Positions 1-64,000 of a DNA stretch of 64,000 nt are shown here, one piece after another. The notes below the pieces were generated by a model, which ran no database searches, was not told the DNA's origin, and saw nothing but the letters and a program-made list of their open reading frames with translations. The stretch is from NCBI GenBank assembly GCA_019752115.1, contig JAIEMN010000045.1:124001-188000 (forward strand). Reading direction: 5' to 3'. The number at the start of each line of letters is the position of its first letter. Position 1 is the stretch's first letter. The DNA comes from Gemmatimonadaceae bacterium (GTDB lineage: Bacteria > Gemmatimonadota > Gemmatimonadetes > Gemmatimonadales > Gemmatimonadaceae). The position numbers and the translations under genes were made by a program.

Positions 1-2077
1 AGAGTGTGGTGAGTCGACGGGAGGTACCCGATCCATCGACGGCAATTTCCTGCAGGAAGGCGTTCTCGGCTTCCGCACTGACGTACAGCAGATGGCGTCC
101 ATCCGGATGCCATGATGGGCGATTGGCGAGTCCATCACGTCCGAAGGGGAGCCGTGACTGTTGCCGAAGATCATACACCCAGAGATCTCCACTCTGGATG
201 CCGCGCGACGTCGGCAGTGCCACCGCGATTCGCGTACCGTCAGGGCTCAGGGCTGGCGCGTCAAATGCCTGGGGCGCAATCCAGCCAATCGCCGTCGTCA
301 CGCCCTTTCGATCGAGCCACACCAGCCGGCTACTGTCGCTGCCGACCGCCGCGCGTTCGTAGAGCAAGGATCCATCCGCTGCAACGGTGAACATCCCGAG
401 CGGTGATGGAGCATCACCGGTTACTCGGGCTTCGCCGTCCGGCCGACCAGACGCCGGGTCAAAACGCTGAACGACAATCGATCGATCGCTGGGGCGCGTG
501 TACAGGAGCCAATTCGGCGGCACGAAACGCGGCGACGTCCCGGTGCCGAACTGATCGTTGATGCCTCGATCGAGATCGAGCAGCCCGAGGAGCGACTGCC
601 CGCCGTTGCTCACGAGGAAGCGTCTGCTGCCTGGCAGTACCTCTGTGAGCTGACGCCCACCGAGCCGGAACAGACTGTCGGCGGCCGGCGCCCCCGGCAT
701 CCACCGATAGAGCACCGTGGCATCGTCGCGGAAGTAGATCGCGCCATCGTCGCCCCACTTGAGCGACGTTGGGGCGAGCCCCAGTTCCTGCGCCGTACCG
801 CCATCCAGCGGGAGCACCACGAGGCGGTCTCGGCGACGAACCGCGACGCGGCGCAGATCGGTGGAGATACGCGGCGTCCCGGAGACGCCCTCCGACCCCG
901 GTACGACCGTCGCCTCCAGCGCGTCGAGTGAGCGTTTCCACAGGACCGCCGGCCCCGCGGGTGAATGGCCCACGTATACCACGAATCGCCCGTCACTACT
1001 GAGATCGAAATCACGCCAGGTGGCGCCGCGAATGAAGTCCTGACCCGGAGCCGTGGCGAGTATCACGCGCGTGACCGATCCGTTGTCGGCCACGGTGCCG
1101 CCACGCTTCGGCCACGAGGAGAGCAGCCCAGCCACCGCCGAGACGGCCACGGCAAGCGCGCCCCACACGACCGGATCACGCCACCGCGAACGCACCGGCG
1201 CCACGGCCGTCGTGACCCGCGGTGCGGCCGCATCGCGCACATACGCCGGATTCGCCAGCGCGTCTGCAAACGCCTTGGCCGTGGCAAACCGATCGGCCGG
1301 CAACTTCTCGAGCGCCGTCTCGAGCGCCGCGTTCACATGCGCGGGCACCGTGCGCCGCAGCTTTGCGACCGGCGCCGCCGGCTCGGTGATGATCTTCATG
1401 ATGATCTGCTGCGCCGAGTTGCCGAGGTGCGGCGGCTCGCCAGCCAGCATTTCGTAGCACACCGTCGCCAGCGAGTACACGTCGCTCCGCGGCGTGAGCT
1501 CCTTGTCGGCGGTGGCCTGCTCAGGACTCATGTAGTGCGGCGTGCCGAGCGAGAGCCCCGTCTCTGTCATGCGCCCACCGGCCGCCGCGCTCACGGCCAG
1601 GGCGATGCCAAAGTCCATCACCATGGCGCGCCCGTCATGCAGGAGAATGTTCTCCGGCTTGATGTCGCGATGAATGATCCCGCGGCGGTGCGCGTAGTCG
1701 AGCGCGTCGGCCACCTCGCGGGTCAGCCGCACCGCGTCCTCCACGGCCACCTGCGTCTCGCGATGGAGCTGCTCGCGAATCGTCTCCCCCTCGATGTAGG
1801 GCATGACGTAGTACAGGAAGCCATCGGCCACGCCGCTGTCGAAGAGCGGCAGAATGTGCGGGTGCTGCAGCTGCGCGGTGGTGCGGATCTCCTGCACGAA
1901 CCGTTCGGCGCCGAGGACGGCCGCCAGTTCGGGCTTGAGCACCTTGATGGCCACGTCGCGCTCATGCTTGAGGTCGCGCGCGAGATACACGGTGGCCATG
2001 CCGCCGGCGCCGAGCTCGCGCAGGAGCTGGTAGCGGTCGGCCAGGGCGGCGCGCAGCGTCTCGAACATCGCCGTCAT
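1..2077 (-). CDS. Membrane Ser/Thr protein kinase with PD40 propeller sensor (C-terminus beyond window)
   Basis: Hanks/PknB-type kinase predicted to phosphorylate cytoplasmic proteins in response to a signal sensed outside the membrane. The ATG at 2077 (MTAMFETLRAAL) overlaps the TGA of the upstream kinase as ATGA (2074-2077), which fixes the start and suggests translational coupling. Seen in the translation: glycine loop ELGAGGMATV near residue 21, the VAIK lysine, HRDIKPENILL, the MDFG motif, GTPHYMSPEQ in the activation segment, a hydrophobic helix at about residues 297-317 and then PD40-type repeats (SSDGRFVVY, LSPDGTRIAV, WHPDGRHLL). It is the last visible gene of the four-kinase run that starts at 9721. 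The reading frame is open to the window edge, so the full length is unknown. Confidence 0.93.
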   Translation of the reverse strand, partial: MTAMFETLRAALADRYQLLRELGAGGMATVYLARDLKHERDVAIKVLKPELAAVLGAERFVQEIRTTAQLQHPHILPLFDSGVADGFLYYVMPYIEGETIREQLHRETQVAVEDAVRLTREVADALDYAHRRGIIHRDIKPENILLHDGRAMVMDFGIALAVSAAAGGRMTETGLSLGTPHYMSPEQATADKELTPRSDVYSLATVCYEMLAGEPPHLGNSAQQIIMKIITEPAAPVAKLRRTVPAHVNAALETALEKLPADRFATAKAFADALANPAYVRDAAAPRVTTAVAPVRSRWRDPVVWGALAVAVSAVAGLLSSWPKRGGTVADNGSVTRVILATAPGQDFIRGATWRDFDLSSDGRFVVYVGHSPAGPAVLWKRSLDALEATVVPGSEGVSGTPRISTDLRRVAVRRRDRLVVLPLDGGTAQELGLAPTSLKWGDDGAIYFRDDATVLYRWMPGAPAADSLFRLGGRQLTEVLPGSRRFLVSNGGQSLLGLLDLDRGINDQFGTGTSPRFVPPNWLLYTRPSDRSIVVQRFDPASGRPDGEARVTGDAPSPLGMFTVAADGSLLYERAAVGSDSSRLVWLDRKGVTTAIGWIAPQAFDAPALSPDGTRIAVALPTSRGIQSGDLWVYDLRQQSRLPFGRDGLANRPSWHPDGRHLLYVSAEAENAFLQEIAVDGSGTSRRLTTL

Positions 2078-4737
2078 CGCGCGGTCTCCCACAGACGCTG
2101 CACGTTGAACGTGATCACGCCGCGTGGCGGACCGCCCGCCCGGCGCAAGGCGACGACCCCATCACCGCCGGGGAGCACGTCATAGTTGGCCCAGCGCGGC
2201 TCACTCGCGTAGTCGCCCGTGAGCAGGAGTTCCTCGGGCCCCGGCGTGCCGGTGGACGACGACCAGCGTCGCCGTACGATGCCGGCGTTCAGTCGGTAGA
2301 AGAGCCACGCACCGTCGGGCGTCCACATGGGCTCCCGGCTTGGCTCCCCGGTGATGGGTACCGCACCGCCGGGTCCGGGGAAGGGGCGCACGTAGACCTG
2401 ATCCTTGCCGCTGCGGTTGGATTGAAACGCCAGCCAGCGACCGTCGGGAGACAGGCGCAGGTGTCGCATGACATCCGGGCCCGATTCTAGGACCCGCGCC
2501 GGTGCGCTGCCGTCGATGGGCCGCACCAGCACATCTGTCGGATGCGGCGCGGCAGGCGTGGTGCGGTAGATCCGCAATCGGCCGTCGGGCGTGTCCAACA
2601 TTTCGTCGGCGAGCTCCGGTGGCGTTTCGATCAATGTCGGCGCGGCGCTGTTGTCGGCGGGCACGCGCCAGAAGGTCCAGGCACTGCGTTCATCGGCGCC
2701 GGAACGGACAAACTGCAGCACGCGTCCATCTCGACTCCACTCCGGTGATCGGCCGCTTCCGTCGGTGACCGCCGTCAGCAGGCCCGTGCCACGATCCAGG
2801 ATCCACATGGACGGTCCCGATTCGCCGCGCACCGTGACGACGATCTTCTTGCCATCGGGGGAGATGCGCGGGTTGGCGTACAGCCGCGCCTCGGGAAGCA
2901 GCAGCGAATCGCCACGGGCGCGCCCCAGCACCAGCTCCCGGTCGTTGGTGCCGTGCACCGTGAGCACGGTGCCACTCGGTGACACGGCGGCCATGGTCGT
3001 GATCGAACCACTCCGAAGCACCGGGTCGTCGCTCACCGCGGTTGGTGAGTCGAGGGGCTGCCAGGTGACGGTGTCGACGCGCACCATCTGCAGGGTGTTG
3101 GCTCCATTCACGAAGAGCAGCCGGTCGCCGACCAGCCCCGCCGGGTATCCGGAGAGGGTGGGCATGGGCACCAGCCGTCGCGTGGTCCGATCGTACGCCG
3201 TCAGCATCAACTTCTTCGCGCTGTCCTGCTGGGTGGCCACGAGCCAGCGGGGACTCCCGGCCAGCACCGGAAAGCTGAGTACACGCACCGCCGCACTGGT
3301 ATCGACCGGCGTTGCGTCGCTTGCCCCCGGCGTCACCTGCCAGAGTCCGCGATGATCGACCGCCATGAGCAGTGTATCGCCTGGCAGCCAGAGCAGTCCG
3401 CGCATGGTGAGCGACGTCCGCTCGGGCGAGAGCGCGATGCGCTCACTGCGTCCGGCACGCACGCCGATGCGACGAATCTCGGCGCCGATGGCGTACGCCA
3501 GTGCGTTCCCGTCGGGAGAGAACACGAGTTGTCCACCGACGCCGTCAACCTCGAGCCGACGCGGCACGACGTCCTGCTGATCGCGCACGTAGAGACGGAG
3601 GCCGTCGGGACCCACCGTGACATACGCGATGCGGTCGCCGGCGGGCGAGACCGCCAGCATGCGCAGACCATTGCTGTTCAACTGTTCGTCGGTCGCCAGC
3701 GGGAGCGGGGCGCGAATGACGCCGTTGCCCCCGGCCGCGACCGTCGCCGTGGTGCCGAGGCGTTTCGTGACCGGCAGCTGCGTGCCCACTCCCACGAGTG
3801 CCACGGCGGCCACGCTGAGGAGCGCCGCACGCCAGGCGGGGCGCGATCGTTCCACTGGAGCGGGCGTCGTGCGATCGCGAGCCGCACCACTGGCGCGCCT
3901 CGCGGGGCCCGCCCCCACGAGTGCCTCCGCCAACGCGCGGGCCGACGCCGGCCGGTCGGCCGGCAGCTTCTCGAGCGCGTGGTGCACCGCGTCGGCCGCA
4001 TTCGCCGGAACATTGCGTCGCAACACATCAAGGCGTTGCGGCTCGGTGCTCATGACCTTCGCGACGATCGCCTGACTCGTGGGCCCCGTGAACGGCGGCT
4101 CGCCCGCGAGCATCTCGTACGTGACGGCGCCCAGCGCGTAGATATCGGCGCGTGCGTCGATGGTGCGCTCACCCATGGCCTGTTCCGGCGCCATGTACTG
4201 CGGCGTGCCCAGCGAGAGGCCAGTCTGTGTCATCCTCGCGCCGCCGGCGTTCGTGACGGCGAGCGCAATGCCGAAGTCGGCGACCAACGCATGGCCGCCC
4301 TGCAGCAGGATGTTCTCCGGCTTGATGTCGCGATGGATGATGCCGCGATCGTGCGCGTACTGCAGGGCATCGGCGACTTCGCGCGCGAGCTGTACGGCGT
4401 CGGCGATAGGGAGCTGCTTCTCGCGCTCCAAGCGCGAGCGCAGCGTTTCGCCGTCCACGAACGGCATGACGTAGAACAGCTGCCCCGCCGCCTCACCGCT
4501 GTCGAAGAGCGGCAGGATGTGCGGATGCTGCAACGAGGCCGTGGTGCGGATCTCGCTCAGGAACCGCTCGGCGCCAAGGACCGCCGCAAGTTCGGGGTGC
4601 AGCACCTTGATGGCCACTTCACGCGCGTGGCGGACATCGCGCGCGAGATACACGGTCGCCATGCCGCCGGCACCGAGCTCGCGCAGGAGCTCGTAGCGGT
4701 CGGCCAGGGCGGTGCGCAGCGAGTCGACAGTTCTCAC
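2074..4737 (-). CDS. Membrane Ser/Thr protein kinase with PD40/WD40-like propeller
   Basis: 887 aa. The frame is open further upstream, but the GTG at 4737 (VRTVDSLRTALADRY) is chosen because it overlaps the upstream stop as GTGA and gives the usual short N-terminus. Catalytic features: glycine loop at residues 22-29, Lys44, Glu62, HRD Asp137, DFG Asp154 and MAPEQ near 182. A hydrophobic segment at about 300-320 (AALLSVAAVALVGVG) should cross the membrane, followed by about 550 residues of propeller repeats (VSPAGDRIAY, FSPDGNALAY, ISPDGKKIVV, LSPDGRWLAF). The kinase half is almost identical to that of the next gene upstream, with two differences seen between residues 10 and about 230, while the outer halves differ. 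The ligand cannot be read from the sequence. Confidence 0.94.
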   Translation of the reverse strand: MRTVDSLRTALADRYELLRELGAGGMATVYLARDVRHAREVAIKVLHPELAAVLGAERFLSEIRTTASLQHPHILPLFDSGEAAGQLFYVMPFVDGETLRSRLEREKQLPIADAVQLAREVADALQYAHDRGIIHRDIKPENILLQGGHALVADFGIALAVTNAGGARMTQTGLSLGTPQYMAPEQAMGERTIDARADIYALGAVTYEMLAGEPPFTGPTSQAIVAKVMSTEPQRLDVLRRNVPANAADAVHHALEKLPADRPASARALAEALVGAGPARRASGAARDRTTPAPVERSRPAWRAALLSVAAVALVGVGTQLPVTKRLGTTATVAAGGNGVIRAPLPLATDEQLNSNGLRMLAVSPAGDRIAYVTVGPDGLRLYVRDQQDVVPRRLEVDGVGGQLVFSPDGNALAYAIGAEIRRIGVRAGRSERIALSPERTSLTMRGLLWLPGDTLLMAVDHRGLWQVTPGASDATPVDTSAAVRVLSFPVLAGSPRWLVATQQDSAKKLMLTAYDRTTRRLVPMPTLSGYPAGLVGDRLLFVNGANTLQMVRVDTVTWQPLDSPTAVSDDPVLRSGSITTMAAVSPSGTVLTVHGTNDRELVLGRARGDSLLLPEARLYANPRISPDGKKIVVTVRGESGPSMWILDRGTGLLTAVTDGSGRSPEWSRDGRVLQFVRSGADERSAWTFWRVPADNSAAPTLIETPPELADEMLDTPDGRLRIYRTTPAAPHPTDVLVRPIDGSAPARVLESGPDVMRHLRLSPDGRWLAFQSNRSGKDQVYVRPFPGPGGAVPITGEPSREPMWTPDGAWLFYRLNAGIVRRRWSSSTGTPGPEELLLTGDYASEPRWANYDVLPGGDGVVALRRAGGPPRGVITFNVQRLWETAR

Positions 4738-7345
4738 CTGATCGCTCCCGCAAGCCGCGACGTCCAGTTCGTGAGCAGGCTCAGACGCTGAACGCGGGCC
4801 TTGCGCAGCATCAGAAAGCGGCGGCCGTCGGGGAAGAGGTCCCACGCGCGGCCGATGTTGCCGGCGTTGACATACTCCGAAGCATCGAAGAGGGAGTCCA
4901 CCCGCGACACCGCCCCGGTGGCGTCGAGACGCGCCGCGAGCATGCGTCTTGCGCCACGGAAGAACAGCGTCCGGCTGTCCGGCGAAAAGCGGGGGCTGCT
5001 CCCTTCGACCATCGACACCCGCGTGCGTCGGGTTGGGTCGGCGAGAGGGACGAGGTAGACGGCCAGGGCCTCGTCGCCGTTCAACGTATAGGCGAGCCAT
5101 CGCCCGTCGGGCGACAGCGTCGGCGCCACACAGCGTCCGCCGGGCGTCGTGGTCAGAACCGTCAGGGAATCGAGCGCACGCATCGGTGCCACCGAGATAC
5201 CACCCTGGCTGTTCCCTCCGCACTGGATGACCGTCGCGGTCGCAAAGGACGGCACATGTCGACCGAAGCCGGTACCGCCGAGCCGCTGCACATCGGTGGC
5301 GTCATCGGCGGAACGGCTCACCAGCGCGCCACTTGGCGCCTCCACGAACAGCAGCCGACGACCGTCGACCGACCACTCGACGTGGTGTGCCAGACTGTCA
5401 GCCACGCGCTGCTGCACTACGCCACTCTCGACGTCCTTCACCCAGAATCCCTCGCGCCACGCGGAGGACACGCTGGTCGCGATGCGCCGCCCATCAGGCG
5501 ATACGCGCGGGAAGTAGCCGAACGCGTGCGGACCAGGAAGCTCGCGCTCCTCGCCGGACTCGCTCACCACCACCGGCTCACCGCCGCGAAGTCCCTGCAG
5601 AAAGATCAGGGTGCCATCCTGCGCCGCCGCAAAGCTGGCGCCCCCCGGGTCCGTGGCGACGAGCAGGCTGTCGGCGAGTCGAAGGGGCTCGCCCTCAGGC
5701 GCGCGGCGCGACGCGGACCAGCGCACGGCGAAAAGATCGGTGCCGCTCTGGGTGAACAGCAGGTAGCCGGCAGCGATGAGACGTGCGTCGTACCCGCGAA
5801 TGCCCAGTGATCGTATGGCGCCATCGCTGAGCGAGTACACCGCGAGGTAGTCGCGCGCATCGCGATTGTTGACATGCGCGACGGTGACGATGGCGTCCTT
5901 TCCGCCGGGAAGCAGCGCGGGGTGGCGGAGTCCGTAGATGCCGGAGACGGCCGGCTTGGGGAGCTGGCGGAACTGGCCCGTCGTGATGTTGCCAATCCAC
6001 AAGACCCCGTTGCGATCAACGATGGCGGAATCTTCGCTGACCCAGGTCGGCGTTCCACCGAGGCGCACCTCACGTGCGGTCCCGCCATCAGTCGGGATCA
6101 CCCGCCAGACGCCGCTCCCCAGATACAACAGCGATCGGCCCGAGGGCGAGAGCCGGGGCTCGGTGAGCGCCATCGTGCCTTGCGTACCGGCAATCTCGGT
6201 GAAGCGCTCATCATCGAAGCGTCGACGTGCCAGCGCATGCATCTTCCCGTGTCGAATCACGGTCACCAGCTGTGAGCCGTCGGGGGCGATGTCGAAGACG
6301 CGGCCGAATCCGGTGGGAATCCGGACCGTGTCGGGCAGTTCGATCGTCGCGAGGAGCGTTGGCGATTGCGCGAGTCTTGTCGGCGTCGCGGTGGGCGTCG
6401 CGATGAAGGCGCCGCCGATCGCGCTTGCCACTACCAGGGCCGCGGCCAGCGGCCAGCCCGGGCCGCGTCGCGGCTTCGATCCCGCTGTGGTGGAGGGGCG
6501 CCCGGTCGTTGCGGGCGTGTTGGCCTCCAGCGCCTCCGCAAAGGCGCGGGCATTCGAGAAGCGATCCGCCGGCAGCTTCTCGAGCGCCGAGAAGACGGCC
6601 TGCTCCACGGCGGCGGGCACGCTCGGGCGCGTTTCCATGAGCGGCGCCGGGGCGACGGTGAGTACGCGCGCCACGATCGCCTGACTCGTGGGCCCCGTGA
6701 ACGGCGGCTCGCCGGCGAGCATCTCGTACGTCACCGCACCGAGTGCATAGACATCGGCCCGCGCATCGATGGTGCGTTCGCCCATCGCCTGCTCGGGGGC
6801 CATGTACTGCGGCGTACCCAGCGAGAGCCCGGTCTGCGTCATGCGGGCGCCGCCGGCGTTCGTGACGGCGAGCGCAATGCCGAAGTCGGCGACGAGCGCG
6901 TGCCCGCCCTGGAGCAGGATGTTCTCGGGCTTGATGTCGCGATGGATGATGCCGCGATCGTGCGCGTACTGCAGGGCATCGGCGACTTCGCGGGCCAACA
7001 GCACGGCATCGGCAATCGGCAGCTGCTTTTCGCGCTCGAGGCGACTGCGCAGTGTTTCTCCGTCGACGAACGGCATGACGTAAAACAGCTGCCCCGCCGC
7101 CTCGCCGCTGTCGAAGAGCGGCAGGATATGCGGATGCTGCAACGAGGCCGTGGTGCGGATCTCGCTCAGGAACCGCTCGGCGCCGAGCACCGCCGCGAGC
7201 TCGGGGTGCAGCACCTTGATGGCCACTTCGCGCGCGTGGCGGACATCGCGCGCGAGATACACGGTGGCCATGCCGCCGGCACCGAGCTCGCGGAGGAGCT
7301 CGTAGCGGTCGGCCAGGGCATCATGTAACGCTTGCACGGGCGCGC

Positions 7346-7349
<4 letters not shown>
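4734..7349 (-). CDS. Membrane Ser/Thr protein kinase with PD40/WD40-like propeller
   Basis: 871 aa, GTG start at 7349 (first residues SAPVQALHDALADRY) overlapping the TGA of the TPR kinase upstream as GTGA. Intact kinase motifs: Lys45, HRDIKPEN with Asp138, DFG with Asp155, GTPQYMAPEQ. One hydrophobic helix at about residues 295-315 (LAAALVVASAIGGAFIA), then propeller-like repeats such as LSPSGRSLLY, VSPDGRRIAT, LSPDGRWLAY and FSPDSRTLFF. The conserved tail ends in LTNWTSRLAGAIR, a form of the IVxxNW tail common to these kinases. Its kinase domain is a near copy of that in the following gene, but the sensor is not, which suggests head duplication with sensor exchange or divergence. Confidence 0.94.
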
Positions 7350-9721
<2,372 letters not shown>

Positions 9722-9761
9722 GACGGAGAACATGCACCGGCAACCCCGCTCCCGCTCGGGG

Positions 9762-9956
9762 CTGCCGCTCACCAAGTATCTGGCGCGCGCCTATCGCCGA
9801 CTCGGCGAGCTGCACGAGCAGGCGGGCCACACGCGGGACGCCCTGCAGCGCTACGGCGACTTCGTGGACATGTGGAAGGAGGCGGAGCCGGCAATGCAGA
9901 CCGCGGTCCGCGCGGTGCGCGACCGAATGCGGGCCCTGCAGACGCGAGGGGGATGA
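9762..9956 (+). pseudogene. Remnant: C-terminal TPR tail of a lost kinase gene
   Basis: The plus-strand frame ends at TGA 9954-9956 and reads YLARAYRRLGELHEQAGHTR followed by DALQRYGDFVDMWKEAEPAM and a short charged tail. This is the style of the last TPR helix pair and C-terminus of TPR-type kinases in this kind of genome (recollection, not a search). No kinase or earlier TPR sequence lies to its left on the plus strand; instead the opposite-strand kinase starts at 9721. I read it as the leftover 3' end of a deleted, inverted kinase gene. It now covers the presumed promoter region of the four-kinase run. It could be an expressed short ORF, but it has no convincing start. Confidence 0.55.
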
Positions 9957-10062
9957 GGGGAGGCAGCCGCTGCCGGACTCCTGCTCGTGCTACTCCGGCG
10001 GCGAGTCCCCGGCCGGCCCGAACAACGTCAGTTCGACGGGGTGGCGCTTACGGCGGCGCCGG

Positions 10063-10455
10063 TCACACCACCTCGACCACCGCGCGAACGCCGGGCGCGC
10101 GAGCAAGGCGCGCGTCACACGTGATCAGCACCGCAGCAAGGGCCTCGGACAGTGCGACGTAGGTCGCGTCGTATGCCGTCAGGTGGGAGCGGAGCGGCCA
10201 CATGCGGGAGACGAGGGGCGCGTGGGGGTAACGGCGCACCGGCAGTTCGTCGAGGAGTCGGAGCGTGGTGGCACTGCGCGTGGCGGACAGCTCGCCACGC
10301 GCCTCGAATTGTCTCAACACCTGAACGACTTCCACGTCGAGCAGCTCTGGGGCATGCAACGCACTCGGGGTGTCGAACAGCCGCGCCTCGATGCGCTGAC
10401 CCAAGGGGGTGCGCAGCAGCAGCTCGATCATGGCGGAGGCATCGACGACGATCAC
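10063..10455 (-). CDS. vapC: VapC-like PIN-domain ribonuclease toxin
   Basis: 130 aa PIN-domain protein, predicted Mg2+-dependent RNase. The GTG at 10455 overlaps the antitoxin stop as GTGA. The PIN acidic residues are present: Asp5 in VVDAS, the Glu of LDVEVVQVL, the Asp of TAYDATYVAL and the Asp of LITCDARLA. Length and layout are normal for VapC. Its partner directly upstream has lost its normal N-terminus, so the control of this toxin is probably abnormal. The 106 bases between the TPR remnant (end 9956) and this gene show no further gene. Confidence 0.85.
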   Translation of the reverse strand: MIVVDASAMIELLLRTPLGQRIEARLFDTPSALHAPELLDVEVVQVLRQFEARGELSATRSATTLRLLDELPVRRYPHAPLVSRMWPLRSHLTAYDATYVALSEALAAVLITCDARLARAPGVRAVVEVV

Positions 10456-10706
10456 CGCCCCTCGCGCTCCGCCCGTATCGCCTCGGCGGCCGTCTCCGAC
10501 GTGGCCACCGCGTCGAGGCGCGCGAGGGCCGCGCGCAATTCGTCCGGCGTGAGCTGCGCGACGGAACGTTCGAGCTCCGCGCGGAGATAGTCGGAGAGCG
10601 CGAGTCCCTGGGCGAGTGCACCGCGATCGGCGCCGTACTCACCGTTTCTCCGGCCCGGCCTTGAGCAGCGCCGGCCAGTTGAGCACGACGATCGGTGACC
10701 GTCCAC
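10452..10706 (-). CDS. VapB-like antitoxin, N-terminally truncated and overlapping a kinase 3' end
   Basis: From about 10617 down, the product reads like the C-terminal two thirds of a VapB-type antitoxin (LALSDYLRAELERSVAQLTP, then TPDELRAALARL and a charged SAAEAIRAE-like end). The expected first 20-25 residues, which carry the DNA-binding strand, are missing: upstream of 10640 the DNA is the 3' end of the kinase gene at 10639-13356. The only in-frame starts lie inside the kinase gene, for example the GTG at 10706, which would add about 29 residues of out-of-frame kinase sequence. The toxin-binding half could still be made, but autoregulation by DNA binding is doubtful. It may be a pseudogene. 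Confidence 0.6.
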   Translation of the reverse strand: MDGHRSSCSTGRRCSRPGRRNGEYGADRGALAQGLALSDYLRAELERSVAQLTPDELRAALARLDAVATSETAAEAIRAEREGR

Positions 10707-13356
10707 TCAGGCCGCCGGGCTTCTGCATCAGCAGGGTCTGGCCGTCGGGGAAGACGTCATACGACACCGCCAACGTTTCGCGGCGATAGACATCGGCAAA
10801 CAGCGAGTCGCGCCGCGCGACCTGCAGCGTGGTGCCGTTGGCGAAGGCAGCGAAGTACATGCGGCCGTCGCCACGATAGTAGAGGCCGCGGCCGTCGGCG
10901 GTCCAGACGGGTTCCGCACCGGGGCCGGCAGAGATCGAGATCCGGCCACCCGTACCATCTGCGGCGCGGGCGTACACCTCGAACTGACCCGTCTCATTAC
11001 TGGCATAGGCGACCCAGCGTCCGTCCGGCGACAGGCGCGGCGTCTCCTCATCCGCGTCGGTCGCTGCGAAGGGGCGCACGACGCGCCCGCTATCGCCCGG
11101 CGCGGGTGCGGCGATCCAGAGATCACCCGGCGCGCCGTACCCACCGGTGCGGAACGCAATCAGATTCGTGGTGCCGCGAAGTGTGGCATCCTCCAGCGCC
11201 GCCCCGCCGGGGGCGCGGAGCGGAATCTCCTCCGGCGCGCCACTGAGGTCGGCTGGAATCCACGCGAGGGTGCGTGTCGCCACCGTGGGGCCGGGCTTTC
11301 GGACCGTGAGATAGGCCACGCGCCGGCCGTCCGCGCTCCACCCGACTGGTCGGACACCAGAATAGCCACGAGTCAGGCGTTCCAGCGACTGGCTGGCCAG
11401 GGTGAACAGCCACACGTCGTATCCGGCGTTATCCATGGCCTGCACTTCCACGGCGATCCGCTTGCCGTCGGGCGAGACACGCGGCCAACTGTACAACCCC
11501 GGTTCGCGATCGAGCAGCGCCTCGCGTCCGGCGCGGTCCACGCGCACCAGATGGAATCGGGAGCCGAAATTCCCCGATCCATAGACGAGGGTGCCGTCGT
11601 CGCTGACATCGAAGTCGCTCCCCGTCAAGCGGGTCGCGACGTTCCGCGCCACCGTCTGCGCGGCGCTCGAGAGGACGCGCTGCGCCGCATCGAAGGGGGC
11701 CGCGACGAGATCCCCGTTCCGCACATACAGCAGCTGTCCATTGCTCCATCGCGCGCGCAGCCCCACGACGCCAAGTGACGTGATGGCGCCACCTGTGCGC
11801 GGCGCCGTCCCGAGGATGCTGCGGGTGATGGGCTCGCCGATGCGACGCACCGAGAACACCACATGGGTGCCTCCCGGCAGAAAGGTGCCGGACCCGACCG
11901 CCGACTCACCACGGCTGCTGTCGGGCGCGGCGACCAGCTGCAGCGGTCGTCCCTCTCGCCACAGCAACAGGCGCGGACCGCGAAGCATGAGCAGTGCACC
12001 GTCGGCATCGCAGTCGGTCACGGTGGCGGAGTCTGCCACCAGCGTTGGCTGTCCACCGTCTGGCGGCATACGCCAGACGCCCAGGTTCACGCGCGTGAAA
12101 TACAGCCACTTGCCATCAGGGCAGGTGACCGGACCGCCGCCGCGCTCGCCGCCGGGCAGGCGACGGACGAGCGTATCCGCGAGCTCGCGTACAAAGAGCC
12201 CGTAATTCGACGGTGTCCCGCCGACGAAGTACACGCGTTGTCCGTCGCGCGACAGCGCGACCCGGCGACCCACCGGCGCATCCAGCAGCGCCAGGCTGTC
12301 GGGGAGCGCCATCACGAAGGTCCGCGCCGGCGAGGCGGGCGCCGGTCGCTGCGCAAGCCAGGCGAGTGCGCTCAACGACGCGATGGCCGTGGCGGCGGTG
12401 AGCCAGAGCGCCACGCGGGTCCGTTGCAGCGCACGCGTGAGTCGTCGCGGATCGTCGGTGGTCGCGCCCCTGGCGCCGCCACCTTGGAGCCCCGCCTCTC
12501 CCGTGAGTGCCAGTGTCACCGGCGATGTGCCGCTGATCTGCCCCGCGAACTCCGCCGCGCTCGCCGGCCTGTCGGCGGGCAGTTTCGCCAGCGCCCCCAG
12601 CACCGCGGCGTCGATGTGCGCGGGAATGGTATTGCGCGTGGCGATGAGCGAGGCCGGTGCGGTGGTCAGCAACCGGGCGACGATCGCCTGCGTGTTGGGC
12701 CCGGTGAACGGCGGCTCGCCGACGAGCATCTCGTAGGTCACCGCGGCGAGCGCATAGACATCGGCCCGTGCATCGATGGTGCGCTCGCCGGTCGCCTGCT
12801 CGGGACTCATGTACTGCGGCGTGCCAAGACTGAGCCCCGTTTGCGTCATGCGCCCACCGCCCGCGTTCGTCACGGCGAGCGCGATCCCGAAGTCGGCCAC
12901 CAGCGCATGGCTGCCCTGCAGCAGGATGTTCTCCGGCTTGATGTCGCGATGAATGACCCCGCGGTCGTGCGCGTACTGCAGCGCATCGGCGACCTCGCGG
13001 GCAATCCGCAACGCGTCGGGAATGGGGAGTTGCTGCTCGCGCTCGAGCCGCGAGCGTAGCGTTTCGCCATCCACGAAGGGCATCACATAGAACAGCTGCC
13101 CGGCCGCCTCGCCGCTGTCGAAGAGCGGGAGGATGTGCGGATGCTGCAGACTCGCGGTGGTGCGGATCTCGCTCAGGAACCGCTCCGCGCCCAGCACCGC
13201 GGCCAACTCGGGGTGCAGCACCTTGACCGCCACCTCGCGCGCATGCCGCACGTCGCGCGCGAGGTACACGGTGGCCATGCCGCCGGCGCCGAGCTCGCGT
13301 ACAATGACATACCGATCCGCCAGCGCGGCGCGGAGCGCCTCAGGGCCGGTACTCAC
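10639..13356 (-). CDS. Membrane Ser/Thr protein kinase with PD40/WD40-like propeller
   Basis: 905 aa, GTG start at 13356 (VSTGPEALRAALADRY), four bases after the stop of the SGNH hydrolase gene, so the two are probably co-transcribed. Kinase motifs are complete: ELGAGGMATV, VAVK, HRDIKPENILL, DFGIALAV, GTPQYMSPEQ. A hydrophobic helix at about residues 315-336 follows a longer linker than in its neighbours. The outer part has repeats such as LSRDGQRVYF, VSPDGKRIAV, WSADGRRVAY and LSPDGRWVAY. The last residues (IVVLNWPALLKAGPEKR) form the conserved tail. Its 3' end runs over the place where the start of the downstream vapB should be. Confidence 0.94.
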   Translation of the reverse strand: MSTGPEALRAALADRYVIVRELGAGGMATVYLARDVRHAREVAVKVLHPELAAVLGAERFLSEIRTTASLQHPHILPLFDSGEAAGQLFYVMPFVDGETLRSRLEREQQLPIPDALRIAREVADALQYAHDRGVIHRDIKPENILLQGSHALVADFGIALAVTNAGGGRMTQTGLSLGTPQYMSPEQATGERTIDARADVYALAAVTYEMLVGEPPFTGPNTQAIVARLLTTAPASLIATRNTIPAHIDAAVLGALAKLPADRPASAAEFAGQISGTSPVTLALTGEAGLQGGGARGATTDDPRRLTRALQRTRVALWLTAATAIASLSALAWLAQRPAPASPARTFVMALPDSLALLDAPVGRRVALSRDGQRVYFVGGTPSNYGLFVRELADTLVRRLPGGERGGGPVTCPDGKWLYFTRVNLGVWRMPPDGGQPTLVADSATVTDCDADGALLMLRGPRLLLWREGRPLQLVAAPDSSRGESAVGSGTFLPGGTHVVFSVRRIGEPITRSILGTAPRTGGAITSLGVVGLRARWSNGQLLYVRNGDLVAAPFDAAQRVLSSAAQTVARNVATRLTGSDFDVSDDGTLVYGSGNFGSRFHLVRVDRAGREALLDREPGLYSWPRVSPDGKRIAVEVQAMDNAGYDVWLFTLASQSLERLTRGYSGVRPVGWSADGRRVAYLTVRKPGPTVATRTLAWIPADLSGAPEEIPLRAPGGAALEDATLRGTTNLIAFRTGGYGAPGDLWIAAPAPGDSGRVVRPFAATDADEETPRLSPDGRWVAYASNETGQFEVYARAADGTGGRISISAGPGAEPVWTADGRGLYYRGDGRMYFAAFANGTTLQVARRDSLFADVYRRETLAVSYDVFPDGQTLLMQKPGGLSGRSPIVVLNWPALLKAGPEKR

Positions 13357-13360
13357 GCCG

Positions 13361-14650
13361 TCACCGTTTTCCCTTCGTGCGCTCCGCCCGGAACAACTCC
13401 AACGCAATCGCCTTCCCCATCGCCGCGTACCCCGCGCCGCTCGGGTGCAGATGATCGCCCGAGTCGTACGCCGGCAGCATGCGCGTGGTATCCGCCGGAT
13501 CCCACGTGGCCCTCTCGAAATCGATCACGCCGTCGTACTCGCCGCTCGTGCGCAGCCAGCGGTTGAATGCCGCGTGCTTTTCCTGCACCTCGCGCTGCGC
13601 CGGTCGGTTCATGCCGCCTACGGGGGTGAGGGTCGCGCCAAAGATCCTGAGCCCACGCTCATGCGCCCGCGCGATGAGCTGCCGGTGGCCGGCGATGAGC
13701 TCCTCGATGGGCATCTCGTCGCGCGGATTCGTCGCGGGCGTGCCACGCGAGATGTCGTTGATCCCTTCGAGCACAATCACGTGCGTCACCCCCGGCTGCA
13801 TCAGCACGTCGCGATCGAAGCGCAGCAGCGCACTGGGGCCGGTCACCGTGGACAGCACGCGATTGCCGCTGATGCCGGCATTCACCACCGCCATGGGCGC
13901 TCCGCGGCCCGCCACCAGTCGCTCGGCGAGCACATCGGGCCAGCGCGCGTTGCTGTCCACCGGCGCGCCGAAGCCATCGGTGATGGAGTTGCCGATGGTC
14001 ACGATCACGCCGCTCGCCCGCGGGTTCACCACGTCGATGCCGGCCACGAAGGCCCACGCCACGAACGACGTGTCGGGGGGGAATGTCGCCTCGGCGACGT
14101 GATCACCCGGCGGCGAGATCCAGCTGCGCTGCACCGACAGGCTGTGCCGCGTCGTGGTGCGCGCCGAGTCGGCGATGGCGAGGCTGATCATGACGTCGGC
14201 GCGATCGGGGATCGCAAACGCCACCGGATCGCTGATGAGGTAGCCGCCCGGGCGCACGGTCACCGCGGCTCGCCCGTCAAAAGTGACCGCATGATCGGTC
14301 GCCGGGTCGATCGCGGGGCCCGCCGCTGCGCCGCCGCGTCGCAGCGCCACATGCGCGGCACGAATGATCAGCGGGCGATCGCCGTACTCGTTCGAGAGGC
14401 GCAGGCGCATCTGCTGGCCGCCGATCGACACGCGGGCGACCTGGCGCAGCGTGCGATCGACGACCGTGATGACCCGATCGACGGAGTCCGCCGGCGGGCG
14501 CGGCGCCGCGGCTTGCAGACTCGGCGCCCACGTCGCGAGCCACCGCGGCGGGGGGGCGGCACTCCGGCGCGCTTGCGCCTGAAGGGGAAGGGCCATCGCT
14601 GCCATACACGCCCACACACCAGCCGACACGACAATCCGACGGGTCGCCAC
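13361..14650 (-). CDS. Secreted SGNH/GDSL-family hydrolase
   Basis: 429 aa from the GTG at 14650, which gives a signal peptide (VATRRIVVSAGV, hydrophobic stretch, then LQAQA). SGNH blocks: GNSITDGFG (nucleophile Ser, block I), GISGNRVL (Gly block), EGINDI (Asn block) and DHLHPSGAGY (Asp-His block). An N-terminal beta-rich domain of about 170 residues (WAPSLQ, VRLSNEYGDRPL-type pattern) precedes the hydrolase domain, as in larger esterases of the GDSL family that act on sugar or acyl esters. The substrate is unknown; an extracytoplasmic esterase is the safe call. It lies just upstream of a kinase gene with a 4-bp gap. Confidence 0.88.
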   Translation of the reverse strand: MATRRIVVSAGVWACMAAMALPLQAQARRSAAPPPRWLATWAPSLQAAAPRPPADSVDRVITVVDRTLRQVARVSIGGQQMRLRLSNEYGDRPLIIRAAHVALRRGGAAAGPAIDPATDHAVTFDGRAAVTVRPGGYLISDPVAFAIPDRADVMISLAIADSARTTTRHSLSVQRSWISPPGDHVAEATFPPDTSFVAWAFVAGIDVVNPRASGVIVTIGNSITDGFGAPVDSNARWPDVLAERLVAGRGAPMAVVNAGISGNRVLSTVTGPSALLRFDRDVLMQPGVTHVIVLEGINDISRGTPATNPRDEMPIEELIAGHRQLIARAHERGLRIFGATLTPVGGMNRPAQREVQEKHAAFNRWLRTSGEYDGVIDFERATWDPADTTRMLPAYDSGDHLHPSGAGYAAMGKAIALELFRAERTKGKR

Positions 14651-14773
14651 GCAACGCCTCGCAAGGAAGAGCACCTCCAAGTGTACGGCTCGGGAGACGA
14701 GTCCGCCACGATCGTCCCGCGCGTCGGCGGGGCGGATCACGCCGTGGCCGCGTCTTTGCTGTGGCCGCGCGGC

Positions 14774-15733
14774 ATGACGCCTATCGATTTGCTCGGGGTA
14801 TCGGGAAAGCCGTACGACATCGCGATCGTTGGCGGTGGCCCCGCCGGACTGTCCGCCGCGATCTGGGCCGGTCGCTATGGGCGCCAGGTGCTGCTCGTCG
14901 ATCGCGGCGACCCGCGCAATTGGGCCACGCGTGGCGTGAACGGCTATCTCGGACTCGCCGGCGTGCGGCCGGGATCGCTCCGGGAAGCGGGTCGCCTCGA
15001 GGCCGCGCGATATGACGTGCTGCTCGCCGACGCCGACGTGTTGCGCGTGGAGCCGTGCGGGCATGCCACGCGCGATACGTGCTTCGCGCTGCACATTGCA
15101 GGCGGCGACACCTTGCACGCGCGTCGGGTGTTGCTCGCCTTCGGGCTGATGGACGTCTGGCCCGACATCCCCGGCCTGGAACGGGTGTACGGGACCAGCG
15201 CGCACGTCTGCCCCGACTGCGACGGCCATGAATCGCGGGGCTTGCGCATCGCCGTGGTGGGCGCCGGCCGCCGGGCGATGGCGATGGCCCTCGCGCTGCG
15301 GACGTGGAGTGCGGCGCTCACGATCGCGACCAACGGGCGCCCCGCACGACTCTCGCCGGCGGCGCGTGAGCGTCTGCGCCAGAACGGCATCACGCTCCGC
15401 AGCGAGGCCATCGAGCGGGTCGTGCACGACGGCCCCCGGCTGCAGGCGCTCGCGTTGGCGAACGGCGACGTGCTGGCGGTGGACAAGCTCTTCTTCAACG
15501 TGGCGCAGCGGCCGGCCGACGATCTGGCGGCGCAGCTCGGGTGCGCCCGCGATCGCGGCGGGCATGTGATGGTGTCGGTGCACGGCGCGACGACGGTGCC
15601 GAGCGTCTTCGCCGCCGGCGACATCACGCCGGGGCCGCAGCTCGCCATTCGGGCCGCCGCCGCGGGTGCGGTGGCGGCGATGGCGATGCACAAGAGTTTG
15701 CTGCCGGTGGAGCGGACGGTGGTGGGGGTGTAA
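14774..15733 (+). CDS. Thioredoxin-reductase-like FAD/NAD(P)-dependent oxidoreductase
   Basis: 319 aa from the ATG at 14774 (MTPIDLLGVSGKPYDIAIVG); an in-frame GTG at 14744 is an alternative. Features: FAD Rossmann motif IVGGGPAGLSAA near residue 17, a CPDC redox pair (HVCPDCDGHES) at the position of the CxxC of thioredoxin reductases, a second Rossmann fold IAVVGAGRRAMAMA for NAD(P)H, and FAAGDITPGPQ near the C-terminus for flavin binding. Length fits the low-Mr TrxR family. A true thioredoxin partner is not visible nearby, so the electron acceptor is open. It is divergent from the SGNH hydrolase and the only plus-strand gene in this stretch. Confidence 0.87.
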   Translation: MTPIDLLGVSGKPYDIAIVGGGPAGLSAAIWAGRYGRQVLLVDRGDPRNWATRGVNGYLGLAGVRPGSLREAGRLEAARYDVLLADADVLRVEPCGHATRDTCFALHIAGGDTLHARRVLLAFGLMDVWPDIPGLERVYGTSAHVCPDCDGHESRGLRIAVVGAGRRAMAMALALRTWSAALTIATNGRPARLSPAARERLRQNGITLRSEAIERVVHDGPRLQALALANGDVLAVDKLFFNVAQRPADDLAAQLGCARDRGGHVMVSVHGATTVPSVFAAGDITPGPQLAIRAAAAGAVAAMAMHKSLLPVERTVVGV

Positions 15734-17560
15734 CTAGCGGCCCGACGCACCGGCGGTGAGTGCCGCCGTCCAGTTGATGTAGATCTGCAGCGTCGGGGCG
15801 ACCGGCGTCGTGACGTCATCGTACATCACGACCGCAAACGATTGGCCGTCGGGCGCGACGTCGTACGAGATCCCGCTTCGGAGCGCGACCGACGGCGTCT
15901 TGATCGGCGCTCGAAAGAGTGAACGCGGCGGACGCGACGCAAAGGTGGATCCGTTCACGTCAACGTCCACCGCCAGCACCTCGGCGCGCGCATCCCCCTG
16001 CTCGTACTTGAGGTAGTAGAGCTCCTTGCCATCCCGTCGCCAGCGCGGGGCCTCGCCGGTCCCGGCACTGACCAGCCACTTCTCATCGGTCAGGGGCCAC
16101 CGGCGCACATAGACCTGCATGCGACCGCCCTGTTCGTCCGAGGCGTAGGCGATGTACTTGCCGTTCGGCGAAAACGACGTGTGCAACTCGTTCGCGGGCG
16201 ACGCCAGGACGGGCGCCGCGCTATCGCCCGACGGCGTCGTTTGCCACACGTCGCCCCCGGAGTTCCGGTTGTTGAACAGGATCACGCGACCGTCGGGGCT
16301 CCAATCGGAGACGATGGAACGGGCAACCTTCAGAGGCAGGCGACGTTCAGGGCCGCCATTGACGGCCTTGATGAAGATGTCACCGCCATTGCGTGTGGAC
16401 TGGAACGCCACGTCCTTCCCGTCAGGTGACCACGCCGCGAAGGCGTTGTGATGGGTTTCGTCGAGTGTCTGTCGGAGCGCGCGATCCGCGGTCAGATCGT
16501 AGACGAAGAGGTCACCGGTACCCTTGCCGCTGTGATACTCGTAGGCGATGGACTTCCCGTCAGGTGCGAAGCGCGGCGCGTAGTAGTCGTAGCCGGTGCC
16601 GTCGGCCTGCGGGCCAAGCTGCCGGATGACCTTCCCCGATCGATCCACCAGGACCATCCGACGGGCGCGCGTATCGGACGCCACGAAATAGGCCAGCACA
16701 CCGCCCGCCGAGATGGAGAACGAGCGCACGAAGGTCCCGCTCACGAACACGGTCGGATCGCCCGTGGCGTCGAGATCGTCGCCGTACGGTTGACTCCAGA
16801 GATCGCCGCCGCGGTTGATGATGTACTGCGCGCCGACAATCCGCATGCCCGTCACGTTCGCCGTCGCGAGCAGCTTCGGCAGCGGATGATCGAGTGCCGG
16901 GGCTGTGGCCTGCAGATCGACGGCGTGCAGCTCCCACGGTGAACCGGAGGGATGCGACATTGAGACCAGGACATGACGACCGTCCGGATACGCATCGATC
17001 GGTGACAGCGACTGAAACCCGCGGGCGGTGTCGGCGCGTGCGATGACGCTGGGTGTTCGTTCGTCTCGCTGAATCCGAAGGAGCTGGTCGTTACTGGGCG
17101 TGGTCAAGACAATCGAGCCGTCCGCCATCCAGAGCGGCGTGGCGCCTGGCCGTGCGACCTTGGCGATCGCCACGGGCCGTCCGCCCCGAAGATCCGCGCG
17201 GAGCAGCTCGCCACCAGCGGAGAAGCCCAGCTCGCGGCTGTCGGGCGACCAGAACGGCTGGTCGACATCATCGACGGTTTCTACCGACGTGCTCTGGAGC
17301 GAATCCAGGCGACGATACCAGAGGCTCCGATGTCCACTCGTATCGGTCAGCACGTACGCGACGAGGCGTCCGTCTGGAGACACCGCGAAGGCGGTGCTGG
17401 CGTGCAGCTTTGCACTGCCATCGCGCGACAGATCGAACTGCAGGCGATACCGCTCGGTATTCGCCGAGATGGTTCCACCAGCGCCGTGCCACACGCCAAA
17501 GGCGAGCGCGAGGACCGTCACGACGCCCATCACCATCAGCGGCAGGCGCGAGCCCCGCAC
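15734..17560 (-). CDS. Membrane-anchored PD40 propeller half of a kinase split by an amber codon
   Basis: About 608 aa if translation restarts at the GTG at 17560 (VRGSRLPLMVMG). It begins with a transmembrane helix (LMVMGVVTVLALAFGVW) followed by propeller repeats (VSPDGRLVAY, WSPDSRELGF, FAPDGKSIAY, WSPDGKDVAF, FSPNGKYIAY) and a tail ending in INWTAALTAGASGR. It is in the same frame as the kinase fragment at 17627-18442, separated from it only by a TAG at 17627-17629. Intact paralogues read FADAL or FAEAL where this stop sits. It may be a separate sensor-like protein after re-initiation, the product of read-through, or simply half of a pseudogene. A sequencing error is also possible. Confidence 0.75.
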   Translation of the reverse strand: MRGSRLPLMVMGVVTVLALAFGVWHGAGGTISANTERYRLQFDLSRDGSAKLHASTAFAVSPDGRLVAYVLTDTSGHRSLWYRRLDSLQSTSVETVDDVDQPFWSPDSRELGFSAGGELLRADLRGGRPVAIAKVARPGATPLWMADGSIVLTTPSNDQLLRIQRDERTPSVIARADTARGFQSLSPIDAYPDGRHVLVSMSHPSGSPWELHAVDLQATAPALDHPLPKLLATANVTGMRIVGAQYIINRGGDLWSQPYGDDLDATGDPTVFVSGTFVRSFSISAGGVLAYFVASDTRARRMVLVDRSGKVIRQLGPQADGTGYDYYAPRFAPDGKSIAYEYHSGKGTGDLFVYDLTADRALRQTLDETHHNAFAAWSPDGKDVAFQSTRNGGDIFIKAVNGGPERRLPLKVARSIVSDWSPDGRVILFNNRNSGGDVWQTTPSGDSAAPVLASPANELHTSFSPNGKYIAYASDEQGGRMQVYVRRWPLTDEKWLVSAGTGEAPRWRRDGKELYYLKYEQGDARAEVLAVDVDVNGSTFASRPPRSLFRAPIKTPSVALRSGISYDVAPDGQSFAVVMYDDVTTPVAPTLQIYINWTAALTAGASGR

Positions 17561-17626
17561 TGGCGCCGCCGCGGCCCGCGCGCCCGATACCGTTGGGGCG
17601 TTGACCGCTGCCTGCCCGCTCAGCGC

Positions 17627-18442
17627 CTACGCAAACTGCCTCGCACTCTCCAACCGATCCGCCGGCAACTTGGCGAGCGCGGCCATCACCGCCTGCTCCA
17701 CGTGCAGCGGGATCGTGTCGCGCACCGTGGTGGGTGCGACCGGCCGCTCGGTGAGGACCTTCGCCACGATCGCCTGCACCGTGTTGCCGGTGAAGGGCGG
17801 ATCCCCGGTGAGCATTTCGTACGTGACCGCGCCGAGCGCATAGAGATCGCTCCGCGCGTCGACGGTCCGCTCGCCCATCGCCTGCTCAGGGCTCATGTAC
17901 TGCGGTGTACCGAGCGAGAGCCCCGTCTGCGTCATGCGCGCGCCGCCCGCCTGCTGCACAGCGAGCGCGATGCCGAAATCGGCGACGAGCGCACTGCCGT
18001 CGTGCAGCAGGATGTTCTCGGGCTTGATGTCGCGGTGCACGACACCCTGCCGATGCGCATAGTCCAGCGCCGCCGCGGCTTCACGCGCCAGGCGCACGGC
18101 TTCGGCGATGGGCAACACCTTCTCCCGATCGAGCCGCGCGCGCAGCGTCTCGCCGGCAATGAAGGGCATCACATAGAACAACAACCCATCCGCCGCGCCG
18201 CTATCGAGCAGCGGCAGAATATGCGGATGCTGCAGCTTCGCCGTGGTCTTGATCTCCGCCAGAAAGCGCTCGGCGCCGAGCGCCGCGCCCAGATCCGGGT
18301 GCAGCACCTTGATGGCGACATCGCGCTCATGCCGCAGATCGTGCGCGAGGTACACGGTGGCCATGCCACCGGCGCCGAGTTCACGGATGACGCGATAGCG
18401 GTCGGCGAGGGCGGATTGGAGACGGGCGAGCGTGTCGGTCAC
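17627..18442 (-). CDS. Ser/Thr protein kinase catalytic domain, cut off by in-frame amber stop
   Basis: 271 aa, GTG start at 18442 (VTDTLARLQSALADRY). The kinase domain is complete and has all catalytic motifs (ELGAGGMATV, VAIK, HRDIKPENILL, DFGIALAV, GTPQYMSPEQ). The product stops at the end of the kinase domain after ESARQFA because of a TAG at 17627-17629; the frame continues open as ALSGQ into the membrane and propeller half. A single GAG to TAG change would explain it, since Glu is common at this spot. As it stands the product would be a soluble kinase detached from its sensor. Confidence 0.8.
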   Translation of the reverse strand: MTDTLARLQSALADRYRVIRELGAGGMATVYLAHDLRHERDVAIKVLHPDLGAALGAERFLAEIKTTAKLQHPHILPLLDSGAADGLLFYVMPFIAGETLRARLDREKVLPIAEAVRLAREAAAALDYAHRQGVVHRDIKPENILLHDGSALVADFGIALAVQQAGGARMTQTGLSLGTPQYMSPEQAMGERTVDARSDLYALGAVTYEMLTGDPPFTGNTVQAIVAKVLTERPVAPTTVRDTIPLHVEQAVMAALAKLPADRLESARQFA

Positions 18443-18496
18443 GATATTCCGGAGGGGTGCTTCGAATCTGCGACGCGGATGGCGGGCGCGATACCA

Positions 18497-18982
18497 CTAG
18501 CTCGCGTCGAGCGCCTCCAACGCGGCCGCATCGGTCAGATCCTTCGGGCGCGCGGCGGCCCGCTTGTTTCGGATCAGCGCGTCGCGTGCGATGAGGCGGA
18601 TCGCAACGCCATCGACGACGATCACGGGGCCGCCGGTCGCCGCCTCATCGAAGGACACGCCACTGATGGACGACAGGAGATCGATGCGCTGCGGTGGCGC
18701 CCCGAACATGACCACCGTGTCGGGACGGCTGAGGGTCGCGGCATCGATGATGGCCGGCGGGGCACCGAAGGTGTCGAGGGCCGCGCAGAGGCGCGCCACG
18801 TTGGCCGCTGAGGCGCGATAGAAGAAGTCGATATCCTCCGTGGCGCGAATGACACCGTACGCACCCATCGCATACCCGCCCACCAGCAGGGCATCCACGC
18901 CATGAGCGGCGAGGGCGCGCGCGAAGTCCTGAAAGTCTGGTGAGAGCCGAGCGTTCGTGTGCGTCCGCGGCGCGCGAGTCAC
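18497..18982 (-). CDS. Nucleotidyltransferase-fold protein, probable toxin partner of the HTH gene
   Basis: 161 aa. Pol-beta-type nucleotidyltransferase signature: LLVGGYAMGAYGVIRATEDID, with the GG helix turn and the DID metal pair, and a third acidic residue in RIDLLSS. The GTG start at 18982 overlaps the stop of the upstream HTH gene as GTGA. Small NTases paired with a DNA-binding protein act as toxins in several toxin-antitoxin systems (AbiEii/MenA-like and MNT-type families); membership of either family is inferred from pairing and motif only. Active residues appear intact. A housekeeping role is less likely given the tight two-gene layout. Confidence 0.75.
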   Translation of the reverse strand: MTRAPRTHTNARLSPDFQDFARALAAHGVDALLVGGYAMGAYGVIRATEDIDFFYRASAANVARLCAALDTFGAPPAIIDAATLSRPDTVVMFGAPPQRIDLLSSISGVSFDEAATGGPVIVVDGVAIRLIARDALIRNKRAAARPKDLTDAAALEALDAS

Positions 18983-19383
18983 GCCGTCGGTCTCAGGGCG
19001 GCGACGGTCGTGGAGAGACGCGCGGTACGCTCCAGATTGCTCGCCATGTCATCGCTCGACGCCGGCGGGTCATGCGCGTCGCGATGCAGGGCGCTCACAT
19101 GACCGGTCCAGCTCCGGCGCCGCATCGCCGCCCGTGCGCGCGCCGCCGCTGGCGCATCTTCGGCGCGCCACTCGGTGCCATCGGCGGCCTGGAAGACGGC
19201 CGTGACTCCCACTGCCGTCAGCAACCCCACCGCGGTTTCCAGACTCACGTTCGGTCGTGCGCCGCGCTCGAATTCGGTGATCAGGCGCAGCCCCACCCCC
19301 GTGCGGGCCGCAAGGTCGGCTTGCGACTCGCCGGCGGCGCGGCGGGCGTTGCGGAGCAGGAGGCCGAGGGCGGGGAGGTCCAT
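18979..19383 (-). CDS. XRE-family HTH regulator, probable antitoxin of the NTase pair
   Basis: 134 aa, ATG at 19383. The N-terminal two thirds is a Cro/CI-type helix-turn-helix: LGLLLRNARRAAGESQADLA, then ARTGVGLRLITEFERGARPN and VSLETAVGLLTAVGV, as in HipB-like regulators. The C-terminal part is low in recognisable features. The gene overlaps the NTase gene and is preceded by a perfect 8+8 bp inverted repeat (19386-19409) three bases before the ATG, as expected for an autoregulated pair. Antitoxin function is inferred from this layout. Confidence 0.75.
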   Translation of the reverse strand: MDLPALGLLLRNARRAAGESQADLAARTGVGLRLITEFERGARPNVSLETAVGLLTAVGVTAVFQAADGTEWRAEDAPAAARARAAMRRRSWTGHVSALHRDAHDPPASSDDMASNLERTARLSTTVAALRPTA

Positions 19384-19385
19384 GC

Positions 19386-19409
19386 GGCGAAATCTAATGG
19401 TATTTCGCC
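19386..19409. promoter_or_regulatory. Operator-like inverted repeat upstream of the HTH-NTase pair
   Basis: GGCGAAAT (19386-19393) and ATTTCGCC (19402-19409) form a perfect 8-bp inverted repeat with an 8-bp spacer in an otherwise unusually AT-rich stretch. It starts three bases upstream of the HTH ATG and covers a possible -10 (TAGATT on the minus strand), so binding of the HTH protein here would block its own transcription. If that -10 is right the mRNA has almost no leader. Confidence 0.6.
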
Positions 19410-19461
19410 AAGAAGATAAGCTATAAAGGGATAAATATGCCCTAAACGGAGTAATTCGCGT

Positions 19462-19607
19462 TCATTTGGCCGCCCCCCGCGCGAGCCGCTCCCGCCGCTC
19501 CCGCCGCCAGTTGTGCACGATGAGCGCCTTCGCCTCGCCGCCGACCGGGCGCAACAGGGCGACCTGGTAGCGATCGGCGAGGGCGGCGGTGAGTTGATCG
19601 ACTGGGT

Positions 19608-19611
<4 letters not shown>
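19462..19611 (-). pseudogene. Internally deleted kinase gene: kinase head fused to kinase tail
   Basis: A 49-codon frame starts at GTG 19611, overlapping the stop of the TPR kinase upstream as GTGA, exactly like the intact kinase neighbours. It reads NPVDQLTAALADRYQV, the standard kinase N-terminus up to the DRY(E/Q)L point, then jumps to LLRPVGGEAKALIVHNWRRE and a basic end, which matches the C-terminal tail of propeller kinases (LLxxP..IVVLNW). Everything between, about 800 codons, is absent. A clean in-frame internal deletion is the simplest reading. The short product may still be translated. Confidence 0.6.
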
Positions 19612-21899
<2,288 letters not shown>

Positions 21900-21969
21900 A
21901 GAATTCGGAGGGGGTCATCCGAATCTGGGGCGGCCACCGGCTGGTGGCTACCACTGGCCCTGGTGGCGT

Positions 21970-22371
21970 TTAGACCGCCAGCCGCACGTCTGTCTTGGGG
22001 AAGTCCTCGCCGACACAAAGCAGTGGCCACCCCAATGAGGCCGACACCGCGTAGGCCAGACAGTCACCGTAATTCAGGACGGCCGGCGATCCGACGCCGC
22101 GCCCGAACCGCCGGTGTGCGTCGCGTGCGAACATCGCTTCACGCGCGCTGATGGGCACAACGCGGATCTCCAGACGCTGGAGGAAGGCATCCAGGGCGAG
22201 ATCGCCGCGCGCGCCGTGGCGCGCCCGGAGCACGATGCCCGCTTCCACGAGGGTGGCGGCGCCCACCGCGCGATCGGACGCGGCGTCGAGCACCGACGCG
22301 AGACGTGGCGCCTCCGCTTCTCCGGCGATCAGCGCGATGATCGCCGAACTATCGAGCACGACGCCACTCAT
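21970..22371 (-). CDS. vapC: VapC-like PIN-domain toxin
   Basis: 133 aa, ATG at 22371 overlapping the antitoxin stop as ATGA. PIN residues: Asp in VVLDSSAI, Glu in TLVEAGIVL, Asp in NYGDCLAYA and Asp in VGEDFPKTDV. It belongs to the VapC group that contains GDCLAYA and LCVGxDF motifs and is close in style to the second VapC at 23382. Predicted RNase that slows translation when free of its antitoxin. Confidence 0.88.
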   Translation of the reverse strand: MSGVVLDSSAIIALIAGEAEAPRLASVLDAASDRAVGAATLVEAGIVLRARHGARGDLALDAFLQRLEIRVVPISAREAMFARDAHRRFGRGVGSPAVLNYGDCLAYAVSASLGWPLLCVGEDFPKTDVRLAV

Positions 22372-22721
22372 CTCGGGAGACCATCCGCGTCGTATCCGAG
22401 GATCTCGTCGGCGGGGCGCGCATCCAGGATCGGCATCTCACGCACCATGGCCTGAATCTCCGCCAGACGGTCGGCGATCGACGGCAACGGCGCGCTGGGG
22501 ATCGGGGGGGAGCCGCTCGCCGTCCGCTCAGCACGAGCCGCGTAGTACGGGGTCGCTTCGGCGACGCGATTACTGGGCGTACGCCCTGCATGCTGTGCCA
22601 CCAGGTGCCGGACCGCCTCCCGGATGAGCTCGGCCGCGGACCGTCCTTGCACCTCAGCGTGCGCCTGCAGCGCTCGGTAGTCGGCGCTGTCCAGATAGAC
22701 CGTCGTCTTGATCGAAGGCAT
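22368..22721 (-). CDS. vapB: VapB-like ribbon-helix-helix antitoxin
   Basis: 117 aa, ATG at 22721. The N-terminus MPSIKTTVYLDSADYRALQA is a ribbon-helix-helix DNA-binding domain, followed by SAAELIREAVRHLV. The C-terminal part (RLAEIQAMVREMPILDARPA, then DEILGYDADGLPR) is typical of toxin-binding ends and resembles the end of the second antitoxin ([12 protein letters not shown]). The start codon lies at the edge of a 14-bp palindrome inside the promoter, so the mRNA is probably leaderless and autorepressed. Confidence 0.85.
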   Translation of the reverse strand: MPSIKTTVYLDSADYRALQAHAEVQGRSAAELIREAVRHLVAQHAGRTPSNRVAEATPYYAARAERTASGSPPIPSAPLPSIADRLAEIQAMVREMPILDARPADEILGYDADGLPR

Positions 22722-22755
22722 ATGGTACCATATATGGTAAGACATGCCGAGTCAA
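22720..22755 (-). promoter_or_regulatory. Promoter and palindromic operator of the VapBC pair
   Basis: On the minus strand TTGACT (22755-22750) is followed after 17 bases by TATGGT (22732-22727), a good sigma70-like pair. The -10 lies inside the perfect 14-bp palindrome ATATGGTACCATAT (22720-22733). The ATG starts at 22721, about where transcription should begin, so a leaderless mRNA is likely and the palindrome is the obvious VapB(C) binding site. Confidence 0.65.
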
Positions 22756-22895
22756 GGCTAAACCGCACATTGACATGAGGATACGTGTGCACCCAATCGG
22801 CTGGCGCATCCGCCCGATCCGCTGCAACGTGGGGGAGATCCCGCGCGGATCTTCCCACCTCACGCGAGCGCGCCTGTCGCCCAGCCCCACCGTGC

Positions 22896-23372
22896 ATGAC
22901 GTTCCTGAACATCAATCTGATGTGGGCGATCGTGCTGTTCGGCATCCTCCTCTGGACCACCGCCTGCGTGCTGCTCAACGCCGCGCTGCGTCGCGGCATG
23001 GGGATCATGGGGATGGTGCTGAGCTACAGCACGCTGGTGTGGATGCTCATCGATCTGCCGTTCAAGGAAGCGGTGGTCACCTGGAGTCTCTTCGCCGCGT
23101 TCGGCGGGTTCCTCACCGTCGTCTATGAACTGTGGGCGCGCCGCAAGTACGCCGGCACGGACCGGCGGCCGCGCCGGCTGGTGCGCATCGAAGGCGCGTT
23201 CCTGTGGCCGGCGATGATTCCCGATGCGGTGGGGCTCATGCTCAATGACGCGGGAATTATCCCCGCCGACGAGCGCAGTGAGACGCACCAGGAAGACACG
23301 TTGCGGATCACGGGCGAGCTGCCGGTGCCGGAGGTATCCGTGAAGCGACCCGCGCTTTACGATCTCCGCTGA
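22896..23372 (+). CDS. Small integral membrane protein of unknown function
   Basis: 158 aa from the ATG at 22896 (MTFLNINLMWAIVLFGILLW). Three clear hydrophobic helices: residues about 5-27 (LMWAIVLFGILLWTTACVLL), 35-55 (GIMGMVLSYSTLVWMLIDL) and 58-80 (AVVTWSLFAAFGGFLTVVY), then a polar region with a further weakly hydrophobic stretch (FLWPAMIPDAVGLMLNDAGI) and a charged C-terminus. I do not recognise the family. It is divergent from the VapBC pair and followed by a second, minus-strand VapC with a 9-bp gap between the stop codons. Confidence 0.75.
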   Translation: MTFLNINLMWAIVLFGILLWTTACVLLNAALRRGMGIMGMVLSYSTLVWMLIDLPFKEAVVTWSLFAAFGGFLTVVYELWARRKYAGTDRRPRRLVRIEGAFLWPAMIPDAVGLMLNDAGIIPADERSETHQEDTLRITGELPVPEVSVKRPALYDLR

Positions 23373-23381
23373 GCGGCGGAC

Positions 23382-23789
23382 TCAGTACGGGAGCGCGGAG
23401 ACGTCGGTGCTGGCGAAGTCGTTGCCGACGTAGAGCAACGGAAGGCCACGGGTCGTCGCGAGCGCATACGAGAAGCAATCACCGTAACTCAACGCCGCGG
23501 CATGTCGCCCACGCCCAAATCGCCGAGCGCCGTCACGCGCGCAACGCAGCTGCTCGGCATCAAAGGCCACGGCTTCGACGCGGAAATCGCGCAGAAACTC
23601 GTCAAGCAGCAGATCCCCGTTCGCCCCAAACCGCTGGAGCAGCACCAGGGTGCACTCAAGCACGGACGCCGACGACACGAGCCGCGGCCACGCGCTCTCC
23701 ACGGCATCCGCGAGCGCCATGGCGTTCGCTTCCCGGCAGATCATGGCAACAATCGCCGAGCTGTCGAGCACGACACCACGCGAGATCAC
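23382..23789 (-). CDS. vapC: VapC-like PIN-domain toxin
   Basis: 135 aa, GTG at 23789 overlapping the antitoxin stop as GTGA. PIN residues: Asp in [11 protein letters not shown], Glu in [10 protein letters not shown], Asp in SYGDCFSYA, Asp in [10 protein letters not shown]. Same subgroup as the VapC at 21970, only 1.4 kb away, but the partners differ (Rv0623/PSK-type here), so the two modules probably do not share antitoxins. Confidence 0.88.
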
Positions 23790-24034
23790 TTGGGCAGCCC
23801 AAACTCGTCGTACAGCATGTCGTCCGGCGAACGAGCATCGAGCACCGGCAGCGCCTGCATCCGTTCGTGGATTCGCTGCAAGGCCGCGCGCAGGGGCGGG
23901 TACCGATGTCCACGCGCGCGCTCGAGCCGTTCGGCGATCGCGACACGGATGGCTTCGGTGATGGTCTCGCCCGTCACCTCGGCGAGTTCACGAGCGAGAC
24001 GGTCGGTTTCGGGATCCTTGATGCTGAGTGCCAT
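23786..24034 (-). CDS. vapB: VapB antitoxin, Rv0623/PSK type
   Basis: 82 aa from the third of three consecutive ATG codons (24040, 24037, 24034). The N-terminus [20 protein letters not shown] and then [19 protein letters not shown] is the classic short Rv0623-like antitoxin, followed by a toxin-binding end [15 protein letters not shown]. The upstream region is AT-rich and contains the palindrome TACCTAGGTA at 24067-24076. Together with the overlapping PIN gene it forms a normal VapBC operon. Confidence 0.86.
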
Positions 24035-24066
24035 CATCATCTCGTATAGAAAGCTAGAAAATAATC

Positions 24067-24076
24067 TACCTAGGTA
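24067..24076. promoter_or_regulatory. Palindrome upstream of VapBC, possible operator
   Basis: Perfect 10-bp palindrome TACCTAGGTA in the AT-rich divergent region between the VapBC pair and the M20 amidohydrolase gene. Its place 27-33 bp upstream of the vapB ATG triplet fits an operator. A TATACG element lies two to eight bases before the first ATG. Confidence 0.4.
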
Positions 24077-24157
24077 TATCCAGGGGGCAACCCCGTCTGT
24101 CGAAGTGCGCTGAGCAGGTGCTACCTTCGCCTCCTCCTTACAGCCAGAATCGACCGC

Positions 24158-25462
24158 ATGCTCCGTTCGCTCGCCCTTGCCGCCGCTCTCCTCTTCGCGC
24201 CCGCCCTCGCCGCCGCGCAGCAGGCGCCGACCTCCGACCTCGCCAAGCTCATCGAGGCGAAACTGCCGGCGGTGATGCCCAAGGTCGTCGCGTGGCGCCG
24301 CGACCTGCATGAACATCCGGAGCTGAGCGGGCAGGAGGTGCGCACGGCCAAGATCGTCGCCGAGCATCTCAAGAGTTTGGGGGTCGAGGTGCACGAGCAG
24401 ATGGGGCTCACCGGCGTGGTGGGCGTGCTCAAGGGCGGGAAGCCCGGCCCGGTGGTCGCGCTGCGCGCCGATATGGACGCGCTCCCGGTCACGGAGCTCG
24501 TGGACCTGCCGTTCAAGAGCAAGGCGAAGGCGATGTGGCAGGGGCAGGAAGTGGGCGTGATGCATGCGTGCGGGCACGACAATCACGTCGCCATTCTCAT
24601 GGGCGTTGCGGAAGTGCTCGCGGGCATGAAGGCGCAGGTACCGGGCACGGTGAAGTTCCTCTTCCAGCCCGCCGAGGAAGGGTTGGGGGGCGCGCAGGCC
24701 ATGGTCGATGCCGGTGCCCTCGCGGAACCCACCCCGAACGCGATCTTCGGGTTGCATGTCTGGCCGCAGCGCACGGGTTCGCTCAACATCCGCGTGGGCC
24801 CGCAGATGGCAGCGGCCGGCAACTTCACGATCATCGTGAAGGGGAAGCAAACGCACGGCTCCCAGCCGTGGAGCGGCATCGACCCCATCGTGGTGGCGTC
24901 GCAGATCGTGCTCGGGCTGCAGACGATCGAGAGCCGTCAGGTGAATGTGTCGTACCTGCCCAGCGTGCTCACCGTCGGGCAGATCACCGGCGGCAATCGC
25001 AGCAACATCATTCCCGACAGTGTGGTGATGGTGGGGACGCTGCGCACGTTCGACGATGTGATGCGCGCGGATATCGCGTCACGGATCAAGCGCACCGCCG
25101 AGCAGATCGCGGCGAGCGCCGGTGCCACGGCGCTGGTGACGGTGGACAAGGGCGGGCTTGTGCAGGCCAACGACACCACGCTCAGCGAGCGCATGATCCC
25201 CACCCTCAAGCGCACGGCCGGCTTCGGGGGCTTCAATCTCGTCGGGCCGATCATGGCGAGCGAAGACTTCCCGGTGTTCGCGACGAAGATCCCGAGCCTC
25301 TTTGTCTTCCTTGGCGTCACGCCCAAGGACAAGGATCTCGCGAGCGCGGCGCCGAATCACTCGCCGCTGTTCTTTGCGGATGAAGGCGCGCTCGAGACGG
25401 GGGTGCGCGCGATGGCCAACCTGGCGACGGATTACCTAGCCGGCGGGAAGGTTCGCCAGTAA
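24158..25462 (+). CDS. Secreted M20-family amidohydrolase (N-acyl amino acid / hippurate hydrolase type)
   Basis: 434 aa with a signal peptide ([20 protein letters not shown]). Metal-binding metallopeptidase of the M20D group: [29 protein letters not shown] (His and Asp ligands), PAEEG (Glu pair), GLHVWPQ and a C-terminal SEDFPVF with the last ligands nearby. The central dimerisation domain ([20 protein letters not shown]) is present. Such enzymes hydrolyse N-acyl amino acids or amino-acid conjugates in the periplasm. Its 3' end overlaps the convergent Uma2 gene by 27 bp. Confidence 0.9.
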
Positions 25463-26053
25463 GTCGGCGAGGGGGATGCGCAGGCCGGGGAGGACGGGGT
25501 CGCCGGTGAGCGCGTCGTGCTCCGTCAGGAGAGAAATAGTGCCGTCGGCGGCGAACTGCTGCGCCGATCGGCGCTGCGGGTCGATGACCCAGACGAGGGA
25601 CGTGCCGGCGTTCAGCCAGTCGCCGACCTTGGAAAGTACCTCGCCCGTGCGGTCGTTTGGTGAGCGCACCTCCACCGCCAGATCGGGCGCGAGTTCCGGA
25701 AAGCCGCGCGTCTCGAGGGGCCGCCGTTCGGTGTACACGAACGCGACATCCGGCGCGCGCACCGTATCGGGCTCTCGGGTCAGCGTAAAGCCCGTGTCGG
25801 CGGCCAGCAGGTCGCCCAAGGGCTCCGTCGCCCCACGTGCCACGCGATCGTTCTCGAGCCATGCGCCGAGTCGCAACAGGACTCGGCCGGCCACGACCCC
25901 GTGGTAGAAGCTGGCGGGTTCGTGCAGGACGAGTCGACCGCGCACGAGCTCCGTGCGCTTGCCCGGCACGTGATATGTGAAGAGCTCATCGGCGGTCATC
26001 AAGGCCGGCGCGTCGGTCATGACGGGCGTGCTCCGCAGCGGGGTCGTGGTCAT
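25436..26053 (-). CDS. Uma2-family PD-(D/E)XK endonuclease-like protein (copy A)
   Basis: 205 aa, ATG at 26053 (MTTTPLRSTPVMTDAPALMT). Uma2/DUF820 fold: YHVPGKRTELVRGRLVLHEP, APDVAFVY, then PELAPDLAVEVRSPNDRTGE with the catalytic D..E.. pattern and the helix lysine in LSKVGDWLNAG, then LVWVIDPQRR. The biological role of Uma2 proteins is unsettled. It shares the N-terminal MT-T start and its upstream element with two other copies here (32956 and 39561), and like them it follows a TPR kinase on the same strand. Confidence 0.87.
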   Translation of the reverse strand: MTTTPLRSTPVMTDAPALMTADELFTYHVPGKRTELVRGRLVLHEPASFYHGVVAGRVLLRLGAWLENDRVARGATEPLGDLLAADTGFTLTREPDTVRAPDVAFVYTERRPLETRGFPELAPDLAVEVRSPNDRTGEVLSKVGDWLNAGTSLVWVIDPQRRSAQQFAADGTISLLTEHDALTGDPVLPGLRIPLADLLANLPAG

Positions 26054-26072
26054 GTGGGCACGGTAGGCCGCG

Positions 26073-26140
26073 GCGTCACTGCCGCGTCACCGGCCTGCAC
26101 AAAAACGATACGCTCGGCGGGCGCGCCGAGTCTACTCGGC
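26073..26140 (-). promoter_or_regulatory. Shared kinase-Uma2 intergenic element, copy A
   Basis: Plus-strand order: GCGTCA (26073-26078), GCGTCA (26084-26089), a variable spacer, then ACG and three arms: CTCGGC, six bases, GCCGAG, the tetraloop TCTA and CTCGGC, ending at 26140. Read on the minus strand, TGACGC boxes 11 bp apart stand 18 bp upstream of TACCGT, itself six bases before the Uma2 ATG. The hairpin lies between the kinase stop (26152) and that promoter. The same arrangement recurs at 32975-33040 and 39582-39649. Confidence 0.65.
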
Positions 26141-26151
26141 GGCCGCCCGCA

Positions 26152-28545
26152 TCAGCGTGCGCGGGGCGTTAGGCCCGCCCGCACGGGCGAGTTCTCCAGA
26201 TGCAATCGCGCGAGCGCGGCTTGAAAGCGCGGTTGCGTGCGCATCGGGTCGAACAGCGGCGACACGAGGACGTTCGAATAGATCAGATCCCCATCGCCGG
26301 CGCTCGCCCGTTCGAGGGCGTCGAGTGCGCCTGCCGTGTCGCCTCGAGCAAAACGCGCGAGGAATCGGCTATTCCAGACACCGCGGACGTTGTCCGGTAG
26401 CGCGTCCACGCGCTTCTCGATTGGCGCCGCAAGGGCCACCTTGCCGCCTCGGCGCATCGCCAGCACCAGCAAACCGAGGCGCATGGGATCGTCGGTCGTC
26501 TCCGCAAAGCGGGTGGCGTACTCCGCCGCCCGCGCATTCTCGCCCGCCGCGAGCAGCGTCAACAACAGCATGCCCTGTCCGCTGAGCACCGACGGCGTCA
26601 GTTCATGCGCACGCACGGCATCGCGGATGCCCTGCTCTCGCTGTCCGGCGAGCACCTCCGTAAGGCCGAGATAGACGAGTCCCGTGGCGAACATCGGGTC
26701 GAGATCCCGGACGCGTTCGAAGGCCCGCTTCGCGGCCGCAATGTCACCGTAGTTCGCCGCCCGGAATCCGAGCTGCCAGTGCGCGATCGTGTTCAGCGAG
26801 TCGAGAGCGATCGCGCGCTGCGCCTCGCGCTCCGCCAAATCCCAATCCAGACGGGCGTGGGCGATGGCGGCGAGCGCGGTATGTCCTTCGGTGCTCAGCG
26901 AGTCCAAGGCCAGCGCGCGTCGAGCGGCCGACTCGGCAATCGGGATGGCGTCGCGCGGGTGGACCAGCTGAAAAAACGGTGATCCGTTCACAGACAGCGC
27001 CTTGCCAGCCCATGCGCGAGTGAACAGCGAGTCGCGCTTGATGGCTTCATCAAAAAAGCGCGCCGCATCGGCGTACACCGGCCCCCGATTGCGATACACC
27101 TGCATGCCACGCAGGTAGTAGTCGTAGGCTTCGGCGTTCGTCGTGCCCGCACTCGTGGCCGTCGCACTCAGCCGCAGTTGCAACTGCCCGGCAATGGCCT
27201 GCGCCAGCTGCTCCTGCATCTTGAACACATCGCGCGCGTCTTCTTCGAAGGTGTTCTGCCAGAGTACGCGCCCGTCGCCCGCGTCGCTCAACTCCGCGGT
27301 GACGCGCACGCGATCGCCAGCTCGACGGAGACTGCCAAGGAGAATCGTGCGCACGCCAAGCGTGTCGCCGAGCTGCCGGGCGGTGAGTGTCGAGCCCTTG
27401 AAGCGCGCGGCGGTGGAGCGGCCGGCGAGGCGCAGCCCCGGGACGCGCGAGAGGACCGTCGTGAGTTCGTCGGCGATCCCGTCAGCGAGATAGACGTTGG
27501 CGGTGTCGCCGCCCACGGATGCGAACGGGATGACGGCGAGCGACGGCGCGGTGCTCGCGGTACCGGCGGCGGCAACCGGTGCGGCGGTGGATCGCGTCTG
27601 CCACCAGCCGTAGGCGGCCGCCGCCGCCACGAACAGTGCCGCAATCGGCACCAGCCGCTTCCACGACGGCGGCGTGATCGGCGCCTCCGCCGTACGCTCG
27701 TTACTCGCCGAGAGCGCAGCGAGCACGTCGTCCATGCGCGCTGGTCGATCGTTTGGGTCCTTGGCCAGGCAGCGCGCGACGAGCGTGCGCACCATCGGCG
27801 TCACCTGCGAAACCGTCACTGCCGGCGCGGGCGTCGCGATATGCGCCGCGGTCATCGCGGCCGGCGTCGTGCGATCGGCGAACGGATGCGCGCCCTGGAG
27901 CAGTTCGTAGGCGAGCACACCCCACGCATACAGATCAACGCGATGATCAGCGTTGATGTCGCCGGTGGCCTGTTCGGGCGCCATGTACGCCGGCGTACCG
28001 ATGGCCATGCCGGCCTGCGTGAGCGTGGCCTCCGGGGCCTGCGTCCGCGAGGCACTGACGGCCTTGGCAATGCCGAAGTCGGCCACCACCGCCGTGCCGC
28101 TCGAGAGCAGCACGTTCTCGGGTTTGATGTCGCGGTGCACAATGCCGCGGGCGTGCGCATACGCCAACGCCTGCGCCACGTTGCGCAGAATGCCGAGCGC
28201 ATCGGCCATGGGGATCGCCCCGCGCGTCATCCGCTCCCGCAGCGACTCACCGGCCACGAACGGCATCGTGAACCAGGGCAGTCCATCGGCGGTGGTGCCG
28301 GCGGTGAGCACGGGCACGATGTGCGGCTCCTGCAGCGACGCGGCGAGCTTGATCTCGCGCGTGAAGCGCTCGCTGCTGAGCCCCGCGGCCAGCTCGGGCG
28401 ACAGGACCTTCACGACCACCTCACGCCCCAGCGCCTCATCACGCGCGAGGAAGACGCGCGACATGCCGCCGCCGCCCAGCTCACGCTGGAGCACGAGGGC
28501 GGCGCCGAGGGCGGCTTGAAGTTGGTCGCGGAGGGGAGAGGTCAT
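26152..28545 (-). CDS. Membrane Ser/Thr protein kinase with TolB-like and TPR domains
   Basis: 797 aa, ATG at 28545 (MTSPLRDQLQAALGAALVLQ). This is a divergent kinase head: GGGGMSRVFLARD instead of GAGGMATVYLARD, VVVKVLSPELAAGLSSERF, then HRDIKPENVLL, DFGIAKAV and GTPAYMAPEQ. The kinase at 44305 has the same style. A hydrophobic helix at about 295-318 leads to a COG5616 module (LAVIPFASVGGDTANVYLAD, VRTILLGSLRRAGDRVRV) and TPR-like helices ending in FDPMRTQPRFQAALARLHL. It is followed by the hairpin/promoter element and Uma2 copy A. Confidence 0.92.
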   Translation of the reverse strand: MTSPLRDQLQAALGAALVLQRELGGGGMSRVFLARDEALGREVVVKVLSPELAAGLSSERFTREIKLAASLQEPHIVPVLTAGTTADGLPWFTMPFVAGESLRERMTRGAIPMADALGILRNVAQALAYAHARGIVHRDIKPENVLLSSGTAVVADFGIAKAVSASRTQAPEATLTQAGMAIGTPAYMAPEQATGDINADHRVDLYAWGVLAYELLQGAHPFADRTTPAAMTAAHIATPAPAVTVSQVTPMVRTLVARCLAKDPNDRPARMDDVLAALSASNERTAEAPITPPSWKRLVPIAALFVAAAAAYGWWQTRSTAAPVAAAGTASTAPSLAVIPFASVGGDTANVYLADGIADELTTVLSRVPGLRLAGRSTAARFKGSTLTARQLGDTLGVRTILLGSLRRAGDRVRVTAELSDAGDGRVLWQNTFEEDARDVFKMQEQLAQAIAGQLQLRLSATATSAGTTNAEAYDYYLRGMQVYRNRGPVYADAARFFDEAIKRDSLFTRAWAGKALSVNGSPFFQLVHPRDAIPIAESAARRALALDSLSTEGHTALAAIAHARLDWDLAEREAQRAIALDSLNTIAHWQLGFRAANYGDIAAAKRAFERVRDLDPMFATGLVYLGLTEVLAGQREQGIRDAVRAHELTPSVLSGQGMLLLTLLAAGENARAAEYATRFAETTDDPMRLGLLVLAMRRGGKVALAAPIEKRVDALPDNVRGVWNSRFLARFARGDTAGALDALERASAGDGDLIYSNVLVSPLFDPMRTQPRFQAALARLHLENSPVRAGLTPRAR

Positions 28546-28723
28546 GCGTGCGCTGGGAGTTTATCGCTGGCAACCGCGCAGGGTAATGCTGGCCGCGCGG
28601 GCGGGCGTCATTTTCGCACGGCGCGGAACGAAGACCGGACGGACGCGCCGGCACCTTGATCCCGGGCCGGCCCCCGCCCAGCTTTCCCACGTCGGTCCTG
28701 CGCGCTTCTGCGCAGCCGGCATT

Positions 28724-28835
28724 CAGTTGGGGAGTAGCCACCCGCCGTTGGCGGGCGCTGCCGATCGTCAACACGAGGCCTTGGCCTCCGGTCGGTGGCA
28801 TGACACGGACACCGTGTCATTGCGCGAGACCACTG
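28724..28835 (+). promoter_or_regulatory. Probable yybP-ykoY (Mn2+) riboswitch
   Basis: The conserved blocks known for this class occur in order: GGGGAGTAGC (28729-28738), GTCAACACGA (28767-28776) and GCGAGACC (28824-28831). Helices: closing stem CAGTTGG/CCACTG (28724/28830), hairpin CCCGCC-GTT-GGCGGG (28741-28755), hairpin GAGGCC-TT-GGCCTC (28775-28788) within an outer CCGA/TCGG pairing, and hairpin ATGACACGG-ACA-CCGTGTCAT (28800-28820). The class binds Mn2+ and usually controls Mn export genes; here it precedes an OmpH/Skp-like gene. This fills most of the 331-bp gap 28546-28876; the rest, next to the kinase start, shows nothing I can name. Confidence 0.83.
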
Positions 28836-28876
28836 CACACCTGTGCCGTGGCTCGCGTTGTCTCCTGGAGGCAGCC

Positions 28877-29470
28877 GTGGGGCGCGGCCATACCCGGACC
28901 GTTGCCATGTCCCGCCCCTCCATTGCCCGTCACGCCGCCGCGATCCTCCTGACGCTCGCGGCTCTCCTCACCCCGGCGTCTCGCGTGCACGCCCAAAAGA
29001 GCGCCGCCGGTCGCCCCACGCGTATTGCGGTCTTCGACTCACGCACCGTGCTCGATTCGATGCCGGAGCGGCGTGGCGCCGAGTCGGAGTTCGCGTTGGA
29101 GCAGGCCAAGGCGCGCACCATGCTGGGGGCGGCGACCGATTCGCTACGCGCGGCCGTCGAGGAGTTCGCCAAGGTGGAGTCGCAGATGACGCCTCGCCAG
29201 CGCGAGGCCACCACCATGCATCTGCGCGCGCGCGAGCTGATGGTGGAGGAGATGGTCGCCCATCTCGAGCAGGTCGTGATGCGGCGACAGGCCGAACTGC
29301 AGGCGCCGCTGCGCGAGCGCATCCTGCAGGCGGCGCGCACGGTGCGCGTGCGCGAGGGCTATGACCTTGTCATCGATCTCGCGAGCGATGGCTCCATCAT
29401 CGATGCCGACGCCCGCATCGATCTGACCGCCGCCATCATTCGCGAACTGCGGAGCGCCGCGCGCAAGTAG
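28877..29470 (+). CDS. OmpH/Skp-like periplasmic protein
   Basis: 197 aa from the GTG at 28877, chosen because GGAGG (28867-28871) sits five bases upstream; an ATG at 28907 is the alternative and also leaves a full signal peptide (SIARHAAAILLTLAALLTPA, ...HAQ). The mature part has the OmpH pattern: RIAVFDSRTVLDSMPERRGA, a long charged helix (residues about 75-150, with AVEEFAKVESQMTPRQ) and a final YDLVIDLASDGSIIDADARI. Skp/OmpH proteins are periplasmic chaperones for outer-membrane proteins. The Shine-Dalgarno lies in CTCC-T-GGAG, so it could be sequestered by the riboswitch expression platform. Confidence 0.8.
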   Translation: MGRGHTRTVAMSRPSIARHAAAILLTLAALLTPASRVHAQKSAAGRPTRIAVFDSRTVLDSMPERRGAESEFALEQAKARTMLGAATDSLRAAVEEFAKVESQMTPRQREATTMHLRARELMVEEMVAHLEQVVMRRQAELQAPLRERILQAARTVRVREGYDLVIDLASDGSIIDADARIDLTAAIIRELRSAARK

Positions 29471-29487
29471 GCGCGCGGCGGGGGGGC

Positions 29488-30861
29488 TTACTTCCGCGTC
29501 GCGAACTCGGCGTCCACGTCACGCTCCCACGCCTGCAGCTTGAGCGCGAGCGCGCGCACCACGTCGGGGCGGAGGCGGGCCATGTCCCGCCGCTCACCCG
29601 GATCGCGGCGCACGTCATAGAGAAACATGTGGTTGGACTCGACCACGAGCTTCGTGTCCCCGTCGCGCACCGCACGCATGTCCCGTTTGGCCTGCACCGA
29701 GCGCCAGAACAGCGTGCGGGGCGTGCGCGGCGCGCGCCCCTCGAGTACCGGCCAGAGATTCATCCCGTCGAGCTTTGCGTCAGCGGGGACGGGCACGTGT
29801 GCGGCGGCCAGCACCGACGCGCTGAGGTCCATCGTGATGCCGACCTGCGGCGTGACGGTCCCGGCGCGAATATGCCCCGGCCAGCGCATGATGGCCGGCA
29901 CGCGAATCCCGCCTTCCCACGTCGAATACTTGCGACTGAAGAGCGGCGTGTTGTCGGAGAGCCACTCGCCGCCGTTGTCATTCGTGAAGATCACGATGGT
30001 GTGGCGGGCGATCCCGTTCCGTTCGAGCGCGGCCAGCACGCGGCCCACGTGCCGGTCCATCGCTTCGACCATGCTGGCATAGTCGGCGCGCGAGCTGGTC
30101 AGCGAGTCGGCGGGTTTGAGAAAGCGCGCGTTGCCCACCGCCTTGCTTGGCGTATCGGGGCGCTGAAACGGCCAGTGCGGCGCGTTGAAGGCCACATCGA
30201 TGAAGAACGGCGCCTTGGCGTGCGCGTCGATGAACGCGATGGCCTTGTCGGCGATGAGCGCCGTGCTGTACCCCTCGAGCGAGACGCGCGCCTCGTTCTC
30301 CCAGAGATCGGGCTCGCCGCGGCTGTCGGTGTGATGCCAGTAGTCGTGATAGCCGCTCTTGAGGCCGAAGAAGTAGTCGAAGCCGTGCGCCAGCGGGCTT
30401 TGCGAGGGCTCGTAGCCGAGGTGCCATTTGCCGACGAGCGCCGTGGCATAGCCGCCTGCCTTGAGCAAGCGGGGCAGGGAGTACGGGGAGGCCTCGAGCC
30501 CGCGTTCCCCCGGGCTGAACTGCGCCGTGGTGGCCGGCAGTGGCTGCTCCACGCCATAGCGCTGCTGATAGCGCCCGGTGATCAACCCGGCGCGCGTGGG
30601 CGAGCAGGTGGTGCCGTTGGCGTAGAAGTCGGTGAAGCGGACCCCTTCGCGTGCGAGCCGGTCGATGTTGGGCGTGCGGATGTCCTTCGCGCCGTACACG
30701 CCGAGGTCGGCATAGCCCATGTCGTCGGTGATGATCAATACGACATTGGGGCGGCCGGCCGGCGTCTGCGCGGGAAGCGGAGCGCCGAGCAGCGCCGCCC
30801 CAACGAGGACGCGGAGGGAGCGGAGGGCGCGGAGGGGACGCGGAGCGCGGAGGGTGAGCAT
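29488..30861 (-). CDS. Secreted sulfatase (arylsulfatase-like)
   Basis: 457 aa, ATG at 30861, signal peptide ending LLGAPLPAQ. Alkaline-phosphatase-superfamily sulfatase: NVVLIITDDMGYADLGVYG with the metal Asp pair, TTCSPTRAGLITGRY with the CxPxR site whose Cys becomes formylglycine, GKWHLGY and FTNDNGG. The length is normal for the family. An anaerobic or FGE-type maturase is not in the window. The region coding for the signal-peptide n-region (30812-30856) is a GC-rich 9-bp tandem repeat giving LRALRSLR. The gene is divergent from the NTF2-like gene. Confidence 0.9.
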   Translation of the reverse strand: MLTLRAPRPLRALRSLRVLVGAALLGAPLPAQTPAGRPNVVLIITDDMGYADLGVYGAKDIRTPNIDRLAREGVRFTDFYANGTTCSPTRAGLITGRYQQRYGVEQPLPATTAQFSPGERGLEASPYSLPRLLKAGGYATALVGKWHLGYEPSQSPLAHGFDYFFGLKSGYHDYWHHTDSRGEPDLWENEARVSLEGYSTALIADKAIAFIDAHAKAPFFIDVAFNAPHWPFQRPDTPSKAVGNARFLKPADSLTSSRADYASMVEAMDRHVGRVLAALERNGIARHTIVIFTNDNGGEWLSDNTPLFSRKYSTWEGGIRVPAIMRWPGHIRAGTVTPQVGITMDLSASVLAAAHVPVPADAKLDGMNLWPVLEGRAPRTPRTLFWRSVQAKRDMRAVRDGDTKLVVESNHMFLYDVRRDPGERRDMARLRPDVVRALALKLQAWERDVDAEFATRK

Positions 30862-30889
30862 CTCCGATTCTACCGCCTATATTCGCGGC

Positions 30890-31369
30890 ATGCCTACTTC
30901 CCGCCTGCTGCTCGCCGCCGCGCTCTTCGTGGCGGCTCCGTTCGTGGCCCACGCGCAATCGGCCGAGGAGAAGGCCGTGATTGCGGTGGCCGATTCCGCG
31001 CTCGCGGCGCTCACCCGCGGTGACGCCGTCGCGTTCACCGACTTCATGGTGCCGGAGGCGGTGATGTTTCCCACCGGGACCGTGAATGGCGCGGCGACCT
31101 ATCGCGTGCGCACGCGTGAGGCGCAGCGGACGGCGCCGGTCAGCGGCATTGTGGAGCGCGGCTTCTCACCGCGCGCGAGTGTCAGCGGCGGTGTGGCGAT
31201 GGTGTGGATGCCGTACGATCTCTACCTGAACGGCGCCTGGTCACACTGCGGCGTGGATGTGTTCACGCTCGTGAAGACGGGGAGCGCCTGGCGCATCGCC
31301 TCGCTCGCCTGGAGCGCCGAGCAGCCGCCGGTGTGTGAAAAGCATCCGGCGGGGCCACCGAAGAAGTGA
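30890..31369 (+). CDS. Secreted NTF2-like/SnoaL-like protein
   Basis: 159 aa, ATG at 30890, with a signal peptide (MPTSRLLLAAALFVAAPFVA, HAQ). The mature part fits an NTF2-like fold: EEKAVIAVADSALAALTRGD, DFMVPEAVMFPTG, then a strand-rich end with VAMVWMPYDLYLNG, VDVFTLVKTGSAWRIASLAW. This family includes small-molecule-binding and enzymatic members; there is no hint of a specific ligand. It is convergent with the lipoprotein gene, and no gene lies in the 29 bases between them. Confidence 0.78.
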   Translation: MPTSRLLLAAALFVAAPFVAHAQSAEEKAVIAVADSALAALTRGDAVAFTDFMVPEAVMFPTGTVNGAATYRVRTREAQRTAPVSGIVERGFSPRASVSGGVAMVWMPYDLYLNGAWSHCGVDVFTLVKTGSAWRIASLAWSAEQPPVCEKHPAGPPKK

Positions 31370-31398
31370 CCCCGCCGGAGTAAGCGCCGCGCCGACGG

Positions 31399-32187
31399 TT
31401 ACTTCGAGACCTTCGCGTCTTCGATGATCAGCGCGTAGCTGTAGCCGGCCCCGAAGTCCTTGTTGCGGCGGACGGTGCCACGGATGGTAATCGTGGCGCC
31501 CATCGCGGCGTCGTCGGGTGTGGTGACGGTGATGTCGTGCGTGTTCTGCGCCGCGGCGCCACTGCCGTCCTGCAGGTGAATCCAGTTCTTGCCCATCACC
31601 TGCGGATTGTACTTCACGACCACGCCGCGAATGGTGACGGTCTTGCCGTCGAGCGCACCCTGCTCGGCCCAGAGCTCACCGATCGTCTTGGCGTCGGCGC
31701 CGCTCGCCTTTTCGACCTTGCCGACCTTGGCGTCTACCGCTGGCGGCGTGCCGACCGAGGAGCCCATCGCACTCGCGCCCCCTGCCGCGCCACCGGCGCT
31801 CGGGTCAGCGCCGGCGACCGGTTCGAGCGACCCGAAGTAGACCTGCTTGAACGTCCGGTTGAGCGTCTTCGACTCGAAGTTCTCCATCAGGATCGCGCCG
31901 TAGACCGTCACCTGCTGGCCGACGTCGATCTTGGCCTGGTTCACGGCCGCCCACACCTCGCCGTTCCCCGTCTTGAGCTTGAGATAGACGTAGGGCGGGG
32001 CGGCGATCTGCTCGGCCACGGTGCCCGACAGGTTGTCCCCCGCCGCGGCGGCCGGCGTGGCGGCCAGCGCCCCCGCCGCCTGGCCCATCGGGGCTGCCCC
32101 ACCAAGGGGGACCTTCCCCGAATCCTGGGCTTCATCACAGCCGACGGCAGTCAGCAACACGAGACCGAACGCAACGGAACGACGCAT
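31399..32187 (-). CDS. NrfJ-like lipoprotein with two OB-like domains
   Basis: 262 aa, ATG at 32187. Lipoprotein signal peptide with lipobox LTAVGC (Cys17). The first domain (YVYLKLKTGNGEVWAAVNQA, VGQQVTVYGAILMENFESKT, LNRTFKQVYFG) resembles the NrfJ/c-type-associated beta-barrel family. After a Gly/Ala-rich linker comes a second nucleic-acid-binding-like barrel (LDGKTVTIRGVVVKYNPQVM, GKNWIHLQDGSG, ATITIRGTVRRNKDFGAGYS). Likely anchored on the periplasmic side of a membrane; the binding partner is unknown. It lies 157 bp downstream of Uma2 copy B on the same strand. Confidence 0.82.
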   Translation of the reverse strand: MRRSVAFGLVLLTAVGCDEAQDSGKVPLGGAAPMGQAAGALAATPAAAAGDNLSGTVAEQIAAPPYVYLKLKTGNGEVWAAVNQAKIDVGQQVTVYGAILMENFESKTLNRTFKQVYFGSLEPVAGADPSAGGAAGGASAMGSSVGTPPAVDAKVGKVEKASGADAKTIGELWAEQGALDGKTVTIRGVVVKYNPQVMGKNWIHLQDGSGAAAQNTHDITVTTPDDAAMGATITIRGTVRRNKDFGAGYSYALIIEDAKVSK

Positions 32188-32344
32188 AACGCACTCAACC
32201 GAAAGGGGCACGCTCCACGGCGCCCGTGACGGGCCGCCCACGGAGCAACGGACATCCACCTCCCATTTACCGGATGGGCCCGGGAGGGGCAAGCGGCGAA
32301 GTCCCTACGGCCGGGGCGGGGTTCCCACTGACGGCGGCGCCGCG

Positions 32345-32956
32345 TCACTCCCCCAGCACGGAACGTACGGCGAGTGAGAACCCGGGGAGCAGCACCTCAC
32401 CCGACAGGGCGTCCGCCGGACCGAGCTCAGACACACTCCCGTCGGCGCGGTACACGGTCACGACGCGCCGAACGGGATCGATCACCCACACGAGGTGCGC
32501 GCCCGCGAGGAGATATTCGCCAACCTTGGCCAACAGGGCCCCGGACCGATCACTCGGCGAGCGCACCTCCACCACGAGATCCGGCGCCAACTCGCCAAAT
32601 CCCACCGGCATGGGATCGGGCACGCGCTCGGCGAGGACGAACGACACATCGGGTGCGCGTACGGTGTCGGGTCCGCGCGTGAGCACGAAGCCGGTGTCGG
32701 GGCCGAAGACCGCGCCACGCCGAGCGGAGACGATGCCGGCCTTCAGCTCATCATCGAGGTGGCGTCGCAGCTGATAGGCGAGCTCCACGCCGATGCTCCC
32801 ATGACGCAAGCCCGCCAGTTCGCGCACCAGCAGCTGGCCGCGCACCAACTCGACGCGCTTGCCCGGCACCTCGTAGCCGAACAGTTGTTCCGCCGTCATC
32901 TCATGGGACACCGAGCGCATGGGGCGCCTCCGGTCGGCCGATCGGGTCGTGGTCAT
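32345..32956 (-). CDS. Uma2-family PD-(D/E)XK endonuclease-like protein (copy B)
   Basis: 203 aa, ATG at 32956 (MTTTRSADRRRPMRSVSHEM). Motifs: YEVPGKRVELVRGQLLVREL, APDVSFVLAERVPDPMP, APDLVVEVRSPSDRSGALLA, the helix lysine in LAKVGEYLLAGAHLVWVIDP. The nuclease pattern is intact. The start is supported by the conserved upstream element and by the shared ATGACC start with copies A and C. A longer frame upstream to 32974 exists, but it would run through the predicted promoter. Confidence 0.87.
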   Translation of the reverse strand: MTTTRSADRRRPMRSVSHEMTAEQLFGYEVPGKRVELVRGQLLVRELAGLRHGSIGVELAYQLRRHLDDELKAGIVSARRGAVFGPDTGFVLTRGPDTVRAPDVSFVLAERVPDPMPVGFGELAPDLVVEVRSPSDRSGALLAKVGEYLLAGAHLVWVIDPVRRVVTVYRADGSVSELGPADALSGEVLLPGFSLAVRSVLGE

Positions 32957-32974
32957 GTGGTACGATACGCCCAC

Positions 32975-33040
32975 GCGTCACCGTGGCGTCATCACCGTAT
33001 GGGCAACCTACGCTCGGCGGGTGCGCCGAGTCTACTCGGC
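32975..33040 (-). promoter_or_regulatory. Shared kinase-Uma2 intergenic element, copy B
   Basis: GCGTCA at 32975-32980 and 32986-32991 (11 bp apart), then the three-arm hairpin at 33010-33040 with CTCGGC, GCCGAG, TCTA and CTCGGC. On the minus strand the distal TGACGC is 18 bp from TATCGT, which ends five bases before the Uma2 ATG. The hairpin part differs from copy A at one base of 31. The kinase stop is at 33057-33059. Confidence 0.65.
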
Positions 33041-33056
33041 GACGCGTCGCGTGCGC

Positions 33057-35420
33057 TCAGTCGCGCAGGCGTTCCGGAATGCCAATGCGGGCCAGCAGCG
33101 CCTGATACCGCGGCTCCTGACGGAAGCGGAACAGCGGCGGCATGCCATTGAGCATCTGCAGCAGGTCGAGATCGCGCGCCGTCACCGCGCGGTCGAACAT
33201 GGCGTACGCCGCGTCGCGCTCGCCGAGCAACAGCAGCAGGCTGGCGCGCTGGGCGAGACGCGGGTCCCCGTCCAGGGCCTTGAGCGCCCGTCGCACACCG
33301 GCCGTGTCGCCGCGGTAGGACGCCAGGAATCCTTCATTCACGAGGCGCACCCAGTAGTCCCCCCCGGCGACGCGCACCGCGCGGCGGTGCGCACTGTCGG
33401 CGGCGGCATGCTGCCCCTGACCGGCGAGCGCGAGCGAGAGGATGTCGAAGATCTCGTAGAACGTGGTGTCGGATGCGATGCCGGTACGCGCAGACTGCAC
33501 GGCCTCGGCGGCGCGGTTCGAGGACCAGAGCCCCCATGCCAGATCGCTGCGCCACTGCGCGGTGGTGGGCTCCTGATCGACCAGCCGCCGTGCGCGCGAG
33601 ATCGCGGTGCTGTCACCGGATTCCCACATGGCCCACACCGCCATGCCCACGCCAAGCGACGACGACGGACGCGCGTCGGCGGCGGCGAAGTCGGCGAAGG
33701 CATCGGCAAACTCCCACCGGTCGTGCAACCGGGCGACGCCTCGCGCATAGAAGGCATCGCCCAAGTCGGGATCGAGTGTCAGGGCACGATCGGCCGCGCG
33801 CATGGTGGTGCGATAGGCGGAGTCACGCGGCGCCGTCTGATAGATGAGCGCATACGCGTGCGCGATGGCCAGCCCCGCCCATGCGGGAGCGTAGGTGGAA
33901 TCCATGGCCAGCGATCGACTCAGGTGATCGACGGCCTTCCGCAGCCCGTCCGCCGTGCGCAACGCTGCCGCTTCCTGACCGAGCAGATATTGCGCATACG
34001 CGCGCGGATCGACCTGACGCGCGGCGGCGAGCCGGCGCGTTTGGTCAGGCGTGAGCCCCGCGCGAATGCCCCGCGCGATCTCTCGCGCCACTTCGCGCTG
34101 CAGGGTGACCACGTCGCGCGCCGGTCGTTCGAACGTGCGCGACCAGAGGGTCTCATCGCTGCGGGCGTCGATGAGTTCGGCCGAGAGCGAGACGACCTCG
34201 CCGCCGCGCAGGACGGCCCCCGACACGATGGCATCCACGCCGAGCTCGTTCGCCAGCTCGCGAATCGGCTTGGTCGAGTTGCGGTACGGCGCGACGGCGC
34301 GATAACCAAGTACGCGGACACCGGCGTCGGCCAGCACACCAATCACTTCACGCGTCATGCCATCGGCAAAGAAGCGTTGCGCGGTATCGCCGGTCTGGTT
34401 GTCCATCGGAATGACGGCGATGCGACCAATCGGCGTCCCGGGGGCCGCCGGAGCGGCTAGCGTGCGCGTTCGCGACTTCCACCACGCGGCGGCACCGCCC
34501 AGCAGGATCGCCGCCGCGGCGACCATCCCGACGAGGCGACGGGCGTGTCCGCGCGTGCTGGGGCGAGGCAACGGTGCCGACGGTTGTGACGTCGTGGCCT
34601 CGAACGTGTCCACGAACTGCGCAGCCGGCCACGGGCGCGCCGATGGATCCTTGGCGAGCGCCTGCGTGATGGCGGCATCCACGCCGGGAGAGACCTCCGG
34701 CCGCACCGCCGAGAGGCGCGGCACCGCGCCGATGAGATGCTGCTGCGTGATCTGGGCCACCGTCTCGCCGGTGAACGGTGGCTCGCCGGCGAGCATCTCG
34801 TAGAGTACGCAGCCGAGCGAGTAGAGATCACTGCGGCCGTCCACGTTGGTGTCGCCCACGGCCTGCTCGGGACTCATGTAGAGCGGCGTCCCGACCGCGA
34901 AGCCCGTCTGCGTCAGGCGTTCGCTGCCGGTGGCGGCGACGGCGCGCGCGATGCCGAAGTCGGCCACCACCGCATGCCCGCGCTCGAGCAGGATGTTCTC
35001 CGGCTTGATGTCCCGATGCGCGATGCCCCGTTCGTGCGCATAGCCCAGCGCGTCGGCGATCTCGCGCGCGAACTGCAGCGCCAGTGCCACCGGGAGGCGC
35101 CCGTCGCGCCGCAGCCGATCGCGCAGCGTTTCGCCATCCACGAAGGGCATGACGTAGTAGAGCAATCCGTCGGCATCGCCCGAATCGTAGAGCGGCAGGA
35201 TATGCGGGTGTCGCAGCGCCGCAGTGGTGGCGATCTCGCGCAGGAAACGGTCCGACCCTACCGCATAGGCGAGCTCCGGCCGCAGCACCTTGATGGCGAC
35301 CACCCGGTCGTGCTTGAGGTCCTGGGCGCGAAACACCGTCGCCATGCCACCCGCGCCAAGTTCGGCGTCAACGCGGTAGCGGCCATCCAGGGCGGTGGCG
35401 AGACGATCCCGAGTGCTCAT
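33057..35420 (-). CDS. Membrane Ser/Thr protein kinase with TolB-like and TPR domains
   Basis: 787 aa, ATG at 35420 (MSTRDRLATALDGRYRVDAE). Kinase motifs: GAGGMATVFRAQD, VAIKVLRPELAYAVGSDRF, GIAHRDIKPENILL, DFGIARAV, GTPLYMSPEQ. A hydrophobic helix at about 293-316 (LVGMVAAAAILLGGAAAWW) is followed by the COG5616-type module (IAVIPMDNQTGDTAQRFFAD, VDAIVSGAVLRGGEVVSLSA) and TPR-like repeats (YAPAWAGLAIAHAYAL, ALTLDPDLGDAFYARGVARL). It lies 58 bp downstream of a propeller kinase and 100 bp upstream of Uma2 copy B, all in one direction. Confidence 0.92.
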   Translation of the reverse strand: MSTRDRLATALDGRYRVDAELGAGGMATVFRAQDLKHDRVVAIKVLRPELAYAVGSDRFLREIATTAALRHPHILPLYDSGDADGLLYYVMPFVDGETLRDRLRRDGRLPVALALQFAREIADALGYAHERGIAHRDIKPENILLERGHAVVADFGIARAVAATGSERLTQTGFAVGTPLYMSPEQAVGDTNVDGRSDLYSLGCVLYEMLAGEPPFTGETVAQITQQHLIGAVPRLSAVRPEVSPGVDAAITQALAKDPSARPWPAAQFVDTFEATTSQPSAPLPRPSTRGHARRLVGMVAAAAILLGGAAAWWKSRTRTLAAPAAPGTPIGRIAVIPMDNQTGDTAQRFFADGMTREVIGVLADAGVRVLGYRAVAPYRNSTKPIRELANELGVDAIVSGAVLRGGEVVSLSAELIDARSDETLWSRTFERPARDVVTLQREVAREIARGIRAGLTPDQTRRLAAARQVDPRAYAQYLLGQEAAALRTADGLRKAVDHLSRSLAMDSTYAPAWAGLAIAHAYALIYQTAPRDSAYRTTMRAADRALTLDPDLGDAFYARGVARLHDRWEFADAFADFAAADARPSSSLGVGMAVWAMWESGDSTAISRARRLVDQEPTTAQWRSDLAWGLWSSNRAAEAVQSARTGIASDTTFYEIFDILSLALAGQGQHAAADSAHRRAVRVAGGDYWVRLVNEGFLASYRGDTAGVRRALKALDGDPRLAQRASLLLLLGERDAAYAMFDRAVTARDLDLLQMLNGMPPLFRFRQEPRYQALLARIGIPERLRD

Positions 35421-35478
35421 GCGGGATCAAGATGCACGGTTCGACGCCAATCCGCAGCGGGTGGGCCCCCGGCGTGGG

Positions 35479-38118
35479 CTACGGTCGCGGCACCCGGCGC
35501 ATCAGCTCCTCGCGCCACCCCAGAATGACGCGCGAGGGCAGCGCACCCACGCGCTCAAGCGGCTCGATCATGAGGAATTGCGAGCCATCGGGGGTGACGT
35601 CGTACCCCGTCGTACGCTGGTCGTTGATCCGTCCGGCCGTGTTGCGGGAGAAGAGGCGAACCGGCCGCGACGGCGTCCCGCTCGCCGGATCGAAATCGGC
35701 GGCGAAGACATCGCGACCCTTGCGAAAGACAATCTCGCGACCGCCGCGCGTGAAGCGCGGCTGATCACCCCCGTCGATGGAGACCTGCACCCGCGCCGTG
35801 CCATCGCGACGTCGCGCCATGACCTGCGTGCGGCCGTCGGGTTGCTTCTCGGAGAGGGCGAGCCAGACCCCGTCGGGAGAGAAGACGCTCCCGAGCTGCA
35901 GGCTGTGTGTCTTGTCCAGCGCCTGCGACCTCCGCGTGGCGAGATCCAGGGTCCACGCGTGGTCGCCCTTCTCGACCTCGGTGTAGAGCAATGTCGAGCC
36001 ATCCGGGGCGATGCCGGTCGGGTGCTTATCACTGCCGGAACGCAGCAGCGTGTCGACCGTCGTGCCCGTGATTGCGATGCGCGCCAGATCATACGCCGGA
36101 GTCTCGAGCGCATGGAACAGCGATTTGCTGTCTGGTGCCCACACCGGCGCAAACGCGGCCCCGTTGAACGCACTCAGCTGACTCAGTGAACCGCGGCGGC
36201 GATCGAAGAGCCAGAGCGACCACGGTTCCGGCTGCGTGCGTGTCAGGGCGATCCACTGCCCATCGGGTGACAGGCGCGGATCGGCCCACGCCGCCAGATC
36301 CGAGAAGGCTTCGCGATTCGTGCCGTCGCGGGCCACCCAGACCACTCGCGATCGTTCATCAAACTCACTGGCCTTGATGTAGACCAGGTCGCCACGCGAA
36401 GACACGTCGAAGGCCACCGAGCCATCGGTCTGCAGTGAGAACACATCCTCCACCACGGGCGTGGGCGGACCGGTCAGCTTGAGCGACGCCGCATCGAACG
36501 GGGCGGCGAAGATCGCCCCGCCGCGACCGAAGAGCAGATAGCCCGGCGCGACATACCGCGGAAAGAGTGCGTTCTCCACGATCACCGTCACCTTGCCAGT
36601 GGCGAGATCGAGCGCCTGAATGCTCGAGCGCGTGACTGGTGCCGAGTAGGCGCCGTAGAGCAGCGTCTTTCCGTCGGGCAGCAGCGAGGGATACCAGTGA
36701 CCGAACTCATGGCGCGCGGCGTTGGGCTTTGAGACCACTTCCATCGCGCCGCCCTCCTTCAGGCGCGACAGACCGCTTGAGGCCTCGCCAGAGAAGTAGA
36801 TGTATCCGTCTGGCCCGATCGTGCTGAGTGCGGTGTTGGCGTGCTCCGCGATCATGGTCGCGGACCCGCCCTCAACGGGGATCTTGAACAGTGCGCCGTC
36901 GCGGTTGAAGAAGATCCACTTCCCATCGGGCGAATAGGTCGGCGCGATCCCACCTTCGGAGCCGGGGACCGGCACAATCGCGGATGACCCCATCGACCGT
37001 TGGACAAGCAGGCGCCCCTTCACGGAATCCACGATCGACTGCAGCACGGCGTGCCCATCGGGCGCAATCGCAATCAGCGCCTTGGCCGACGCGCGCGGCC
37101 CGGCGTTGAAGGCGAACTCCACGCGTGACGTGCCGTCGGCGCTCGACGTGCGCTGGCCAACGAACCAGCCACCGATCCCGGCCGCGAGGGCCATGAGGGC
37201 GGCGATGGGCAGCCAGCGCGTCGCGCTCCCACGCGCGGCTGGCGTTCTCGCTCCGGCGATCGGGCGTGGCGTGCGTTGCTCTCCGAGCAGCGCAGCCTTG
37301 AACGCCTGAATGGTGGGGAACCGATCGGCCGGGAGCTTCTGCAAGGCGGTGAGCACGGCGGCGTCGACCTGTTCCGGCACGGCTGGGCGCACGACCATCA
37401 GCGAACGCGGCGCCTCGGTGAGCAGCTTGGCGACAATCGCCTGCGCGTTCGCGCCGGTGTACGGCGGCTCGCCGGCGAGCATCTCGTAGAGCACCGCGCC
37501 CACGGCGTAGATGTCGGCCCGGGCGTCGATGACCTTGTCACCCATCGCCTGCTCGGGCGCCATGTACTGCGGCGTGCCGAGCGAGAGCCCCGTCTGCGTC
37601 ATGCGGGCACCGCCGGCCTGTTGCACGGCGAGTGCAATACCGAAGTCGGCCACCAGCGGATGACTGCCGTTGGCGGACTGCTGCAGCAGGATGTTTTCCG
37701 GCTTGATGTCGCGATGCACGATGCCGGCCGCGTGCGCCTCTGCGAGCGCATCGCTCACGGCGGTGGCAATCGCGATGGCGTCGGCAACCGGTAGCTGTGT
37801 TTCGCGCGTCAGTCGCGCCCGCAGCGTTTCGCCGCGCACATACGGCATGACGTAGTACAGCAGCCCATCCACCGCGCCGCTGTCGAGCAATCCCAGAATG
37901 TGCGGATGCTGCAACTGTGCCGTCGTGCGGATCTCGCTCAGAAAGCGATCGCCGCCCAGCGCTGCACCGAGATCGGGGTGCAGCACCTTGATGGCCACAT
38001 CGCGGCCATGGCGCAGGTCGTGGGCGAGGTACACGGTGGCCATGCCGCCGGCGCCGAGTTCACGGTCGACGCGGTAGCGGTCAGCGAGGGCGGTGGTGAG
38101 GCGGGTGAGCGTACTCAT
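35479..38118 (-). CDS. Membrane Ser/Thr protein kinase with PD40/WD40-like propeller
   Basis: 879 aa, ATG at 38118 (MSTLTRLTTALADRYRVDRE). Kinase motifs are complete (VAIKVLHPDLGAALGGDRF, HRDIKPENILL, DFGIALAV, GTPQYMAPEQ). Between HRDIKPENILL and DFG the loop is longer than in all other kinases here (QQSANGSHPLVADFG), a local insertion of about four residues. A hydrophobic helix at about 301-321 (LPIAALMALAAGIGGWFVG) leads to propeller repeats (YSPDGKWIFF, LSPDGQWIAL, WAPDSKSLFH, FSPDGVWLAL). It is the first gene of a kinase-kinase-Uma2 run and is divergent from Uma2 copy D. Confidence 0.93.
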   Translation of the reverse strand: MSTLTRLTTALADRYRVDRELGAGGMATVYLAHDLRHGRDVAIKVLHPDLGAALGGDRFLSEIRTTAQLQHPHILGLLDSGAVDGLLYYVMPYVRGETLRARLTRETQLPVADAIAIATAVSDALAEAHAAGIVHRDIKPENILLQQSANGSHPLVADFGIALAVQQAGGARMTQTGLSLGTPQYMAPEQAMGDKVIDARADIYAVGAVLYEMLAGEPPYTGANAQAIVAKLLTEAPRSLMVVRPAVPEQVDAAVLTALQKLPADRFPTIQAFKAALLGEQRTPRPIAGARTPAARGSATRWLPIAALMALAAGIGGWFVGQRTSSADGTSRVEFAFNAGPRASAKALIAIAPDGHAVLQSIVDSVKGRLLVQRSMGSSAIVPVPGSEGGIAPTYSPDGKWIFFNRDGALFKIPVEGGSATMIAEHANTALSTIGPDGYIYFSGEASSGLSRLKEGGAMEVVSKPNAARHEFGHWYPSLLPDGKTLLYGAYSAPVTRSSIQALDLATGKVTVIVENALFPRYVAPGYLLFGRGGAIFAAPFDAASLKLTGPPTPVVEDVFSLQTDGSVAFDVSSRGDLVYIKASEFDERSRVVWVARDGTNREAFSDLAAWADPRLSPDGQWIALTRTQPEPWSLWLFDRRRGSLSQLSAFNGAAFAPVWAPDSKSLFHALETPAYDLARIAITGTTVDTLLRSGSDKHPTGIAPDGSTLLYTEVEKGDHAWTLDLATRRSQALDKTHSLQLGSVFSPDGVWLALSEKQPDGRTQVMARRRDGTARVQVSIDGGDQPRFTRGGREIVFRKGRDVFAADFDPASGTPSRPVRLFSRNTAGRINDQRTTGYDVTPDGSQFLMIEPLERVGALPSRVILGWREELMRRVPRP

Positions 38119-38170
38119 GACGGCTGAAGATGCACCGCAGGACGCGCGGCCGCTGCGTGGTTCGATTTCA

Positions 38171-38228
38171 CGGTGTCTCGCCGGTGTCTCGCATTGGAAT
38201 GACACGATGCGCGACGATTTGATGACAC
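38171..38228. promoter_or_regulatory. Repeat cluster in the divergent kinase/Uma2 promoter region
   Basis: Two perfect tandem 11-bp copies of CGGTGTCTCGC (38171-38181, 38182-38192) are followed by two inverted-sense ATGACAC copies (38199-38205, 38222-38228), so GTGTC/GACAC half-sites face each other. It lies in the 178-bp gap between the kinase start at 38118 and the Uma2 start at 38297. It looks like a multi-site operator; the binding protein is unknown. Confidence 0.45.
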
Positions 38229-38296
38229 TCGGCCGGACCAGTAGGCCTATCGTCGGTCATGCCCTCTTGCCGCTCACCCCTTTCCCTCGGCAGACT

Positions 38297-38866
38297 ATGG
38301 CCATGCCCGCGCTTGACCACCGACTCTGGACGGCCGCTGAGGTGCAGGCGCTGCCCGACGATCCGACGCACCGGTATGAATGCGTGGACGGGGAGCTGCT
38401 GGTGAGTCCATCGCCGCGTACCCCGCATCAGTCGGCGGTCATGGAGCTGGCGTTGGCGTTGGGACCTTGGGTACGTGAATCCGGCGTCGGCGCTCTCTTC
38501 AGCGCCCCCTCTGACTGGGTGCTCGATCTCCATACGGTGGTCCAACCGGATCTGTACGTCGTTCCGCTCGTGGACGGGCGCCGCCCGCGCACGGACGAGG
38601 AGCGCGGGCATCCGCTGCTGTTCATCGAGGTGCTGTCGCCGAGTACCGCGCGGTTTGACCGGGTGGTCAAGCGCGGTCGGTATCAGCGCGCCGGCATCGA
38701 ATACTGGATCGTGGATCTCGACGCGCGCCTGGTGGAGCAATGGTTGCCAGCAGACGACCGCCCGAGCATCCACGCGGAGGCACTGCACTGGCAGCCCGCC
38801 GGTGCGGAGACGCCATTCGTGCTGGAGCTCGAGGCGTTCTTTGCCGAGGTACTCGGGCCAGCGTAG
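38297..38866 (+). CDS. Uma2-family endonuclease-like protein (divergent copy D)
   Basis: 189 aa from ATG 38297 (MAMPALDHRLWTAAEVQALP); the ATG at 38303 is equally possible. Uma2 pattern: HRYECVDGELLVSPSPRTPH, QPDLYVVPLVDG, GHPLLFIEVLSPSTARFDRV, the helix lysine in VVKRGRYQRAGIEYWIVDLD. It belongs to a different Uma2 subgroup from the three minus-strand copies and lacks their upstream element. It is convergent with copy C; the 80-bp gap between their stops shows no clear hairpin. Confidence 0.85.
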   Translation: MAMPALDHRLWTAAEVQALPDDPTHRYECVDGELLVSPSPRTPHQSAVMELALALGPWVRESGVGALFSAPSDWVLDLHTVVQPDLYVVPLVDGRRPRTDEERGHPLLFIEVLSPSTARFDRVVKRGRYQRAGIEYWIVDLDARLVEQWLPADDRPSIHAEALHWQPAGAETPFVLELEAFFAEVLGPA

Positions 38867-38946
38867 CGGTAGGCGTCGGCCTATGCGTCAGCCCGCCGCT
38901 GCCGAATACATCGCCGCCCGCTCGCGCGCGGCAATCGCCGAACGAC

Positions 38947-39561
38947 TCAGTCGTCCGCGAACAGCTCGGCGACCGGCAGATCGAAATCCGGCAGGAGTTC
39001 GGCGTCGATGAGGTGGTCGGCCACGCCGAGCACCGCGATGGCGCCATCGGCGCGATAGACGTGCACCTGCTCGTGCGATGGCACGACGACCCACACCGCG
39101 CGGGTGCCGGCCGAGAGAAAGTCGGCCACCTTTGCCAGCAGTTCGCCGGGGCGGTCGCCCGGGGAGCGCACCTCGACCGCCAGATCGGGGGCGAGCTCGG
39201 GAAAGCCGTCGGGGAAGGGGCCGCTGAAGCGCTCGCGCGAGACGTACGCCACGTCGGGTGCGCGAACGGTGTCCGGGTGCCGCTCGAGGGTGAAGCCGGG
39301 ATCGGCGATCGCGAGGCGCCCGCGCGACTGCGACCAGCCGTTGGCGTCGCGCTCGCGAACGAGATGCTGACGGAGCGCGACGGCGAGTCGTGCCGCGATG
39401 TCGCCGTGGCGGAAACTCGCCGGCTCCCGCACGACGAGCACACCGCGGACGAGCTCCACCCGTTTGCCGGGGATCTCGTAGCCGACGAGCTGCTCGGCGG
39501 TCATTCCAACAGGCGCGGCCACCATAGCGGGCCTCCGGCGTTGTGTGCGGGTTCGGGTCAT
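38947..39561 (-). CDS. Uma2-family PD-(D/E)XK endonuclease-like protein (copy C)
   Basis: 204 aa, ATG at 39561 (MTRTRTQRRRPAMVAAPVGM). Motifs: YEIPGKRVELVRGVLVVREP, APDVAYVSRERFSGPFPDG, APDLAVEVRSPGDRPGELLA, lysine in LAKVADFLSAGTRAVWVVVP. Nuclease residues intact. It follows the TPR kinase that ends at 39649, with the shared hairpin/promoter element in between. Confidence 0.87.
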   Translation of the reverse strand: MTRTRTQRRRPAMVAAPVGMTAEQLVGYEIPGKRVELVRGVLVVREPASFRHGDIAARLAVALRQHLVRERDANGWSQSRGRLAIADPGFTLERHPDTVRAPDVAYVSRERFSGPFPDGFPELAPDLAVEVRSPGDRPGELLAKVADFLSAGTRAVWVVVPSHEQVHVYRADGAIAVLGVADHLIDAELLPDFDLPVAELFADD

Positions 39562-39581
39562 GGCCGCAACGCTACGGCGCT

Positions 39582-39649
39582 GCGTCACCGGCCCGTCATC
39601 ATCTCGCACCGCCAAGCTACGCTCGGCGAGGCGGCCGAGTCTACTCGGC
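39582..39649 (-). promoter_or_regulatory. Shared kinase-Uma2 intergenic element, copy C
   Basis: GCGTCA (39582-39587) and CCGTCA (39593-39598), again 11 bp apart, then the hairpin part at 39619-39649. The loop between the first two arms differs from copies A and B (GAGGCG), but both CTCGGC/GCCGAG arms and the TCTA tetraloop are kept. On the minus strand TAGCGT stands 18 bp from the distal box and seven bases before the Uma2 ATG. The last base of the element is the first base of the kinase stop triplet. Confidence 0.65.
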
Positions 39650-41880
39650 TACATGAGCGCGCGGAGCTCGGGGTAGCGCGGGTGGGCGAAGATCGGCTCG
39701 AGCCCGGGATGTCGGTGAAACGCGAAACTGTTGATGGCGTCACGCTTGCGGACCGACTCGAACGCATGATCCATCGCCTCGTCGATACGACCGAGATACG
39801 TCGCGCAACAGGCGAGCGAGTAGGACGGAATCAGCTGCAGTTGGGCGCGAGCCTGCAATTCAGCGTACGCGGCCTCTGCGCGTGCCCGATCGCCCGCTTG
39901 CACATACAGCCCGCACAGCGTGTGGACCAACCAAGGATTCCGACCGAACCGATCGATGCGAGGAATGAGCACGTCGAGCCCGAACTGTGTGGCACCGGAC
40001 CAGTGCGCCACAAACCCGGCCGTCCAATGCGCGACGAACGCCGTGGGATCCACCTCGAGTGCCCGGCGCGCGAGCGCGAGCGCCTCCTCGTGCGCTCCGA
40101 TCAGCGCCAGCAGGGCGGCGGAGATGCCGAGCACGGCCACGTTGCGGGGATCCTCAACGGTCGCGCGGCGCAGTTCAGCGGCGCCCTCGTCATCCTGCGC
40201 GCCATCGCCGCCCATAATGAGGATCCATCCGGCATACAGCGTGCGAGCCTCCGAATAGCGCGGATCAATCGCCAGTGCTTCTCGGAAGAGGCGCCCCGCC
40301 TCGACTCGGTTTCGGATACTCTCAAACGTCAGCATGCCGCCATACGCCACCAGTGCTTCCGGATTGGTCGGCGCGATCGCGTAGGCGCGCTTGGCAAAGG
40401 CCATTGCTCGCGGAAGCAGCACATCCGTTCGATCGACGCCTTGCTGAAACTGCAGGCGGCTCGCGGCAGCCATGAGACCCAGCGCCGTTGGATCCTCGGG
40501 GGCAACCTCGAGGGCGCGCTCGAGTACGCGTACCGCTTCGTACACCGCGAAGCCACGCTGCGTGATGAGCGCTCTCGCGCGCACGCAGAGCTCGTAGACT
40601 TCAACCTCTCTCGTTGTGGCCTTTGCTGGTGGTGCTTCCCGCGGCACCAGCGTCAGCTGTAGCCGCTCCGCAATCGCGGTGGCAATCTCATCCTGCAGCG
40701 CGAACACATCCACCAACTCGCGATCGTACCGATCACTCCAGAGCTGATAGTCATCGGCGACGCTCATGAGCTGCACGGTGATGCGTACACGATTGCCGGC
40801 CTTGCGTACGCTCCCCTCGAGCACCGCCGAGACATTCAGGGCCTCGCCAATGGTCCGGAGATCGACCTGCTTCCCCTTGAACGAAAACGCGGAGATCTTG
40901 GCGGCGACGTGCAGCCCCTCCACGCGTGACAACAGGCCGATGATATCCTCGGCGATGCCATCACCCAGGTACGCGTTCTCCGGATCGGGACTCAGGTTCG
41001 TGAACGGGAGCACCGCAATCGATCGCGGTGGCGCCGAGCGCGCGGCCACCTCGGCGGTGGTCGCCGTGCCAAGCTGCTGCAGCCAATCGGCGATCGCGGG
41101 CCGATCGATTGGACTGCGCTGCAACGCCTGCTGCAACGCCTTACCGACGGCGCGTGGCACGCCTTCACGCAACGCGGTGACATCGGCGGGCGTCTGCACA
41201 AAGCGCTTCGCGATGACCGCCTGCACCGTCGCGCCGGTAAATGGCGGCTCCCCTACGAGCAGCTCATAGAGTACGCACGCGAGCGAGTAGAGATCGCTGC
41301 GCCCGTCGACGTGGTCACCAACCGCCTGCTCGGGACTCATGTACGCCGGCGTTCCCACCGTCATGCCGACCTGCGTGATGGTGTCGGTGGCGACTTCGCT
41401 CAGCGCCTTGCCGATGCCGAAGTCCATGAGCAGCGCGTGCCCATCCTGCAGCAGGATGTTCTCCGGCTTGATGTCGCGATGCACGACGCCCTGCGCATGC
41501 GCGTGCTCGAGCGCGGCGGCGACTTCTCGCGCGAGGCGCACGGCGTCGGCCACCGGCAGCTGCTTTTCCCGGTCGAGCCGGTCGCGCAGCGACTCGCCGC
41601 GCACAACGGGCATCACGTAGTACAGCGTGTCGCCCACGCCGCCCGAATCGAAGAGCGGCAGGATGTGCGGGTGCGACAGCCGCGCGGCGAGCTGGATCTC
41701 GCGCTGAAACCGCTCGGCGCCGACGGCATTGGCGAGCTCGGGGCGGAGCACCTTGATGGCGACCGCGCGGTCGTGCTTGAGATCGTGCGCACGATACACG
41801 GTGGCCATGCCGCCAACGCCGAGCTCGGTGTCGAGGCGGTAACGGTCAGCGAGGGCGGCGGTCAGGCGCTCAGCCAACAT
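39649..41880 (-). CDS. Ser/Thr protein kinase with TolB-like and TPR domains, no TM helix
   Basis: 743 aa, ATG at 41880 (MLAERLTAALADRYRLDTEL), seven bases after the stop of the kinase upstream; an in-frame GTG at 41895 would overlap that gene. Kinase motifs: GVGGMATVYRAHD, VAIKVLRPELANAVGAERF, HRDIKPENILL, LMDFGIGKAL, GTPAYMSPEQ, and the KRFVQTPADV signature. The COG5616 module starts at about residue 285 (SIAVLPFTNLSPDPENAYLG, VSAVLEGSVRKAGNRVRITV) directly after the kinase, with no hydrophobic helix, then TPR-like repeats. It is followed by Uma2 copy C. Confidence 0.92.
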   Translation of the reverse strand: MLAERLTAALADRYRLDTELGVGGMATVYRAHDLKHDRAVAIKVLRPELANAVGAERFQREIQLAARLSHPHILPLFDSGGVGDTLYYVMPVVRGESLRDRLDREKQLPVADAVRLAREVAAALEHAHAQGVVHRDIKPENILLQDGHALLMDFGIGKALSEVATDTITQVGMTVGTPAYMSPEQAVGDHVDGRSDLYSLACVLYELLVGEPPFTGATVQAVIAKRFVQTPADVTALREGVPRAVGKALQQALQRSPIDRPAIADWLQQLGTATTAEVAARSAPPRSIAVLPFTNLSPDPENAYLGDGIAEDIIGLLSRVEGLHVAAKISAFSFKGKQVDLRTIGEALNVSAVLEGSVRKAGNRVRITVQLMSVADDYQLWSDRYDRELVDVFALQDEIATAIAERLQLTLVPREAPPAKATTREVEVYELCVRARALITQRGFAVYEAVRVLERALEVAPEDPTALGLMAAASRLQFQQGVDRTDVLLPRAMAFAKRAYAIAPTNPEALVAYGGMLTFESIRNRVEAGRLFREALAIDPRYSEARTLYAGWILIMGGDGAQDDEGAAELRRATVEDPRNVAVLGISAALLALIGAHEEALALARRALEVDPTAFVAHWTAGFVAHWSGATQFGLDVLIPRIDRFGRNPWLVHTLCGLYVQAGDRARAEAAYAELQARAQLQLIPSYSLACCATYLGRIDEAMDHAFESVRKRDAINSFAFHRHPGLEPIFAHPRYPELRALM

Positions 41881-41887
41881 GGGCCGG

Positions 41888-44305
41888 TCAGTCACGGACG
41901 GTGCCGTCGGTCTTCGCGGTTGCGTCAGCGCGGCAACCACAAGGGAGCCCCATGGCGGCGCGATGCGCGGCCCAGCGGGGGTCGTTGGAGACCAGCCAGA
42001 ATTCGCCAAGGAACGCGGCAAAGGCGTCGTGCCGCTTACGGACCTCGGCGAGCGCCGCGAACATGGCGTCGCGGTCACCTGTGACCTGATGCCAGCGGGC
42101 CACATCGAGCCATCGCTGGGCGCGCGTGAAGGTCGCGACCTGCCGCAACGCCGCCGCCCGCGCACCGCCGACCTGCCAGGCACTTCGCAGTTCGGCGAGC
42201 GGCGCGCCAAAATTGTCGACGCGGCGCTCCAACCGAGTTTGGGCGTCGAAGAAGGTCGTCGAATCGCCGGCCATCGCCGCCCGCAGACTCCGATCGCGCT
42301 GAAAGAGCGTTTGGTCGGGGTCGATCTGCCGTACGCTGTCGGCCCAGCGCGCTGCCTCGGTCGTATCACCTGCAAGGATGGTGATCTGATGCATGTTGGC
42401 GCGAATCACGGCCGATCGCGGATCGATCTGGAACGCGCGCCGGATCGCCTCGCGCGCGCCCGCTGAGTCGCCGTAGACGTAACGGATATCGTAGAACCAC
42501 TTGTGGGCGGTCGCGTTGCCGGGCGCGAGCGTGATCGCGCGTCGCACGATGCTGTCGGCCTCATGGGCGCGCCAGTCCTGGACGAGCTTGAGGTAGCCGA
42601 GGTTGAGCACGCCCTCGGGCAGCAGCGAATCGATGGCCAACGCCCGGTTCACCGCGCTGCGGGCCGCTGCGAACGTCTCCACCGGTGGGACATCAGAGTA
42701 GAACGCCCGCAGAATGTACGCCTCGGACAGTCCCGCCCACGCCTGCGCGTACAGCGAATCACGGGCGATCGCCTGCCGGTAGAGCCCGATGGCTTCGATC
42801 AGATCCCGCGTCCCCCGTCGTGCGGCCAGCGCCCGCGCCTGCAGATACAGTTCGTACGCCGCCAGGTCACGCGTTGACGTCGTCGTCCGCTGATTCGCCG
42901 CAATGACCTTGCCACGCAGCGCGCCGATCACCGCCTGCGCGACCTCGTCCTGCACCGCGAAGATGTCGGCGGCCGTCTTGTCAAAGGTCTGCGACCAGAG
43001 CGAGACGCCGTCGCCGGCCTTCACCAATTGCGCCGTGATGCGGAGACGGTCGCCGGCTCGCTGGACACTGCCTTCCAGGACGGTCGCGACTCCCAGCTGC
43101 CTGGCGATCTCGCGCACGTCCTCATTCTTGCCGCGGAAGGAGAAGGCCGACGTGCGGGCCGCCACATCGAGTTCGGGCACACTGGCCAGAGCGCTGATGA
43201 GGGTCTCCGCGATCCCATCACCGAAATAGGCGCTGTCCGAGCCACCAATCTCGGTGAAGGGCAGCACCGCCACCGAGGCGCGCGTCGCCGCGGCGGCGTC
43301 GGCTTTCGTTTCGCGCCCCGATGCGCTGGTAGGGGCTCGACCAAGCTGCCACCACGCGACCGCGCTGACCGCCAGCAGCGCCGTCGCCACCCACACCATG
43401 CGGGCCCGTCCCGAAACAGCAGGACGTTCGCTCGTGGTGGTCTCCTCGAGCGCGGCCAGCACGGCCGCCGCATCGGCGGGGCGCTGCGCCGGGTCCTTGG
43501 CGAGACATTGCATCACGACCCGCGCGAGACCGGCCGGCGCGTCGTGTCGCAGCGTGGTGAGCGCCGATGGCGATTCGGCGAGATGGGCGGCCAGCACCCG
43601 CTGCACGGTGCCGGTGAACGGTGGGGCGCCCGTGAGCAGCTCGAACGCGAGACACCCCCACGCATAGAGGTCCGCCCGCTGATCCACCGATTCACTGCCG
43701 GTGATCTGCTCGGGCGCCATGTAGGCCGGCGTGCCGAGCGAACTGCCCACGCGGGTGAGGGTCACCGCGTCATCGGCCGACGACGTCGGTGACGGGTGCG
43801 CTCCGGTCCGCGCGGCTCGTATGGCTTTGGCGATGCCGAAGTCGGCCACCATGGCGGTGCCGTGCGAGAGCAGAATGTTGTCGGGCTTGATGTCCCGGTG
43901 CACGACGCCGCGCGCGTGCGCATAGCCGAGCGCGCGCGCCACATCGCGGAGAATGCCGACGGCCTCCGTCAGCGGAATGGGTGTGCCGCTCTGCAGCCGG
44001 TGTCGCAGGGACTGGCCATCCACGTACGGCATGACGTAGTACGGCATGTCTGCGGCGACATCCGTCGAGAGGAGCGGCACGATGTTCGCCTGCTGCAACG
44101 AGGCCGCCAGCCGGATCTCCCGCATGAAGCGCTCGGCGCTCATCTCGCCCGCCAGATCCGGCGAGAGCACCTTGAGCACGACGGCGCGATCGAGCGCGAT
44201 GTCGTGGGCGAGGTACACCCGCGACATGCCTCCGCCGCCGAGTTCGCGGTCGATGCGGTAGCGCTCGCCGAGGGCCGCCGTCAGGCGGGAAGGGGCGTCA
44301 TTCAC
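41888..44305 (-). CDS. Membrane Ser/Thr protein kinase with TolB-like and TPR domains
   Basis: 805 aa from GTG 44305 (VNDAPSRLTAALGERYRIDR); a TTG at 44314 would add three residues. Divergent head like the kinase at 28545: GGGGMSRVYLAHD, VVLKVLSPDLAGEMSAERF, HRDIKPDNILL (Asp for the usual Glu), DFGIAKAI, GTPAYMAPEQ. Hydrophobic helix at about 300-320 (MVWVATALLAVSAVAWWQLG), COG5616 module (SVAVLPFTEIGGSDSAYFGD, VATVLEGSVQRAGDRLRITA) and TPR-like helices. First gene of a kinase-kinase-Uma2 run; divergent from the Phd/PIN pair. Confidence 0.91.
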   Translation of the reverse strand: MNDAPSRLTAALGERYRIDRELGGGGMSRVYLAHDIALDRAVVLKVLSPDLAGEMSAERFMREIRLAASLQQANIVPLLSTDVAADMPYYVMPYVDGQSLRHRLQSGTPIPLTEAVGILRDVARALGYAHARGVVHRDIKPDNILLSHGTAMVADFGIAKAIRAARTGAHPSPTSSADDAVTLTRVGSSLGTPAYMAPEQITGSESVDQRADLYAWGCLAFELLTGAPPFTGTVQRVLAAHLAESPSALTTLRHDAPAGLARVVMQCLAKDPAQRPADAAAVLAALEETTTSERPAVSGRARMVWVATALLAVSAVAWWQLGRAPTSASGRETKADAAAATRASVAVLPFTEIGGSDSAYFGDGIAETLISALASVPELDVAARTSAFSFRGKNEDVREIARQLGVATVLEGSVQRAGDRLRITAQLVKAGDGVSLWSQTFDKTAADIFAVQDEVAQAVIGALRGKVIAANQRTTTSTRDLAAYELYLQARALAARRGTRDLIEAIGLYRQAIARDSLYAQAWAGLSEAYILRAFYSDVPPVETFAAARSAVNRALAIDSLLPEGVLNLGYLKLVQDWRAHEADSIVRRAITLAPGNATAHKWFYDIRYVYGDSAGAREAIRRAFQIDPRSAVIRANMHQITILAGDTTEAARWADSVRQIDPDQTLFQRDRSLRAAMAGDSTTFFDAQTRLERRVDNFGAPLAELRSAWQVGGARAAALRQVATFTRAQRWLDVARWHQVTGDRDAMFAALAEVRKRHDAFAAFLGEFWLVSNDPRWAAHRAAMGLPCGCRADATAKTDGTVRD

Positions 44306-44361
44306 TCGTGCCAAGTTGTCGTGCGATGGGATGAACGGCCAGTGAATTCGATATGGTCAGA

Positions 44362-44387
44362 CTAGTCAGACCAGAAAATCTGACTAG
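44362..44387. promoter_or_regulatory. Operator-like inverted repeat of the Phd/PIN pair
   Basis: CTAGTCAGA (44362-44370) and TCTGACTAG (44379-44387) form a perfect 9-bp inverted repeat with an 8-bp spacer. A second GTCAGAC copy lies immediately to the left (tandem GTCAGAC-TA-GTCAGAC). A TAGAAT at 44385-44390 could be the -10, ending seven bases before the antitoxin ATG. This fits autoregulation by the Phd-type antitoxin and a near-leaderless mRNA. Confidence 0.6.
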
Positions 44388-44397
44388 AATTCACGGT

Positions 44398-44691
44398 ATG
44401 TCGGAAGAAATCTCGCTCTATCAGGCCAAGGCGACCCTCTCCGCGCTCGTGCGCGCCGTGCGCGAGGGCGGCGCGTCGTACACCATCACCGTGCATGGGC
44501 AGCCGGTGGCGGAGCTCAGGCCCATTGAGCCCAAGCCGCCGCGGAAGCAGACGCTGGCGGAGCGAATCGCGGAGCTCAAGGCGACGGGGCAGATCCTGGA
44601 GGGGAAGGGGTCGCCCAAAGATCTCCTCGACCTGCCGCCGCGTCCGTACATCCCGGGTGCACTCGAGCGATTCCTGGAGGAGCGGGAGTGA
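44398..44691 (+). CDS. Phd/YefM-type antitoxin
   Basis: 97 aa, ATG at 44398. The N-terminal MSEEISLYQAKATLSALVRA and YTITVHGQPVAELRPIEP are the Phd/YefM DNA-binding fold, followed by a disordered toxin-binding tail (LPPRPYIPGALERFLEERE). It overlaps the PIN gene as GTGA. A longer start to 44353 exists but would run through the operator. Confidence 0.85.
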   Translation: MSEEISLYQAKATLSALVRAVREGGASYTITVHGQPVAELRPIEPKPPRKQTLAERIAELKATGQILEGKGSPKDLLDLPPRPYIPGALERFLEERE

Positions 44692-45077
44692 AGCTCGCGT
44701 ATGTCGACAGTTCAGTGGTCCTGGCGCGCATCTTCGGGCAGCAGAACGACACCGACCAACGAGGGCGTCTGGCCGCCTTCGACGAGTTGCACTCGTCCGT
44801 GCTGCTCGAAGCGGAAGTTCTCAGTGCCGCACGGCGCGAGCGGATGCCGGTCGAGTTCATCATGCTCGATCGCGTCTGGCCGGTGCTGCCCACCCGCTCC
44901 CTCCGCCCCGAAATCGAGCGCGTCCTCGCCGCCGGCTATGTCCGCGGCGCCGACTGCCTGCATCTCGCCACCGCGCTCTATCTCACGCCCGATCCCGCCG
45001 AGCTCACGTTCCTCACGCTCGATGCGCGGCTGGGGGCGGTGGGGGTGGCTTTGGGGTTCGCGGTTTTGCGGCTATAA
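44688..45077 (+). CDS. vapC: PIN-domain toxin paired with Phd antitoxin
   Basis: 129 aa, GTG at 44688. PIN residues: Asp in AYVDSSVVLAR, Glu in LLEAEVLSAA, Asp in RGADCLHLATAL, Asp in LTLDARLG. A Phd-type antitoxin with a PIN toxin is a known VapBC variant. The 65 bases to the convergent aminotransferase gene hold a strong palindrome (45088-45114). Confidence 0.87.
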   Translation: MKLAYVDSSVVLARIFGQQNDTDQRGRLAAFDELHSSVLLEAEVLSAARRERMPVEFIMLDRVWPVLPTRSLRPEIERVLAAGYVRGADCLHLATALYLTPDPAELTFLTLDARLGAVGVALGFAVLRL

Positions 45078-45087
45078 CGGGTTCAGT

Positions 45088-45114
45088 GTCGTTGATCGGT
45101 CACCGATCAACGAC
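45088..45114. terminator. Palindrome between convergent genes, probable bidirectional terminator
   Basis: Perfect 13-bp arms GTCGTTGATCGGT and ACCGATCAACGAC separated by one base, between the convergent PIN and aminotransferase genes. It is followed by two tandem copies of GACCCCTTGATC. There is no T-tract, so it is either a Rho-assisted or structural terminator, or a repeat element. Confidence 0.5.
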
Positions 45115-45142
45115 TCTGACCCCTTGATCGCTGACCCCTTGA

Positions 45143-46237
45143 TCAAGCCGACCGGCGCGCGCGCGCCAATCGCTGCACGCCCTCGACGAGCACCTCCACG
45201 TCGTAGTGCGCAAAGCTCAGCCGCATCGTATCGGCGAACTGCTCGCGATTCACGAAGCGCGTGCCCGGATGGAACGTGACCCCCAGCTCACGCGCGACCG
45301 GCAACAGCTCCACGGCTGACTCGCCAGCGGGGAGCTCTACCCACACGAAGTAGCCTCCCTGTGGCACCAGGAACCGCGCATCGGGGAGCATGTCGCGAAG
45401 CGCCTCACACAGCACGGCGGTCCGACGGGCGTACACCTGCTTCAGCGCATCGAGGCCCGCATCCGCGAGCCCGAGTTCGAGCAGGCTGGTCACCACGCCC
45501 GACGTGAACGGATTGAGCCCGCCGCCACTCTGCACGAGTCCGGACATCATGAGCGTATCGAGCAGCGCGGCGTCGCCGTGGATCCACCCGAGTCGCAACC
45601 CGGGGGCACAGATCTTCGAGAACGACCCGAGCCCCAGCACGCGACCGATGCCATACGTCGCGAGCGGTGGCGGCGGCGGCGCGCCGAAATCGAGCAGCTG
45701 ATACACCTCGTCGGCCACCACGAGCACGTCATGCGCCGCACACGTCTCGAGCATCGGTTGCCGTCGCTCGGCGGACAGCGTGATACCCGTCGGGTTCTGA
45801 AACGACGGAATGGTGTAGAGCAGGACCGGCCGATGCACCGCGAGCGCTTCGTGCAGCGCATCGAGACGCATCCCGTCGCCATCCATGGGGATGCCCACCA
45901 CGTGCAGCCCGTGATCGCGGAAGACATCGAGCGCCAGGAAATACGTGGGCGCTTCGACGAAGATCGTGTCGCCCGGCTTGGTGAAGCGCGTGCAGATGAG
46001 GTCGAGCGCCTGCGAGTTGCCGGTGGTGGTCATCAAGGCATCGGCGTGCACCGACACGCCGTAGCGTCGCGTGAGGAACGCCGCGAGGGCCGCGCGAAAG
46101 CCGGTCTCCCCCTGATCGGCGCCATACTGCAGCCATGCCGCGTCGCGTTGCGCGAGAAAGTGATCGGCCGCGGTGCGCAGCGCATCGACCGGGAGCAGCG
46201 AGAGCGACGGTTGGCCGTTGCCGAAGTCGATGATCAC
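45143..46237 (-). CDS. PLP-dependent aminotransferase (class I/II, 2-aminoadipate-aminotransferase type)
   Basis: 364 aa, GTG at 46237. Fold-type I PLP enzyme: YGADQGETGFRAALAAFLTR, TTTGNSQALDLICTRF, PSFQNPTGITLS, the Asp of VVADEVYQLLDF, the PLP lysine in GLGSFSKICAPGLRLGWIHG and the substrate Arg region MRLSFAHY. The pattern resembles the MocR/LysN-type aminotransferases acting on amino acids or aminoadipate. The exact substrate cannot be told. The frame ends 22 bp beyond the PIN gene stop. Confidence 0.88.
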   Translation of the reverse strand: MIIDFGNGQPSLSLLPVDALRTAADHFLAQRDAAWLQYGADQGETGFRAALAAFLTRRYGVSVHADALMTTTGNSQALDLICTRFTKPGDTIFVEAPTYFLALDVFRDHGLHVVGIPMDGDGMRLDALHEALAVHRPVLLYTIPSFQNPTGITLSAERRQPMLETCAAHDVLVVADEVYQLLDFGAPPPPPLATYGIGRVLGLGSFSKICAPGLRLGWIHGDAALLDTLMMSGLVQSGGGLNPFTSGVVTSLLELGLADAGLDALKQVYARRTAVLCEALRDMLPDARFLVPQGGYFVWVELPAGESAVELLPVARELGVTFHPGTRFVNREQFADTMRLSFAHYDVEVLVEGVQRLARARRSA

Positions 46238-46259
46238 GCCGAGCTCTGGTTCGCGGGAG

Positions 46260-46706
46260 TCATGTCGAGCGCTCGAGCCACGTGCGAGGGTGGCAGACGT
46301 CGGCCAAGGCAGCGGCGCGACCGATCAGCGTATCGTCGAGCGTCAGCAAGGTCGTCCGATGCTGACGCGAGGTCGCGACGTAGCACGCGTCCGCACCGGC
46401 AATGCCCGCCTGCACCGCAACCGATGTGGCGTCGGCAGCCAAGCGCTCATCGATGACCACGAGCCGTGCCGAAAGCGAGGCGATGCGGTCGACGGCCCGC
46501 TGGGCACGCGAGACGTCGCCCGTGCGCCGACGCATCGCGCCCCCCACCTCGATCGCGAAGAGCGTCGGCTGCACGAACTGCGCACCCTGCTTCAGGAGTG
46601 ACAGCAACAGCTGATCCGCGAGTTCGTGTGCCGGTTCATTGAGGCGGAGCGCGGCGATCCAGATGGAGGCGTCGAGCGTGACGGTCGGTGCCATGCGATC
46701 GACCAT
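46260..46706 (-). CDS. vapC: PIN-domain toxin (VapC-like) paired with RHH antitoxin
   Basis: 148 aa, ATG at 46706 (TGATG overlap with the antitoxin stop); the ATG at 46694 is an alternative. PIN residues: Asp in VTLDASIWIAAL, Glu in FAIEVGGAM, Asp in AGADACYVATS, Asp pair in LTLDDTLIG. Tight overlap with the upstream small RHH gene supports a toxin-antitoxin pair. Confidence 0.85.
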   Translation of the reverse strand: MVDRMAPTVTLDASIWIAALRLNEPAHELADQLLLSLLKQGAQFVQPTLFAIEVGGAMRRRTGDVSRAQRAVDRIASLSARLVVIDERLAADATSVAVQAGIAGADACYVATSRQHRTTLLTLDDTLIGRAAALADVCHPRTWLERST

Positions 46707-46999
46707 CAGACGTCACGGGCGCGACGATCTTCGAAGAGCTGCTCGACGACGCTTCCCTCAGTCGCCGCATCCCCCATCTCACGGCCCAGGGCCCGGAACG
46801 ACGCCATCCATTCTTCCGCTCGCCGGAGACGGTCGGCTTCCTCTGCGGATCCTTCGGGATACTGCCCTTGGGGCAGCGTCCCATCGGCCCACTGCTGAAA
46901 GAGCGAGGTGGCCACCTCGCGCACCGTTTTCCCCTCGAGGGCGCTCTTGGCCTTCACTCGGCGATACAGGTCGTCCGGGAGCTCGATGGTCGTCTTCAT
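46706..46999 (-). CDS. vapB: Ribbon-helix-helix antitoxin (VapB-like)
   Basis: 97 aa, ATG at 46999. MKTTIELPDDLYRRVKAKSA and TVREVATSLFQQW form the RHH DNA-binding unit, followed by a charged helical tail (RLRRAEEWMASFRALGREMG, SVVEQLFEDRRARDV) for toxin binding. An inverted repeat 12 bp upstream is the likely operator. Confidence 0.83.
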   Translation of the reverse strand: MKTTIELPDDLYRRVKAKSALEGKTVREVATSLFQQWADGTLPQGQYPEGSAEEADRLRRAEEWMASFRALGREMGDAATEGSVVEQLFEDRRARDV

Positions 47000-47011
47000 G
47001 TGAGAAATATA

Positions 47012-47033
47012 CCCATATTGCTGGGAATATGGG
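47012..47033. promoter_or_regulatory. Operator-like inverted repeat of the RHH/PIN pair
   Basis: CCCATATT (47012-47019) and AATATGGG (47026-47033), perfect 8-bp arms with a 6-bp spacer, 12 bp upstream of the antitoxin ATG. A minus-strand TATATT lies about six bases before the ATG, so the repeat covers the spacer of a near-leaderless promoter. Confidence 0.55.
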
Positions 47034-47046
47034 AGGCGCCGACCCT

Positions 47047-48567
47047 TCAGAATGTCGGTCGCCGCTTCCCGTGGCCCGTCGCCTGCTCCACGGCATGCGC
47101 CAGCTGCAGCAGCGCCCAGTCGCCGCGGGGCTTGCCCACGATCTGCACCCCCACCGGCAGACCGTTCGCGCTGAAGCCCCCCGGCACGCTGATGGCCGGG
47201 CACTGCATGAACGTCACGTACCAGGCACTTCGCATCCAGTCGATGTACGTGGGCATCTTCACGCCGTTCACCACGGTCGGATACTCGGTGGTGATGTCGA
47301 ACGGCTCGACCTGTGTGACCGGGCAGACGAACGCGTCGTACTTCCCGAAGAACTGGGTGACGTGTCGCCACATCTGGTTCTGCCGGGCGCTGGCCTTCGC
47401 GACATCCGCGGCCGTCTGCCGCTCGGCCTCGGCGATCTCGAACTTCACCGTCTCCTTGAACATCGTGGGATTCTCGCGCGAGAGCTTGGCGTAGCTCGCG
47501 TGATACGAGAGGTGTCGCAGCGTGGGGAACGCCTCGTCCACGCCGCTGAAATCGGGCTCGGCGTCTTCCACGAGGCAGCCGAGGTCCACGAACGCCTGAC
47601 GGTTCGCATTCACCACGCGCGTGATCTCGGGCTCGAAGGGAATGCCGCCCATGCTGGTGAACCACGCGATGCGCTTCCCCTTCATGCTCGCCGCCAGCGG
47701 CTTGCGGAAGAGTGCCGGATCATCGGTCAGCGCGGTGGGATCGCCAGCGTGAAAGCCGGCGATGGCCGACAGAAAGAGCGCCACGTCTTCCACACTGCGC
47801 GCCATCGGGCCGCTCGTGGAGAGCGGGCTCCACGAGCCGTCATCATCGGGCACCCGCCCCGGCGAGGGACGGAAGCCCACGATGTTGTTCCACGCGCCCG
47901 GATTGCGCAGTGAGCCGCCGGTGTCACTGCCGTCGGCGATGGGCACGAGGTTGCAATTGAGCGCACACGCGGCGCCGCCGCTCGAGCCACCCACGGTCTT
48001 GTTCAGGTTGAATGCATTGCGCGTGGGGCCGAACACTTCGTTGAAGGTGTTGGAGCCGGCGCCGAACTCGGGGGTGTTGGTCTTGCCGAGCGTGATCGCG
48101 CCGGCGGCGCGGATGCGCTTCACGATGAGCGCATCGATGGTGGGGACATTGTTGGCGTAGAGCTTCGACCCCTTCGTGGTGCGAATGCCGGCGGTGTCCA
48201 CGAGATCCTTATGGGCAACCGGCAATCCGTGCAGGACCCCAAGCGCCTCGCCGCGCGCCTGCTTCTCATCGGCCGCCTTGGCCCAGGCGCGCGCCATGTC
48301 GGGGACCAGCGTGACGATGGCATTGACCTTGGGGTTCACGCGGTCGATGCGCGTAAGATGGGCGTCGAGCACTTCACGCGCCGAGACCTGCTTGCGGCGA
48401 ATGCGCGCCGCGAGTTCGGTGGCGGAGAGCGATGTGAGTTCGTCGGCGGGGGTGCTCGGAGTCTCGGGCATGAGCGGAGTGTCGGCAGACAGCGCGGAAG
48501 GGAGCGCGCCGGTGAGGGCAGCGGCGCCGAGGAGCTGGGTGAAGGTGCGGCGGGAGAGGTCGGTCAT
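47047..48567 (-). CDS. Tat-exported amidase (amidase signature family)
   Basis: 506 aa, ATG at 48567, Tat-like signal MTDLSRRTFTQLLGAAALTG. The amidase signature Ser-cisSer-Lys triad is visible: Lys in LPVAHKDL, GGSSGGAACA and GSDTGGSLRNPG. Members hydrolyse amides such as peptide or aryl amides; the export signal points to a periplasmic role. It starts 24 bp after the stop of a propeller kinase and could be the last gene of the 56256-47047 run. Confidence 0.89.
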   Translation of the reverse strand: MTDLSRRTFTQLLGAAALTGALPSALSADTPLMPETPSTPADELTSLSATELAARIRRKQVSAREVLDAHLTRIDRVNPKVNAIVTLVPDMARAWAKAADEKQARGEALGVLHGLPVAHKDLVDTAGIRTTKGSKLYANNVPTIDALIVKRIRAAGAITLGKTNTPEFGAGSNTFNEVFGPTRNAFNLNKTVGGSSGGAACALNCNLVPIADGSDTGGSLRNPGAWNNIVGFRPSPGRVPDDDGSWSPLSTSGPMARSVEDVALFLSAIAGFHAGDPTALTDDPALFRKPLAASMKGKRIAWFTSMGGIPFEPEITRVVNANRQAFVDLGCLVEDAEPDFSGVDEAFPTLRHLSYHASYAKLSRENPTMFKETVKFEIAEAERQTAADVAKASARQNQMWRHVTQFFGKYDAFVCPVTQVEPFDITTEYPTVVNGVKMPTYIDWMRSAWYVTFMQCPAISVPGGFSANGLPVGVQIVGKPRGDWALLQLAHAVEQATGHGKRRPTF

Positions 48568-48591
48568 GGGGTACGAAAGCGAATGGTGAAG

Positions 48592-51294
48592 CTATTGCCC
48601 TTTCGTGAGCGCGAGGCGCCGCCGCAACTCGTCGAGGAAGTCGGTCACCACGACGACGGCGATACTCGAGCCCGCCGGCGAGACCGATCCCAACAGTGTA
48701 CCGGTCTTGGCGTCGATCGTGGCCAGCGTCGATCCAACGTTCGCCAGTGCGCCCGGCGAAATAGACGCCCACTTGCCAACACCCAAGGTGTCGCGGCGCG
48801 CGATCGTCACGCGGTCACTCACCTGCAGCGTCGCGGTGAGGAGGTCGTTGCCGTAGCGATACACCGAGGTCGCACTATCGGGCAGCCACGCCATCTGCGA
48901 GACGGAGGCGCCCACCACCAGCACCCGGCGCTCAGGGTGCGCGAGATCGAAGATGAACAGCGAGGCGGCACCGCGTTCGATCTCGGTGGTGGCGAGCCAT
49001 CGACCGTCGGGCGAGACACGGAGTACACCGAAGCTGCGCAGCGTGAGCAGGCGGCGCGCATTCACCGATGGCGTGAGCGTCAGCTCGCGGATCTCGACGT
49101 CGCCAGAGGGGGAACGGACCTGGAGCAACAGGCAATCGCGAGCGCCGCAGGACTCCAAACCATACAGCCCCTCGCCCTTGGGCAACCGGTAGAGCGTATC
49201 GACCAGCCCCGTGCCGTCGACGGCCTTCTGCAGGATGACGCCGCCGCCTTCCGTGAGCGAATTGCGCGCGGCCCAGATGATCGCGCGTCCATCCGCGCGC
49301 CAGACTGGAAAGGAGCCGGACGTGAAGCCTGGCGAGCGGACCAACGGCTGAACGTCGCCCGTTGCCGACGAGCCGATCAGGATCGAGCCGACGTTTCCCC
49401 CCAGGTCCGTGGCGAGTGTGAACTGTGACCCATCCGGTGAAAAACGTGCACCGCCGACGAGGACGCCGAGCGATCGATCGACGCGGATCACCCGCGTCTG
49501 GCCATGTGAGATCAACACCGGGTTCGGCGTGCCGCCCGTGGTGACGTAGGCGAGCACGCCGTTCCGCGATACGCCATACAGCGCGCCACCGCCCGTGCGC
49601 ACCAGCACGTTCTCCAACGCCACCGTTGGCGAACCGACTTCCGCGGTTGCCGCTGGTGAGAACTCCGCGACCCGCAATGACTGATCCTGCCACGACGTCA
49701 GCAGGAAATTCGGTGGCACGAACCGTGGCTGGGCGCCCCGTGCGTTCAGCAGCGAAACGGCGCCCGTCTTCAGTGACACCTTTGCGATCCGAAACTCGTC
49801 CGGGTTCACGACGCCCGGCGCGATGATATTCACGAGCGCTTCGTCGGCACCGGGCAGCACAAAGGGAAAGGCGAAGAACTCGCCATTCTTCGGCGTCGCC
49901 AGCAGCCGTGGAGCCGTGCTGAAGCCGTCCTGCAGATAGAGCCGGCCTTCGCGCAAGAACAGCAGGCGATCGTGTTCGCCCCACGACGATCGGTAGCCGA
50001 GGTTGTCCACAATCTGTGGCGTTCCGCCGGCGACGGGTACACGAACGAGTCGGTTCTCCTCATCCTCCAGCGTGAGCCAGTTACCGTCGGGCGAGTACAT
50101 CGGATTGCCCGTTCCAACGGTGGCTGGCAGTTGTTGAAGACGGAGGCTATCGAGTCGTCGCCGGTAGAGGGAAAGCCCGTTCGGCCCAAGGGCCGGGAAC
50201 AGGAACTCCCGCCCGTCGGGCGACATGGCGACGCCAACTTGCGTATTGAGCGGTGCCAACACGATCGAATCAGGCAGGGCAAGCGTGAAGCGGGTCGCGG
50301 GCACTGACGTCGTCTGGTCTTCGCGTGAGCGCCACGCGAGCCATCCCATCACGATGCAAAGCGCACAGGCTGCGATAAACAGCCACGCCGGCACGCCCCG
50401 ACGGACGGGGTTCGTCTTGATCGTTGAAGCCACTGGGGGGCTCGGCGGAGCGAGCGCCAACCCACCGGTCAAGGCGTCGGCAAACTTCTGCGCGGTTGCC
50501 GGTCGATCAGCCGGCAGCTTCTGCAACGCCGCGAGCACGGCCGCTTCAACATGGGCCGGCACCGTGCTGCGTGTTTGCGCCGGTGGTGCCGGTGGTGCCG
50601 GTGGCACCGTGAGCACACGCGCCACGATCGCCTGACTCGACGGCCCACTGAAGGGTGGTTCACCCGTCAGCATTTCGTAGGTGACCGCGCCCAGTGCGTA
50701 GACGTCCGCTCGGGCATCGACGGCGCGCTCGCCCATGGCCTGTTCGGGCGCCATGTACTGCGGGGTGCCGAGGGAGAGCCCGGTCTGGGTCATGCGTTGC
50801 CCGCCCGCCTGCTGCACTGCGAGGGCGATACCGAAGTCGGCGACCAGCGCATGCCCACCCTGGAGGAGGATGTTCTCGGGCTTGATGTCGCGATGAATCA
50901 CCCCGCGTTCGTGCGCGTACTGCAGCGCGCCAGCGACCTCGCGCGCCAGACCGATCACGTCCGGAATGGGGAGTTGCTGCTCACGGGTGAGCCGCGCTCG
51001 CAACGTCTCGCCCTCCACGAACGGCATCACGTAGAAGAGTTGTCCGTTCGCCTCGCCGCTGTCGAAGAGCGGCAGGATGTGCGGGTGCTGCAGGTTCGCG
51101 GTGAGCTCGATCTCCTTGAGGAAGCGTTCGGGGCCGATGACCGCCGAGAGTTCGGGATGCAGCACCTTCAACGCGACCTGGCGATTGTGGCGGACGTCGC
51201 GCGCGAGATACACGGTGGCCATGCCCCCTGCGCCAAGCTCACGTTGGAGCTCGTAGCGGCCGGAGAGCCCTGAGGGCAGCGATTCCGATGTCAT
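48592..51294 (-). CDS. Membrane Ser/Thr protein kinase with PD40-like propeller
   Basis: 900 aa, ATG at 51294 (MTSESLPSGLSGRYELQREL). Kinase motifs: GAGGMATVYLARD, VALKVLHPELSAVIGPERF, HRDIKPENILL, DFGIALAVQQAGGQRM, GTPQYMAPEQ. A Pro/Ala tract (VPPAPPAPPAQTRSTVPAHV) follows the kinase lobe. Hydrophobic helix at about 300-322 (AWLFIAACALCIVMGWLAW), then propeller repeats (MSPDGREFLF, YSPDGNWLTL, FSPDGSQFTL, VSPDGRWLAT). The kinase half closely matches that of the upstream gene (53974); the sensor does not. Confidence 0.93.
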   Translation of the reverse strand: MTSESLPSGLSGRYELQRELGAGGMATVYLARDVRHNRQVALKVLHPELSAVIGPERFLKEIELTANLQHPHILPLFDSGEANGQLFYVMPFVEGETLRARLTREQQLPIPDVIGLAREVAGALQYAHERGVIHRDIKPENILLQGGHALVADFGIALAVQQAGGQRMTQTGLSLGTPQYMAPEQAMGERAVDARADVYALGAVTYEMLTGEPPFSGPSSQAIVARVLTVPPAPPAPPAQTRSTVPAHVEAAVLAALQKLPADRPATAQKFADALTGGLALAPPSPPVASTIKTNPVRRGVPAWLFIAACALCIVMGWLAWRSREDQTTSVPATRFTLALPDSIVLAPLNTQVGVAMSPDGREFLFPALGPNGLSLYRRRLDSLRLQQLPATVGTGNPMYSPDGNWLTLEDEENRLVRVPVAGGTPQIVDNLGYRSSWGEHDRLLFLREGRLYLQDGFSTAPRLLATPKNGEFFAFPFVLPGADEALVNIIAPGVVNPDEFRIAKVSLKTGAVSLLNARGAQPRFVPPNFLLTSWQDQSLRVAEFSPAATAEVGSPTVALENVLVRTGGGALYGVSRNGVLAYVTTGGTPNPVLISHGQTRVIRVDRSLGVLVGGARFSPDGSQFTLATDLGGNVGSILIGSSATGDVQPLVRSPGFTSGSFPVWRADGRAIIWAARNSLTEGGGVILQKAVDGTGLVDTLYRLPKGEGLYGLESCGARDCLLLQVRSPSGDVEIRELTLTPSVNARRLLTLRSFGVLRVSPDGRWLATTEIERGAASLFIFDLAHPERRVLVVGASVSQMAWLPDSATSVYRYGNDLLTATLQVSDRVTIARRDTLGVGKWASISPGALANVGSTLATIDAKTGTLLGSVSPAGSSIAVVVVTDFLDELRRRLALTKGQ

Positions 51295-51304
51295 CGAGGC
51301 AAAT

Positions 51305-53974
51305 TCACTCGGGTCTGGTGGTGGCCAGAGACGCCTCCACCTGCTGGCGCCAGTTGGTGATGACGATCAGGCGCGGCCGGGCGTTGAGCCGCCGCAAGCC
51401 CGCGAAGTGCTGGCCATCAGGGGCCGCATCGAAATGCTGACGGTTGCTGGCCCCCAGCGCGAAATACGGACCATTCACCTCGTCGTGGCGGCCGGTGACG
51501 CGAAGGGTTGCCCCTTCCTCGATCGAGAGCGACCGCATCTGCTCACGCGACGAGAGGTAGAACAGGGTTCGGCCATCCGCGGACCACACGGGCTCACCGC
51601 CCTCTTCGATCGTGAGCGGAAGGGGCGCGCCACCGCCCGGGAATGGTCGGGCAACAACCTGGCGTCGCGATCCGCTGGTGCTGGTGTAGCTGATCCAGCG
51701 TCCGTTGGGTGACAGCGCGAGATGCTCGACCTGTGTCGTCTCCGTGAAGACGTCGCGCATGGTGCGCGCACCGATGTCGAAGGCGCGAACGGTGCTCCCG
51801 TCGAGCACCGCGAGGCGCGTGCTGTCCAGGCTGGCGGCCAGCTGCGTGGCGTTGCCCACGACGCCGACCTGCTCTGCGGTGCCCGTTCCGTCGGCGGGCT
51901 GTCGCCAGATCATGCCGGACCCGCTGCGCCACGAGATGAAGTAGACGGACCGGGCGTCGGCGGACCACACCGGTGTGCGGCTCTTCCCGTCGCTCGTCAG
52001 CCGCTGGACGGAGCCGGTGGACGGATCGACCACCCCCACGTCGAACGCCCCCTGGGCGCTGACAATCTCCACCGCGATTCGTCTGCCATCGGGTGACCAC
52101 TTGGGGGAGGCGACGCTCGAGACATTGGTCATGGAGACTGATTTGACGCTGCCGCCCCGACGGTCGAACAGGACCAGATTGCTCCACATGCCATCGTCCA
52201 TGAGGTACGCCAGTGTGCCCGACGCGGACAGTACCGCTCGCGCGTGCCCCACATTCGGCGCCACGAACACGCCGCGGAGGTGCTCACGAGGCGCCCCCTG
52301 CGGCGTAAGGGTCTTCGCGTCGAAGCGCACCGACATCACCGTGCCGCCGAGCGTCACCCAGTAGAGGCGATGGTCGCTGATGCCGAGGGTCATGACCCCT
52401 GCCAGATCGAGCGGGCGCGAGGTGTGGGCCTGGAGATCCGCGATCGCCAGCCTTGCCCCGGCGAGGCCGTCGTTGCCCCAGCTGGTGTAGATCGCATGGC
52501 GCCGATCGTCGAGTACCAGCGGCCAGCGCATGCTCACTTCACCGCGTTGCCGGTCCACGGCCACCGCCACGCGCCCCGAATCGGAGCCGGTCACACTGGC
52601 GACACGCAGGCTGGGGAGCCCGAGGAGCAGCGAGTCGTTGCCCAGCCAGGTCAACTGTTCACCGCGCGCGACAATGTTCGTGGGTTGTCCGCCACGCAGC
52701 GAGAGGCGATGGATTTGCCCTGACCCACCCACGCCGTTGCCTTCGGCGTACAACAACCACTCGTCGTCCGGCGACACGTTGAACCAGCCGGCATTCGCCG
52801 TTCCCGGAATCGGCGTGATCTCGAGCTTGTCGAGATCGCGGCGCATCGCCTGCGCTTCGCCATTGACCGTACCGCGGAAGATCAACGTGCGGCCGTCGCT
52901 GGTGATCGCGAGCGGCGCATAGATGTTGTCAAAGGTGGTGCCGGCCGGAAACTCGACGGTGAATTGTGCCGAGACCGGCAGTTCGTCCGCCGGCGAACCG
53001 GCGTGCGGTCGCAGCCATCCCCACGCGCCCACGCTGATCGCCAGCATGAGCGTCGCGACGAGCGCCAGGGTCGGCGTTCGCCCGCCCGCCGTAGGCGGCG
53101 CGTCAGGCGGCGACGGTGGCGTACTGGCCGCTGGCATGGCCGTGGTCGGCGTGATCAGCGCCTCCGCAAACTTCTGCGCGCTCGCGAACCGATCCGCCGG
53201 CACCTTCTGCAACGCCGCGAGCACCGCGGCCTCGACATGCGCGGGGACGGTACTGCGCGTCTGCGTCGGCGGCGCCGGTGGTACGGTGAGCACGCGCGCC
53301 ACGATCGCCTGACTGCTCGGCCCGGTGAATGGCGGCTCGCCGGTGAGCATTTCGTACGTCACGGCGCCGAGCGCGTACACATCGGCCCGCGCGTCGACGG
53401 TCCGCTCGCCCATCGCCTGTTCGGGCGCCATGTACTGCGGCGTACCGAGCGAGAGCCCTGTTTGCGTCATGCGCTGCCCGCCTGCCTGCTGTACCGCGAG
53501 CGCGATGCCGAAGTCGGCGACGAGCGCGTGCCCGCCTTGGAGCAGGATGTTCTCAGGCTTGATGTCGCGATGGACGACGCCGCGCTCGTGCGCGTAGTGC
53601 AGCGCGCCGGCGACTTCCCGCGCGAGGGCAATGGCGTCCGGGATACTCAGCTGCTGTTCGCGATCGAGGCGCGCCCGCAGCGACTCGCCCTCCACGAACG
53701 GCATCACATAGAACAGCTGCCCGCCCGCCTCCCCGCTGTCGAAGAGCGGCAGGATGTGCGGATGCTGCAGATTCGCGGTGAGCTCGATCTCCTTGAGGAA
53801 TCGCTCGGGACCGAGCACCGCCGAGAGCTCAGGGTGCAGGACCTTGAGCGCGACCTGGCGATTGTGGCGCACATCGCGGGCGAGATACACCGTGGCCATG
53901 CCCCCGGCGCCGAGTTCGCGCTGGAGGTCGTAGCGGCCGGTCAGCGCCGTGCGTAACGCCTCGAGAGTGCTCAT
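51305..53974 (-). CDS. Membrane Ser/Thr protein kinase with PD40-like propeller
   Basis: 889 aa, ATG at 53974 overlapping the TGA of the TPR kinase upstream as ATGA (53971-53974). Kinase motifs are as in its neighbour at 51294 (VALKVLHPELSAVLGPERF, HRDIKPENILL, DFGIALAVQQAGGQRM). Hydrophobic helix at about 300-320 (LALVATLMLAISVGAWGW), then repeats such as VSPDDEWLLY, WSPDGRRIAV and LSPNGRWISY and the tail IVITNWRQQVEASLATTRPE. The gap to the next kinase is 10 bp. Confidence 0.93.
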   Translation of the reverse strand: MSTLEALRTALTGRYDLQRELGAGGMATVYLARDVRHNRQVALKVLHPELSAVLGPERFLKEIELTANLQHPHILPLFDSGEAGGQLFYVMPFVEGESLRARLDREQQLSIPDAIALAREVAGALHYAHERGVVHRDIKPENILLQGGHALVADFGIALAVQQAGGQRMTQTGLSLGTPQYMAPEQAMGERTVDARADVYALGAVTYEMLTGEPPFTGPSSQAIVARVLTVPPAPPTQTRSTVPAHVEAAVLAALQKVPADRFASAQKFAEALITPTTAMPAASTPPSPPDAPPTAGGRTPTLALVATLMLAISVGAWGWLRPHAGSPADELPVSAQFTVEFPAGTTFDNIYAPLAITSDGRTLIFRGTVNGEAQAMRRDLDKLEITPIPGTANAGWFNVSPDDEWLLYAEGNGVGGSGQIHRLSLRGGQPTNIVARGEQLTWLGNDSLLLGLPSLRVASVTGSDSGRVAVAVDRQRGEVSMRWPLVLDDRRHAIYTSWGNDGLAGARLAIADLQAHTSRPLDLAGVMTLGISDHRLYWVTLGGTVMSVRFDAKTLTPQGAPREHLRGVFVAPNVGHARAVLSASGTLAYLMDDGMWSNLVLFDRRGGSVKSVSMTNVSSVASPKWSPDGRRIAVEIVSAQGAFDVGVVDPSTGSVQRLTSDGKSRTPVWSADARSVYFISWRSGSGMIWRQPADGTGTAEQVGVVGNATQLAASLDSTRLAVLDGSTVRAFDIGARTMRDVFTETTQVEHLALSPNGRWISYTSTSGSRRQVVARPFPGGGAPLPLTIEEGGEPVWSADGRTLFYLSSREQMRSLSIEEGATLRVTGRHDEVNGPYFALGASNRQHFDAAPDGQHFAGLRRLNARPRLIVITNWRQQVEASLATTRPE

Positions 53975-56256
53975 GCCGTGCCCGCCGGAATCTCACCGCT
54001 CTCCCACGCATCGAGCAGCCGGCCGATCTCCGGATCGGTGCGGAACGCCTCGAGAAAAGGCCCGCCCCACACCCAGAGTGTGAACGGCGGAGTGACTTCC
54101 TCGGCGGCGAGCGCGAGCTCACGCCGCACCGCGTCCGTATCACCCAAGCCGACATAGATGTGCAGCCGCGCATGCGCCCCAGCGTACTCGCCGTCGCGGG
54201 TCCGGTCGTCGATCTCCGCGAGCAGCTCGTACGCCTCGTCTCGACGGCCGGCCCGCGCGAGCACCAGTCCGCAGACCCCCATGAACGCGGGAGCGCGCGA
54301 GACCGCGAGTACGCGCCGCACGAGCGGCAGTGCTTCCGCGTACCGGTTCAGGGCGGCGAGCGCCACCATATGCGTCCACGTCGCGAGCATGTGATCCGCC
54401 TGCAACTCCACCGCGCGCCGCGCCGCCGCTTCCGCTGCCGGCAGGTCGCCCAGGATGTACCAGGCACAACTCGACAGCCCAAAAATGAACGGCGAATGCG
54501 GATCCGCCTCCTGCGCCCGCGCGACGTGCCGCCGGACCGCCGCCGCGTCGCGCGTCATGGTGTAGAAGAGCGCGCTGTAGATCTGGATGAGCGAATTGCG
54601 CGGCGCGCGCTCTTCGGCGCGGACGAACCACGGCCCCGCGTCAACCCAGCGTCGCTCGAAATAGAACTGAAAGAACCCGCGCGCGAACTGCACCTCGGGG
54701 AGATCCGGCGCGAGCTGCATCGCGCGCTCCACCGCGGCGCGTGCCGCATCGACATTCTCTTCGCGTCGTGTCCACCCGTAGACGCGCAGAATGCCGTAGC
54801 AGTCTGCCAGCCCGCAGTACGCGAGCGCATAGGCGGGATCGAGTGCCGCCGCCTGCGTAAAGGCCTGAATGGCGGCGCGTAACGCTGCCGGCGAGCGTTG
54901 CTGAGACAGGTGCCGCCCCCGCAGATACAGCTCATACGCTTCTGCGTTGACCGTGCCCTGCGCGGCCGACCGTGGCACGGGAGCTGACGACTCATCGGCC
55001 ATCAGTGTGGGCACCAGCGCGCTCACGATGGCGCTCACGATCTCATCCTGAATCTCGAAGACGTCGGTGAGCTCCCGATCGAAGCGCTCCGACCAGAGCT
55101 GGTATCCGGTCGCGGCCGCGGCCAGCTGCGCCGTGACCCGCAGCTTGCTCCCCGACCGCCGCACGCTGCCTTCCAACACATGGGCGACGTTGAGCTGCGC
55201 CCCGATATCCCGCACATCGAGATCACTCGCGCGATAGCGGAATGCCGACGTGCGCGAGGCCACCTGCAGACCGCGCACGCCCGAGAGTGCGGTCGTGAGA
55301 TCTTCCGACAGGCCGTCGCTGAAGAACTGATCCTCGCTGTTGCCACTGCGATTGATGAACGGCAGCACCGCCAGCGATCGCTCCGGCGCGGCGGCACGCG
55401 CCACAGCGCTCGGCTCAGGCGTGAGCGACGCCTGCAGCGCCGCCACCAGCGCGGCTCCCGTGTCGAAGCGATCGGCCGGTACGCGCGCGAGTGTGCGACT
55501 GACCACCCGCCCCACGGTGCGCGGCACCGCGTCGCGAAGCGCGGAGACATCGGCCGGTGTCTGTACGAAGCGCTTGGCGATGATCGCCTGCGTCGTGGCC
55601 CCCGTGAACGGCGGCTCCCCGACCAGCAGTTCATACAAGACGCACCCCAGCGTATAGAGATCGCTGCGTCCATCCACGGCATCTCCGGCGGCCTGCTCGG
55701 GGCTCATGTACGCGGGCGTGCCCACCGTGACGCCGGTCTGCGTCACGAGTTCCCCTTGCACACCGCTCAGCGCCTTGCCGATCCCGAAATCCGCGAGCAG
55801 CGCGTGTCCGTCCTGCAGCAGGATGTTCTCCGGCTTGATGTCGCGATGCACCACGCCCTGCCGATGTGCGTAGTCGAGTGCGCCCGCTACCTCGCAGGCG
55901 AGTCGAATGGCATCGGCCACGTTGAGCTGCCGCTCCCGATCCAACCGATCGCGCACGCTCTCGCCGGACACCACCGGCATGACGTAGAAGAGCAGCCCCT
56001 CGGCCGCGCCACTGTCGAAGAGCGGTAGGATATGCGGGTGACTCAGTCGCGCCGCGATCTGGATTTCCCGCTCGAAGCGCTCCTGTCCGACGGCTTGCCC
56101 GACCTCCCCGCGCAGCACCTTGATGGCGACGTCGCGGTTGTGGCGCACATCCCGGGCAAGGTAGACGGTCGCCATGCCGCCGGCGCCCAGCTCGCGCTGG
56201 AGGTCGTAGCGGCCTTCCAGGGCCTTGGCGAACGATTCGGAGACTCCGCTACTCAT
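53971..56256 (-). CDS. Ser/Thr protein kinase with TolB-like and TPR domains, no TM helix
   Basis: 761 aa, ATG at 56256 (MSSGVSESFAKALEGRYDLQ). Kinase motifs: VAIKVLRGEVGQAVGQERF, HRDIKPENILL, LADFGIGKAL, GTPAYMSPEQ, and KRFVQTPADV. COG5616 module from about residue 294 (LAVLPFINRSGNSEDQFFSD, VAHVLEGSVRRSGSKLRVTA) without a hydrophobic helix before it, then TPR-like helices (YALAYCGLADCYGILRVYG, LAPDLPEVQFARGFFQFYF). First gene of the 56256-47047 run; divergent from the RHH/NTase pair. Confidence 0.92.
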   Translation of the reverse strand: MSSGVSESFAKALEGRYDLQRELGAGGMATVYLARDVRHNRDVAIKVLRGEVGQAVGQERFEREIQIAARLSHPHILPLFDSGAAEGLLFYVMPVVSGESVRDRLDRERQLNVADAIRLACEVAGALDYAHRQGVVHRDIKPENILLQDGHALLADFGIGKALSGVQGELVTQTGVTVGTPAYMSPEQAAGDAVDGRSDLYTLGCVLYELLVGEPPFTGATTQAIIAKRFVQTPADVSALRDAVPRTVGRVVSRTLARVPADRFDTGAALVAALQASLTPEPSAVARAAAPERSLAVLPFINRSGNSEDQFFSDGLSEDLTTALSGVRGLQVASRTSAFRYRASDLDVRDIGAQLNVAHVLEGSVRRSGSKLRVTAQLAAAATGYQLWSERFDRELTDVFEIQDEIVSAIVSALVPTLMADESSAPVPRSAAQGTVNAEAYELYLRGRHLSQQRSPAALRAAIQAFTQAAALDPAYALAYCGLADCYGILRVYGWTRREENVDAARAAVERAMQLAPDLPEVQFARGFFQFYFERRWVDAGPWFVRAEERAPRNSLIQIYSALFYTMTRDAAAVRRHVARAQEADPHSPFIFGLSSCAWYILGDLPAAEAAARRAVELQADHMLATWTHMVALAALNRYAEALPLVRRVLAVSRAPAFMGVCGLVLARAGRRDEAYELLAEIDDRTRDGEYAGAHARLHIYVGLGDTDAVRRELALAAEEVTPPFTLWVWGGPFLEAFRTDPEIGRLLDAWESGEIPAGTA

Positions 56257-56334
56257 GACCTGCCGGTGGAGGGGTGCCCCAAGGTTACCGGTGGCTCGCG
56301 GCGGTCGCCAATCCGGCGCCGGGGACGTCGCCGA

Positions 56335-56370
56335 TTGCCCGATGTGGTATGATGTGGTATGATTCAGTAT
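56335..56370 (+). promoter_or_regulatory. Promoter with tandem 10-bp repeats of the RHH/NTase pair
   Basis: GATGTGGTAT occurs twice in tandem (56341-56350, 56351-56360), followed by a degenerate third copy GATTCAGTAT (56361-56370) that includes the first two bases of the ATG at 56369. TTGCCC (56335-56340) and TATGAT (56358-56363) are spaced by 17 bp, and the -10 ends five bases before the ATG, so the mRNA is probably leaderless. The repeats would serve as binding sites for the RHH antitoxin. Confidence 0.6.
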
Positions 56371-56704
56371 GACCAAAGCCGCCAAGATCGCCATCACGAT
56401 CCCGCCGGACGACCTGGCCGCGGCCGACGCCCTCGCCGCGCGGCTCGGCCGGTCCCGCAGCTGGGTCCTGAGCGAGGCGCTTCGGCGGTTCGTGGCCTTT
56501 GAGCAGCTCAGTCAGGCGCTCGATGCGTCGCGCCAGGCGCAGCTGGCGCGGGATCTCCGCTTGTCGGCATCCGACCGCGTCCGTGAAGGGGAGGCGGACG
56601 TCGTTACGCTCGGCCCGAGCGGGACCGCGCCAACCAGCGCCCCGCGCACCTTCGCGACGTATGCCGAGTTCGCCGCCTGGCGGCGGCAGCGCGCGCGTGA
56701 GTGA
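56369..56704 (+). CDS. Ribbon-helix-helix DNA-binding protein, probable antitoxin
   Basis: 111 aa, ATG at 56369. KIAITIPPDDLAAADALAAR and LGRSRSWVLSEALRRFVAFE form a CopG-like RHH domain. The C-terminal part is charged and ends FATYAEFAAWRRQRARE. It overlaps the NTase gene by 8 bp. Antitoxin function is inferred from pairing and the upstream repeats. Confidence 0.78.
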   Translation: MTKAAKIAITIPPDDLAAADALAARLGRSRSWVLSEALRRFVAFEQLSQALDASRQAQLARDLRLSASDRVREGEADVVTLGPSGTAPTSAPRTFATYAEFAAWRRQRARE

Positions 56705-57164
56705 ACCCACGGCGCGCGTCGCGCGCGTCTGCGCGCTGCTCAATGCCGCCGAGGCGAACTATATGGTCGTCGGCGCGACGGCCATGCAGCTCTGGGGGAC
56801 ATCGCGAGCGACGCGCGATATCGATGTGCTCATCGAACCGACGTTCGAGAACGCCACGCGCGTGCTGGACGCGCTCGCCGCACTGCCCTTCGGCGTGGCA
56901 CGCGAGGTGGACGCCGAGTCCTTGCTCGCGCGCGGGGTCACGATGATCGGGGATACGCCGAACGTCGATGTCCTCACCCGCGCGTGGAACGTGCGCTGGG
57001 ACGACGCCAGTCGCGATATCGTGGTGTTCGACGTGGACGGCGTGCCGGTGCCGACGATCTCACTCCCGCTGCTGATCGCATCCAAGCAGACGGGGCGACC
57101 GCAGGATATGGCGGATGTGCTGGTGCTACTGGAGATCGTGCGGGCCCGAGGTGCCAGCAACTAG
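56697..57164 (+). CDS. Nucleotidyltransferase-fold protein, probable toxin partner of the RHH gene
   Basis: 155 aa, GTG at 56697. NTase features: YMVVGATAMQLWGTSRATRD, the DID pair in RDIDVLIEP and a third acidic residue in NVDVLTR, then IVVFDVDGVPVPTISLPLLI and a short helical end. The usual GG before the active site is replaced by GA. Its stop TAG (57162-57164) lies in CTAG (57161-57164), which also gives the stop of the convergent kinase. Confidence 0.77.
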   Translation: MSEPTARVARVCALLNAAEANYMVVGATAMQLWGTSRATRDIDVLIEPTFENATRVLDALAALPFGVAREVDAESLLARGVTMIGDTPNVDVLTRAWNVRWDDASRDIVVFDVDGVPVPTISLPLLIASKQTGRPQDMADVLVLLEIVRARGASN

Positions 57165-59425
57165 GTGGGCCGATCGAGCGGATTCACCGGGTAGCGGCCA
57201 TAGCCCGGCAGTCCCACCCGGCGAACGATTTCGTCGAACGCCGGGATGCGCTGCAGCGGTTCGAAGCCGGGCCAGCCAAGCATGTTCGCGAGCAACGTGG
57301 GTTCCTTTCTCGCGAGGGCCGTCTCGACCAGGCGCATCGCCTGCTCGGGGTCACCAATGGCCGCCGCCAACGCCGCCATGTTCGTGCACGGCATGAACTC
57401 CCGCCGCTCGCGCGCGAACATTTCGTTGAGGATATCCCGGGCGCCCTCATGGTCGCCGCTGCCGGCGCGTGCCAGCCCGAGCATGCACAACGCATTCGAC
57501 TGACGGCCGGAGACGAGCAGCGCGGCCTGACTCGCGTGGATGGCGGCGTCGTAGTCGCGCCGCGCCAGATGGGCGACCTGCCGCCCAAAGTGCGTCAGGA
57601 AGGCATTCGCATCGAGCGCGGCCGCTCGTTCGACCCATCGCAACGCCTCATCACCCTGTCGTGCGGTGCCCAGCAGGACCGCCACGGCGCCGGCGATGAT
57701 GGCTGATTGAGGGTCGCGCTCCACGATTGCGATCATCGCGGCGACCGCGCGGTCCCATTCGCCGTACATGTGCGCTCGAAGGAACTGCCAGTACCACATG
57801 CCACTCTGCAGGTAGTTCCGATCCAGCGCCATCGCCTGCTGAAACGCCTGCTCGGCCGCGTCAATCTTCCACTCGAACATGAGCGATGCCATCGCTTCGA
57901 TCGCGTGGGCTTCAGCGGCGCCGGGGGCGAGTCGCACAGCGTTGTTCACCGCTTCCCGGACGCGGCCACTGACCGCCGCGGGATCGACATTCCCCCAGTA
58001 TCCCTGAACGACGTACGCGTTGGCCAACGCCGCCCAGGCGAGACCGAAATCGGGATCGCGCGCAAGCGCGTACTCGAAGCACCGAATCGCTTCGTGCACC
58101 GCGCCACCGCGGCGCGCCAGCAATACCCGCCCCTTGAGGTAGGCGTCGTAGGCCTCCAAGTCGGTGGATCCGCGCTGCGCAATCGCCTCCGCCGGCCGCG
58201 CCAGCGTCACGTCCAGCTTTCCGGCGATCGCGCGCGCGATTTCGTCCTGCACCGCGAACACATCGGCCGCGTCGCGATCGTACCGCTCGCTCCACATCTG
58301 GTAGCCGCGCGACGCATCGGTCAGCTGTACGGCAATGCGCACGCGCGTGCCGGCTCGTCGCACCGATCCTTCCAACACGGTCCGTACCTTGAGCCGCGTG
58401 GCCGCCTCCTCGGCAGAGAAGCCCTTGCCCTTGAGGGCAAAGCTCGACGACCGCCCCGCCACCCGCAGCTCCCGATTCTGGGCCAGCGCGCCGAGGATTT
58501 CCTCGGTGATACCATCGGCAAAGAACTCGTTGTCGGGATCGGTACTGAGATTCGCGAATGGCAATACCGCGATCGACCGCTCTTCGGCCTGCGCCACGGC
58601 TTCATCCGGAGCCCGCAGCGCCTCGGCGAAGGCCGCACCGGTCTCGAAGCGATCGACCGACGTGCGCGCCAGCGCGCGCTGCACCGCACGGGCGACCGGC
58701 TTGGGAATCCCCTCTCGCAGCCCCGCGACGTCGGCCGGCGTCTGCACGAAACGCTTCGCGATCACCGCCTGCACCGTCGGCCCGGTGAACGGCGGTTCGC
58801 CCACCAGCATTTCGTACAGCACACAGCCCAGCGCGTAGAGATCGCTCCGGCCGTCCACCGGATCACCCACGGCCTGCTCGGGGCTCATGTAGGTCGGCGT
58901 GCCCAGGCTCGCGCCCGCCTGCGTCAGCGTCTCGCCTCCCAACTCGCCCACGGCGCGGCCGATGCCGAAATCGGCGACCAGTGCGTGCCCGTCCTGCAGC
59001 AGAATGTTCTCGGGCTTGATATCGCGGTGAATGACACCGTGCGCATGCGCGTGATGCAGCGCCTCCGCGACCTCGGTCGCCACGCGCACGGCTTCCGGCA
59101 CCGGCAGCACCGCCACCTCATCCAACCGATCGCGCAGCGAGCGGCCGCGTACGCGCGGCATCACGTAGTACAGCATGCCGTCGGCGTCGCCGGAATCGAA
59201 GAGCGGCAGGATATGCGGATGACTCAAGCGGGCGGCGAGCTGAATTTCGCGCAGAAAGCGCTCCGCCCCCACCGACTGCGCGATCTCCGGCCGCATGACC
59301 TTGATCGCCACCTCGCGTCCATGCCGCACGTCCTGCGCGAGATACACCGTGGCCATGCCCCCCGCGCCCAGTTCGCGCTGGAGGTCATACCGCCCAGCCA
59401 ACGCCGTGCGTAATGCCTCGATCAC
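57161..59425 (-). CDS. Ser/Thr protein kinase with TolB-like and TPR domains, no TM helix, coupled to PP2C
   Basis: 754 aa, GTG at 59425 (VIEALRTALAGRYDLQREL) overlapping the PP2C stop as GTGA. Kinase motifs: VAIKVMRPEIAQSVGAERF, HRDIKPENILL, DFGIGRAV, GTPTYMSPEQ, and KRFVQTPADV. COG5616 module from about residue 285 (SIAVLPFANLSTDPDNEFFA, VRTVLEGSVRRAGTRVRIAV), no hydrophobic helix, then TPR-like helices (FGLAWAALANAYVVQGYW, AMALDRNYLQSGMWYWQFLR). It is the only kinase here with a phosphatase directly in front. Confidence 0.93.
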   Translation of the reverse strand: MIEALRTALAGRYDLQRELGAGGMATVYLAQDVRHGREVAIKVMRPEIAQSVGAERFLREIQLAARLSHPHILPLFDSGDADGMLYYVMPRVRGRSLRDRLDEVAVLPVPEAVRVATEVAEALHHAHAHGVIHRDIKPENILLQDGHALVADFGIGRAVGELGGETLTQAGASLGTPTYMSPEQAVGDPVDGRSDLYALGCVLYEMLVGEPPFTGPTVQAVIAKRFVQTPADVAGLREGIPKPVARAVQRALARTSVDRFETGAAFAEALRAPDEAVAQAEERSIAVLPFANLSTDPDNEFFADGITEEILGALAQNRELRVAGRSSSFALKGKGFSAEEAATRLKVRTVLEGSVRRAGTRVRIAVQLTDASRGYQMWSERYDRDAADVFAVQDEIARAIAGKLDVTLARPAEAIAQRGSTDLEAYDAYLKGRVLLARRGGAVHEAIRCFEYALARDPDFGLAWAALANAYVVQGYWGNVDPAAVSGRVREAVNNAVRLAPGAAEAHAIEAMASLMFEWKIDAAEQAFQQAMALDRNYLQSGMWYWQFLRAHMYGEWDRAVAAMIAIVERDPQSAIIAGAVAVLLGTARQGDEALRWVERAAALDANAFLTHFGRQVAHLARRDYDAAIHASQAALLVSGRQSNALCMLGLARAGSGDHEGARDILNEMFARERREFMPCTNMAALAAAIGDPEQAMRLVETALARKEPTLLANMLGWPGFEPLQRIPAFDEIVRRVGLPGYGRYPVNPLDRPT

Positions 59426-60288
59426 GCGTCCCGCGGCGTGGACTTGCCCACGATGATGGTGATGTTGTCGCTGCCACCGCCGTCCAGCGCTTCCTGGAGC
59501 AGCTGCTCGGCGGCCTGCTTCGCGCTCGTCATCGTCGCGAGGATCTCGCCGATGCGCGCATCGGTGACGTGCTTGGTGAGGCCGTCCGAGCAGAGCAGGT
59601 GGCGGTTGTTCCAGTCGAACGCGTGCTTGGTCACCACCGGCATCGACTTGTCGGCGCCGATCGCGCTCGAGAGGACGTGGGCCAGCGGCGTGCGGGCGGC
59701 GTCGGCTTCGCTGAGCACGCCGCTTTCGACGAGATCCTGCGCCATCGTCTGGTCGCGCGTCATCTGCCGCAGCACGCCGTCGCGCCACACGTAATAGCGC
59801 GAATCGCCCACCTGCAGGAGGTAATACCACGGCCAGACGGCGAAATACATCGTGAGCGTGGTCGCCATGGTGCCGGCCACGCCGCGATCGTCGCGATGGG
59901 CCCGCACGGCCTCATGCGCGCGCTGCGCGGCCGCCTGAAGCAGTGCGGTGAATTCGCCCTGACCATCCGCCGAGCCGTAGTACGCGGTGAGGCTGCTTTC
60001 GACGTAGCGCATCGTGGCCTGCAGCGCGATGGCGCTCGCCTCGGCGCCGCCGACACCCCCGCCGACGCCATCGGCGATCATCGCCAGCAGCGCGAGCCGC
60101 TGCGGGTGGTCAGGCAGGCTCTCGCCATCATTGACGAGGTTGCTGCTGAGCACCTGCATGCGCTGATGGATGTTCGCGATCAGGAAGTGATCCTGATTTT
60201 CTCGTCGGACCTTTCCCGCGTGGGAGAGGCCACAGACGTCGATTTCGTCGTCACGCGGACGACGCGGTGGGTTCGGCAGCACGCTCAT
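59422..60288 (-). CDS. PP2C-family Ser/Thr phosphatase
   Basis: 288 aa, ATG at 60288 (MSVLPNPPRRPRDDEIDVCG). PP2C/PPM motifs with metal-binding aspartates: RRENQDHFLI, IADGVGGGVGG, VGDSRYYVWRDG, SDGLTKHVTD and GSDNITIIVG. Soluble, no signal. It is predicted to reverse phosphorylation by the coupled kinase or by others in the array. It is divergent from the universal stress protein gene with a 144-bp gap that shows no strong repeat. Confidence 0.93.
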   Translation of the reverse strand: MSVLPNPPRRPRDDEIDVCGLSHAGKVRRENQDHFLIANIHQRMQVLSSNLVNDGESLPDHPQRLALLAMIADGVGGGVGGAEASAIALQATMRYVESSLTAYYGSADGQGEFTALLQAAAQRAHEAVRAHRDDRGVAGTMATTLTMYFAVWPWYYLLQVGDSRYYVWRDGVLRQMTRDQTMAQDLVESGVLSEADAARTPLAHVLSSAIGADKSMPVVTKHAFDWNNRHLLCSDGLTKHVTDARIGEILATMTSAKQAAEQLLQEALDGGGSDNITIIVGKSTPRDA

Positions 60289-60432
60289 GGCACCATCTTC
60301 AAAGACAGGATGGCCCAAACTGCAGACGGATACGGCGGGGGGAAAGCCCTCCCCTACACGGTGTGCAGACTTTCCTGCTTTCGCCGCCCGTCCCATAGCG
60401 GCATCGTGCAGCTCCCCCCCAAGGAGGCGCAG

Positions 60433-61728
60433 ATGACCGCCACCACGACCCGCTCCGCGGAGTTCCTGAGTCGCTTCGACCCCGTCCTGACCCCGACCGG
60501 CCCGCTGCTCGTGGCCAGCGACGCGAGCCCGGCATCGGATGCCGCATTCCCGATGGCTCGCGCCCTCGCGCTGCACACCGGCGCGAGTGTGCAGGTCATC
60601 AGTGCGCTCCGTCCAAATGCGATGCCGACGTACGCCTTCGATGCCGTCCCCTATCCAGTGGTGCCCACGCCTGAGGTCCTCGAAGGGCGCGAGACGCTGG
60701 TGAAATCGCAGATGGCCCGCCTCGTGCCGGCGGCCGCGCCGTGGCCGGTGACGGTGCGCACCGGCGATCCGGTCCGTGAGATTCTCGACCTGGCCAAAGC
60801 GCATGACGCGCGACTCATCGTGGTCGGGCGCGGGCGGCACGGCCTGCTCGAGCGCGTGCTCGGCGGTGAATCGGTGCTGCGCCTGCTGCAGCTGGGCGAG
60901 ACGCCGGTGCTGGCGGTGGAGCGCACCCTCGAAGCGCTGCCCCGCCGCATCGTGATCGCCACCGACTTCAGCGTGTTCAGCATTTACGCCGCGCAGGTCG
61001 CGCTCGACCTCGTGGCGCCGGATGCCCACGTGGAGCTGGTGCACGTGGCGCCCACGCTCACCGACAGCGGGCCGGTGCTGCGCGATTTCGCTCGGGAGTA
61101 TCGCGAGCAGGCGGCGGCGAGCTTCGCGCAACTGATAGAACGACTCGCGCGGCCCGGGATGCAGTTCACCTCGCTGCTGCTCGACGGCAACGCGTCGACG
61201 CGGCTTGTGGACCATCTCACCGCCACCGAAGCCGACCTGATGGTCACGGCGACCCACGGCTATGGCTTCCTGCGCCGCATGGTGCTGGGCAGCGTGGCGG
61301 CGGAACTTGTCCGCAGCGCTCCCTGCTCACTCCTCTGCGTGCCGGGCAGTGCGCGCACGCTGGCCGCCGCGCGGGCTCAGGCCACCGCCCTCAACGACTG
61401 CACCCGCGTGCTCTCGATGGAGCGGCTCGACGCGGAACTGTTCGAGCTGAGTGTGCGCAACACCGGGCGCGGCTGCACGGTGGAGGTGAGCCAGCGGGCC
61501 ATCGGCATCAAGCCGCTCGGCCATCACCTCCCGCTGGTCGGGCTGTCGTTCGACGCGCAGTCCCGGGATCTCGCCCTGATGTTCGGCGCGTCCTCGCTCG
61601 AAGGCGCACACCTGTCGCACATCGTGCCGGGCGTGCTCACCGTGGAGCTGGTGACGGACGGACATGGGCGCGATCAGGTGCTCAAGATCGCGCATGAGGG
61701 GGGGATGACGTTGGTAATGCTGGAGTGA
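60433..61728 (+). CDS. Tandem universal stress protein with C-terminal DUF5335-like domain
   Basis: 431 aa, ATG at 60433 with a strong AGGAGG at 60422-60427. Two Usp domains: residues about 20-155 (LLVASDASPASDAAFPMARA, VVGRGRHGLLERVLGGES) and about 160-305 (IVIATDFSVFSIYAAQVALD, TATHGYGFLRRMVLGSVAAE with the G-2x-G-9x-G(S) ATP-binding pattern). The last ~110 residues (MERLDAELFELSVRNTGRGC, HHLPLVGLSFDAQSRDLALM) match my memory of DUF5335. Probably a soluble nucleotide-binding stress protein. Confidence 0.87.
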   Translation: MTATTTRSAEFLSRFDPVLTPTGPLLVASDASPASDAAFPMARALALHTGASVQVISALRPNAMPTYAFDAVPYPVVPTPEVLEGRETLVKSQMARLVPAAAPWPVTVRTGDPVREILDLAKAHDARLIVVGRGRHGLLERVLGGESVLRLLQLGETPVLAVERTLEALPRRIVIATDFSVFSIYAAQVALDLVAPDAHVELVHVAPTLTDSGPVLRDFAREYREQAAASFAQLIERLARPGMQFTSLLLDGNASTRLVDHLTATEADLMVTATHGYGFLRRMVLGSVAAELVRSAPCSLLCVPGSARTLAAARAQATALNDCTRVLSMERLDAELFELSVRNTGRGCTVEVSQRAIGIKPLGHHLPLVGLSFDAQSRDLALMFGASSLEGAHLSHIVPGVLTVELVTDGHGRDQVLKIAHEGGMTLVMLE

Positions 61729-61749
61729 TAGACCTAGTGGGCGGATAGC

Positions 61750-61853
61750 AACCCCTGAGAGCTCAGGCGGGAGGCATCAGGGGGGAGAGCTCAGGACTGC
61801 GGCAGTCCTGAGCTCTCCCCCCTGACGTTCTGCCCCCTGAACTCTCGGGGGTT
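61750..61853. terminator. Large nested palindrome between convergent genes
   Basis: Perfect 24-bp arms at 61777-61800 and 61802-61825 around one base, centred on ACTGC-G-GCAGT with GAGAGCTCAGG in each arm. Outside it, 61750-61767 and 61836-61853 match as inverted copies in 16 of 18 bases. It lies between the stops of the Usp (61728) and J-domain (61870) genes. It may be a bidirectional terminator or a decayed palindromic repeat element; no T-tract. Confidence 0.6.
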
Positions 61854-61869
61854 CCTCACCACGCACCAC

Positions 61870-62580
61870 TCACGCCGTGGTATAGACAAACCCACCTTTC
61901 GCCGCAAACCGCACCGTCACAAACGCCCCCTGCGCGACATAGATATTGCCGCTCCGTTCGCAGCGGATCACATCGACCACCGCGTCGAACGCGGCGGCGG
62001 TGAGACGGATGCGCGAGCGCGGGACGAGCGGCGCGCCGGAGAAGAAGCTCACGCCTTCGAGCGACAGATTGCGGAGGCGGATGTCGATCGCGTCGCCTTG
62101 CCACTGGAGCTTCATCGTGCCCCAGTCGGCGCGGGATACGCGCGGGAGCCGGCGGCGGTCGTCGCCCGACGGTCCGGCAGTGGGGGCCGCCGGGCGCACG
62201 CGGGTGAGGGGGACCTCACAGCGCAGGCAGGCGAGCTCGCTGACGGGATTGCCGCCGCCGCAGAAGGGGCAGGTGCGGACATTCGGCGCACTGGCCGGCG
62301 GCGTGTCCCGACGGGGCGGTGGCGGCGGCGCCGCCGAGCCGCGGGCTTCGGCGCCGGTGCGCGGCTTATGGCCGGCGCGGGCGCGCTTTTCATCGTACGC
62401 GGCGCGGCGGACGGGGTCGCCCAGCACGGCCCACGCTTCGTTCAGCAGGACGGCCTGATCATGGTCGCCCCCCTGATCGGGGTGATGCTTGACCATGAGC
62501 GCCCGATACGCCGCCCGCACGACCTCGGCGGGGGCATCCGGCTGCACATGCAGCACGCGGTAGTAATTCCGGCGGTTCAC
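61870..62580 (-). CDS. J-domain, zinc-ribbon and PilZ-like fusion protein
   Basis: 236 aa, ATG at 62580. J domain at residues 1-65 (NYYRVLHVQPDAPAEVVRAA, HPD at 33-35 in KHHPDQGG). After a Pro-rich linker comes a four-Cys zinc ribbon (CPFCGGG, CLRCEV). The last ~100 residues look like PilZ: RRRLPRVSRADWGTMKLQWQ, LRNLSLEGVSFFSGAPLV, ending in AAKGGFVYTTA. PilZ domains often bind c-di-GMP through RxxxR and D/NxSxxG motifs; here R-RRLPR and NLSLEG fit. A DnaK co-chaperone function tuned by c-di-GMP is possible but inferred. Confidence 0.82.
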   Translation of the reverse strand: MNRRNYYRVLHVQPDAPAEVVRAAYRALMVKHHPDQGGDHDQAVLLNEAWAVLGDPVRRAAYDEKRARAGHKPRTGAEARGSAAPPPPPRRDTPPASAPNVRTCPFCGGGNPVSELACLRCEVPLTRVRPAAPTAGPSGDDRRRLPRVSRADWGTMKLQWQGDAIDIRLRNLSLEGVSFFSGAPLVPRSRIRLTAAAFDAVVDVIRCERSGNIYVAQGAFVTVRFAAKGGFVYTTA

Positions 62581-62644
62581 GTGAGAATAGACGCGCCGGA
62601 CGGGACCAACGGCACGAAGCGGTCGCCGCTAGCCTGAACGGCCC

Positions 62645-62869
62645 TTAATCCAGCCGGGCGCGCTTGCTGCCGTGGAACGCCTGGGACCGGACGTTGGCCA
62701 TGATGCGCTCCATGTCCTCCTCATAGCGCGCCCGTTCCTCGGGCGACCAGAGCTCGACATTGGCGGCGGCCCGAATGGAGGCCAGCATCTCATCGACCAG
62801 CTCGCGGAGCCGCGGGTTATGGCGCCGCTCCGGCCCGGTGTGGGATTGGTGGGAGGGGGTGTGAGGCAT
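62645..62869 (-). CDS. Small hypothetical protein
   Basis: 74 aa from the ATG at 62869. Basic N-terminus (MPHTPSHQSHTGPERRHNPR) and then a helical body (LRELVDEMLASIRAAANVEL, WSPEERARYEEDMERIMANV). I do not recognise a family. Codon use and position support a real gene, and it is on the same strand as the J-domain gene 64 bp downstream. A longer frame to 62938 exists but is less likely. Confidence 0.6.
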   Translation of the reverse strand: MPHTPSHQSHTGPERRHNPRLRELVDEMLASIRAAANVELWSPEERARYEEDMERIMANVRSQAFHGSKRARLD

Positions 62870-62931
62870 GGTACAAAGTTGGCGGCTCGGCCCGCGGGGA
62901 CAACTGGCGGCGGCGGGCTCATCCGCAGGCA

Positions 62932-63013
62932 AACCCACAACCCAGAACCAAAAGCCCGAAACCCTTAACTGATCAGTTTTGGGTTTCGGGCTTTTGGTTC
63001 TGGGTTGTGGGTT
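62932..63013. repeat. 82-bp near-perfect palindrome
   Basis: Perfect 33-bp arms 62932-62964 and 62981-63013 built of AACCC/GAAACCC-type blocks, around a 16-base core (62965-62980) that itself contains the palindrome AACTGATCAGTT. Only the TT/TT flanks of the core do not pair. Base composition is unlike the surrounding genes. It is followed by a short direct repetition of GGGTTGTGGG. It lies between ccoS and the small gene at 62869. Confidence 0.8.
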
Positions 63014-63034
63014 GGGTTGTGGGTTTTTGGTGTC

Positions 63035-63178
63035 CTAGCGGTCGGAATCGTGCAGCATCCTCACCGCCGGCGTCTCCAGATCATCCATCTGGCCGCTCCG
63101 GGCGCTCCAGACGAACGCGGCGACGGCGCCGCCCACGATGAGCAGGGCGAGGGGGAGCACGATGAAGATCACGCTCAT
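63035..63178 (-). CDS. ccoS: CcoS, cbb3-type cytochrome oxidase assembly protein
   Basis: 47 aa, ATG at 63178 overlapping the ccoI stop as ATGA. The sequence MSVIFIVLPLALLIVGGAVA, AAFVWSARSGQMDDLETPAV, RMLHDSDR is the typical CcoS: one N-terminal transmembrane helix followed by QxDDLETP. CcoS is needed for insertion of the heme and copper cofactors into the cbb3 oxidase. Stop TAG at 63035-63037. Confidence 0.92.
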   Translation of the reverse strand: MSVIFIVLPLALLIVGGAVAAFVWSARSGQMDDLETPAVRMLHDSDR

Positions 63179-64000
63179 GCGGCACCTCCGGCGCGCGAGG
63201 TCGGGCGCGCAAACGTGTGGCCGTACCAGGAGCCGAGTACGACGGTGATGGAGCTGGTGGGCATCAGGATGGCGGCGATGAGCGGCGTGAGGACGCCGAA
63301 GACCGCCATGCCGGCCCCCAGGAGATTGTACGCGACCGAGAAGGCGATGTTGCGGCGGATGACGCGCATCGTACGCCGCGCGCCCTCGGTGAGCTCCACG
63401 AGCGCGGACAGTCCCGGGCGCGTGAGATAGATGTCGGCCGTGGCGAGGCAGGCTTCGGCGCCGCCGTGGACGCCGATGCCGACATGCGCCGCCGCGATGG
63501 CCGCGGCGTCATTCACGCCGTCGCCGACCATCACCACCGTCCCCTGCTGCTTCGCGCGCTCGATGAACGCGAGCTTGTCTTCGGGGGAAGCAGCACCGAT
63601 GGCGTCTTGCGCGGCAAACCCGAGCGCCCGACCCACCGATGCCACCACATCGGGAGTGTCCCCACTCAGCATCACGGTCCGCCACCCGCGTGCCCGCAAC
63701 TGCTGGAGCGACCTGGCGGCGTCTTCACGCACACGATCGCCCATCCCCGCTACTGCAACGAGCACGCCATCGACGCTGACATGCACCGGCGTCAGCGTCC
63801 GGTCCACCGCGTCGAGCGACGCGCCAATCAGGGGATCGACCTGGGATGTGCCGTCGGCCACAAAACGCGGAGAGCCGATGCGCACCACCCGCCCGTCGAT
63901 CTCCCCCTCAAGGCCACCCCCCGCCACGTGGCGCGACGCGGTCACCACCGGGACCGGTAGCCCCGCCCACGCGCGGCGGAAGCCATCGGCCAACGGATGC
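63175..64000 (-). CDS. ccoI: CcoI-like copper P-type ATPase, C-terminal part (N-terminus beyond window)
   Basis: The frame is open to the window edge. Visible: the ATP-binding and phosphatase parts (MLSGDTPDVVASVGRALGFA, the hinge VMVGDGVNDAAAIAAAHVGI, GIGVHGGAEACLATADIYLT) and the two last membrane helices (AFSVAYNLLGAGMAVFGVLT, PLIAAILMPTSSITVVLGSW). The CPC and DKTGT motifs lie outside. With ccoS overlapping its 3' end, it is the copper transporter that supplies the cbb3 oxidase. No other cco gene is visible. Confidence 0.9.
   Translation of the reverse strand, partial: HPLADGFRRAWAGLPVPVVTASRHVAGGGLEGEIDGRVVRIGSPRFVADGTSQVDPLIGASLDAVDRTLTPVHVSVDGVLVAVAGMGDRVREDAARSLQQLRARGWRTVMLSGDTPDVVASVGRALGFAAQDAIGAASPEDKLAFIERAKQQGTVVMVGDGVNDAAAIAAAHVGIGVHGGAEACLATADIYLTRPGLSALVELTEGARRTMRVIRRNIAFSVAYNLLGAGMAVFGVLTPLIAAILMPTSSITVVLGSWYGHTFARPTSRAGGAA

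Follow-up and report, generated by a model that had tools for sequence, protein, structure and literature searches.

A yybP-ykoY riboswitch in the leader of an OmpH/Skp-like gene and its proposed envelope-proteostasis regulon in Gemmatimonas-like bacteria

The leader of an OmpH/Skp-like gene in a Gemmatimonadaceae bacterium contains a complete yybP-ykoY aptamer (28719–28841, plus strand, in the window, the 64,000-nucleotide stretch of contig JAIEMN010000045.1 analysed here), and a known riboswitch class is thereby found with a new, envelope-proteostasis regulon. The yybP-ykoY element is a very common riboswitch whose known targets are mainly manganese exporters and TerC proteins; the target in the window is unusual, as the sequence-only reading of this stretch had pointed out, in that the switch precedes an OmpH-family gene. 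The explanation that we consider highly probable as a whole is that of a Mn2+ riboswitch, ON in the presence of manganese, which controls an OmpH/Skp-like chaperone within this regulon.

The single, monocistronic transcript lies between two minus-strand genes, a divergent Ser/Thr kinase gene (26152–28545) and a convergent sulfatase-like gene (29488–30861), and comprises the leader and its sole gene (28907–29470, plus strand), which encodes an OmpH/Skp-family paralogue with a signal peptide. The family assignment of the target, made earlier by inspection, was borne out by PF03938 (E 1.1e-19, 71.5 bits against a cut-off of 32.4), with positions 1–141 of the 141 in the profile covered. Paralogues were found in nine further genomes of the genus (a term used in the counts for the group holding the window genome and the Gemmatimonas sp. 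and Gemmatimonadaceae records) at 54–64% identity in one comparison, and a second comparison with paralogues in relatives gave 52–59%; identity to the canonical Skp of its own genome (68% GC) is 29%. The canonical gene stands at an aptamer-free locus (L178) in the order BamA, Skp-like ORF, LpxD and LpxC; the window gene lies outside the bamA-skp-lpxD context and is the second OmpH/Skp copy of the genome. The paralogue is present in 10 of 30 genomes of the genus. A candidate sigma70-like promoter (TTGATC-17-CAGCTT, 28656–28684, plus strand) can be proposed from the sequence 44 nt upstream of the GGGGAGTAGC block, and a TTGAC-type −35 element occurs at a similar position in several other aptamer loci. 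A possible in-frame GTG start (28877–28879, plus strand), placed 5 nt past GGAGG, may be an alternative to the ATG at 28907.

The three conserved blocks of the class (GGGGAGUAGC, GUCA(A)nAC and GCGAGACC) are present in order within a four-way junction, at the positions where the sequence-only reading had put them. In the window they appear as GGGGAGTAGC (28729–28738), GTCAACACGA (28767–28776) and GCGAGACC (28824–28831), all on the plus strand, the first and the third being invariant in nine homologues, and a search for the three blocks at this spacing gives a single match in the window and none in 100 dinucleotide shuffles. The helices, of which the sequence-only reading had counted four in order, all form (P1.1, P1.2, P2, P3.1, P3.2 and P4), with the support of covariation in the nine homologues. 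The 5' strand of the switch helix P1.1, the L1 loop and P1.2 occupy 28724–28738, P1.1 pairing with 28830–28835 and P1.2 with 28824–28825, and the third block together with the 3' strand of P1.1 spans 28824–28835. The P2 hairpin (28741–28755) is followed by the covarying helices P3.1 and P3.2 (28757–28799), with the L3 loop at 28768–28774, and by P4 (28800–28820), in which two-sided changes are seen at 7 of 9 pairs; all of these lie on the plus strand. Over the nine homologues two-sided changes affect 14 pairs, a number reached by 0 of 500 shuffles, and pairing is found in 91.7% of the cells, compared with 33–46% for slid partners. In 34 sequences the two-sided changes extend to 33 of 38 pairs, in an alignment that had been fitted to the structure. 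The adenosine that contacts Mn2+ through its N7 atom is A41 in L. lactis and A48 in X. oryzae (PMC6754395). A28770, in L3, aligns to this Mn-sensing residue and is invariant in the nine homologues, as is the L1 adenosine A28733.

At its gathering score (45 bits) the Rfam model RF00080 gave no match in the window, and the check by this family that the sequence-only reading had proposed thus failed at the threshold, while a relaxed search returned 16.9 bits (E 0.013). The release-15 model, of 177 positions, under-reports the class. It places E. coli mntP at 41.6 bits, below the gathering score, and misses E. coli alx; as both are excluded along with the window, the threshold does not define the class, and whole groups of real members are missed by it. 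The view that the lack of an Rfam match means the lack of a riboswitch was rejected, given that validated E. coli members also fall under the gathering score.

Because of the weakness of the release-15 model, own covariance models were built, and these match the aptamer strongly and over its full length. Model R1, trained on nine aptamers upstream of OmpH paralogues with the window itself among them, gives the window a self-trained score of 124.6 bits; with it, the E. coli mntP and alx aptamers are recovered at 36.5 bits (E 3.6e-7) and 34.7 bits (E 1e-6), respectively. Model R3 was made from 34 TerC-, HtpX- or CDF-linked aptamers, including those of E. coli mntP and alx, and holds no OmpH- or barrel-linked sequence; in this out-of-sample comparison the window aptamer reaches 92.3 bits (E 1e-23), with a small leak in that the R3 alignment (A7) was fitted to a model, R2, that had been trained on a set containing the window. 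This score and the conserved Mn-sensing A28770 place the element in the yybP-ykoY class, as first proposed. The genome-wide scans with R2 were lossy, having missed HtpX and SPFH switches that were found by direct R3 searches of the loci, and for this reason absences in the R2 scans were not used as evidence.

It is unlikely that the fold was kept for sensing another ion or cue, such as pH or another divalent metal, outside any manganese regulon. Such a change would suit targets that are envelope genes and not exporters, and pH can influence the E. coli members alx and mntP (PMC9603457), but the Mn-sensing adenosine and the L1 and L3 blocks are unchanged and the out-of-sample model, made of exporter- and HtpX-linked members, fits the window very well. 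We infer that the aptamer binds Mn2+.

Downstream of the junction, the 3' strand of P1.1 is shared with an alternative hairpin (anti-P1.1, 28824–28856, plus strand, −20.6 kcal/mol) that rivals P1.1 and has no U-run after it. A small hairpin predicted by folding (28857–28876, plus strand) then carries a GGAGG ribosome-binding-site candidate (28867–28871). A corresponding hairpin, formed by the P1.1 3' strand with a downstream GTGC(C)GTGG, is possible in most ompH- and barrel-linked leaders. A U-run after this competing hairpin was found in 0 of 16 such leaders, and their output is thus probably translational or Rho-dependent. In 12 of 27 TerC/HtpX leaders the equivalent hairpin is U-tailed, as an intrinsic terminator, which leads us to read the hairpin state as OFF and Mn2+ as the ON signal. 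U-tailed terminators are frequent in HtpX leaders. Folding of the leaders of three relatives (G013, G016 and G005) indicates that in the P1.1 state the freed strand can capture the arm closing the ribosome-site hairpin, which suggests translational control. Constraint folding of the window leader gave no clear difference in ribosome-site accessibility between the two states, and in each of the modelled states the GGAGG ahead of the possible GTG at 28877 sits within a hairpin.

In the mechanism that we propose, at high Mn2+ the ion would dock L1 against L3 through A28770 and stabilise P1.1, which would take up the GCGAGACCAC strand, so that the hairpin at 28824–28856 would be blocked and the gene expressed; at low Mn2+ this hairpin would form and expression would be low. 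Control in the window would probably act on the initiation of translation, through Rho, or both. The control of E. coli mntP is translational and Rho-dependent (PMC11647493), and a similar mode is expected at the window because its leader has no U-run; by this analogy, Rho-dependent control of the window leader is possible. The opposite direction, a Mn2+-dependent repression acquired through a changed expression platform that lost its U-run, appears quite unlikely: the missing U-run in all 16 leaders and the ambiguous ribosome-site model of the window would accommodate it, but the arm capture in the P1.1 state of the three relatives points to activation, and in relatives the equivalent hairpin serves as a terminator. 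To our knowledge, the yybP-ykoY members with tested expression are ON switches, which counts against repression as well.

The linkage between the switch and this particular gene is kept across relatives. The aptamer lies upstream of the OmpH paralogue in 9 of 9 testable loci, the window included (a count uncorrected for shared ancestry); all 21 of the other OmpH-family loci, which include bamA-skp-lpxD in the window genome, lack it. It is placed directly upstream of ompH in the window and three relatives, and is separated from it by one gene of about 150 codons in five genomes (G013, G025, G016, G005 and G028). In a further genome (G007) the aptamer and a PH-domain gene are on one contig end and the OmpH gene on another, and the PH-domain gene presumably lies between aptamer and ompH there too. 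Where checked, the stop of the intervening gene overlaps the ompH start (ATGA), which suggests translational coupling. The intervening protein has no Pfam match; its AlphaFold model shows a PH fold (pLDDT 80), with Foldseek matches to bacterial and eukaryotic PH domains. An exporter between the switch and ompH was considered and rejected, as the intervening gene encodes a soluble PH-fold protein. Comparison of synteny in relatives, recommended from the outset, thus shows the same paralogue behind the switch, directly or through the PH-domain gene, and never an exporter.

A second aptamer in the window genome (contig C33, locus L071, 28948–29076, minus strand; also L179) precedes a PH-domain gene and an outer-membrane barrel gene that overlap by ATGA. 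The barrel has no Pfam match, and a sequence search of the structure database with the barrel and PH proteins gave nothing significant; its AlphaFold model has 12 strands (pLDDT 83) and matches in Foldseek outer-membrane barrels such as NalP, the COG4313 channel, FapF and PcoB. Of the 10 genomes that carry the OmpH paralogue, 7 also have the barrel; among the 20 others of the genus, 0 do (Fisher p 6e-5, ancestry uncorrected). Direct R3 searches located a strong aptamer at 11 of 24 HtpX loci of the genus, and the aptamer is present at 7 of 8 Band_7/SPFH lipoprotein loci; it stands before HtpX (L188–L198, L207) and before the Band_7/SPFH lipoprotein gene, followed by a small barrel gene (L180–L187). 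No HtpX or SPFH orthologue was detectable in the window genome, so that its switches are those of the chaperone and PH-barrel loci only.

TerC is present in these genomes at other loci, and the aptamer was found at 0 of 38 tested TerC loci of the genus (0/22 plus 0/16). The GDT1/UPF0016 exporter (PF01169) is absent in all 31 genomes searched. Outside the genus, the genes that follow the aptamer are TerC, HtpX, HtpX-TerC or a CDF exporter, and in one further genus (G136) it is located (L080:3409–3527, minus strand) upstream of a three-gene envelope-like operon encoding a barrel-like protein, a lipoprotein-like protein, both without Pfam match, and lastly a homologue of the barrel. At another locus (L137, genome G102) the aptamer is followed, by eye, by a universal-stress-protein-like ORF.

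The target in the window would accordingly be one of a lineage-specific Mn2+ regulon that includes the Skp paralogue, the outer-membrane barrel, HtpX and the SPFH protein, with TerC outside, and this distribution suggests a direct role of manganese in adjusting the upkeep of the cell envelope. The broader proposal is that the Mn2+ riboswitch of Gemmatimonas-like bacteria now acts as the master switch for envelope quality control and outer-membrane assembly, in a regulon (Skp paralogue, barrel, HtpX, SPFH and PH partners) which TerC has left; we hold it at about even chances. The loci per genus are few and related. The sequence-only reading had left two alternatives side by side, a control of the envelope chaperone by manganese and the loss of an exporter gene with a new gene moving in. 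The latter, in which the aptamer would be a relic that no longer matters, is very unlikely: the TerC genes behind the same aptamer in other genera mean that TerC could have been the ancestral target, but nine genomes keep the aptamer, with compensatory changes, upstream of the same paralogue, with or without the PH-domain gene between, several such switches in the genus all stand upstream of envelope genes, and TerC is present elsewhere without the switch. Control of the chaperone is favoured on these grounds.

The same aptamer is found in E. coli mntP and alx, the latter of the TerC family, and the alx leader has a competing hairpin (AGACC...GGTCT) of the same kind as that of the window; the E. 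coli targets are Mn exporters, whereas that of the window is an OmpH/Skp paralogue. The HtpX-TerC operons of other Gemmatimonadota (L041, L114, L132, L134 and L135) also combine the aptamer with the competing hairpin, and HtpX is a target both there and in the genus of the window; unlike in the window, their hairpin often has a U-run, as an intrinsic terminator, and an exporter-family gene is included. In B. subtilis a riboswitch of this class controls ykoY (meeY, TerC family), so that there the switch precedes the TerC gene, whereas in the window genus it precedes quality-control genes and not TerC. MeeY co-purifies with SecY/SecDF, PrsA, HtpX, FtsH and flotillins, a partner list shared with MeeF (PMC10550928). 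The kinds of partner (a post-translocation chaperone, HtpX and SPFH proteins) are those encoded under the Gemmatimonas switches, TerC being switched in sister genera, a likeness that we regard as an analogy. In the open-access literature we found no report of OmpH/Skp, HtpX, SPFH or Gemmatimonas targets of yybP-ykoY, and subscription journals may hold one.

A lineage with the switch on a chaperone, a barrel, HtpX and SPFH proteins would link cytosolic Mn2+ directly to envelope proteostasis, and Mn2+ would then serve as a cue for the folding and metalation of the secretome, beyond Mn export. According to a recent proposal, exported proteins are metalated at the Sec translocon by TerC proteins acting with HtpX, FtsH, PrsA and flotillins (PMC10550928); the Gemmatimonas targets fit this idea and make it genetically testable. 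The questions raised are which exported proteins need Mn2+ and whether an excess or shortage of Mn2+ burdens outer-membrane assembly. The orphan barrel and PH-domain families gain a first functional lead.

Elsewhere in the window, inspection by eye showed two PIN-domain (VapC-like) toxin ORFs (21970–22371 and 23382–23789, minus strand) with small antitoxin-like ORFs upstream. The Ser/Thr kinase gene that neighbours the leader is one of three large genes of this kind placed close together (26152–28545, 33057–35420 and 35479–38205, minus strand), the C-terminal parts of whose products appear TPR-like or WD-like by eye.
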